This document shows positions 1 to 44,423 of a stretch of 44,423 nt of DNA, piece after piece; the stretch's first letter is position 1; the number at the start of each line of letters is the position of its first letter. This DNA is from Rhodanobacter sp. C06 (GTDB lineage Bacteria > Pseudomonadota > Gammaproteobacteria > Xanthomonadales > Rhodanobacteraceae). The notes below the pieces were generated by a model. It searched no databases, was not told where the DNA came from, and was given only the letters and a program-made list of their open reading frames with translations. Made by a program: the position numbers and the translations under genes. The DNA lies in NCBI RefSeq assembly GCF_002001105.1, contig NZ_MUNP01000072.1, positions 1-44,423 of the forward strand, given 5' to 3'.

Positions 1-57
1 CTGTTTGCGCTGGTCAACCTATGGATGGCGCGCGGGATACTGCTGCAACCGAGATAG
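1..57 (+). CDS. Transposase C-terminal fragment (IS5-like), cut by window edge
   Basis: Only the last 18 codons and a TAG stop are inside the window. The residues read LFALVNLWMARGILLQPR. A Phe/Leu-Ala-Leu-Asn-Leu-Trp-Met-x-Arg tail is typical of IS5-family DDE transposases, where it follows the catalytic domain. The upstream part lies outside the window, so it cannot be said whether the gene is intact. The call rests on recognising this short tail and on the IS-like end that follows at about 180-201. It could also be the tail of another DDE transposase family. Confidence 0.5.
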   Translation: MFALVNLWMARGILLQPR

Positions 58-201
58 GGTTGCTGCGTCCGCCGTGGCCTGAAAAGGCTGGCGGCGGCAC
101 GAAGAACATGGAATGGGGCTCGCGGGCGGGAGCATCTTGCCTGCCGCTGGCTCAAATACGCGCCGAGAGCATGAGGCGGTGATTGATCAGACCATCCCTA
201 A
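1..201 (+). mobile_element. Right end of an IS5-like insertion sequence (partial)
   Basis: The transposase tail is followed by about 140 non-coding bases that end in gattgatcagaccatccc (181-198). Read from the outside, this gives GGGATGGTCTGATC, plausible as a terminal inverted repeat. The bases at its edge, CTAA (198-201), fit the YTAR target duplication of IS5-family elements. The left end is outside the window, so neither the inverted-repeat match nor the target duplication can be verified here. Confidence 0.4.
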
Positions 202-228
202 GACAATCCGACACTTAGCTGCGCTCGG

Positions 229-249
229 CGAAGTCCTCTCCTGGCACCA
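229..249 (+). other. Possible tRNA 3'-end remnant (att-like scar)
   Basis: The stretch cgaagtcctctcctggcacca can be read as the end of a tRNA gene: CGAAG as the end of the T-loop, TCCTC as the 3' T-stem (234-238), TCCTGGC as the 3' acceptor strand (239-245), discriminator A and an encoded CCA. No matching 5' T-stem or 5' acceptor strand lies upstream, so it is not a complete tRNA. A hairpin terminator follows within 10 bases, as is usual behind tRNA genes. Chance similarity is possible because the piece is only 21 bases long. Confidence 0.3.
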
Positions 250-255
250 ATTGTA

Positions 256-285
256 GACGAAGCCCGCAGCGATGCGGGCTTCGTC
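256..285. terminator. Hairpin terminator, 12-bp stem
   Basis: GACGAAGCCCGC (256-267) pairs perfectly with GCGGGCTTCGTC (274-285) around a 6-base loop. The U-run is weak on both strands (gtttc on plus). It sits 20 bases beyond the stop of the minus-strand VOC gene and just after the tRNA-like scar, so it could serve either direction. Confidence 0.6.
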
Positions 286-305
286 GTTTCTGCAGGCAGC
301 CTTCT

Positions 306-713
306 TCAGCGGCTTGCCGGACCCTTCAACTCCACCATGTTGCCCTGCGGGTCGTAGCAGTAGATCGACGGCCCTTCGCCGCGCGCGCCGTAGCGCGAGC
401 CCAGCTCGCCGATGCGCACGCCGTGCGCACGGAGATGGGCGAGGATCGCCGCCTCGTCCCAGTCCTCCACGCGCAGGCAGAGGTGATCCATGTTGTGGCC
501 TTCCGCACCCGGTGCGGCGCCGCCCTGCCGGCCCAGCTTGCCGTCCATGCCGACCAGGTCGATCAGCGAGGCGCCGGCGCGCAGCTGCACCAGGCCGATC
601 GCGTCCTGCCGTCGCTCCTCGCGGCAGCCCAGCACCTCGCAGTAGAAGCGCTGCATCGCTTCGAGGTCGATGGCGCGCAACACGACATGATCGATTTCGC
701 CGATGCGTATCAT
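306..713 (-). CDS. VOC (glyoxalase/bleomycin-resistance fold) family protein
   Basis: A 135-residue single-domain protein of the vicinal oxygen chelate superfamily. It begins MIRIGEIDHVVLRAIDLEA. It has the two beta-alpha-beta-beta-beta modules, with candidate metal ligands in the IDHV motif near residue 9, the MDHLCLRV motif in the second half and the glutamate of GNMVELKG near the C-terminus. The family includes glyoxalase I, extradiol dioxygenases and resistance proteins, so the substrate cannot be assigned. The ATG at 713 is preceded by GGGAG at a good distance. The open frame runs far upstream across the sialidase gene, but that extension is a high-GC shadow. The gene is divergent from the sialidase, with 75 bases between them. 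Confidence 0.8.
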   Translation of the reverse strand: MIRIGEIDHVVLRAIDLEAMQRFYCEVLGCREERRQDAIGLVQLRAGASLIDLVGMDGKLGRQGGAAPGAEGHNMDHLCLRVEDWDEAAILAHLRAHGVRIGELGSRYGARGEGPSIYCYDPQGNMVELKGPASR

Positions 714-788
714 GGTGCTCCCATGGGCTGACGGATGAAGGGTCGAGCATAGCCCACGCCCCCATCTCACCGTCCCGACGAGATCCCC

Positions 789-1979
789 ATGCCCCGCCCT
801 CGCGCCCACCTGCGCCGCGCCTTTGCCGTCCTGCTCGCAGGCACGCTGGCCACTGCCTGCTCGGCCCTGCCCGGCCGCGACGCGGCGCCGCTGTTCGAGC
901 GCGTCACGCTGGCGAAGCCGGGCGACAACGGCGTGCACACCTATCGCATTCCCGCGCTGGCGGTGGCGAAGGACGGCACCTTGCTGGCCAGCTACGACGC
1001 GCGCCTCGACGCGGCGCACGACCTGCCCGGCAAGATCGACATCCTGCTGCGCCGCAGCCGCGACGACGGACGGACCTGGAGCGCGCCGCAGACCGTGGTG
1101 CGCCACACCGAGGGTGCCGGTGCCGGCGCCGGCGACAGCAGCCTGCTGGTGGACCGCGACACCGGCCGCGTGTTCCTGTTCCATGCCTGGGCGCCGCGCG
1201 GTGTGGGTTTCCCCAACGCGCAGGCGGGCAACGCCGTCGACAGCACCACCACGCTGCACCCGCGCTACGTCTGGTCGGACGACGACGGCGCCACCTGGCA
1301 GGGGCCGCGCGACCTGATCGCGGCGATCAAGCGCCCCGACTGGAAGGGCATGTTCGCCACCTCCGGCCACGGCATCCAGTTGTTCGATGATCACTCCGCA
1401 CGCGGACGGCTGATCCAGCCCTACGTGTTCCGCGGCTCCGACAACCTCGTCCATGCCGTCAACGCCTACAGCGGCGACCACGGCACCAGCTGGCACATCG
1501 GCGCCCCGCTCGGCGGCCGGCTGGACGAGAACAAGGTGGTGGAACTGGCCGACGGCACGGTGATGCAGAACAGCCGCTCCTCCGATCCGAAGGTGCATGC
1601 GCGCATGGTCGCGCTGTCGCGGGACGGCGGCATCCATTTCGGGCCGACGGAACCCGACCCGCAACTGCCCGACCCGCACAACAACGGCGACCTCATCCGC
1701 GTCGCGCCGCTGGCCGCCACCGACCGGCCGGAATCGCACTGGCTGCTGTTCAGCAACACCGCCGACCCGACCGAGCGCCGCACGCTCACCGTGCGCATGT
1801 CCTGCGACGACGGCCGCGACTGGAACGCCGGCCGCGTGGTCGATCCGGGCGACGCGATGTACTCGGTGATGGCGCGCCTGCCGGACGGCAGCTTCGGCAT
1901 CTTCTGGGAGGACGGCGACGGCAACCTCAGCTACGCGCGCTTCAACCTCGCCTGGCTGGGCCATCCCTGCCGCAGCTGA
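789..1979 (+). CDS. Exo-alpha-sialidase (BNR-repeat neuraminidase), lipoprotein
   Basis: A 396-residue sialidase-type beta-propeller. The N-terminus has a basic start, a hydrophobic stretch and the lipobox-like LATAC with Cys24, so outer-membrane anchoring is likely. The sialidase hallmark YRIP lies at residues 52-55 and carries the first arginine of the active-site triad. Several Asp boxes (S-x-D-x-G-x-T-W) follow: SRDDGRTWS, SDDDGATWQ, SGDHGTSW and SCDDGRDW. Proteins of this family release terminal sialic acids or related sugars. Some environmental members act on other acidic sugars, so the exact substrate is open. No sialic-acid transport or catabolism genes lie next to it, which suggests scavenging or glycan trimming on its own. 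Confidence 0.85.
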   Translation: MPRPRAHLRRAFAVLLAGTLATACSALPGRDAAPLFERVTLAKPGDNGVHTYRIPALAVAKDGTLLASYDARLDAAHDLPGKIDILLRRSRDDGRTWSAPQTVVRHTEGAGAGAGDSSLLVDRDTGRVFLFHAWAPRGVGFPNAQAGNAVDSTTTLHPRYVWSDDDGATWQGPRDLIAAIKRPDWKGMFATSGHGIQLFDDHSARGRLIQPYVFRGSDNLVHAVNAYSGDHGTSWHIGAPLGGRLDENKVVELADGTVMQNSRSSDPKVHARMVALSRDGGIHFGPTEPDPQLPDPHNNGDLIRVAPLAATDRPESHWLLFSNTADPTERRTLTVRMSCDDGRDWNAGRVVDPGDAMYSVMARLPDGSFGIFWEDGDGNLSYARFNLAWLGHPCRS

Positions 1980-2019
1980 ATCGCACCGTCGGGCAGGCGT
2001 GCACCGCCCGCCGTCCCTG

Positions 2020-2025
2020 TATAAT
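2020..2025 (+). promoter_or_regulatory. Perfect -10 box upstream of the glycine riboswitch
   Basis: TATAAT matches the sigma-70 -10 consensus exactly. No good -35 hexamer is seen 17 bases upstream. Transcription would start around 2032-2034, about ten bases before the first riboswitch helix, which is the expected arrangement. Confidence 0.65.
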
Positions 2026-2041
2026 CGGCGGGTGAAAACGC

Positions 2042-2223
2042 ATGGTGGGAGAAGCGGCGCCCTCGCAAGAAGTGCACCGCTGCCGAAGGCGCAACGCCCG
2101 TAATCGCTCAGGCCCCATACCATCCTGCGTCAAGCACTCTGGAGAGAGCGGTTGAATCCGCCGCCGAAGGGGCACGAGGTGCGCTCATTGCGCCTCCAAA
2201 CTCTCAGGCAAAAGGACAGAGGG
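2042..2223 (+). promoter_or_regulatory. Tandem glycine riboswitch (two aptamers)
   Basis: Two glycine-aptamer units lie in series. Aptamer 1 is closed by ATGGT (2042-2046) with ACCAT (2119-2123) and holds GGGAGAAG, GCCGAAGG and CTCAGGC-type elements. Aptamer 2 is closed by CTCT (2137-2140) with AGAG (2219-2222) and carries GGAGAGAG, GCCGAAGGGG and the textbook CTCAGGCAAAAGGACAG end. A short linker joins them, as in known cooperative tandem glycine riboswitches. The start codon of gcvP is 45 bases downstream. In known examples glycine binding turns on expression of glycine-cleavage genes. Confidence 0.95.
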
Positions 2224-2263
2224 GCGCCCCGCGTGCGGCTCGCACGTTGACTTCGGACGCCCC
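2221..2263 (+). promoter_or_regulatory. Likely riboswitch expression platform
   Basis: After the second aptamer, GGGGCG (2221-2226) can pair with CGCCCC (2258-2263), just before the gcvP ATG. Inside this is a short stem CGTGCG/CGCACG (2232-2237 with 2241-2246). There is no U-run, so control of ribosome access is more likely than transcription termination. The first helix overlaps the 3' strand of aptamer-2 P1, so the two structures would compete. No good Shine-Dalgarno sequence is visible. Confidence 0.45.
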
Positions 2264-2267
2264 TGCC

Positions 2268-5189
<2,922 letters not shown>

Positions 5190-5196
5190 TGGCCCG

Positions 5197-5222
5197 CCCC
5201 TAACCCGCATGCGGGTTAGGGG
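5197..5222. terminator. Perfect 26-base palindrome after gcvP
   Basis: The left half CCCCTAACCCGCA is exactly mirrored by TGCGGGTTAGGGG, starting 8 bases after the gcvP stop. It gives a very stable hairpin but has no U-run, so it may be a weak terminator, an mRNA-protecting stem or a repeat element. Confidence 0.5.
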
Positions 5223-5235
5223 TCTGCACCACCTG

Positions 5236-5297
5236 CATGTCGGGCTGAAGCCCGACCTACCGTATGCCTGACGTAGGTCGGGTTCCAGCCCGACATG
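5236..5297. repeat. REP-like inverted repeat
   Basis: A 24-base arm (5236-5259) is followed after 14 bases by its near-complement (5274-5297). Each arm is itself a small hairpin: GTCGGGCT with AGCCCGAC, and GTCGGGTT with AGCCCGAC. A pair of head-to-head units of this kind is the structure of a BIME made of two REP elements. Repeats with a GTAGGTCGGG core are, from memory, frequent between genes in this bacterial group. The copy number in the genome cannot be seen here. Confidence 0.6.
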
Positions 5298-5321
5298 CCA
5301 CACACATCAGCAGCGCCTCCA

Positions 5322-5345
5322 AGCCCCGCCTCGCGTGGGGCTTTT
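5322..5345 (+). terminator. Rho-independent terminator for gcvP transcript
   Basis: AGCCCCGC (5322-5329) pairs with GCGTGGGGCT (about 5333-5342), with one G-U pair or bulge, and is followed by CTTTTTC. The stem plus U-run on the plus strand makes it the most probable end of the gcvP message. Confidence 0.7.
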
Positions 5346-5441
5346 TCGTTCCAGGAGTGCGGTCATGGATGGCCGCCTGTCTGATTCGCGCAATCAGGGA
5401 CGACCACATGCTTAGCGGCATTGAATCCGCCTCATCTCCCC

Positions 5442-5462
5442 GCATGTGTACTTTGCACATGC
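5442..5462. promoter_or_regulatory. 7-7-7 dyad upstream of ovoA, possible operator
   Basis: GCATGTG (5442-5448) and CACATGC (5456-5462) are perfect inverted repeats with 7 bases between them, about 85 bases before the chosen ovoA start. The remainder of 5346-5545 holds no convincing gene or clear -35/-10 pair. The dyad could be a transcription-factor site, but no regulator can be named. Confidence 0.35.
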
Positions 5463-5545
5463 CCGCAGGGCCGCACGCCGGCACACGTGCCAGAATGCAA
5501 ATTCCCCAGGCGCCATCCATTCCCCGGGATCGAGAGGTCATCGCC

Positions 5546-7696
5546 TTGAACGCTTCCACGCTCGCCGAAGCCGGCCGCCGCATCGACGCCGTCACCACGC
5601 CGCTGCCGCGGACACCGGACCTGCACGAGACCGATCCCGCGCGCATGCGCCGGGCGTTGCGCGAGTACTTCACCAGCACCTTCGACCGCTACGAGTCGCT
5701 GTTCCAGACGCTGGCCGTCGATGCGGCCTGGTACGAGCCGGCTATCACGCTGCGCCATCCGCTGGTCTTCTACTACGGCCACACCGCCACGTTCTTCGTC
5801 AACAAGCTGCTGTTGACGCGGATGATCGAGGAGCGCGTCGACCCGCATCTCGAATCCGTGTTCGCGGTGGGCGTGGACGAGATGGGCTGGGACGATCTCA
5901 ATGACGCGCACTACGAGTGGCCCAGCGTGGCCGAGGTGCAGGCTTATCGCGACAAGGTGCGCGCGCTGGTGCTGCGCCAGATAGACGAGGCGCCGCTGAG
6001 CTTGCCGATAGCCTGGGACCACCCGTGGTGGGCCATAGTCATGGGCATCGAGCACGAGCGCATCCACCTGGAAACCTCGTCGGTGCTGATCCGCCAGCAC
6101 AAGCTGGCCTACGTGAAACCGCACTCCGCGTGGCAGCCCTGCACGCAAACCGGCGAGGCGCCGCAGAACACGCTGGTGAAGGTGCCGGCCGGCAAGGTCG
6201 TGCTGGGCCGCGGCATCGCCAGCGCCATCTACGGCTGGGACAACGAATACGGCAGCCATGAAACCGAGGTGCCCGCCTTCGAGGCCAGCCGCATGCTGGT
6301 CAGCAACCGCGAGTTCCTCGCCTTCGTCGAAGCCGGCGGCTACACCCAATCCGGTTACTGGGAAGACGAAGGCAACGGCTGGCGCGAATTCGCCAAGGCC
6401 GACCATCCCACGTTCTGGCGCCGCTCGGACGAGGGCTGGCTGCTGCGACTGATGACCGCCGAAGTGCCGATGCCTTGGGACTGGCCGGTGGAAGTGAACT
6501 ACCACGAGGCCAAGGCGTTCTGCCGTTGGAAATCCGCCCATAGTGGCCAGCCGGTGCGCCTGCCCACCGAGGACGAGTGGTATCGCCTGTATGCCGAAAG
6601 CCGGCGCGGCGTGCCGGACGGCGAAACGCCGGACGCGAACCTCAACCTCGCGCACTGGGCTTCGTCATGCCCGGTGAACCATTTCGCGCAAGGCGAGTTC
6701 TTCGATGTCGCCGGCAATGCCTGGCAGTGGACGGAAACGCCGATCTATCCATTCGAAGGTTTCCAGGTACACCCGATCTACGACGACTTCAGCACGCCCA
6801 CCTTCGACGGCCGCCACAACCTGATGAAGGGCGGCTCGTGGATCGCCACCGGCAACGAGGCCGAGGCCGCCTCGCGCTACGCCTTCCGCCGCCACTTCTT
6901 CCAGCATGCAGGGTTTCGCTACGTGATTTCCAAGCACCTCAAGCCGGCCCCGGCCTCGCACTACGAAACCGACAAGCTGCTCAGCGAATACGCCGAGTTC
7001 CACTATGGCGACAGCTATTTCGGCGTGCCGAACTTCCCGCAGGCGCTGGCGGAACTGGCGATCACGGCGCTGGGCAATGCGCCGAAGCGCACTGCGCTGG
7101 ATCTCGGCTGCGCCTCCGGCCGCGCCACGTTCGAGCTGGCCCGCCACTTCGGCCGCGTCACCGGCGTGGACTTCTCCGCGCGCTTCATCGGGCAAGGCGT
7201 GGCGCTGGCGCGCGGCGACAGCCTGCGCTACCTGCTGGCGGACGAAGGCGAGCTGGTCGAATACAAGTCGCGCAACCTCGCCGAGCTTGGCCTCGCGGAC
7301 ACCGTCGCCAAGGTGGAGTTCTTCCAGGGCGACGCCTGCAATCTCAAGCCACAGTTCACCGGCTACGACTTCATCCTCGCCGCGAACCTGATCGACCGCC
7401 TCTACAACCCGGCGCAGTTCCTCGAAGCGATCCACGAGCGCCTGAATCCCGGCGGCATCCTGATGATCACCTCGCCCTACACCTGGCTCGCCGAACACAC
7501 GCCGCGCGCGGACTGGGTGGGGGGCTTCAAGAAGGACGGCGAAAGCTTCACCACGCTGGACGGCCTCGACGCCATCCTCGGCAAATACTTCGAACGGCTG
7601 GGCGAGCCACGCGCGGTGCCGTTCGTGATACGCGAGACACGCCGCAAGTTCCAGCACACCTTGTCCGAAGTGACGCTGTGGCGGCGACGCGCATAG
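5546..7696 (+). CDS. ovoA: 5-histidylcysteine sulfoxide synthase / mercaptohistidine N-methyltransferase (OvoA)
   Basis: A 716-residue enzyme with the three-part OvoA layout. An N-terminal DinB-like region has YYGHT near residue 79 and the iron motif HERIHLE (His170, His174, Glu176). A middle formylglycine-generating-enzyme-like domain has SCPVNHFAQGEFFDVAGNAW and KGGSW. A C-terminal SAM methyltransferase begins near residue 515 with LDLGCASGRATF. OvoA joins cysteine and histidine oxidatively, and its methyltransferase part is thought to methylate the imidazole at the last step of ovothiol A synthesis. EgtB of ergothioneine synthesis lacks this methyltransferase, which decides the call. TTG 5546 is preferred because of GAGAGG 8 bases upstream. 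ATG 5495 is in frame and would add 17 residues, but it lacks a ribosome site. Confidence 0.92.
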   Translation: MNASTLAEAGRRIDAVTTPLPRTPDLHETDPARMRRALREYFTSTFDRYESLFQTLAVDAAWYEPAITLRHPLVFYYGHTATFFVNKLLLTRMIEERVDPHLESVFAVGVDEMGWDDLNDAHYEWPSVAEVQAYRDKVRALVLRQIDEAPLSLPIAWDHPWWAIVMGIEHERIHLETSSVLIRQHKLAYVKPHSAWQPCTQTGEAPQNTLVKVPAGKVVLGRGIASAIYGWDNEYGSHETEVPAFEASRMLVSNREFLAFVEAGGYTQSGYWEDEGNGWREFAKADHPTFWRRSDEGWLLRLMTAEVPMPWDWPVEVNYHEAKAFCRWKSAHSGQPVRLPTEDEWYRLYAESRRGVPDGETPDANLNLAHWASSCPVNHFAQGEFFDVAGNAWQWTETPIYPFEGFQVHPIYDDFSTPTFDGRHNLMKGGSWIATGNEAEAASRYAFRRHFFQHAGFRYVISKHLKPAPASHYETDKLLSEYAEFHYGDSYFGVPNFPQALAELAITALGNAPKRTALDLGCASGRATFELARHFGRVTGVDFSARFIGQGVALARGDSLRYLLADEGELVEYKSRNLAELGLADTVAKVEFFQGDACNLKPQFTGYDFILAANLIDRLYNPAQFLEAIHERLNPGGILMITSPYTWLAEHTPRADWVGGFKKDGESFTTLDGLDAILGKYFERLGEPRAVPFVIRETRRKFQHTLSEVTLWRRRA

Positions 7697-7711
7697 GCTG
7701 CCACGGGGTCT

Positions 7712-7807
7712 CCTCCCCCTGCATGCAGGGGGAGGCCGGGAGGGGGTTGGCCTTTTGCCCTCCAACCCGGGCACCCCACCCCAACCCTCCCCTGCACGCA
7801 GGGGAGG
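7712..7807. repeat. Pair of inverted palindromic repeats between ovoA and ovoB
   Basis: A perfect 24-base palindrome (7712-7735, half CCTCCCCCTGCA) is followed 50 bases on by a second hairpin, CCTCCCCTGC (7786-7795) with GCAGGGGAGG (7798-7807). The sequence after the first (gggagggggttgg) is close to the complement of the sequence before the second (ccaaccctccc). The two units therefore lie in opposite orientation, as in a BIME. The pair fills most of the gap inside the ovoA-ovoB operon. Confidence 0.6.
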
Positions 7808-7838
7808 GAGTCCCACCGGCAAGGATGGAATACGCGCC

Positions 7839-9002
7839 GTGAAATTCGATTTCGACCAGCCCATCGACCGCCACGGCAGCCACGCGACGAAGCTCGACGC
7901 CCGCGCGCAGAAGTTCGGCACGGCCGATGTCGCGCCGCTGTGGATCGCCGACATGGATTTCGCCGCGCCACCGTGCGTGGTCGAGGCGCTGCAGGAACGC
8001 GCCCGTCATCCGATCTACGGCTACACGCAATACCCGGCCAGCCTGCTTGATGCACTGATCGGCTGGTGCGCGCGACGCCATCGCTGGACGGTGACGCGCG
8101 AGGCCATCGTGCCGGTCAACGGCGTGCTGGCCGCGCTCTCCGCCGCGCTGCAGGCGGTGACGTCACCCGGCGACGCGGTGATCGTGCAGCCGCCGGTCTA
8201 CGGCGGCTTCTTCCACGCCACCAGTGCCTGCGGCCGCAAGCTGGTGTTCAACCCGCTGCTCGAACGCGATGGCCGCTACACGATGGATTTCGCGCAACTG
8301 GGGCAGTGCGTGAAGGATGGCGCGCGCGTGCTGCTGCTGTGCAATCCGCACAACCCGGTGGGTCGCGTCTGGAGCGAAGCCGAGCTCACCGAACTGCTGC
8401 AGCTCGCGCGCCGCCACGAACTGGCCATCATCAGCGACGAAGTGCACGGCGACCTCGCGCTGCCCGACGCGCGCCACATCCCGCTGGCCACGCTCGCCCG
8501 CACGGACGACCGCATCATTTCGGTGGTTTCGCCCAGCAAGAGCTTCAACCTGCAGGGCCTGGCGCTGTCCGTGCTGGTGGCATCGCGGGCGGAGCTGCGT
8601 GCCGCAGTGGTGCGCAAGGTCGACGAGCTGCATCTCGACGGCGCCAATCCATTCGCGATCGCTGCAGCGGAGGCGGCGTGGTCGCAAGGCGATGCATGGC
8701 TGGACACCCTGCTCGGCTACCTCGCCGGCACGCGCGATCTGGTCGCCGAACGCCTGCGCACACAGCTACCCGCGCTGCGCCTGCAGCCGGCCGAGGCCGG
8801 CTATCTGCTGTGGCTGGATTGCCGCGCACTGGGCACGGACGACCACGCGCTGCGCGATTTCTTCGTCCACCACTGCAAGCTCGGCCTGAATCCCGGCATC
8901 GACTTCGGCCCCGGCGGCAGCGGCTTCATGCGCATGAACATCGGTGCGCCGCGGCGCAATGTCGAGGCGGCGCTGGATGCCATCGAGGCGGCAGTGGGGT
9001 GA
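7839..9002 (+). CDS. ovoB: PLP-dependent C-S lyase, MalY/PatB type, likely OvoB
   Basis: A 387-residue fold-type I PLP enzyme of the MalY/PatB cystathionine beta-lyase group. Features are PLWIADMDFAAP and GYTQYP near the N-terminus, CNPHNPVGRVW, SDEVHGDL and the PLP site SPSKSFNLQG with Lys234. It follows OvoA on the same strand. OvoB is the known PLP lyase that cleaves the hercynine-like cysteine conjugate made by OvoA to give the thiol-histidine, and it belongs to this family, so the assignment rests on family plus neighbour. A general cystathionine beta-lyase is the alternative. The start is GTG 7839, giving MKFDFDQPIDRHGS; AAGGA lies 13 bases upstream, rather far. A repeat pair separates the two genes. 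Confidence 0.8.
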   Translation: MKFDFDQPIDRHGSHATKLDARAQKFGTADVAPLWIADMDFAAPPCVVEALQERARHPIYGYTQYPASLLDALIGWCARRHRWTVTREAIVPVNGVLAALSAALQAVTSPGDAVIVQPPVYGGFFHATSACGRKLVFNPLLERDGRYTMDFAQLGQCVKDGARVLLLCNPHNPVGRVWSEAELTELLQLARRHELAIISDEVHGDLALPDARHIPLATLARTDDRIISVVSPSKSFNLQGLALSVLVASRAELRAAVVRKVDELHLDGANPFAIAAAEAAWSQGDAWLDTLLGYLAGTRDLVAERLRTQLPALRLQPAEAGYLLWLDCRALGTDDHALRDFFVHHCKLGLNPGIDFGPGGSGFMRMNIGAPRRNVEAALDAIEAAVG

Positions 9003-9170
9003 TGACTCTCGCCAAAGCCAAAGGCTGCTTCCGACCCTGAGGAATCAGCCGGCGTCTTGATCTGGCTGCCACAAAGCCGCCGGTCGGAACTTTGCCCACG
9101 CTCGGCGTGCACAGTTGGGTTCGGAGCGACAGAGGAGCTGCGTGCGATTTGCGCCCGCGGGGTCATCCGC

Positions 9171-9214
9171 TTGCAAATCACCCATGCTCGCCTTACAGTG
9201 AACCAAATGGTTCA
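9171..9214 (+). promoter_or_regulatory. Promoter with operator dyad over the arsR-type start codon
   Basis: TTGCAA (9171-9176) and TACAGT (9194-9199) are spaced by exactly 17 bases. Transcription would begin near 9206-9207, at or beside the A of ATG 9207. A perfect 7-base inverted repeat, TGAACCA-aa-TGGTTCA (9199-9214), covers the -10 edge, the +1 site and the start codon. This fits autorepression by the ArsR-type protein and a leaderless mRNA. The rest of 9003-9170 shows no feature. Confidence 0.6.
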
Positions 9215-9569
9215 GTATCAAGCCCGCCTCGACGCAACGTTCGCCGCGCTCTCCGATGTCACCCGACGCGGCGTACTGGAGCAGCTCTGGCGTGCAGACG
9301 CCTCAGTCACCGATCTTGCCCAACGGTTCCGCATGACCCTCACGGGCATGAAGAAGCACGTCAGCATCCTGGAGCAGGCGGGGCTGGTGACCACGGAGAA
9401 GATCGGGCGCGTGCGAACCTGCAGGCTCGGGCAGCGACGGCTGGAAGAAGAGGCCGCCTGGATCGAGCAACACCGCCAACTGTGGACCGCGCGTTTCGAC
9501 GCGCTGGACGAGATTGTCGAAGACTTGAACCGCAAGGAGAAGGCAAATGCCACAAGCCAAAGAAGGTAG
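9207..9569 (+). CDS. ArsR-family winged-helix regulator
   Basis: A 120-residue ArsR/SmtB-like regulator. It begins MVQYQARLDATFAALSDVTR, followed by the helix-turn-helix segment (VTDLAQRFRMTLTGMKKHVS) and the wing (GLVTTEKIGRVRTCRLG). No metal-binding cysteine motif is seen. This matches the ArsR subgroup found beside SRPBCC proteins rather than metal sensors. The start is set at ATG 9207, as homologs begin at this MVQYQ motif. A GTG at 9198 is also in frame. It overlaps the next gene by 23 bases, so the two are probably translated together. Confidence 0.85.
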   Translation: MVQYQARLDATFAALSDVTRRGVLEQLWRADASVTDLAQRFRMTLTGMKKHVSILEQAGLVTTEKIGRVRTCRLGQRRLEEEAAWIEQHRQLWTARFDALDEIVEDLNRKEKANATSQRR

Positions 9570-10047
9570 TTCTGCCGCCATGAACCGCACCGTCGTGGAA
9601 CGCAAGTCCGACCACGAGCTCGTCGTGATGCGAACGTTCGATGCCCCGGCGCACATCGTCTTCGAAGCGTGGAGCAAGCCCGACTTGTTCACGCGTTGGT
9701 GGGTGCCGAAGTCGGTGGGCATGTCGCTGGTCTCGTGCAACATGGATGTGCGCACCGGAGGCACGTATCGCCTCGTGTTCAGCCATCCGGCCTTCGATCA
9801 GCCGATGGCGTTCTTCGGCACGTACCGCGAAGTGATACCGAACGAGCGCATCGTCTGGATGAACGAGGAAAGCGACGAGGGCGCCGAGACCACGGTGACG
9901 TTCGAGGAACTTGCCGGCAAGACGCGGGTCACCTTCCACGAGCGCTACCCCACGAAAGCGGCCCTCGAGGAAGCCCTCGCCGGTTCGGCGGAAGGCCTGC
10001 CCGAACAGTTCGCGCAGCTGGATGCATTGCTCGCGGGCAACTCCTGA
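9547..10047 (+). CDS. SRPBCC (AHSA1-like) domain protein
   Basis: A 166-residue START/Bet v 1-fold protein of the AHSA1 type. Family signs are VMRTFDAPAHIVFEAWSKP, LFTRWWVPK, DVRTGGTYRLVF and the long C-terminal helix with EGLPEQFAQLDALL. These proteins bind hydrophobic ligands, and their role with ArsR partners is generally unknown. The start at 9547 has AAGGAG 7 bases upstream inside the regulator gene. It is co-expressed with the ArsR-type gene and probably repressed by it. The hydrolase follows after 89 bases and may share the transcript. Confidence 0.85.
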   Translation: MPQAKEGSSAAMNRTVVERKSDHELVVMRTFDAPAHIVFEAWSKPDLFTRWWVPKSVGMSLVSCNMDVRTGGTYRLVFSHPAFDQPMAFFGTYREVIPNERIVWMNEESDEGAETTVTFEELAGKTRVTFHERYPTKAALEEALAGSAEGLPEQFAQLDALLAGNS

Positions 10048-10136
10048 CGGCACCGCGGCCACCGGCATGTACATGATGCGGCGGTGAAAACACGATCACC
10101 ACTGCGCGGGCCCATTCGACGCCACGTGAGGACGAC

Positions 10137-11021
10137 ATGCTCCGACGCGATTTCCTGAAGGCGGCCATGGCGACCGCCGTGCTGACTGCGACTCGTCCCG
10201 TTCAAGCCAAGGAGACTCTCGCCATGTCGAAGGCGAATTTTGCCGACGTCGACGGCCAGCACATCTTTTACAGCGTGCATGGCGCCGGCAAGCCACTCCT
10301 TCTGCTGCACGGTGGTATCGACCCGGACAGCTTCGGGAGCAATCTGGCCGAACTGGCCAGGGGCAGACAGGTGATCGCCCCTCACCTCCAGGCGCATGGG
10401 CGTACGCCGGACACGGACAGGCCACTGCGCAGCGAAACGATGGGCGACGACATCGCCGCGCTGATTGGCCATCTGGGCCATGGCAAGGCCGACGTCATGG
10501 GCTACTCGCTGGGCGCCAGCGTCGCGCTGCAGACCGCGATCCGCCATCCGGACGTGGTCGACCGGCTCGTCCTCGTGTCCGCGGCGATGAAGCAGGACGG
10601 CTTTTATCCCGAAGGGGTGGCGGCCTTCAAGCAGCTGGAGGCCAACGCGACCACGTTGGGCCCCAGCGTCAAGGCATCCCCGTTGGGGAAGGCCTATCCC
10701 GACGTCGATTGGACCAACCTCTTCAGGAAGGTCGGCGACATGACCAAACGCCCCTTCGACTGGAGCGCCGACATCGCCAGGCTTCAGGCGCGCACGCTGC
10801 TGGTCTATGCCGATGCTGACGCCATCCGGCCCGAACACATGGTCGAGTTCTGGAAGGCGTTGGGAGGAGGCCAGCGCGATGCCGGGATCGATGGCTCCCT
10901 GCGGCCCGCAAACGAGCTCGCCATCTTGCCGAACACCACCCACTACACGCTCCCCGTCGAGCCGATGCTGCCCGAGATCGTCGAACGCTTCCTCGGAGCC
11001 GCATTGAAGGCAGCAGGTTAG
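10137..11021 (+). CDS. Alpha/beta hydrolase with Tat signal
   Basis: A 294-residue alpha/beta hydrolase. The N-terminus MLRRDFLKAAMATAV has the twin-arginine motif and ends near PVQA, so it is probably folded before export to the periplasm. The core has the oxyanion-loop motif LLLHGG, the nucleophile elbow GYSLGAS (Ser124), an acid in YADADAIRPEHM (Asp226 or Asp228) and His269 in NTTHYTL. Substrate unknown; esterase or haloperoxidase-like members share the fold. GAGGA lies upstream of the ATG. It may be the third gene of the ArsR/SRPBCC group. Confidence 0.8.
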   Translation: MLRRDFLKAAMATAVLTATRPVQAKETLAMSKANFADVDGQHIFYSVHGAGKPLLLLHGGIDPDSFGSNLAELARGRQVIAPHLQAHGRTPDTDRPLRSETMGDDIAALIGHLGHGKADVMGYSLGASVALQTAIRHPDVVDRLVLVSAAMKQDGFYPEGVAAFKQLEANATTLGPSVKASPLGKAYPDVDWTNLFRKVGDMTKRPFDWSADIARLQARTLLVYADADAIRPEHMVEFWKALGGGQRDAGIDGSLRPANELAILPNTTHYTLPVEPMLPEIVERFLGAALKAAG

Positions 11022-11403
11022 GGGCCAGCGAAGCACTCACGGAGCTATCAGAGCGCGGGAGAGTTGCGCGCGTCCCTCGATGTTTTGAACCATCGGACAG
11101 GCCACCGCGGACACATGATGGTCCATGGGTGAGGATGGTTGTGATGTGCAGTGCCTGGCTCGACGGCAGGCATCATCCAGCCAGTTGCCGGCTTCGAGCA
11201 ATTCTTCTCGGCGGATTCGGGGTTGGCTTTGTAGTTCGGCAATGTCAGGTATTGGGCTGCCGATTCAATCGGTCAGCGCAACAGTTTTCAGCACCTGACG
11301 AGTGATTGATGGCAACGAGTCGGTGGCCGCTTTCAGACAACTGTTCCACGATTGCCGGAAGCTCGGCCGGGCAATACCGAAATCCAGCGACAGTAGCTAA
11401 AAA
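11022..11403. other. Intergenic stretch without a recognisable gene
   Basis: About 380 bases between two convergent genes. The base composition is visibly less GC-rich than the neighbours. Short open frames occur on both strands (for example 11048-11242 minus) but none has a domain, signal peptide or good ribosome site. It may be a decayed insertion. Confidence 0.4.
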
Positions 11404-11427
11404 CAAGGCCCCGCATGCGGGGCCTTG
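11404..11427 (-). terminator. Terminator of the M1 aminopeptidase gene
   Basis: CAAGGCCCCGCA is perfectly mirrored by TGCGGGGCCTTG (24 bases). Read on the minus strand it is followed by TTTTT, so it is a strong Rho-independent terminator 21 bases beyond the gene stop. Confidence 0.85.
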
Positions 11428-11448
11428 TCGTGTCGCCTGCCGGAACGC

Positions 11449-14100
11449 TCAGCCGCCGTTCTTGGCCAGCCACGCATCCACCGCCGGCAGGCGATCCTTG
11501 CGAACCATCTGGCGGTACTGGATGTTGGCGATCACGGCGTTCGCCGGACGGCGTGCGGAGGGATCGATGGTGGCCTCGTAGGCCTTGATCTTGTCGATCA
11601 TCGCCGGGTCGAACGAGCTGCTGCCCAGCGACGGGTAGTAGCGGCCGCCGGAGGTGGAGTCGACCAGCTTGTCCACCTGTGCGCGGTGCGCCATGGCGAA
11701 GTCATAAGCCATTTCCGGATGCCGCCAGGACACGCCGCGGATCATGCCGGCGCTGTTGGTGGCGCCCGGCTCGGCGGTGAGCGCCAGATCCAGCGCACGC
11801 TGTGCCAGCGCCTTGTCCTTGGCGATGGCCAGCAGCCCGTACAGCCGATCCTTGATCATCGGCGATTTCTCGGCCTGGGCCTCGGCGTGCAGCTTGTTCC
11901 AGGTGGCCGCATCGGCATGCTGCGCCACGATGGCGAGGATGGTCTTGCGCAGGGCCGCCGGCACCGCCTTGGGATCGGTGGCCTGCGCATCGTAGCGGCG
12001 GCGCACTTCCTTCAGCATGTCCGCGTCGCCCAGCTCGGACAGCGCGCCGATCAGCTGCGTGCGCAGCAGCGTGGTCGAGGTGCTCTCGTCCGGTTTGGCG
12101 TCCCAGCCCACGCGTGCGAACGCCGGCTTGAGCTGCGCCACGGCATAGGCGCGGAAGCGATCCTGCCGCGCCTTGTCGCCACGGTAGTACTGATCCAGGC
12201 CTTCCAGGCTCTCGGCCACTTCCGCCCAGATTTCCGGCGCGGCGTCGGCCGGGACGGCCTTGGCCATGTCGAGGAAATCCGAGACCGGTTCGAGGCCGGC
12301 CATGCTCTCGGCCCAGGTGTCGCCCATCAGGCCGAGCTGGTCGACCGGCGCGAGCTTGTTGAAGTCCTGCTTCAGCGCGGCGAGCTGCGCGGGCGCGTAC
12401 AGCGTGCGGTAGTAGCCGCTCTGCCCCGCGTTCACCAGCACCGGGCCGCAGCCCTTCAGCTTGAGCGTGGCGGAGCCGTTCACCAGGGTGCTGGCGCTGG
12501 CGTTGCCCACCACCTGCGCGATCACCGGCACGTGCCAGCGCAGCGGCTGCTTGTTCGGGCGATCCTTGGTGAACTCGCCCTGGGTGAGTTTGACCGTGGT
12601 CTCGCCGTTGCTGCACATGGCCGAGTCCACCTTGATCAGCGGCACGCCCGGCTGCAGGGTGAAGTCGTGCGCCACTTGGGTGATTGGCTTGCCGCCGGCC
12701 ACGCCGTCCATCGCGTGCCACAGGTCGTCGGACACGGTGTTGCCGTAGGCGTGCGCCTTGAGGTAGTTGTGCACGCCCTGGCGCCAGTTCTCGGGGCCGA
12801 CATAGGCCTCCAGCATGCGGATCACCGCCTCGCCCTTGGAGTAGGTGATGGTGTCGAAGGCCTGGCTAGCCTGCTCCACCGTGGCGATCTTCTGCACGAT
12901 GGGGTGCGTGGTGGCCACCGCGTCGACCGACATCGCGCCTTCGCGCACGCCCACGGTGTCGAGCACGGTGTTCCATTCCGGATGCACTTTCTCGGTTTCG
13001 CGCTCGGCCATCCACGAGGCGAAACCCTCGTTGAGCCACAGGTTGTCCCACCAGTCCATGGTCACCAGGTCGCCGAACCACTGGTGCGCCATTTCGTGCG
13101 CGGCGGTGTTGAACACCTCCATCTTGTCGCCCTGGGTGGAGTAGGACGGGTCGAGCAGCATCGCGTACTCGAAGGTGAAGATCGCGCCCCAGTTCTCCAT
13201 CGCCGAGAAGAACTGGCTGCTGCCCGGCGCGGCGATGTTGTCCAGCTTGGGCAGCGGGTACTTGATGCCGAAGTAGTCGTTGTAGTCGTGCAGCACGGTC
13301 TTGGCCGATTCCAGCGTGAAGGCCGCCTGCACGCCCTTCCCCTTCTGCATGACCACGCCGATCTCGGTGCCGTCCGAGCTGGTGGTGACGCGGTCGAAGT
13401 CGCCCAGGCCGAAGAACAGCAGGTAGGTGGACATCTTCGGCGTGGTGCGGAAGGTGACCTTCTCCATGCCGTGGCCGGCACCGGCCTTCGAGGCCACCGG
13501 CATGTTGCTCACCGCCATCTCGTTGGCGGGCACGGTGACGCTGAGGTCGAAGGTGGCCTTGTAGGCGGGCTCGTCCCACGACGGGATGAAGCGGCGCGCG
13601 TCGGAGTTCTCGAACTGGGTGAACAGCGCGCGCTTCTGGCCGGACGCGGTGGGGTAGTCGATGGCGAACAAGCCGTTGGCCTGGGTGCCGATGGTACCCA
13701 CGTAGTCCATCGCCAGCTTGTAGCTGCCGGGCGCGACGGTCTTGTCGAAGCTGAAGGTGGCGGTCTGCGCCTTCTCGTCCAGCGCAACCTTGGCCGCCAT
13801 GGCCGCACCCTTGCCCGCGGTCGGCGCCAGCGTCACCGACGAGAACCTCATGCCTGCCGCGTTGAGCGTGATGCTGGTGCCGGGCTTGAGCACTTGCACG
13901 TCCACGGTGACCCGGCCGTCGAAGCTCATCTTCTCCGCATGCGGCGTGATGGCCACGGCGTAATGCACCGGCCGCACGTTGCGCGGCAATTGCGTGGGCG
14001 TCTGCGACAACGCGGCCGCCGGCTGCGCCGGCATCGCCAGCGTGGCACCGGCGGACACGGCGAGCGCCAGCGCGATCGCGGAAACCAGGGACTTGCGCAT
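11449..14100 (-). CDS. Secreted M1-family aminopeptidase (PepN-like)
   Basis: An 883-residue zinc aminopeptidase. A signal peptide (MRKSLVSAIALALAVSAGAT, cleavage near residue 22) sends it to the periplasm or outside, unlike cytosolic PepN. The exopeptidase motif is SAMENWG (G-A-M-E-N type). The zinc site is HEMAH (His335, Glu336, His339) with the third ligand Glu358 in NEGFA. The C-terminal ERAP1-like helical domain is complete. It releases N-terminal amino acids from peptides and would act after the endopeptidases and S46 dipeptidyl-peptidases nearby. The start ATG has GGAGAGG upstream. The gene is divergent from the two-component operon. Confidence 0.93.
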   Translation of the reverse strand: MRKSLVSAIALALAVSAGATLAMPAQPAAALSQTPTQLPRNVRPVHYAVAITPHAEKMSFDGRVTVDVQVLKPGTSITLNAAGMRFSSVTLAPTAGKGAAMAAKVALDEKAQTATFSFDKTVAPGSYKLAMDYVGTIGTQANGLFAIDYPTASGQKRALFTQFENSDARRFIPSWDEPAYKATFDLSVTVPANEMAVSNMPVASKAGAGHGMEKVTFRTTPKMSTYLLFFGLGDFDRVTTSSDGTEIGVVMQKGKGVQAAFTLESAKTVLHDYNDYFGIKYPLPKLDNIAAPGSSQFFSAMENWGAIFTFEYAMLLDPSYSTQGDKMEVFNTAAHEMAHQWFGDLVTMDWWDNLWLNEGFASWMAERETEKVHPEWNTVLDTVGVREGAMSVDAVATTHPIVQKIATVEQASQAFDTITYSKGEAVIRMLEAYVGPENWRQGVHNYLKAHAYGNTVSDDLWHAMDGVAGGKPITQVAHDFTLQPGVPLIKVDSAMCSNGETTVKLTQGEFTKDRPNKQPLRWHVPVIAQVVGNASASTLVNGSATLKLKGCGPVLVNAGQSGYYRTLYAPAQLAALKQDFNKLAPVDQLGLMGDTWAESMAGLEPVSDFLDMAKAVPADAAPEIWAEVAESLEGLDQYYRGDKARQDRFRAYAVAQLKPAFARVGWDAKPDESTSTTLLRTQLIGALSELGDADMLKEVRRRYDAQATDPKAVPAALRKTILAIVAQHADAATWNKLHAEAQAEKSPMIKDRLYGLLAIAKDKALAQRALDLALTAEPGATNSAGMIRGVSWRHPEMAYDFAMAHRAQVDKLVDSTSGGRYYPSLGSSSFDPAMIDKIKAYEATIDPSARRPANAVIANIQYRQMVRKDRLPAVDAWLAKNGG

Positions 14101-14318
14101 GGAAACCTCTCCTTGGAGGGCATCGGGAATGGATGGCTGCCCATGGTGGCGCCGGCGGCGATGGGCAGGAATGGCCGGAAGTCATGCCTGCCGCCCGGCC
14201 TCGCGCCGCGTTTCGCCCGTTCCGTGCCTGCCGAACCCGGCTTGGTCGCATGCCCGGCGCAAGCTGCGAAATCGGCGGCTATGCTCGCTTCCGACGATCG
14301 ACCACCGGGGACAACATC

Positions 14319-15581
14319 GTGATCAAGGGCTTTTTCTTCGTGGCACGGCTGGTGATCGCCTGGCTGCTGGCACTGTTCGTCATCCTGATCGTGATGGGCC
14401 ACAGCGGCCCGTTCCGCGGCCTGCAACCGCTGCCGGAAATCATCGCCTTCGTGGTGTTGGTGCTGGTGCTGACCGGTGCGTTCTCCCACCTGCGGCGCGT
14501 GCGCCTGATCGCCGGGCACGCGAACCTGGACACGCTGGGCAACCGCCAGCGCCGGCAGATCGAGCTGCCGTTCGAGGCCGGCGAGGCGTTCGACATGCTG
14601 GACGCGACGATCCGCGAACTGCCCTACACCGAGGAAGTCGAAAGCGCCCGCGACAGCCTGCAGGTGCGCGCCAAGGTGCGCCGTCCCAATCCCTATGGCC
14701 GCACCATGCTCGGCTGGCTCAACCCCTTCAGCTGGCTGGGCAGCCGGCGCAACCAGATCTTCGCCACGGTGACGCCGGGCGACGGCGGCGGCAGCGTCAC
14801 CCTCGTGTGCGAACCGGAAAGCGGTGCCTGGAGCGACTGGTTCCGGGTGGACGACGGCAGCAACCTGATCAATGCCGACGCGATCTCCCGTGCCCTCGCC
14901 CGCCGCGTGGCCGAACGCCGCCGCCGCGAGCAGCTGGCCGCCGCCCAGACCGCCACCGACAAGGAACTGGCGCAGGCCAAACTGAACCTGCTGCACGCGC
15001 AGGTGGAACCGCACTTCCTTTACAACACGCTGGCCAGCGCGCAATACCTCACCCGCAGCGAGCCCGCGCAAGCCGACCGCATGCTCGGCCACCTGATCCA
15101 ATACCTGCGCCACTCGCTGCCCAGCGCGGAGGAAACGCTTTCCACGCTGGGCGAGGAACTGGAACGCGCCCGCGCCTACCTGGAAATCCTGAAGATCCGC
15201 ATGGGCGCGCGGCTGGAGATGAGGATCGAAGTACCGGACGCGCTGCGCGCCGTCACGCTGCCGCCGATGATGCTGCAGACCCTGGTGGAGAACGCGATCA
15301 AGCACGGGCTCGAACCCAAGCCCGGCGGCGGCAGCGTGTGGATCCTCGCCCGCCGCGACGGCGACAGCGTGGCGGTCACCGTGGCCGACGACGGCCAGGG
15401 CTTCGGCGCCGCCGGCGGCGGCACCGGCATCGGCCTGAAGAACGTGCGCGAACGGCTGCAGCTCGTGTACGGCCCGCGCGCCTCGCTGGCGGTGGTGGCC
15501 AACGTGCCCGAAGGCGTGGCCGCCACGCTCACCGTGCCGGCGCAACCGGCGGCAGCGACCGCAACGGAAGCGCAGCCATGA
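14319..15581 (+). CDS. LytS/YehU-type sensor histidine kinase
   Basis: A 420-residue histidine kinase of the His_kinase/LytS class. Two N-terminal hydrophobic segments (about residues 5-25 and 37-57) form a membrane hairpin with no large sensor domain. The phosphoacceptor region is QVEPHFLYNTL with His232, and the ATPase domain has LVENAIKHG and the G-box DDGQGFG and GIGLKNVRERL. The GTG start at 14319 begins MIKGFFFVARLV; upstream in-frame starts exist, and the ribosome site is weak. It overlaps the response regulator gene by 4 bases (ATGA), so the pair is translationally coupled. The signal is unknown. Confidence 0.88.
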   Translation: MIKGFFFVARLVIAWLLALFVILIVMGHSGPFRGLQPLPEIIAFVVLVLVLTGAFSHLRRVRLIAGHANLDTLGNRQRRQIELPFEAGEAFDMLDATIRELPYTEEVESARDSLQVRAKVRRPNPYGRTMLGWLNPFSWLGSRRNQIFATVTPGDGGGSVTLVCEPESGAWSDWFRVDDGSNLINADAISRALARRVAERRRREQLAAAQTATDKELAQAKLNLLHAQVEPHFLYNTLASAQYLTRSEPAQADRMLGHLIQYLRHSLPSAEETLSTLGEELERARAYLEILKIRMGARLEMRIEVPDALRAVTLPPMMLQTLVENAIKHGLEPKPGGGSVWILARRDGDSVAVTVADDGQGFGAAGGGTGIGLKNVRERLQLVYGPRASLAVVANVPEGVAATLTVPAQPAAATATEAQP

Positions 15582-16348
15582 GCCGCGCCGTGATCGCCGA
15601 GGACGAGACGCTGCTGCGCGACGCGCTGCGCCGCCTGCTGGGCGAAGCGTGGCCGGAACTGGAGGTGGTCGCCGAATGCGACAACGGCGCCGACGCGCTC
15701 GACGCCATCGCCGCGCAACAGCCGGACGTGGCCTTCCTCGACATCCGCATGCCCGGCCTCAGCGGCCTGGAAGTGGCCGCGGCCGCCGGCGAAGCCAGCC
15801 CCGCCACGCAGGTGGTGTTCACCACCGCCTACGACCAGTACGCCATCGCCGCCTTCGAGCGCGGCGCGATCGACTACCTGCTCAAGCCCATCGCCATCGA
15901 GCGGCTGGCCGCCACCGTCGAACGGCTGAAGCGCCGCGCCAGCGCCGGCCAGACCGCGCGCGGCGACCTCGCCCTGCTGCTGCGCGAGCTGGCGCAAGGC
16001 GCCATGCAGGCCGGTGCCACGCCGCCGCTCACCTGGATCACCGCCGGCACCGGCCGCGAGACGCGGCTGATCATGGTGGACGACGTCGCCTATTTCCGCG
16101 CCGACCACAAGTACACCGTGGCGATGACCGCCGACGGCGAAGCACTGCTGCGCAAACCGATCCGCGAACTGCTGGAGCAGCTCGACCCGGCCGTGTTCAA
16201 GCAGATCCACCGCTCCACCATCGTCAACCTGAAAGCGATCGCCGCCATCGCGCGCGACGACAGCGGCAAGGGCACCGTGCGACTCAAGCAACGCCCCGAG
16301 ACACTCACTGTCAGCCAGCCCTTCATGGCGCTGTTCCGCAACATGTGA
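15578..16348 (+). CDS. LytTR-family response regulator
   Basis: A 256-residue regulator of the AlgR/LytR/YehT type. The N-terminal receiver has the acidic pair in AEDE and the phosphoacceptor Asp55 in VAFLDIRMPG, with TTAYDQYAIAAFERGAIDYLLKP as the switch region. The C-terminal LytTR DNA-binding domain (about residues 147-256) has VAYFRADHKYTVAM, QIHRSTIVNL and the terminal LTVSQPFMALFRNM. Its partner kinase is directly upstream with a 4-base overlap. Targets are unknown. In this group such pairs often control membrane or surface functions. Confidence 0.92.
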   Translation: MSRAVIAEDETLLRDALRRLLGEAWPELEVVAECDNGADALDAIAAQQPDVAFLDIRMPGLSGLEVAAAAGEASPATQVVFTTAYDQYAIAAFERGAIDYLLKPIAIERLAATVERLKRRASAGQTARGDLALLLRELAQGAMQAGATPPLTWITAGTGRETRLIMVDDVAYFRADHKYTVAMTADGEALLRKPIRELLEQLDPAVFKQIHRSTIVNLKAIAAIARDDSGKGTVRLKQRPETLTVSQPFMALFRNM

Positions 16349-16412
16349 CCCCCCCGCGCGGCTTGCCTTGCACGAGCCGCGCATGAACCCAACCACTCCG
16401 GGAAAACCCATC

Positions 16413-16628
16413 ATGCTGAAGCCGACGATTGCCGGCCTGGCCTGCCTTTGCCTGGCCGCCTGCGCCACCCGACCCATCGACCGCGCTGCGCTCCGCCTGC
16501 ACGCCGAACGCGACTGCAGGGTACGCGCCGCCGTTGCCCCGGCCTACGCCCTGGACAACACCGGCATCGGCCTACGCAACGTGGCGTTCGACCGCTGCAT
16601 GCGCGCGGTCGACTTCGCACGGCGTTGA
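16413..16628 (+). CDS. Small cysteine-containing lipoprotein
   Basis: A 71-residue predicted lipoprotein. MLKPTIAGLACLCLAACA gives a perfect lipobox LAAC with Cys17, leaving a mature chain of about 55 residues with two cysteines (RDC and DRC), possibly a disulfide. No known domain is recognised. The start is ambiguous: an in-frame ATG at 16383 would add ten residues, but starting at 16413 gives a standard signal peptide. It follows the response regulator by 64 bases and may belong to the same transcript. Confidence 0.65.
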   Translation: MLKPTIAGLACLCLAACATRPIDRAALRLHAERDCRVRAAVAPAYALDNTGIGLRNVAFDRCMRAVDFARR

Positions 16629-16690
16629 GCTGCGCTCCCGCGCTGTTTCATCTTCCCGTCGCTGGCCGGCTGCATGCCGGGCGGACGCCT

Positions 16691-17449
16691 TCAGCGCCAG
16701 CCCGCCACGCGGGCCGCGCGCTCCTGCTGCGCATCGAACACATTGCCGCGCAAGCGGGCATCGATCGCGGCCTGCACCGCGGGCGTCAGGCCACTCGCCG
16801 CCTGGCGCAACTCGCCGGTTTCGGCCGGGACCGACGGCCCCAGCACGGGCAGCTCCCAGCCCGCCGTCGTGTGGCAGGCCAGCCCGGCGCGCACCGGCGG
16901 CGTGCGGACGGTGAAGCTGCGGCAGATGTGGCCGTCGGCGGCACGGAAAGTCAGGCCGATCGCGACCGGGGCCTGCGCATCCGGCTCGCTCGCCAATTCC
17001 CGGTCGAGCGCGCGCGCCAGCGTGCCCGTGGCGAACTGCCGGTCGCCCTGCGTGCGCACCAAACTGCTGCCGGACTGCCACCACCACAGGCCCGCGGCCA
17101 GCAACGCCACCGAGGCGGCCAGGGCGGCGCCCGGCATCAACCAGCGACGGGGCGCACGGTGGCTGGCGGGATGCGCGCCACGCCCACCCGCCACCACGCT
17201 GAACCGCGCGGCCGGTTTTGTCGCCGGCGCGGCCGGTGCCTGCAGCAAGGCGGACAGATGCGCGGGCACCGCCTCGTCGAGCACCGGATCGAATGCGGCC
17301 CGCAGTTGCGCATCCAGGGCGCACATCTGCCGCACGCGACGGGCCAGCGCGTCGTCCTGCGCCAGCACGGCCTCGACGCGCGCGGCTTCCGCGGCGTCGA
17401 GTTCGCCGTCCACGTAGGCTTGCAAGGTGTCGTCGTCGATCGTGTTCAT
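16691..17449 (-). CDS. Membrane-anchored anti-sigma factor
   Basis: A 252-residue protein that overlaps the upstream ECF sigma gene by 4 bases. The N-terminal part (DDDTLQAYVDGELDAAEAAR) is the usual short helical anti-sigma segment, without a H-x3-C-x2-C zinc motif. One membrane helix lies at about residues 103-124 (MPGAALAASVALLAAGLWWW). The remaining 125 residues would be periplasmic, with two cysteines (HICRSF and GLACHTT) that may form a disulfide or sense redox. The expected role is to hold the sigma factor at the membrane until a periplasmic signal releases it. The signal and any release protease are not known. Confidence 0.85.
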   Translation of the reverse strand: MNTIDDDTLQAYVDGELDAAEAARVEAVLAQDDALARRVRQMCALDAQLRAAFDPVLDEAVPAHLSALLQAPAAPATKPAARFSVVAGGRGAHPASHRAPRRWLMPGAALAASVALLAAGLWWWQSGSSLVRTQGDRQFATGTLARALDRELASEPDAQAPVAIGLTFRAADGHICRSFTVRTPPVRAGLACHTTAGWELPVLGPSVPAETGELRQAASGLTPAVQAAIDARLRGNVFDAQQERAARVAGWR

Positions 17450-17937
17450 GCGTCGTTCCCGAGTAGGGCCTGCAAGGTGCCGCGTGCGCGCGCCAGGCGG
17501 CTGGTGACGGTGCCCACCGGCACTTCCAGCAAGGCGGCGGCCTCGTCATAGGACAGGCCCTCGACCAGCACCAGCGCCACCACCTCGCGATGGTCCGGCG
17601 GCAGCGTCGCCAGCGCCTGCGCCAGTTCCAGCTGCTGCGCGGGCCGTGCCGCGCCAGCGTCGGCCACCGTCTCGCCGACTTCCTCCGGCGCGAACAGATG
17701 CTGTGCCCGGCCGCGCGCGCGCAGCTCGTCCCGCCAGGCGTTGCGCGCGATCGCGAACACCCACTTGTCCAGCGCGGCGTCCGGCCGCCACTGCGCGGAC
17801 CGGGCCAGCGCACGCTCCAGCACCACCTGCACCAGGTCGTCGGCATCGGCGACCTGACCGGCCAGCGCCCGCGCGAGGCGGCGCAGGCGTGGCAGCAGCG
17901 GGATCAGTCCTTCGCGCACGGCATCGCTCGAATGCAC
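17446..17937 (-). CDS. ECF (sigma-70 family) sigma factor
   Basis: A 163-residue ECF sigma factor. Region 2 covers LVQVVLERALARSAQW and ALDKWVFAIARNAWRDELR. Region 4 has LPPDHREVVALVLVEGLSYDEAAALLEVPVGTVTSRLARAR with the helix-turn-helix. The start is a GTG at 17937 with AAGGTG just upstream. The promoter-like motif at 17947-17978 places the start of transcription only some 6 bases before the GTG, so the message may be almost leaderless. The gene is divergent from the S8 protease and is followed by its anti-sigma factor. Confidence 0.93.
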   Translation of the reverse strand: MHSSDAVREGLIPLLPRLRRLARALAGQVADADDLVQVVLERALARSAQWRPDAALDKWVFAIARNAWRDELRARGRAQHLFAPEEVGETVADAGAARPAQQLELAQALATLPPDHREVVALVLVEGLSYDEAAALLEVPVGTVTSRLARARGTLQALLGNDA

Positions 17938-17946
17938 GCATCACCT

Positions 17947-17978
17947 TCCACTACGTCTGTCGGGGCCGATTCCTTCCC
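17947..17978 (-). promoter_or_regulatory. Predicted ECF promoter of the sigma gene
   Basis: On the minus strand: GGGAAGGA (-35, 17978-17971), 15 bases, then CGTAGTGGA (-10, 17955-17947). The same two blocks with the same spacing occur at 19343-19374. A GGAA-type -35 and CGT-type -10 are characteristic of ECF sigma factors, so autoregulation is likely. Confidence 0.7.
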
Positions 17979-18058
17979 TCGTGAGCAACGGCGCGGTTCG
18001 GGGGCGTAAAGCGCAGCAATGCTAGCATCCGGCCCCGTCGCTCCCGAGGTGCCCGGCG

Positions 18059-19315
18059 ATGCCCCTGCTCCGTAACCCCATGCTGTCCGTTCCACTGCTG
18101 GCCGTGCTGCTGGCACTGGTTGGCAACCCTCCCGCGCAAGCGCAGGTGCTGGGTCCGGTGCAGCGCAGCCTGCCGAGCCTGCCGCTGCCGGCCACGCCCC
18201 TGCCCGGCGCTCTGCCCGGCGTGAACCAGCAAGCTGTCGACCAGTTGCTGCGGCGACCGCTGGCCCTCGGCCTCAAGGTGCAGGTGGATGCGCTGCTGCG
18301 CAGGGAGCCCCGGCGCGTCACCGTCGACCCCAGCGGCGCGCCGATCCTGCGCGGCGAGTTTCTCGTCATGGGCTTGTCGGATGCGCAACTCGCCGCCGTG
18401 CAGGCGCAGGGCTTCACCGCGGATCGCGAGGCGGCGGCGGACGCGACGCTTGGACTGGATTTCATGGTCCTGCACGACAGCCGCGGACGCAGCACGCGCA
18501 AGGCCATGCGCATCCTGCAACAGGCCGCACCGGACGCCACGCTCACCTACCAGCATCTCTACCTGCCGGCGGGCGATGCCGGTGCGGTGCCCGCTGCCGG
18601 TTCGCCGCCGCCGGCATCCGCCCAGCCCATGCGCAGCGTGGGCATGGTCGACGGCGGCGTCGATCCGTCCGACCCCGCGCTGGCGCACGCGCGCATCGAG
18701 GACCACGGTTGCAGCACGCCGACGGCATCGCGGCACGGCACCGCCGTCGCCGCGCGCCTCGTCGCCGGCGATGCGGAAACCTTGTATGCCGCCGACCTGT
18801 GGTGCGCCGACCAGGTTGGCGGCGCCACCTCCCAGCTGGTGGATGCGCTCGCCTGGATGGATCGCGAACGCGTGGCGGTGATCAACATCAGCCTGGTCGG
18901 ACCCGACAACCCGGTGCTCGCGCGCGCGGTGCAGGTGATGCTCGCGCGTGGCCACGTGCTGGTCGCTGCCGCGGGCAACGACGGCCCCGCGGCGCCACCG
19001 CTGTTCCCGGCGACCTACCCGGGCGTGATCGGCGTCGGTGCCGTCGATGCGCGCGGCCGCGTACTGCCCGAGTCTCCCAGCGGCAAGCAGGTGGCCTTCT
19101 GCGCGCCGGGCGTGGTCGGCAGCGGTCGCGACGGCTTGCGTGGCACCTCGTTCGCAGCACCGATCGTGGCGCGCCACGCCGACCGGCTGCTGGATGCTCC
19201 CCGTCCCGGCGCGGCGGCGCAGGTGCTGCAGGGCCTGATCGGCGAAGCCCATCCGTCCGGCTTCGCGGGCCGCGATGCCCGCTGCGGTCATGGCGTGCTG
19301 TCGCCCGGAAGCTGA
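18059..19315 (+). CDS. Secreted S8-family (subtilisin-like) serine peptidase
   Basis: A 418-residue protein with a signal peptide (to about residue 28, ending PAQAQ) and a long N-terminal region with a Pro/Leu-rich stretch that may act as propeptide or anchor. The catalytic triad is complete: Asp198 in MVDGGVD, His226 in SRHGTAVAA and Ser364 in GTSFAAPIVA, with the oxyanion Asn307 in AAAGNDGP. Compared with classic subtilisins the catalytic domain is compact. It is divergent from the ECF sigma/anti-sigma pair, with 121 bases between. It might be a regulon member, or might act on the anti-sigma factor or the downstream secreted protein; none of this is shown. No copy of the shared ECF motif was seen directly before it. 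Confidence 0.9.
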   Translation: MPLLRNPMLSVPLLAVLLALVGNPPAQAQVLGPVQRSLPSLPLPATPLPGALPGVNQQAVDQLLRRPLALGLKVQVDALLRREPRRVTVDPSGAPILRGEFLVMGLSDAQLAAVQAQGFTADREAAADATLGLDFMVLHDSRGRSTRKAMRILQQAAPDATLTYQHLYLPAGDAGAVPAAGSPPPASAQPMRSVGMVDGGVDPSDPALAHARIEDHGCSTPTASRHGTAVAARLVAGDAETLYAADLWCADQVGGATSQLVDALAWMDRERVAVINISLVGPDNPVLARAVQVMLARGHVLVAAAGNDGPAAPPLFPATYPGVIGVGAVDARGRVLPESPSGKQVAFCAPGVVGSGRDGLRGTSFAAPIVARHADRLLDAPRPGAAAQVLQGLIGEAHPSGFAGRDARCGHGVLSPGS

Positions 19316-19342
19316 ACACCGAGCAACCGCGACCGGACGGCA

Positions 19343-19374
19343 GGGAAGGATGTTGCGACTCCGCGCGTAGTGGA
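19343..19374 (+). promoter_or_regulatory. Predicted ECF promoter of the Ala/Gly/Ser-rich protein
   Basis: GGGAAGGA (19343-19350), 15 bases, CGTAGTGGA (19366-19374). Both blocks and the spacing are identical to the site upstream of the sigma gene. The start of transcription would lie near 19380, giving a 5' leader of about 35 bases with GGGAGG at 19403-19408 before ATG 19416. Confidence 0.7.
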
Positions 19375-19415
19375 TCCCGGAAGCCGCGGATTCGCCGCCG
19401 GCGGGAGGCACCGAC

Positions 19416-20411
19416 ATGCGCAACAAGACTCTGAGCAACAAGACCCTCGGCATCGCCCTGTGCACCGGCGCGCTCGCCTTGGCCTCGGTGACCAGTGCAT
19501 ATGCCCAGCACCTGGGCGGAGGCCTCGTGGGTGGAATGGCCGGCCAACTCCACGCGACGATGGGCCAGGCGATGGGCCCGGTGAACGGCCAGATCGGCGG
19601 TTCCGCGCGGGGCATGGGCAATATCGGCAAGGGCGACATCGGCATGCCCGACATCAACCCGCGTGCCGCTCAACGCCGCGCCGAACGCCTGCGCCAGCGC
19701 GCCGCGTCGACCGCCACCACGGCGACGCACGCCGCGACCCAGGCCGCCGGCCAGTCGAGCGGCCAGGCAGCGGCCAGCGGCGCCGCCAATGCGGCCGGCG
19801 CCAGCGCCGTCAACGCCGGCCAGGCAGCGCTGGGCGGCAACGCCGGGCTGGGAACCTCCGCCACCGGCAGCCTCGATGGCGCCGCCGTGGGCGACGCCGC
19901 GAACGCCGCAGCCGGCCGTGCGCGTTCGGCCGTCTCGACGGCCAAACAGGGAACCGCTGACGCGCTGGATCGCACACGGAGCGCGGCCGGCAACGCCCGC
20001 ACGGTCGCCGGGAACGCCGTCCAGTCCGGCATCGGCAAGACCCGGCAGCTCGCCGCCGCCGGCACGTCCACCGCCCGCTCGCTGGGCTCGCAGGCTGCCG
20101 GCAAGGTGAAGGATGCGGCTTCTTCCGCCACGAGCGGTGCGGGCAGCCAGTTGGGCTCGATCAGCAACGCCGCCAACGGCAGTTCGTCCGCTGATGCCTC
20201 GGGCTCGGGCAGCGCCGGCGGCGCGTCAAACATCGCCTCGGGCACTGCTGCGAACGGCTTGAGCTCGACTACGAGCAACTCGGGCTCCGCTGCGAACGGC
20301 TCGGCCGGTGCCAGCGGCCACGCCGGCGCGAACGGTTCGGCCAGCAACAACGGCGTCTCGGCCTCGGCCCAGGTCGGCGGCAGCGCGAACGCGGATGCGC
20401 AAGGGCATTGA
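19416..20411 (+). CDS. Secreted Ala/Gly/Ser-rich low-complexity protein
   Basis: A 331-residue protein with a signal peptide ending near residue 30 (TSAYAQ). The mature chain is almost entirely Ala, Gly, Ser, Asn and Thr, with a basic patch (AAQRRAERLRQRAAS, about residues 84-98) and helix-like repeats such as ARSAVSTAKQGTADALDRTRSAAGNAR. The last third is Gly/Ser/Asn-rich and probably disordered. No family is recognised. The composition suggests a surface, matrix or adhesin-like role, or an envelope filler protein, but function cannot be assigned. GGGAGG precedes the start. It carries its own predicted ECF promoter and ends before a strong bidirectional terminator. Confidence 0.8.
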   Translation: MRNKTLSNKTLGIALCTGALALASVTSAYAQHLGGGLVGGMAGQLHATMGQAMGPVNGQIGGSARGMGNIGKGDIGMPDINPRAAQRRAERLRQRAASTATTATHAATQAAGQSSGQAAASGAANAAGASAVNAGQAALGGNAGLGTSATGSLDGAAVGDAANAAAGRARSAVSTAKQGTADALDRTRSAAGNARTVAGNAVQSGIGKTRQLAAAGTSTARSLGSQAAGKVKDAASSATSGAGSQLGSISNAANGSSSADASGSGSAGGASNIASGTAANGLSSTTSNSGSAANGSAGASGHAGANGSASNNGVSASAQVGGSANADAQGH

Positions 20412-20443
20412 GCCAAAGCCCGGCGTCATTCGCCGGCAAAGCG

Positions 20444-20471
20444 AAAAGGGCCCCGCATGCGGGGCCCTTTT
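20444..20471. terminator. Bidirectional terminator between convergent genes
   Basis: AAAAGGGCCCCGCA is perfectly mirrored by TGCGGGGCCCTTTT (28 bases). It has A-runs and T-runs on both sides, serving both the Ala/Gly/Ser-rich protein gene and purA. Confidence 0.9.
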
Positions 20472-20497
20472 CCTTGCACGAGTCGGACCGCGACCGA

Positions 20498-23861
<3,364 letters not shown>

Positions 23862-24002
23862 TGTCAGTCTCCTTCGGGCCGCTGGGGAGGCCGGCAAACC
23901 GCGCCGGAACACATCAGGTTGAACAGAAATCGCATGAGGCGTGACCGGGCTGCCTATCGAGGTGGCGCCGAAGATTTTTCGGCCGCGCAAACGATTGGGA
24001 TT

Positions 24003-25337
24003 CTAGCAGAGCGGGGCGGAATCCGGGACTGGAGCGACCAGCAGCGCACGCAGCAACTCGGTTTCCGCCGCGCTGCCGCCGTTGAGCGGCGCGATCACGC
24101 TGCGCGGCGCGTCGATGCGCAGGCGCCAACCGTGCTCGTCCACCTGCTCGGCAGCGATCGCACCCACCGCCTTGAGCCGCGCGTGCAAGCGTCCCGCTGT
24201 CAGCGGCAGGCGCAGCTCGGACTGCACCCGCTCGCCTCCCAGCAACTCGCCCAGCGCCTGGCGCAACAAGTCGATACCTGCACCCGTCGCAGCCGACAAC
24301 CACACCGCCTGCGGCCGGCCCTCGGCATCGCGGTCGATGCGCGGCTGCATCCCGACATCACCTTCCATCAAATCAATCTTGTTGAACACCCGCAGCTGCG
24401 GCACGTCGCCTGCGCCGATCTCCTCCAGCACCTGGTCGACCACGCGGCGCAGCGGTTCGCGCTCCTCGTCGGCGGCGTCGCTGACGTGCAGCAGCACGTC
24501 GGCGTCGCGCGCCTCGGCCAGGGTGCCGCGGAACGCGGCGACCAGGTCGTGCGGCAGCTCGCGGATGAAGCCCACGGTGTCGGCGATCACCGCCGGGCCG
24601 CAGGCGAGGTCGTCGAGCCGGCGCACGGTGGGGTCGAGCGTGGCGAACAGCTGGTCGGCGGCGTACACGGCGCCGGCGGTGAGCGTGTTGAACAGGGTGG
24701 ACTTGCCGGCGTTGGTGTAGCCGACCAGGGCCACCCGCGGCACCGTGTTGCGCAGGCGCGCGCGACGCTGCTGGCCGCGCTGGGTCTGCACTTTTTCGAG
24801 GCGTTTGGTGAGCTGTTTCACCCGCTCGGCAAGCAGGCGGCGGTCGGTTTCCAGCTGGGTCTCGCCGGGGCCGCGGTTGCCGATCGCACCGCCGCGTTGG
24901 GCGTCCAGATGGGTCCAGCCGCGCACCAGCCGCGTGGCGAGATGCTTGAGCTGGGCCAGCTCCACTTCCAGCTTGCCTTCGTGCGAGCGGGCGCGCTGGG
25001 CGAAGATGTCCAGGATCAGGCCGGCGCGGTCGACCACGCGTGCGCTGAGGTGCTTTTCGAGGTTGCGCTCCTGCACCGGACTGAGCAGGTGGTCGACCAG
25101 CACCAGGTCGGCGTCCAGCGCGCGCACCATCTCGGCCACTTCGTCGGCCTTGCCGCTGCCGACGTAGAAACGCGGATTGGGTGCCTCGACGCGGGCGGTG
25201 ACACTGCCCAGGATCTCGGCGCCGGCGGACTTCACCAGTTCGGCGAACTCGGCCGCGCGGCGTTCGGCGTCGCCACCACCACGGGCATGCGGGAGCACGA
25301 GGATGGCGCGCTCGCCTTTCTTCTGACGGTCAAACAC
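24003..25337 (-). CDS. hflX: GTPase HflX, ribosome-rescue factor
   Basis: A 444-residue GTPase. The N-terminal HflX domain includes the glycine-rich linker GGAIGNRGPGETQLETDRR, followed by the G domain with G1 GYTNAGKST (about residues 205-213), G3 DTVGFI and G4 NKID. HflX binds stalled or heat-damaged 70S ribosomes and splits them. The start is GTG 25337 (MFDRQKKGER). The ribosome site is weak, and translation may rely on hfq upstream. There are 72 bases between hfq and hflX and 141 between hflX and hflK. Confidence 0.95.
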   Translation of the reverse strand: MFDRQKKGERAILVLPHARGGGDAERRAAEFAELVKSAGAEILGSVTARVEAPNPRFYVGSGKADEVAEMVRALDADLVLVDHLLSPVQERNLEKHLSARVVDRAGLILDIFAQRARSHEGKLEVELAQLKHLATRLVRGWTHLDAQRGGAIGNRGPGETQLETDRRLLAERVKQLTKRLEKVQTQRGQQRRARLRNTVPRVALVGYTNAGKSTLFNTLTAGAVYAADQLFATLDPTVRRLDDLACGPAVIADTVGFIRELPHDLVAAFRGTLAEARDADVLLHVSDAADEEREPLRRVVDQVLEEIGAGDVPQLRVFNKIDLMEGDVGMQPRIDRDAEGRPQAVWLSAATGAGIDLLRQALGELLGGERVQSELRLPLTAGRLHARLKAVGAIAAEQVDEHGWRLRIDAPRSVIAPLNGGSAAETELLRALLVAPVPDSAPLC

Positions 25338-25409
25338 GTGGGACGACGGCCTCTGTGCGTGGACGGAACCGAAGGCATTCCGTCTTCATGTGGGCCGACC
25401 GGCGATCAA

Positions 25410-25697
25410 TCAAGCATCCGGCGCGTCGGCGGCCGGGGCGGCATCGGCATGCCCCTCATGTCCGTCGTGACCCTCGTGGCCATTGCCGAGGCGCACGTTG
25501 CGGCTGGGCACCACGGTGGAGATGGCGTGCTTGTAGACCATCTGGCTGACCTGGTTGCGCAGCAGCACCACGAACTGGTCGAAGGATTCGACCGTGCCCT
25601 GCAGCTTGATGCCGTTGACCAGGTAGATGGCCACCGGCACGCGCTCGCGGCGCAAGGCATTCAGAAAAGGATCCTGCAGCGATTGTCCCTTGGACAT
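25410..25697 (-). CDS. hfq: RNA chaperone Hfq with a histidine-rich tail
   Basis: A 95-residue Hfq. The Sm core is canonical: rim motif [14 protein letters not shown] (Arg16, Arg17, Arg19), Sm1 and the Sm2 motif YKHAIS (residues 55-60). The tail after residue 70 is unusual. It contains [11 protein letters not shown], with His74, 77, 80 and 83 spaced every three residues and acidic residues between them, followed by an Ala/Asp/Pro end. This could bind metal ions. GGGAG precedes the ATG. Hfq here is the second gene of the miaA cluster, as in E. coli. Confidence 0.97.
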
Positions 25698-25724
25698 TTC
25701 TTGTTCTCCCCTGAGCGGCGAACC

Positions 25725-25757
25725 GGCCGGGGAAAAAACGCCTGTGGCGCCCCGGCC
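25725..25757 (-). promoter_or_regulatory. Hairpins between miaA and hfq, possible attenuator
   Basis: On the minus strand a small stem CGCC-aca-GGCG (25749-25739) runs into six T (25738-25733), like a minimal terminator. A larger 8-bp stem (GGCCGGGG at 25725-25732 with CCCCGGCC at 25750-25757, plus-strand reading) encloses it. The structures could reduce read-through from miaA and make hfq expression partly independent. This is an inference only. Confidence 0.35.
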
Positions 25758-25849
25758 CAACTGCAGCGATGTTAACCGGGTTCAAGGGCTTGAAGGAAGC
25801 GGTTTTTTGGGGAATCGGCGCACGAAAACAAGGCCTCGCCACAGCCCAC

Positions 25850-26800
25850 TCACGCCGGCGTGCCGAGGAACAGCCGCACGGCCTCGCCTGCCTGCGCCAG
25901 CGGCGGCGCGGCTTCGGGATCGAAGCTGCGCGCATCCAGTTCCGAGCGCAGCCAGGTGATCTGCCGTTTGGCCAGCTGGCGGGTGGCGAAGATCGCACGC
26001 TCGCGGAACTCCGCCCGGTCGAAACAGCCGTCCAGATGCTCCCAGCCCTGCCGGTAGCCCACCGCGCGGATCGCCGGCAGGTCGGCATGCAGGTCGCCGC
26101 GCGCGTGCAGCGCGCGCAACTCGTCGAGGAAGCCCGCCGCCAGCATCGTGTCGAAGCGCTCGGCGATGCGTGCGTGCAGTGGCTTTCGATCGCCCGGCAG
26201 CAGGGCCAGCTTGAGCACGCGCCACGGAAACACCGCGCCGTGACCGCCGCGCTGCAGTTCGGACAATGGACGCCCGCTGAGGGCGATCACCTCCAGCGCG
26301 CGCTGCAGGCGCTGGGCGTCGTTCGGACCGATGCGTACCGCGGCGGCGGGATCGAGCTGCGCCAGCCGCGCGTGCATGGCCGGCCAGCCGATGCGTGCGG
26401 CCTCCTCGCCGAGGCGCGCGCGCAGCGCCGGATCGGCCTCGGGCAGATCCGACAAGCCACGCTGCAAGGCCCGGAAATACAGGCCGGTGCCGCCCACCAG
26501 CAGCGGCACCCTGCCCCGCGCCGTGCTCGCCTGCATCGCCGCCAGCGCATCGTCGCGGAACTCCGCGGCGGAATACGGTTGCGCCGGGTCGCGGATGTCG
26601 ATCAGCGCATGTGGCCAGCGTTTCAACGTGGCCGCGTCGGGCTTCGCCGCGCCGATGTCCAGGCCGCGATAGACCAGCGCCGAATCCACGCTGACCAGCT
26701 CCACCGGAAACCGATCCGCCAGCTCGCAGGCAAGCGCGGTCTTGCCCGAGGCCGTGGGGCCCATCAGGAAGATCGCGAGCGGGCGGGTATCGAGGCTCAT
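25850..26800 (-). CDS. miaA: tRNA dimethylallyltransferase
   Basis: A 316-residue MiaA, which adds dimethylallyl to N6 of A37 in tRNAs that read codons starting with U. The P-loop GPTASGKT is at residues 14-21, followed by [33 protein letters not shown] and the C-terminal [11 protein letters not shown] and [15 protein letters not shown]. It is the first gene of the minus-strand cluster. The start ATG 26800 lies 166 bases from the terminator of the upstream peptidase gene, so the cluster promoter should lie in between. Confidence 0.96.
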
Positions 26801-26902
26801 GCGTGATGGCAGGGAAACCGGATGCGCAAGGGTAACCCAGCGCAGCTGCGCAAAACTTCGGCAATCCGTGCCAAGTGCTTGTCGCGACGGAGCGAAACGG
26901 AC

Positions 26903-26948
26903 TTGTCCACACGCTTGTCCAGCACGTATCCACATCTGCTGTGGATAG
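26903..26948. promoter_or_regulatory. DnaA-box-like cluster upstream of miaA
   Basis: TTGTCCACA (26903-26911), GTATCCACA (26926-26934) and the reverse TGTGGATAG (26940-26948) each resemble the DnaA box TTATCCACA. The last two form a perfect inverted repeat, TATCCACA-tctgc-TGTGGATA. TTGTCCAGC at 26915 is a fourth, weaker match. The cluster lies 100-150 bases before the miaA start, in its likely promoter region. Confidence 0.45.
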
Positions 26949-26966
26949 AACCGCGCGCCGAAAAAC

Positions 26967-26992
26967 GAAGGGCCGCCCGGAGGCGGCCCTTC
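26967..26992 (-). terminator. Terminator of the first S46 peptidase gene
   Basis: GAAGGGCCGCC (26967-26977) pairs perfectly with GGCGGCCCTTC (26982-26992) around a 4-base loop. On the minus strand it is followed by GTTTTT, giving a clear Rho-independent terminator 20 bases after the gene stop. Confidence 0.88.
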
Positions 26993-27011
26993 GCGTCGTG
27001 CGCCGTGCGGC

Positions 27012-29174
27012 TTACGTCGCCGGCACGCCCATTTCCTTGAGCAGGTCGTCGGCGTGGTCGAGCTGGTGCATCACCCACAGCATGTAGCGCACGTCGACCT
27101 GGATCGAGCGGTTGAGCTGCGGGTTGAACAGCCAGTCGCCGCTTACCGACTCCCAGTTGCCGTCGAAGGCGAGGCCGACCAGCTGGCCGTTCGCGTCCAG
27201 CGCCGGCGAGCCGGAGTTGCCGCCGGTGATGTCGAGGTCGGCGAGGAAGTTCACCGGCAGCGTGCCCAGCTTGGGCGAGGCGTAACCGTCGAACGCCTTC
27301 GCCTTGATCGCGGCGAGCTCGGCCTTCGGCGCGTCGAACGGCTCGACGCCAGTGTCCTTCTCGACGATGCCTTGCGCGGTGGTGAACGGCGCGTAGCTCA
27401 CGCCATCGCGCGGCGCCACGCCTTGCACGTTGCCGAAGGTGACGCGCAACGAGCTGTTCGCGTCCGGATACACCGGCATTCCCTGCGACTCCTTCCACGC
27501 GATCATCGCCTGCATGTAGCGCGGGCGCAGCTTGCTCATCTCGCCGGCGCGGGCGTCCTGCACCTCCTCCAGCTTCTTCAGCTCCGGCTGCACCGCGCGG
27601 GCCAGCTTGAGCATGCTGTCGCCGCTGGCGTCGATCGCCTTGCTGTCGGCCGCGAACCATTTCATGCGCGCATCGACCTTGCCGAGCTGGCTGCCCGCGT
27701 ACAGCGCGGCGACCTTGGCCTTGAGCTCGGCGGGAGTCCTGGCGCCACCCAGCCACGCATCCAGCGCGGGCAGGCGCTGCGCCTGCGGCAGGGCCACGTA
27801 GCGCACGAGGCCGTAGACCATCAGTTGCTGATCCACGCCCGGGTCGTAGCGGCGGTCCAGCTGCTTCAGGCCACCCTCGATGCGCACCCAGTCGCGCTGC
27901 TGGTAACCGGCGTCGCGCTCCAGATCGGCCTTGGGCCGCTCCTTCGCCAGATGCACCAGGCGAATGGCGGTGCTGAACAAGGAAGAGCGTTCGACCAGGC
28001 CCAGCGCGAGGTTGCGGTCGCGGTCGGCGCGCTCGACGGCGATCGCCGCGCGCAACTTGCCGATGTCGGCGGCCAGCGCAGTGTTCTCCGCGCCGCCCTG
28101 CTGCTTCAGCCACGCTTCCAGCTGCGCTTCCTGCGCCTGCTTCACCGCCACCGCGTCGGCGCGGCGCAGGCCTTCGAGCTGGCCGCCGAAATTCTTCAGG
28201 TAGTTGTTGAGGCCGGCCACCATGCTGGCGTATTTCACCGCCACGCCGGGATCGGCCTTGCCGGCGGTGTTGATGACGTCCAGCGTGTCCTGGTAGATGC
28301 CGATCTGGGTGGGATAGGTGTAGTCGATCGCGCTCTGCACTTCATCGGCGAGTCGGTAGCGGTTCGTGCGGCCCGGGTAGCCGGTGACCATCACGTAGTC
28401 GCCCGCCTCCACACCCTTCGCGTTGACCTTGAGCACGTGCTTCGGGCGATATGGCACGTTGTCCTTCGAGTAGGCGGCGGACTTGCCGTCCTTCGACACG
28501 TAGGCGCGCAGGTAGCCGAAGTCACCGGTGTGGCGCGGCCACATCCAGTTGTCCACGTCGCCGCCGAACTTGCCGATGGACTGCGGCGGCGCGTAGACCA
28601 GGCGCACGTCCTTGATCTCCAACTGCTTGATGAGCTGGTAGCTGTAGCCGCCGTGGAAGGTGTAAACGTCGCAGCGGTAGCCTTCGCTCTCGCAGTCCTT
28701 CACCTGCTGCTTGATCGCCTGCTCGATCGCCTTGTAGCGCTCGGCGCCGCTCATCTTGTCGTTGAGTTTCGCGGTGATGTCCTTCGTCACGTCGCGGATT
28801 TCCTCGGTGACGAAGATGCGCGCGGACGGGCCGGCGGACAGTTCCTCGGCACGGGTCTTGGCGAGGAAGCCCTTGTCGATCAGGTTGTTCTCCGGCGTGG
28901 AGTTCAGCTGCAGCGCGCCGTAGACGCAATGGTGGTTGCTCACCGTCAGGCCCTCGGGCGAGACGAAGGAGGCGGTGCAGCCGCCCAGGCTCACGATGGC
29001 GCCCAGCGGGTAAGCGGTAAGGTCGGCCAGCGTGTTCGGGGCTAGCTTGAGGCCGTGCTGCTTCAGCGTGGCGGCGATGCCCGGCAACTGGGCGGGCTGC
29101 CACATGCCTTCGACGGCGTGGGCGGACGAGATCAGGCCGAGGGACACGGCCGCGGTGAGCATGAGACGACGCAC
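27012..29174 (-). CDS. S46-family dipeptidyl-peptidase, DPP7-like
   Basis: A 720-residue secreted S46 serine peptidase that removes dipeptides from the N-terminus of oligopeptides. The signal peptide ends near residue 20 (SSAHA-V), exposing the family start [12 protein letters not shown]. The catalytic motifs are SNHHC (His81/82), MWPRHTGDF (Asp218) and GGNSGSP (Ser654). The residue that sets S1 specificity is glycine here (AFDGNWE, Gly672), as in DPP7 enzymes that prefer hydrophobic residues at P1. DPP11 enzymes have arginine there. The start is GTG 29174 with GGAGG upstream. A second S46 gene lies 109 bases upstream in the same direction. Confidence 0.93.
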
Positions 29175-29283
29175 GGAAACCTCCAGGTAAAAAACCGCCG
29201 CGGCTGCGGCTGTGACGCAAGAACTTTCGAGTTATGCCCGAGCCGGGCCGGCGCGGCATATGCCGCAAGTCATGGTTGCGTGT

Positions 29284-31437
29284 TCAGTGCGCGGGCGTGC
29301 CCAGTTCGGCGAGCAGCCAATGCGCGGGATAGACCTTGTCGATCAGCCAGCGCATGTAGCGCAGGTCGACGTGGATCGCGCGCTTGTAGCGCGGGTCGAA
29401 CATCCAGCTGGCGCTGACCGCTTCCCAGTTGCTGTCGAAGTTGAGCCCGACCAGTTCGCCCTGCGCGTTCAGCACCGGCGAGCCGGAGTTGCCGCCGGTG
29501 GTGTCGAGGTTGCTGAGGAAGTCCACCGGCATGGTGGCGGACTTCGGGTCGAGGTAGCCCGCGTAGTCGGCCTTGGCGATGGCGTCGAGCAACGGCTTGG
29601 GAGCATCGAACGGCTCCTCGCCGGTGTTCTTCTCGACGATGCCGGCGGTGCTGGTCAGCGGCGCGTAGCTCACCGCGTCGCGCGCCTTGAGCGGCGTGAC
29701 CTGGCCATAGCTCACGCGCAGGGTGGAGTTCGCGTCCGGATAGACCGCGCGGCCCTGCTGCTCGCGGTAGGCGATCAGCGCCTGCATGTAGGCCGGGCGC
29801 AGGCGCAGCAGCTCGCCCTCGCGCGCCTTGCGCTCGTCGTCGAGGCGCAGCAGCGCCGGTTGCAGCTGCGCGGCCAGTTGCAGCAGCGCATCGTCGCTGG
29901 CGGCGAGCGCGGCCGGCGCGGCTTTGAGCGCTTGCAGGCGTTGCGCCTCGTCGCCCAGCTGGGTGGCGGCGTAGACGCGATCGAGCGTGGCCGCCAGCTC
30001 GGCCGGCGTGCGGCCGAACGCGGCATCGAATTCGGGCAGGCGCTGCACGTCGGGCAGTTGCTGGTAGCGAACCAGCAGCGTGGTCAGCAGGCGCTTTTCC
30101 ACCACCAGGTCGTAGCGGCGCTGCACCTGGCGCAGCTGGCCGGCGATCAGTTCCTCGTCGCGCTGCTGATAGCCGCTCTCGCGATCAGCGTCGGGCTTGC
30201 CGCGCTCGTGCGCCAGCCGCTGCAGGCGCAGCGCCGAACGCAGCAGCTGGCTCTGCGACTGCACGAGGCCGAGCAGCAGGTCGCGCTCGCGACCCGCGTT
30301 GCCGGCGGCGATCTCGGCCTTGGCGGCGTCGATCTGCGGGCGCAGCGTGCGCGCGTCGGGCTGCTTGCCCAGCCACGCCAGCATCGCGGCCTCGTCCTGC
30401 CGGCGCACCGCGATCGCGTTGCTGCGCTGGAGCCCCTCCAGCTCGCCGCTGAAGCGCTTGATATTGTTCTTCAGCGACTGCAGTTGCGAGGCGTAGCGGA
30501 TCTTCGCCTGTGCATCCGTCTTGCCGGCGTCCTCGATCACGTCCTGCAGCGCCTTCATCGTCGCCACCGCCGCGGGCAGGCGCCACTCGACCTGGTCGGC
30601 GAACTCGGCGGCAGTGCGGTGGCGGTAGGTGATACCGGGATAGCCGGCCAGCATCACGTAGTCACCCTCGTTGACGCCGTCGCGGGCGAGCCGCAGGTGC
30701 GCCGACGGCACGTAGGGGCGGTTCTCCTTCGCGTAGTCCGCCGGCTTGCCGTCAGGACCGACGTAGGCGCGCAACACGGTGAAGTCGCCGGCGTGGCGCG
30801 GCCACACGAAGTTGTCCACCTCGTCGCCGTAGTTGCCGATCGCGCGCGGCGGCGCGTAGACCAGGCGCAGGTCGCGCAGCTCCAGCTGCTTCACCAGGTA
30901 GAAGTCGCGCCCGTAAAACATCGTGGCCACGCTGCAGCGCACGCCGCCCTGGCGCTCGCATTCCGCCACCAGCGCCTTGCTCGCCGCGTCCACCGCGTCG
31001 TAGTAGGCGCGGCCGGTCTTGCCGCGCGCGCCTGCCAGCACCTTGTCGGTGACCTTGTCGAAACCCGTGGTCACCAGCAGGCGGAAGTCGGGATTGGCGG
31101 GCAACTCCTCGCTGCGGTTGCCGGCCACGAAGCCGTCGCGGATCAGGTTGCGCTGCGCATTGGAGTTGTACTGGATCACCCCGAAGGCCACGTGGTGGTT
31201 GGTGAGCACCAGGCCCTGGTCGCTGACGAAGGCGCCGGTGGCGCCGCCCACCTTGACCACCGCGTTCAGCGGCGCCTTGGTGAGGTCGGCCAGCTCGGCG
31301 GGCTTGCCCCGGAAGCCGGCCTTGCGCAGCTGCTCGGCGATGTCCGGCAACTGGGACGGCATCCACATGCCTTCGTCGGCCTGGGCGGCCGGCGCCATCA
31401 GCATGGCGATCGCCAGCCCCATCGTATTCAAGCGCAT
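29284..31437 (-). CDS. S46-family dipeptidyl-peptidase, second paralog
   Basis: A 717-residue S46 peptidase with signal peptide MRLNTMGLAIAMLMAPAAQA and the family start DEGMWMPSQLPDI. The catalytic motifs are TNHHV, VWPRHAGDF and GGNSGSP (Ser651). The S1-determining residue is serine (NFDSNWE, Ser669), differing from its neighbour and from both the Gly of DPP7 and the Arg of DPP11, so the preference may differ. The cysteine usually following the catalytic histidine (HHC) is Val here. ATG 31437 is chosen from the signal peptide; the ribosome site is weak. The two genes are arranged head to tail and probably arose by an old duplication. Confidence 0.92.
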   Translation of the reverse strand: MRLNTMGLAIAMLMAPAAQADEGMWMPSQLPDIAEQLRKAGFRGKPAELADLTKAPLNAVVKVGGATGAFVSDQGLVLTNHHVAFGVIQYNSNAQRNLIRDGFVAGNRSEELPANPDFRLLVTTGFDKVTDKVLAGARGKTGRAYYDAVDAASKALVAECERQGGVRCSVATMFYGRDFYLVKQLELRDLRLVYAPPRAIGNYGDEVDNFVWPRHAGDFTVLRAYVGPDGKPADYAKENRPYVPSAHLRLARDGVNEGDYVMLAGYPGITYRHRTAAEFADQVEWRLPAAVATMKALQDVIEDAGKTDAQAKIRYASQLQSLKNNIKRFSGELEGLQRSNAIAVRRQDEAAMLAWLGKQPDARTLRPQIDAAKAEIAAGNAGRERDLLLGLVQSQSQLLRSALRLQRLAHERGKPDADRESGYQQRDEELIAGQLRQVQRRYDLVVEKRLLTTLLVRYQQLPDVQRLPEFDAAFGRTPAELAATLDRVYAATQLGDEAQRLQALKAAPAALAASDDALLQLAAQLQPALLRLDDERKAREGELLRLRPAYMQALIAYREQQGRAVYPDANSTLRVSYGQVTPLKARDAVSYAPLTSTAGIVEKNTGEEPFDAPKPLLDAIAKADYAGYLDPKSATMPVDFLSNLDTTGGNSGSPVLNAQGELVGLNFDSNWEAVSASWMFDPRYKRAIHVDLRYMRWLIDKVYPAHWLLAELGTPAH

Positions 31438-31563
31438 TCGTCTTACCCGCGGATGTTCGTAACAACTTGCGACCATAGGGCGTAGCGGCCGCGCCGGCAA
31501 GCCGCCGCCACGCGACAGGCCGGCGGCGAACGGCGGCGCCGCGTTGCCGCCTTGTGGCAATCG

Positions 31564-33702
31564 TCAGTGACAGGCCGGCGCGATGTCCGCAGCCGGCGGA
31601 GGAATCGCCAGGTACACCGTGCTCCACAACTGCGCGGCGTTGGCCTCGTCCTCGTGCGCGCCGGCCGCACCGAACGGCTCGACGTGGTAACGGTCACCGG
31701 AGTATGTCCACGACCACAACTCCGAGTCGCGCATCGACCGGGTGGCGCAGATGCCCTGCCACAACCTGGCCTGCGCCTTGGCCAGCCGCGCACGCGTGGC
31801 TTCCGGCAGGTCGGCGCGGGCCGACTGGCGACGCAACCCCGCCGCCAGCAAGGCCTGCTGCCAGGACCACACCACGGTGCCGTGATAGGCGTTGCTGCCG
31901 AACAGGGGCCACGCGTCGCGGGCCGCATAGGCAGGATTGGCCACGACCATGCCCACGCCGGTCATCAGGCCGGCGGGAAACGGCCGCAACATGTCCTCGA
32001 CATAGCGATCCAGCGTCGCAACGTCCGGCTGGCCGAACAACAGGTCGAAGCCTTCGTCGGAATGCAGGATCGGCACCGGGCGCCCCTGCGCGTCCAGCGA
32101 GATGGCGGGGAACCGCAGCCCTCCATCCGGCAAGGAGGCCAGCGCGGCGGCGGCGGGTACGCCGACCTGCGCCGCATAGGCGCGCACCTGCGCCGCTGCC
32201 TGCGCATGGTCCAGGCGCACGGCGAACATCGCCGCGGCGTGGCGTTCCCACGCGTCGGCATGGGCGGCGCCGGTGCGCAGGCGCGCCCGCTGGGCCGGCG
32301 TGGTGTAGTCGTCCAGCAAGCCGGCATCGAGGAAGCGGCCGATGGCGCGCAAAGCCGCCGGCACCCAGACCACGTTGACGTCGTAGGGGTAGCGCCCGCC
32401 GCCGATGCCGGCGTTGCTGTCGCGCCACTGCCCTACCTGGCTGCCCGGCTTGAGTCCGATCAGGTTGGCGTATACCGGTTGGCGCGCGAAGGCCGCGCTG
32501 CTGGCAGCGACGTACAACAGGTTGCGCACCAGCGCATCGCCTTGCCGCTGCCCCGGACCGCCCTCGGCGAGAAAAGCCTGTGCGCCGGCGCGACCGCGCG
32601 CATCGTCCAGCAGCCACGCCGCGGCGACCGGCGCCAGCATGTAGTTGCCGTCGATCATCTGGTAGTCGTAGACCGGGCGATCGGAGCGCTTGCCCTCCTT
32701 CTCCAGATGATCCAGCACCGCGAACTCGCCGATGCCCTCCTCGTGCGCCACCTCGCCGTCGGGTGCAAGCCGTGTGAGCACCGAGGCGATGCCGGCGTCC
32801 ACGGCGGCGGGTTGCAGCACCGGCATCAGCAGGCGCAGCGACATCAGCGTGTCGCGGCCGAAGTAGGTGTCGAAGCGCCAGGAACCGGCGAGGAACTTCT
32901 GCTGATAGCTGAGGAAGCGCAGCACTTGCTGACTGCGCGTGTCGTTCTGCACCTTGTCATTGAACAGGTGGACGAGCGGGGTGAGCGGCGGCTCGCCCGT
33001 GGTGGCCTCGATGCGCAGGTGCAGCGCCTCGCCGGCATGGTCCGGGCGCAACACGATGCGGCCGTTGTCGCGCTGGAAGCGGCCGTTGTCGGTGCTCAGC
33101 GACAACTCGTAGCCCGGTGCGCCGTCCAGCCGCCGGCGCTGCCAGCGCAGCGAGCGATCGGCCAGCTGCGGCGCAGTGGCCACCTGCTCCGGATAGACCT
33201 GCTCGAGCTGGTAGTCGCGCAGCACGCGGATGCTGCTCAATACCGCATCCTTCAGCACCAGCGGCTCGGCGGCACTCACGCTGGCCTCGGCCACGATGCC
33301 GTTCATGGCATGGCCGTCGACGGTGCGCTGCAGCCCCCGCACCTTGTCCAGCGTCCAGCGTACCGGGGTGGTGGTCGGCTCGAACCACACGCCCACGCCG
33401 CTGTTGCCGGCCGGGAACGCCACCAGCACGCGGGGACGATCGCCCGAGCTCAACAGCAGGTGGGCGGCGATGTCGCCCTGCTGGTAGAACGCGTTCTCGA
33501 TGCGTCCCTCGGTGACGCGGAACTGCAGCGGCGGCGCGGCGCCGGGATCGCGGACCTGCGTCGCCGCGGCGGGCGTCAACCCCGCCAGCGCCAGGGCCAA
33601 CAGCAGCGCCGTCCGGCGGCGCAGCTGGGCGCCGAAGCAGCGCCCGCGCATGCGTTGCCCACGCGGCACGCCCCGTACCAGACCCATCGACTGCAAGCGC
33701 AT
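31564..33702 (-). CDS. Secreted six-hairpin glycosidase-like protein
   Basis: About 712 residues. A long basic N-terminus runs into a signal segment (RRRTALLLALALAGLTPAAA). The second half resembles the (alpha/alpha)6-barrel glycosidases and glycogen-debranching C-terminal domains: FDTYFGRDTLMSLRLL, DYQMIDGNYML, GQWRDSNAGIGGGRYPYDVNVVW and NAYHGTVVWSWQQALLAAGL. Acidic residues in these motifs are candidate catalysts. The first 250 residues form a separate beta-rich region. The substrate is unknown. The start is uncertain: ATG 33702 has GGGGAAAG upstream, while ATG 33747 and ATG 33651 are in frame. Confidence 0.7.
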   Translation of the reverse strand: MRLQSMGLVRGVPRGQRMRGRCFGAQLRRRTALLLALALAGLTPAAATQVRDPGAAPPLQFRVTEGRIENAFYQQGDIAAHLLLSSGDRPRVLVAFPAGNSGVGVWFEPTTTPVRWTLDKVRGLQRTVDGHAMNGIVAEASVSAAEPLVLKDAVLSSIRVLRDYQLEQVYPEQVATAPQLADRSLRWQRRRLDGAPGYELSLSTDNGRFQRDNGRIVLRPDHAGEALHLRIEATTGEPPLTPLVHLFNDKVQNDTRSQQVLRFLSYQQKFLAGSWRFDTYFGRDTLMSLRLLMPVLQPAAVDAGIASVLTRLAPDGEVAHEEGIGEFAVLDHLEKEGKRSDRPVYDYQMIDGNYMLAPVAAAWLLDDARGRAGAQAFLAEGGPGQRQGDALVRNLLYVAASSAAFARQPVYANLIGLKPGSQVGQWRDSNAGIGGGRYPYDVNVVWVPAALRAIGRFLDAGLLDDYTTPAQRARLRTGAAHADAWERHAAAMFAVRLDHAQAAAQVRAYAAQVGVPAAAALASLPDGGLRFPAISLDAQGRPVPILHSDEGFDLLFGQPDVATLDRYVEDMLRPFPAGLMTGVGMVVANPAYAARDAWPLFGSNAYHGTVVWSWQQALLAAGLRRQSARADLPEATRARLAKAQARLWQGICATRSMRDSELWSWTYSGDRYHVEPFGAAGAHEDEANAAQLWSTVYLAIPPPAADIAPACH

Positions 33703-34108
33703 GGCTTTCCCCGGCAAGGTTTCGTTGGAGCCTGCGACCTTAGTCATGAAACCGCCCGCAAGGCAATCTCGCGGACACCCGTGTCGGGGGCCGCCTGGCG
33801 GGGCCGTATCCGGGACAGCGCCTGGGTGGGCAGCACCTCATCGCATCGACGCCACGACCGTTCAAGCAGGCATGCCCATCCCCGCGTCGCTGCTCGGATA
33901 CATCGGGCGTCAACGATCTGCCGAAACCGCCCCGATGCTGGATGCGATTCCGCCCTGGTTGTGCAGCCGGACGCAAAGACCTGGCGGGCTCGGCTCGAGA
34001 ACGGCGTGCAGCTGGCCGTGTGCTTCGACGGCGAGCCCCAGCAGACGCTCAACGCGCGTCGATTGAACGCGCCGCAACACGTGGCGACTGGCGGTTGCGG
34101 CAAGGATC
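33703..34108. other. Divergent intergenic region with a possible gene relic
   Basis: About 400 bases between the glycosidase-like gene and tdh. One plus-strand frame ending with a TAA at 34111-34113 reads like protein with good codon use (VVQPDAKTWRARLENG, then VQLAVCFDGEPQQTL), but it has no convincing start. It could be the tail of a decayed gene or chance coding potential. No other feature is clear. Confidence 0.3.
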
Positions 34109-34114
34109 TATAAT
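34109..34114 (+). promoter_or_regulatory. -10 box of tdh
   Basis: TATAAT, a perfect -10 consensus, 43 bases before the tdh ATG. No convincing -35 sequence lies 16-18 bases upstream. Confidence 0.55.
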
Positions 34115-34156
34115 CGGCGTTTTCCCCGCCCGTCCGGGCCAGCCATTGGATTCCCC

Positions 34157-35191
34157 ATGCCGCAGACGATGAAAGCCCTGGTCAAGCGCAAGCCCGAACA
34201 GGGCATCTGGATGGAAGAGGTGCCGGTGCCCGAGGTCGGCCCGAACGAGGTGCTGATCAAGCTGGAGAAGACCGCGATCTGCGGCACCGACCTGCACATC
34301 TACAAGTGGGACGAATGGTCCCAGCGCACGATCAAGCCGGGCCTCACCATCGGCCACGAGTTCGTCGGCCGCATCGTGGAGATCGGCCCCGGCGTCACCG
34401 GCTACAAGGTCGGCGACCGCGTCTCCGCCGAAGGCCACATCGTGTGCGGCCACTGCCGCAACTGCCGCGCCGGCCGCCAGCACCTGTGCCCGAACACCAT
34501 CGGCATCGGCGTGAACCGCAACGGTGCGTTCGCCGAGTACATGACCATGCCGGCGTCGAACCTGTGGCCGATCCCGGACCAGATCCCGTCCGAGCTGGCC
34601 GCGTTCTTCGACCCCTACGGCAACGCCGCGCATTGCGCGCTGGAGTTCGACCTGATCGGCGAGGACGTGCTGATCACCGGCGCCGGCCCGATCGGCGTGA
34701 TCGCCGCGGGCATCGCCAAGCACGTGGGCGCGCGCAACGTGGTGGTCACCGACGTCAACGACTATCGGCTCAAGCTGGCCGCCGACATGGGCGCCACCCG
34801 CGTGGTGAACGTGGCGAACCAGTCGCTGAAGGACGTGATGAAGGACCTGCACATGGAAGGCTTCGACGTGGGCCTGGAGATGAGCGGCAACCCGCGCGCC
34901 TTCAACGACATGCTCGACTGCATGTACCACGGTGGCAAGGTCGCCCTGCTCGGCATCCTGCCCAAGGGCGCGGGCATCGACTGGGACCGGGTGATCTTCA
35001 AGGGCCTCACCCTGCAGGGCATCTACGGCCGGCGCATGTACGAGACCTGGTACAAGATGACCCAGATGGTGCTCACCGGCTTCCCGCTGCAGAAGGTGCT
35101 GACCCACCAGATCCACATCGACGATTTCCAGAAGGGCTTCGACCTGATGGACGCGGGCAAGTGCGGCAAGGTGGTCTGCTCCTGGAACTGA
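34157..35191 (+). CDS. tdh: L-threonine 3-dehydrogenase
   Basis: A 344-residue zinc-dependent medium-chain dehydrogenase that oxidises threonine to 2-amino-3-ketobutyrate with NAD+. The catalytic zinc region has [14 protein letters not shown] (Cys42) and GHE (His67, Glu68). The structural zinc ligands are Cys97, 100, 103 and 111. The Rossmann motif GAGPIG lies near residues 175-180. The motifs and length match E. coli Tdh closely. Its usual partner kbl lies about 3.9 kb downstream, separated by a large DUF748 gene. Confidence 0.97.
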
Positions 35192-35198
35192 GTGGTCG

Positions 35199-35230
35199 TC
35201 GCGACGGCGTCATGCCCTCGCCGTCGTCGC
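35199..35230 (+). terminator. Hairpin after tdh
   Basis: GACGGCG (35203-35209) pairs with CGCCGTC (35219-35225), and the flanking bases can extend the stem with mismatches. There is no U-run, so termination may be weak. Confidence 0.4.
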
Positions 35231-35340
35231 GACACCTCGACGCGGTATCTGCGTAAACTTTCCCGGCCGGCATGGCTGCCGGCCAGGGGAAGTACCCGGC
35301 GACCATCGCCGGTCCATGACGCCAACGGGATACCGCCAGC

Positions 35341-38300
35341 ATGAACGATCCTCGCCCTTCGGCCGCCTCCCGTCTGGCGATGGCACGCAGCCACGCGGAA
35401 CGGCTGTATCGCTCGCATCGCTCGCGCAAGATCGCGCTGATCGTCGCCATCGTGCTGGTCGTGTTCGGCCTGCTCGGCTTCTTCGCCGCGCCCCCCATCA
35501 TCCGGAGCCAGTTGCAGACGCGGCTGACCACCCTGCTCGGCCGCCCGGTCAGCGTGGGCGCCGTGCACCTGAATCCGTTCACCCTGCGCCTGCAACTGGA
35601 CAAGCTGCATATCGCCGAACGCGACGGCCATTCGCCGTTCGTCGACGTGGACGCGCTGGTGGTCAATGCCTCGTGGACCTCGCTGTTCCGCATGGCGCCG
35701 GTACTGGACGAACTCTCGCTGCAGCACCCGCAGCTGCATATCGCACGCACCGCGCCGCAGCAGTTCAACTTCTCCGACCTCATCGACAAATTTGCAGGCG
35801 GCCCGCCGAAGCCGGACAGCAAGCCGGCGCGCTTCGCGCTGTCCAACATCAGCGTGCACGACGGCGACATCGTGTTCGACGACGCGGTGACGAAGTCCAC
35901 CCACCGGATCGACCATCTCGAACTCGGCATCCCGTTCATCGCCAACCTGCCGCGCGACACCGACGTGTTCGTGCAGCCGCTGCTGGCCATGGACGTGGAC
36001 GGCAGCCCGCTGCGCATCGCCGGCCAGACCAAGCCATTCGCGGACAGCCGCGAGTCGGTGATGAGCTTCACGCTGGACCACCTCGACCTGCCGCGCTACC
36101 TCGGCTACGTGCCGGCGAAGCTGCCCGTGGCGATACCGCGCGGCCAGCTGTCTGGCCAGCTCGAACTGCACTTCGTTCAAGCGAAATCCGGCCCGCAGGT
36201 TCGGCTCGGTGGCCAGCTGCAACTGGACGACTTCGCGCTGGCGACACCCGACGGCGCACCCATCCTCGAACTCGGCCATGCCGGCGCAACGCTGGACGAC
36301 GTGGAGCCGCTGCTGTCGCGCTACCGCCTGGGTGCGACGCAGTTGGACAAGCTCGACCTGCATTACACCCGCAAGCCCGGCGGCCACAGCGATTTCGACG
36401 CGCTGACCGGCGGCACTTCCGCCCAACCTGCTGCTGCCACGCCGGCAGCACCCGCCACCGAGGTGCGCATCGCCACGCTAGGCCTGCAGGACGGACACTT
36501 CGAATACACCGACGCCAGCGGCCGCAAGCCTGCCACGCTGACGCTGGGAAACATCCACGGCACGCTGCGAGGCCTGTCCACGGTGGCCGCGCCGCCGGCC
36601 GCACTGGATATCGCCGCCACGCTCAACGGCGGCAGCCTCGCCATGAACGGCAAGCTCGACGTGGCGAACAGCCGTTACGACGGCAAGCTGGGCCTCAAGG
36701 GCGTGGGCCTGGTTCCGTTGCTGCCACTGGCGCCGCCGCTGCTGAACGCCGATCTCGCCAAGGGCACGCTCGACGCCGACGGCCAGCTGCAGGCGGATTG
36801 GGGCAAGGCCTTCAACCTCACGCTGCAAGCAGCCACCGCAACAGTCAACGATCTCGCCCTGCAGCAGGACAAACGCACGCCGCTTGCATGGCAATCGCTC
36901 GAAGCCGGCATCACACGCTTCGATCTCGCCAGCAGCACGGCACAGCTCGACCACGTGACCCTGCACGGCCTGCGGGTCGAGGCGCGTCGCCTGCAGAACG
37001 GCAGCCTCGACCTGAGCGACCTGATGAAGTCCGAGCCGCCGCATGGCTCGCGCAAGCCATCATCGCCATCGCCCAGCTGGCACTGGAGCATCGCCCGCGT
37101 CGGCATCGACGGCACGCTGGCGCTCACCGATCCGCGCATCGCCGGCAGGCGTGGCCGCACCGAACTCAAGCTGGCGCACGCCAGCATCGACGGCCTCTCC
37201 GACGACATGCGCAAGCCGCTGAAGCTGGCGGTGGACGGCGGCATCGGCCGCGGCAGCCTGCGCGTCGAGGGCCGGCTGCGCCCGCAGCCGCTCGACGCCG
37301 ACCTGCGCGTACGCGCCACCCGCCTCGACATCGCCCCGCTGCAGTCGCTGGCTACGGTGCCGCTCAACGTCACGCTGACCAGCGCCCTGCTCAGCGCCGA
37401 CGGCCGCGTGCGCTACCGCGACCACCGGCCACAAGCGCTGCTGGACTGGCGCGGCCGCGTCACCCTGGGCAACGTGCGCGTGCAGGACAAGCTCACCGGC
37501 GACGACTTCCTGCACTGGAGCTCGCTCAACGCCAGCGGAATGAACGTGCGCCTGGGCGAGGACGTGCCGCATGTGTCGGTGGCCGGGCTGGCGCTGGATA
37601 ACTTCTATGCGCGCGTGATCATCAACGCGAGCGGACGGACGAACCTGCAGGACGTGGTGGCCAATCCGGCTGCCGCGCCCGTCTCGGTGACCCAGGCACG
37701 GAAGACGCCAGCCGCACCTGCGCCGAAGCCGCTGGCAGCGCTGGCCCCGGCCAGCACGACCGCCGCACCTGCCGCCGACATCCAGATCGGCCAGATCACC
37801 CTGGCCCGCGGCCACCTCAATTACACCGACGACTTCATCAAGCCGAACTACACCGCCGACATCACCCAGCTCGACGGCAAGGTGGGCGCGTTCGGCACGG
37901 CCGGCGGACCGCCCGCCGACCTCACCCTGCAAGGCCAGCTCGACGACAACGCGCCGGTGGACATCACCGGCACGATCAACCCGCTGGCGCCGGTGGCCTT
38001 CCTCGACGTGAAGGGCAAGGCCGACGGCGTGGAGCTCACCCACCTGTCGCCGTACTCGGGCAAGTACACCGGCTACCCGATCACCAAGGGCCGGCTGACG
38101 ATGGACGTGCACTACCAGCTCGACAACGGCAAGCTCGACGCCAACAACCACATCTTCATCACCCAGCTCAGCTTCGGCGACGCCATCAAGGGCCCCGGCA
38201 TCAGCCACTTGCCGGTGAAACTGGCGGTGGCGCTGCTGAAGGATGCGGACGGCAACATCGACGTCAACGTGCCGGTATCCGGTTCGCTGGACGACCCTAA

Positions 38301-38940
38301 GTTCAGCGTGGGCAGCCTGATCTGGCACGCCTTCGTCAACCTGATCGGCCGCGCCGTGACCTCGCCGTTCCGGCTGATCGCCTCGGCGATGGGCGGTGGC
38401 GGCAAGCAGCAGGACCTGGGCTACGTGACATTCGCCCCTGGCTCGGCCGTGCTCGATGCGAAGGCGCAAGACAAGCTTGCGCAGATCGTGAAGATCCTGC
38501 AGCAGAAGGCCTCGCTGAAGCTGGACATCACCGGCCGCATCGACCCGAAATTCGACGAGAGCGGCCTGCGCAAGGTGATGGTGGACGAACAGGTGCAGCG
38601 CGAGGCCGGCGATGGGGTCGACCTCGCCAAGCTCACGCCCGAGCAGTACGACAAGTACCTGAAGAAGGCGTACAAGCACGCCAAGTTTCCCAAGCCGCGC
38701 GATTTCGTCGGCCTCGCCAAGTCGCAGCCGCCGGACGTGATGCGCAAGCTGCTGGAAACCAACGTGCCGGTGGACGCGGACGCCCTGCGTCATCTCGCCG
38801 AGCGTCGCGCCGACGCGGTACGTACGTGGCTGCATGGCAAGCTCGACGATAGCCGCGTGTTCGTGCTGGCACCCAAGCTCGATACCAAGGGCATCGACGA
38901 CCAGGGCAGGACCACCCGCGCCGATTTCGGATTGCATTGA
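35341..38940 (+). CDS. DUF748 (AsmA-like) envelope protein
   Basis: A 1199-residue protein. An N-terminal cytoplasmic stretch is followed by one membrane helix (residues about 30-52, [19 protein letters not shown]) and a very long periplasmic part. The start [34 protein letters not shown] is characteristic of AsmA/DUF748 proteins, with repeated beta-strand units typical of bridge-like lipid-transfer folds. The C-terminal 180 residues include an OmpA-like pattern ([16 protein letters not shown], then [13 protein letters not shown]). Proteins of this class are linked to phospholipid transport and outer-membrane integrity, but this member's job is unproven. A signal-like Ala/Pro-rich linker breaks the middle (near residues 775-810). 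Confidence 0.85.
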
Positions 38941-38950
38941 GCCGCGAGGC

Positions 38951-38980
38951 GACAGCCGCTGCCGCGATGCGGCGGCTGTC
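38951..38980 (+). terminator. Hairpin after the DUF748 gene
   Basis: GACAGCCGC (38951-38959) pairs with GCGGCTGTC (38972-38980), followed by aatggttttcc. It lies 10 bases after the stop. The weak T-run suggests partial termination before kbl. Confidence 0.55.
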
Positions 38981-39044
38981 AATGGTTTTCCCCCGCGCGC
39001 GAAAGGCTCACAATCGGCCTTTCCCTCCACTGCGGAACCCCACC

Positions 39045-40241
39045 ATGAGCTACCCCGGCCAGGCGCGCTACGCCAGCGAACTTGCATCCATCCGCGAGCA
39101 GGGCCTGTTCAAGGCCGAGCGCGTGATCGTCTCGCCGCAGTCGGCCGAGATCGAGCTGGAAGGCGGCCGCAAGGTGCTGAACTTCTGCGCTAACAACTAC
39201 CTGGGCCTGGCCGACCATCCGGACGTGATCCAGGCCGCGAAGGACGCGCTGGACACCCACGGTTTCGGCATGGCCTCGGTGCGCTTCATCTGCGGCACGC
39301 AGGACCTGCACAAGCAGCTGGAAGCGAAGATCGCCCGTTTCTTCGGTACCGACGACACCATCCTCTACGCCGCCTGCTTCGACGCCAACGGCGGGCTGTT
39401 CGAGCCACTGCTGGGCGAGCAGGACGCGATCATCTCCGATGCGCTCAACCACGCCTCCATCATCGACGGCGTGCGCCTGTGCAAGGCCAGGCGCTATCGC
39501 TACGCCAACAGCGACATGGCCGACCTGGAGCAGCAGCTGCAGGCCGCCGACGCGGCCGGCGCGCGCACCAAGCTGATCTCCACCGACGGCGCGTTCTCGA
39601 TGGACGGCTTCATTGCGAAGCTCGACCAGATCACCGCGCTGGCGGCAAAGTACAACGCGCTGGTGCACATCGACGAATGCCATTGCACCGGCTTCCTCGG
39701 CGACACCGGTCGCGGCTCGGCCGAAGTGCATGGCGTGCTGGACAAGATCGACATCTTCACCGGCACGCTGGGCAAGGCGCTGGGCGGCGCGCTGGGCGGT
39801 TTCACCAGCGGCCGCGCGGAGATCGTCGAGATGCTGCGCCAGCGCTCGCGGCCGTACCTGTTCTCCAACTCGCTGCCGCCGCACGTGGTAGCCGCCGCGA
39901 TCAAGGTGTTCGACATGCTTGAAGCGGCCGGCGACCTGCGCGCGAAGGTCAAGGAGAACACGCGCTATTTCCGCGAAGCGATGACGAAAGCCGGCTTCGA
40001 CATCAAGCCCGGCGTGCATCCCATCGTGCCGGTGATGATCTACGACGCGCCCAAGGCGCAGGCGATGGCCACGGCACTGCTGGAGGAAGGCATCTACGTC
40101 ACCGGCTTCTTCTACCCGGTGGTGCCGCAAGGCCAGGCACGCATCCGCACCCAGATGAGTGCGGCGCATACCCGCGAGCACCTGGATCGCGCGATCGCGG
40201 CGTTCACCACGGTGGGGCGCAGGCTCGGGGTGATCGGCTGA
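39045..40241 (+). CDS. kbl: 2-amino-3-ketobutyrate CoA ligase
   Basis: A 398-residue PLP enzyme of the alpha-oxoamine synthase family, the same length as E. coli Kbl. It cleaves 2-amino-3-ketobutyrate with CoA to glycine and acetyl-CoA. Motifs are [28 protein letters not shown] and the PLP lysine in GTLGKALGG (Lys244, same number as E. coli). The cofactor-stacking segment reads [11 protein letters not shown], whereas E. coli, from memory, has a DDSHAVG form. It completes the threonine-to-glycine route with tdh. Confidence 0.95.
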
Positions 40242-40251
40242 ACACGGCAAG

Positions 40252-40275
40252 GGGGAGCGAAAGTCTTCGCTCCCC
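40252..40275. terminator. Hairpin between kbl and convergent gene
   Basis: GGGGAGCGA (40252-40260) pairs perfectly with TCGCTCCCC (40267-40275). It lies between two convergent genes and may stop both. No U-run is present. Confidence 0.6.
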
Positions 40276-40281
40276 AACCTG

Positions 40282-41007
40282 TCAATGCAGGGCGCTCAGT
40301 TCGGGACGATAGCGCCACGTTTCCGTCGTGGCCGATTGCACCGCCTCCGCCACGTCGCGCTGGGCCGCCTCGTCGCCTGCCAGCAGCGAGCCGAGGCTGC
40401 GCTCGTGACGGTCGTAAGCGGCCCAGCCATCGCGCGCCACCAGCAGCATGTATTGCGCCGACTCGCCACCTGTGACCAGCCGGTACCAGGTATGCGCCGG
40501 CGCGCCATGCTCTTTCCGCAAGGCGTCACGCGCAACCGCCAACGCGCGCTCGAAGCGCGCCTCCATGCCCAGGCGCACCCGTACGCGGGTTACCTGCATG
40601 GTGGCGCTGGGCTTGAGGTTCTCCAGCGGCGTACCGGTGCTGACCTCGCGCAGCAGGACATAGGTCGGCTGTCCCATCGGCGTGGCGTAGGGCGCCACGT
40701 TGACGCGGAAATCGGCGCCGTCGCCGGCCACGTCCACCCGGCGGTCGAAGGCAGCGAACGGTTCGCCCACGCTGGCGTCGACGAAATCGCCGCTGCGTTC
40801 GCCGTCCTCGATGGTCCAGCCGTACCACGACAGCGGATCGCGATGGGCGCGATGCCAGTCCAGGTGCTTGCGGTAGCCCGCCTCGAACTTTTCGGCGGCG
40901 CCGGACTGCATGCGATAGACGTAGAAGTGCGCGGCGTCGCCCGAAGCGGCATGGACAGGCAAGGCCAGGCCGAGGGCGAGAAGGAACGCGAAGCGGCGAT
41001 GGATCAT
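40282..41007 (-). CDS. Secreted protein of unknown function with two similar halves
   Basis: A 241-residue protein with a clear signal peptide (MIHRRFAFLLALGLALPVHA, cleaved before ASGD). The rest seems to contain two related modules. The first has HFYVYRMQSGAAEKFEAGYRK and WYGWTIEDGE; the second has VTRVRVRLGMEARFERALAVA and WYRLVTGGESAQYMLL. Each shows the pattern of a beta strand, a helix starting after G-x-E-x-F, and a W-Y strand, reminiscent of a dimeric ferredoxin-like (ABM/NIPSNAP-type) fold. No family is recognised with confidence. It is divergent from a LysR regulator, which may control it. Confidence 0.7.
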   Translation of the reverse strand: MIHRRFAFLLALGLALPVHAASGDAAHFYVYRMQSGAAEKFEAGYRKHLDWHRAHRDPLSWYGWTIEDGERSGDFVDASVGEPFAAFDRRVDVAGDGADFRVNVAPYATPMGQPTYVLLREVSTGTPLENLKPSATMQVTRVRVRLGMEARFERALAVARDALRKEHGAPAHTWYRLVTGGESAQYMLLVARDGWAAYDRHERSLGSLLAGDEAAQRDVAEAVQSATTETWRYRPELSALH

Positions 41008-41127
41008 GGGTGATTCCTGGTAGGGGAGAGAGGCTGCGATTCTCGACTTGCCGCTCCGCTCGCGGCCATGCGATTCTTTTTGGCCTCGTGGCGAAGTTTT
41101 TTTTCGCCCTCCCCGTGGTTTCCGTGC

Positions 41128-41997
41128 ATGAATGTGGAATTGCGCTACCTGCATGCGTTCCGCGCCGTCTGCGAAGGCGGCAGCCTGCGCGCGGCGGCCG
41201 CGTCCCTGCACCGCACCGAGCAGGCGGTGAGCTACCAGTTGCGCAAGCTGGAGGAAGCGCTCGGCATGCCGCTGTTCCATCGCGGGCAGGGGCCGCTGGC
41301 ACCGAATGCAGCCGGCGAACGCCTGCTGGCGTTCTGCCGCGACATGGGCCGCGACTGGGCGAAGGTGCACGAGGCCTTGCACGACGAACCCGTGCAACCG
41401 CTGCGCGTCGCCTCGGTGAGCGGCTTCGGGCGCTATGAGCTGCTGCCGCTGTTCCGCGAGGGCCCCTTGGCCGATGTACCCATACGCATGAGTTTCCCCA
41501 CCGCCGGGGAAGTGGTGCGGCTGATGGAGGCAGGAGCAAGCGATCTGGGTTTCGTCCACCTGATGCTGCCGCATGGATCGTTGCGCCTCGTCGCCGTCGG
41601 CACCGAGGAAGCCGCGCTGATCGCCCCCGCGCGCCAGCCATTGCCCGCCCTGGATGCCGCCACGCTGGCCATGGTCGATTACGTCACCTACGACGAGAGC
41701 GACTACGTGTTCGCCACCTGGTTCACCCAGGTGCTGGGCGAGAAACCCGCGGGCCTGCGCAGCGTGGCGCACTTCGAGGAGTTGGAAGAAGTCCTGGACT
41801 GGGTGGCGTCAGGGCGCGGCCTGTCCATCGTGCCGCGCGCCTGCGCGCGTGAGGCCGAGGCGCGCGGCGAGGTCGTGGCCGTGGGGCGCGAGGGCCGGCC
41901 CTGCCTCAACACGATCTATGCGGTGATGGCCCCCACCCGTGCGCATCCGGCGATCGAGCGCACGCTGGACGTGGTACGGAAACGGCTGGGCGCCTGA
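41128..41997 (+). CDS. LysR-family transcriptional regulator
   Basis: A 289-residue LysR regulator. The N-terminal winged helix-turn-helix is MNVELRYLHAFRAVCEGGS, then RAAAASLHRTEQAVSYQLRKLEEALG, followed by a linker helix and a periplasmic-binding-like sensor domain (VASVSGFGRYELLPLF to the C-terminus). ATG 41128 starts the protein at the helix-turn-helix, as usual for the family. No regulatory ligand can be predicted. The 120-base gap to the divergent secreted-protein gene is the natural place for its operator, and LysR proteins commonly control the divergent neighbour. Confidence 0.88.
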   Translation: MNVELRYLHAFRAVCEGGSLRAAAASLHRTEQAVSYQLRKLEEALGMPLFHRGQGPLAPNAAGERLLAFCRDMGRDWAKVHEALHDEPVQPLRVASVSGFGRYELLPLFREGPLADVPIRMSFPTAGEVVRLMEAGASDLGFVHLMLPHGSLRLVAVGTEEAALIAPARQPLPALDAATLAMVDYVTYDESDYVFATWFTQVLGEKPAGLRSVAHFEELEEVLDWVASGRGLSIVPRACAREAEARGEVVAVGREGRPCLNTIYAVMAPTRAHPAIERTLDVVRKRLGA

Positions 41998-42012
41998 CCG
42001 GCGACACCGGGA

Positions 42013-42798
42013 TCAACGCGAGAGCGCGGCCGCTTCGTCCGGCCGCAGGTGCCGCCACTGCCCCTTGGCCAGCTCGCCCAGCGGCAGGGCACCGATCGCC
42101 ACGCGAATCAGGCGCAGCACGCCGATGCCATGCGCGGCCAGCAGGCGCCGGATGTGGCGGTTTCTGCCCTCGTCCAGCACAACCTCCAGCCACGCGTTCT
42201 TTTCGCCCGCACGCAGCAGCACGGCCCGCTTCGCGGCCAGCCGCTCGCCTTCGTCGACCATGCCATGGACGAGCCGGTCGAGCAGCGCCGCATCCGGCAC
42301 GGCGTCGATCTGCACGTGGTAGGTCTTGTCCACGTGATGACGCGGCTCGGTGAGGCGGGCGGCCCAGGCGCTGTCGTTGCTCAGCAACAGCAGGCCCTCG
42401 CTGGCCTTGTCCAGGCGACCTACCGGACCCAGCCAGGGCAGGCCGGCATTCTTCAGCAGGTCATAGACGGTGTCGCGGCCGCGCTCGTCGGCGGCGCTCA
42501 CCACGATGCCGCGGGGCTTGTTCAGGGCGATGTAGACGCGCCGCGCCGCGCCCACCGGCTCGCCATCGAGCAGGATGCGCTGGCGTGTGATGTCAGCCGG
42601 GCGCTCGGGGTCGAGCACCACGCGTCCATCCACGCTCACCCTGCCTTCGCGCACGGCCTTCTCCGCTTGGCTGCGCGAGCACACCCCCAGCTTGCTGAGC
42701 ACGCGCGCAAGCCCGTGCCGTGGTGCTGCTGGTGGCGCTGCGGCGCGGCGCGAGGCGGTTTGCCTGCCCTGCCCTTGCTTACGATCCATGCCTGCCAT
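42013..42798 (-). CDS. RsuA/RluB-family 16S/23S rRNA pseudouridine synthase
   Basis: A 261-residue enzyme of the RsuA/RluB/E/F family. A basic, Ala/Arg-rich N-terminal tail leads to an S4 RNA-binding domain (RVLSKLGVCSRSQAEKAVREG) and the synthase domain with the catalytic aspartate in GRLDKASEGLLLLSND. Further motifs are NKPRG and DEGRNRHIRRLL. Which of the four enzymes it is cannot be settled. The start is taken at ATG 42798 (MAGMDRK); ATG 42789 (MDRK) is equally possible. The frame stays open further upstream into the OmpA gene, but that part is a shadow. Confidence 0.88.
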   Translation of the reverse strand: MAGMDRKQGQGRQTASRRAAAPPAAPRHGLARVLSKLGVCSRSQAEKAVREGRVSVDGRVVLDPERPADITRQRILLDGEPVGAARRVYIALNKPRGIVVSAADERGRDTVYDLLKNAGLPWLGPVGRLDKASEGLLLLSNDSAWAARLTEPRHHVDKTYHVQIDAVPDAALLDRLVHGMVDEGERLAAKRAVLLRAGEKNAWLEVVLDEGRNRHIRRLLAAHGIGVLRLIRVAIGALPLGELAKGQWRHLRPDEAAALSR

Positions 42799-42820
42799 CG
42801 TGCCCCAGTCCTCCCAAAAG

Positions 42821-42846
42821 AAAAGCCCGGCATGCGCCGGGCTTTT
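42821..42846 (-). terminator. Terminator of the OmpA-family gene
   Basis: AAAAGCCCGGC and GCCGGGCTTTT form a perfect 11-bp stem with a 4-base loop. A-runs and T-runs on both sides make it work in either direction. An identical copy lies at 44236-44261. Confidence 0.9.
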
Positions 42847-43008
42847 CGTGACACTGCGACAAGTCCGATTACTGCTGGACCTGCAGCTCCACGCGGCGGT
42901 TCTGCGCACGACCCGCGTCGGTGGCGTTGTCGCCGATCGGGTTGTCCGCACCGTGGCCGATCGGACCTTCCAGACGGTCCGCGGTCACACCGTGGCTGGT
43001 CAGGTAGT
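42821..43008. repeat. Copy 1 of a 188-bp near-identical repeat (OmpA tail plus terminator)
   Basis: This segment matches 44236-44423 base for base except position 42881 (C) against 44296 (T), a silent CAG/CAA difference in a glutamine codon. The similarity stops sharply just outside the terminator. The far end of the repeat lies beyond the window edge. Confidence 0.95.
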
Positions 43009-43933
43009 CGTACACGATCTGCGCACGACGCTCCGACAGCGCCTGGTTGTAGTCCGGCTTGCCCTTGCTGTCGGTGTAACCCGCCACCGTCACGTGCACG
43101 TCCGGATAGCGCTTCAGCGTATCCACCGCCTGATCCAGGATCGCGATCGAGTCCGACGTCGGCACGGCCAGTGCCTTGTCGATTTCCGACGCGTGCACCT
43201 GGCCCTTCTTCGGGTAGTCGAACTTGAAGTTCACGCCACGCAGGTCGATCACCACCTTCTGCGGCGCGGGTGCCTCAGCCGGCGGCGGCGGGGGCGGCGG
43301 CGGCGCAGCCACCGGAGCCGGAGCAGCAGGCACCGCGCCGAAGCGCGACACGATGCTCAGGCCCAGGAACCAGTCGCCGTAACCGCTCTTGTTCGGCTGG
43401 CTCTTGTCGTCCCAGTCGTAGCGGTAGCCGCCTTCCACGCGCACGTCGGAGCTGTCGGTGATCGACTTGGACAGGCCCAGGCCCAGTTCGGCCGCCGGCG
43501 CCCAGTCGCTGTCCACCGGATCCTTGTGATGGCTGCCCATCACGGCGCCCAGCAGGTAGGGGCGGAACGACCAGTTCGTGAAGTACCAGCGCGCGGCGAC
43601 GCCGACGTTGTTGCTGGCCCAGTTGCCGGCGTTGTGGTCGATCTTGCGCTTGGTACGGTCGAAGAACACGTCCAGCGAGAGATCCGGAGTGAAGAATTTG
43701 CCCACGCCAAGGCCATAGTAGAACTGGCGGCTGTGCGTGTTGCGGTCCGTGTCGTTGTAGTAGCCGCCGATGGTCGGCGCGATGTACCACCGGTCATCGA
43801 AGCCGTTCGGCCACGCCGGTGCGGCGGAGCTGTCGCTGCTGCCCGTGGTCGTCGCCGTGCTGTCCTGCGCATGGACGGCACCCACGCCGCCCAAGGCCAG
43901 GGCAACCATGAAATAAAGGCCCTTGTGCTTCAT
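42869..43933 (-). CDS. OmpA-family outer membrane protein
   Basis: A 354-residue outer-membrane protein. It has a signal peptide to residue 22 (AVHA-Q), an N-terminal eight-stranded barrel of the OmpA/OprF type (DRWYIAPTIGGYYND and further Tyr/Trp-rich strands), a Pro/Ala linker with a run of eight prolines, and a C-terminal OmpA peptidoglycan-binding domain. The binding motif is present: GYTDSKGKPDYNQALSERRA and DAGRAQNRRVEL. It ties the outer membrane to the wall and may form a small pore. GGAGAG precedes the ATG. A frame start 41 codons upstream exists but would add a non-signal extension. Confidence 0.95.
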   Translation of the reverse strand: MKHKGLYFMVALALGGVGAVHAQDSTATTTGSSDSSAAPAWPNGFDDRWYIAPTIGGYYNDTDRNTHSRQFYYGLGVGKFFTPDLSLDVFFDRTKRKIDHNAGNWASNNVGVAARWYFTNWSFRPYLLGAVMGSHHKDPVDSDWAPAAELGLGLSKSITDSSDVRVEGGYRYDWDDKSQPNKSGYGDWFLGLSIVSRFGAVPAAPAPVAAPPPPPPPPAEAPAPQKVVIDLRGVNFKFDYPKKGQVHASEIDKALAVPTSDSIAILDQAVDTLKRYPDVHVTVAGYTDSKGKPDYNQALSERRAQIVYDYLTSHGVTADRLEGPIGHGADNPIGDNATDAGRAQNRRVELQVQQ

Positions 43934-44235
43934 CAGGTCTCTCCTCGTCAATTTGGTCTTCGCGTCCGTTACACGCCAAACGAGCACTGCTGTGGCGTTG
44001 CTTTTAACGTCTTCAACGGCTTGTAACGCTTTGTGCTTGGCGTCCGTACTCTGCAAGCGGGAGCAAGTGTAGCAAAATCGTTAAACTTCACGCACGGGCA
44101 TCAACAGCTTTTGCACTACTCAGTACACTAACGTTCAGGGTTGGAGATCGCCATTTCCCTACTCCTGCCGACGTATATTTTTTGTATTGAATGCCCTTGA
44201 TCCGATCGAATCGACCGGTGTCATCCCGCTCACGA
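43934..44235. other. AT-richer leader and intergenic region upstream of ompA-like gene
   Basis: About 300 bases, clearly less GC-rich than the neighbours. On the minus strand TACACT with a TTTTGC lead-in near 44068-44080 is a candidate -10 region, giving a long 5' leader of over 130 bases. Part of it can be read as an in-frame upstream extension of the porin, but there is no signal peptide. An RNA regulator or small-RNA target site is possible. No gene was found. Confidence 0.4.
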
Positions 44236-44261
44236 AAAAGCCCGGCATGCGCCGGGCTTTT
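44236..44261 (-). terminator. Terminator of the second OmpA-family gene
   Basis: Identical in sequence to the terminator at 42821-42846: 11-bp stem, 4-base loop, with flanking A-runs and T-runs. Confidence 0.9.
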
Positions 44262-44283
44262 CGTGACACTGCGACAAGTCCGA

Positions 44284-44423
44284 TTACTGCTGGACTTGCA
44301 GCTCCACGCGGCGGTTCTGCGCACGACCCGCGTCGGTGGCGTTGTCGCCGATCGGGTTGTCCGCACCGTGGCCGATCGGACCTTCCAGACGGTCCGCGGT
44401 CACACCGTGGCTGGTCAGGTAGT
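44284..44423 (-). CDS. Second OmpA-family protein, C-terminal fragment at window edge
   Basis: The last 46 codons and a TAA stop of another OmpA-domain protein. The protein is identical to the C-terminus of the neighbouring porin over the visible part (GPIGHGADNPIGDNATDAGR and RAQNRRVELQVQQ). The start and any barrel domain lie outside the window. It is oriented like the first copy, so the two form a tandem. Confidence 0.9.
   Translation of the reverse strand, partial: YLTSHGVTADRLEGPIGHGADNPIGDNATDAGRAQNRRVELQVQQ

Follow-up and report, generated by a model that had tools for sequence, protein, structure and literature searches.

The locus studied here raises the question of whether two sites built from the same two blocks, one before an ECF sigma gene and the other before a gene for a secreted low-complexity protein, are promoters read by that same sigma factor, and what kind of regulatory unit they would serve. 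The initial annotation of the window (the whole stretch of 44,423 nucleotides that was analysed) had reported two such sites, and both were found exactly as described, at 17978..17947 (-) and 19343..19374 (+), each with 15 spacer bases unrelated to those of the other. From sequence evidence, we put the probability that the two sites are promoters read by the adjoining ECF sigma factor at roughly 0.8. The unit around them consists of four genes, encoding the ECF sigma factor, a probable membrane anti-sigma factor, a divergent secreted S8 peptidase and the secreted low-complexity protein, which we call the output. The genes and sites are:

16691..17449, minus strand: probable membrane anti-sigma factor, 252 aa, with family matches below curated cut-offs
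17446..17937, minus strand: ECF sigma factor, 163 aa, with a GTG start 12 nt after the CGTAGT hexamer; a stop in frame shortly before the GTG rules out a longer start
17947..17978, minus strand: site 1, predicted ECF promoter of the sigma/anti-sigma operon (core 17977..17952), in 57/57 loci counted
18059..19315, plus strand: secreted S8 (subtilisin-like) peptidase, 418 aa, with D198, H226 and S364 present
19343..19374, plus strand: site 2, predicted ECF promoter of the output gene (core 19344..19369), in 57/57 loci counted
19416..20411, plus strand: output gene, Ala/Gly/Ser-rich low-complexity protein, 331 aa, type A, with a signal-like N-terminus and no family

The sigma gene had been named correctly. 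Its product matches Sigma70_r2, Sigma70_r4_2 and TIGR02937 above their cut-offs and is short with no further domains, as in group IV (ECF) factors, and a likely membrane anti-sigma gene comes next, overlapping it. The sigma/anti-sigma operon is preceded by its own site 1 in every one of the 57 loci counted, which by sequence is the arrangement of an autoregulated module. The assignment of the 252-residue protein as a membrane anti-sigma is probable, and draws on matches below the cut-offs (zf-HC2, 21.3 bits against 22.2; NF052375, 38.8 against 100) and on a modest structural model (mean pLDDT 60.3, poor), with a three-helix N-terminal domain, a predicted membrane helix at residues 109-130 and an outer domain in which two cysteines are invariant in 13 sequences, a layout that agrees with a class I membrane anti-sigma. 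A fold search with this poor model gave no match at E ≤ 0.001, its weak matches being RslA (E 2.3, probability 0.82, 41 columns) and MucA (E 3.5). Elsewhere in the window, a glycine riboswitch aptamer at 2129-2229 (+; 64.8 bits) is the sole Rfam match.

To assess how rare the two-block pattern is, we searched for it in the window, in the genome and in related genomes. The full pattern GGGAAGGA-N15-CGTAGTGGA has two matches in the window, against a mean of 0.00 in 100 dinucleotide shuffles, and exactly two in the genome of 4,137,396 bases (82 contigs), where the reversed control has none. No further genome site appears at one or two mismatches; at up to three there are 10 matches, namely the two exact ones and 8 with exactly three mismatches, and since the reversed pattern gives 33, nothing beyond the two sites stands out. 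The relaxed 11-base core, GGAAGGA-N15-CGTA, likewise finds only the two module sites in the 4.14 Mb (reversed control, 3), so that the genome-wide search proposed in the initial annotation turned up no excess of random matches, and the predicted regulon looks like two promoters only. Across 13 genomes the core has 28 matches, 21 of them in the module and 7 outside it, and the reversed control has 51. Two of the 7 outside matches, both in genus g19, resemble each other, with nearly identical spacers (L163, G105:C1:1708200; L168, G018:C28:38359).

The comparison of orthologous loci, also proposed at the outset, showed both blocks conserved at both places. One scan of genome contigs was made and the best 80 sigma loci were kept, of which 30 (L011-L040) form a close set from Rhodanobacter, Dyella, Fulvimonas and less exactly named MAGs, with sigma proteins 80-91% identical; in the other 50 of the best 80 identity is at most 47%. 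All 30 close loci carry the anti-sigma and S8 genes and have both sites before the same two positions, and the output protein of the window was found by tblastn in 20 of them. Allowing up to three mismatches, site 2 is recovered in 30/30 and site 1 in 26/30, and the remaining four (L021, L030, L031, L034) retain the core of site 1. In 31 loci, these 30 and that of the window, site 1 shows no variation in either GGAAGGA or CGTA; at site 2 CGTA is likewise invariant, and GGAAGGA differs in a single sequence. Variation is seen in the leading G of GGGAAGGA, in the base after CGTA and at most spacer positions, although a few spacer positions of site 1 are invariant, which leaves that spacer partly conserved in close relatives. 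The blocks as first described were slightly over-read in their full letters, the near-invariant core being GGAAGGA-N15-CGTA. As there are only two copies, 1.4 kb apart, one might suspect coincidence or a recently duplicated segment. With 0.00 matches expected by chance, spacers and flanks of the two sites unrelated, and the blocks kept at both sites in two families, this explanation is refuted by conservation and is scarcely credible, in agreement with the original view that no segment had been duplicated.

The sites also occur together with the module. We searched 117 genomes of the family for the site, with one mismatch allowed, and for the anti-sigma protein, with a match defined as E below 1e-60. 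The anti-sigma has a match in 16 of the 117, and paired sites about 1.4 kb apart are present in 13 of these 16 genomes as against 0 of the 101 without it. Two of the exceptions (G003, G051) contain both sites with more changes, and in the third (G087) the anti-sigma gene lies at a contig end. Two genomes of the same genus that are without the module (G054, G106) have no core match. This bears on the idea that the blocks bind a separate transcription factor controlling both genes. Conservation alone does not name the reader of a site, and sequence cannot separate a promoter from an operator, but the sites are absent where the module is absent, site 1 lies directly before the ECF gene at a constant short distance from its start, and asymmetric GGAA and CGT blocks at a fixed spacing are a known rule for ECF promoters (PMC8103513). 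We consider a separate factor quite improbable, and conserved blocks, fixed spacing and a mostly free spacer in the orthologous loci back the reading of GGAA as the -35 and CGT as the -10 element of an ECF promoter.

We extended the comparison to a second family, probably Lysobacteraceae/Xanthomonadaceae. A profile of 13 anti-sigmas has matches in 38/299 genomes of the order (E ≤ 1e-6) and in 27/247 of the second family (E ≤ 1e-20). Stretches were taken from 26 of these 27 genomes, leaving out G366, with its gene at a contig start, and three were dropped before counting, two with no sigma or S8 match (L234, L235) and one at a contig end (L238). The 57 loci counted are the 23 usable loci of this family and 34 of the window's family; they come from related genomes, and the counts are not independent. 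In 23/23 usable loci of the second family GGA-N19-CGT stands both before sigma and after S8, with the -35 drifting mainly to GGAAGAA. Within fixed windows, the distance from GGA(A/T) to CGT has a spike at 18 nt in both families [first family, site 1 34/34, site 2 32/34; second family, site 1 22/23, site 2 21/23]. Other spacings from 10 to 26 are found in 0-4 loci, except for 14 in the first family (34 and 32), where the match falls inside the same motif, and the reversed pattern reaches at most 6/34. The five loci missed within these fixed windows are L028 and L038 (site further downstream), L196 (at +257) and L236 (GGAC) for site 2, and L233 (GGAC) for site 1.

If one sigma factor reads both sites, they would be expected to change together, and this is what we see in L200 (genome G003), where both -10 boxes are CGTC, and in L228, which has GGATGGAT as the -35 box of both. 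This does not hold throughout: L192-L194 and L231 have GGATGTTC at site 2 while site 1 keeps GGAAGAAA, and L223-L225 have CGTC at site 2 while site 1 stays CGTA. That site 2 drifts further than site 1 in these loci of the second family would suit a cell in which site 1 is read by this sigma and site 2 mainly by another ECF sigma. Such a division is very improbable in our view, given that the cores are alike at both sites in close relatives and that the pairs occur only with the module. The prediction that the sigma factor drives its own gene and the secreted low-complexity gene is thus supported by the conserved sites, and we infer that it is this sigma that recognizes them.

At greater distance only parts of the pattern are seen. 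Five more distant loci (L184-L188), with no S8 match in the stretch, keep GGAA-N18-CGT just upstream of sigma. In four Aureimonas-like loci (L046, L047, L049, L051), GGATGGA-N14-CGTAT lies a few bases before the ATG of a distant ECF gene, hinting at a near-leaderless, autoregulated sigma there as well. The other loci among L041-L051, which are 11 of the 50 distant loci, have no clear site by eye, and anti-sigma-like ORFs follow sigma, again by eye, in L042 and L047.

The gene behind site 2, which lies between the S8 stop codon and the output gene, is not always the same. The output protein of the window has no family in Pfam or NCBIfam. Assigning output types in the 57 loci by motif and by eye, we found type A (a signal peptide followed by an LGG-rich region) in 44/57 [26/34 in the first family, 18/23 in the second], including L191, L223-L225 and L230, left open by the script, and L026, mislabelled by it, all of which were assigned by eye. 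In 13/57 an unrelated-looking output stands behind the same promoter. Twelve of these loci (L021, L028, L031, L033, L035, L038, L039, L189, L196, L226, L227, L229) have type B, a protein that is likewise secreted and of low complexity and carries a G-x-GWG-x-(I/V)A motif, and L037 has a third, repetitive protein. A stub resembling the type A signal peptide remains between promoter and type B gene in L033, L035 and L039. With type B or another gene behind a kept site 2, the promoter seems to have outlived its gene in these lineages. We rejected type B as a family tied to this sigma, since copies occur elsewhere in 10/16 genomes searched, two of them without the module. Downstream of the output gene, on the opposite strand, is the gene for adenylosuccinate synthetase. 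In L234 and L235 (second family, genus g105), the gene right behind the one for adenylosuccinate synthetase encodes an anti-sigma relative; the 9.5-kb stretch contains neither a sigma nor an S8 match, and this relative looks like an orphan left after loss of the module.

The two predicted transcripts differ in their leaders. In 32/34 loci of the first family, 12-15 nt separate the CGTANN hexamer from the sigma GTG (9 in L031, 4 in L200), and seven loci have an additional in-frame start overlapping the end of the hexamer. In the second family, the first in-frame sigma start lies 2-7 nt past the hexamer in 17/23, with others at 10, 12 and 26; L223-L225 have an ATG that overlaps the hexamer, with the next start at 36. 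One paper worked with 3-6 nt from the end of the -10 to the transcription start for two ECF groups (PMC10880074); by that measure, the sigma mRNA of most loci would begin at the start codon or at most about 9 nt before it, and should be leaderless or nearly so. The leader of the output mRNA, by contrast, is longer and contains a GGAG-type ribosome-binding site, with a covarying hairpin before that site:

19383..19402, plus strand: leader hairpin, GCCGCGG...CCGCCGGC, just before the ribosome-binding GGGAGG

The pairing was read from the same alignments of leaders that had been built from sequence. Among the 23 leaders of the second family, 93.2% of 161 cells pair (0/500 shuffles), and both partners have changed in 11 cells (0/500), spread over 3 pairs (99/500) and with 6 further pair types (322/500). 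Among the 34 of the first family (33 distinct), 92.2% pair (1/500), and both partners have changed in 4 cells (3/500), all in 1 pair (289/500). In L021, L028, L031 and L038 the leader has a weak hairpin or none. A model made from the leaders of the second family finds the leader of the window as the best match in its genome (E 3.7e-5; next 0.008), and the module leader is also the best match in G022 and G018. Binding of CsrA/RsmA to the hairpin was considered and set aside, as the GGA of its consensus is lost in several leaders of the second family. Third and later matches of the model were inspected at six loci; at L258 (G022:C24:14030-14085) and L260 (G000:C3:25105-25160) the gene behind the match encodes another signal-bearing protein, with YVWAPGYW-like motifs, and similar 5' hairpins may precede other secreted-protein genes.

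The S8 peptidase gene is divergent from sigma, and its product has a signal-like N-terminus. D198, H226, S364 and N307 are kept in 55/55 S8 proteins, found in 55 of the 57 loci, in keeping with an Asp/His/Ser triad; the His and Ser motifs were part of the search query, so that only Asp198 and Asn307 are free tests. A short element precedes the gene:

18019..18028, plus strand: ATGCTAGCAT, a perfect palindrome before the S8 gene, in the window and in 21/21 related loci printed

These 21 belong to the 30 close loci, and the element may be an operator or serve a housekeeping promoter as its extended -10. A search allowing up to three mismatches found no copy of the two-block site before the S8 gene in the close loci, which, together with the conserved ATGCTAGCAT, suggests a promoter or operator of its own, and the peptidase is probably transcribed from its own promoter. 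Both observations would also fit a peptidase that has nothing to do with the circuit and merely lies between the two promoters. Against this, S8 stands beside sigma in 57/57 loci counted, a set chosen by requiring both genes, and the 2/26 stretches of the second family where S8 is missing (L234, L235) are also without sigma, a further stretch being cut by a contig end. We regard an unrelated peptidase as rather unlikely.

These results suggest how the unit might work. Free sigma (17937..17446) would transcribe its own sigma/anti-sigma operon, a positive feedback loop in which production of the anti-sigma keeps pace, and, as its one output gene, that of the secreted low-complexity protein at 19416. 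Until an envelope signal arrives, sigma would be kept inactive by the membrane anti-sigma, and its release would probably involve cleavage of the anti-sigma's outer domain by a protease; for other systems it is established that membrane anti-sigmas are proteolysed stepwise. The S8 peptidase may cut the anti-sigma or mature the output protein. Put together, this would be a self-contained envelope circuit in two families of one order, in which sigma drives only itself and one matrix-like secreted protein, a subtilase frees sigma or matures the output, a leaderless sigma mRNA and a hairpin-led output mRNA take different translation routes, and the output was exchanged for an unrelated secreted protein while the promoter stayed. 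With all its parts taken jointly, we hold this picture to be possible rather than probable. What began as a pattern seen by eye is now a very small, well-supported regulon with a named output, and the whole circuit can be tested. It opens a way into secreted low-complexity proteins for which the libraries searched contain no matching family, and the near-leaderless transcript of a sigma factor set against the hairpin-led transcript of its target is a directly testable contrast. Among the papers listed in our literature searches we saw none on an ECF module with an S8 peptidase in this order, which is not proof of its being unpublished.

Several known systems resemble parts of this unit. The best NCBIfam matches of the S8 peptidase are the QhpE and mycosin subtilases, with scores (78.8 and 70.3 bits) far below their cut-offs (165 and 278.75). 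In the alphaproteobacterial general stress system EcfG/NepR/PhyR, PhyR_sigma2 is matched by the sigma2 domain found here, and NepR by 27 residues of the anti-sigma (21.2 bits against a cut-off of 25.7). NepR, however, is small and soluble, whereas the partner here has 252 residues and is a predicted membrane protein, and canonical EcfG promoters carry CGTT (PMC8103513) as against CGTA here. The unit also resembles the class of autoregulated ECF factors with a co-transcribed membrane anti-sigma, with which it shares a sigma of Sigma2 and sigma4 domains only, an adjacent probable anti-sigma, predicted autoregulation and a predicted promoter of GGAA/CGT type. RpoE-RseA, AlgU-MucA and SigL-RslA are examples of that class. 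Such pairs are common and already known, with autoregulation given for about 55% of ECFs in a review (PMC8103513). Unlike that class, the present unit has an apparent two-promoter regulon, one secreted low-complexity output and a divergent S8 peptidase, and it departs further in the letters GGAAGGA and CGTA and in its very short sigma leader. What seems new is the dedicated two-promoter regulon with a secreted output, its conservation despite exchange of the output gene, and the contrast between the two leaders.
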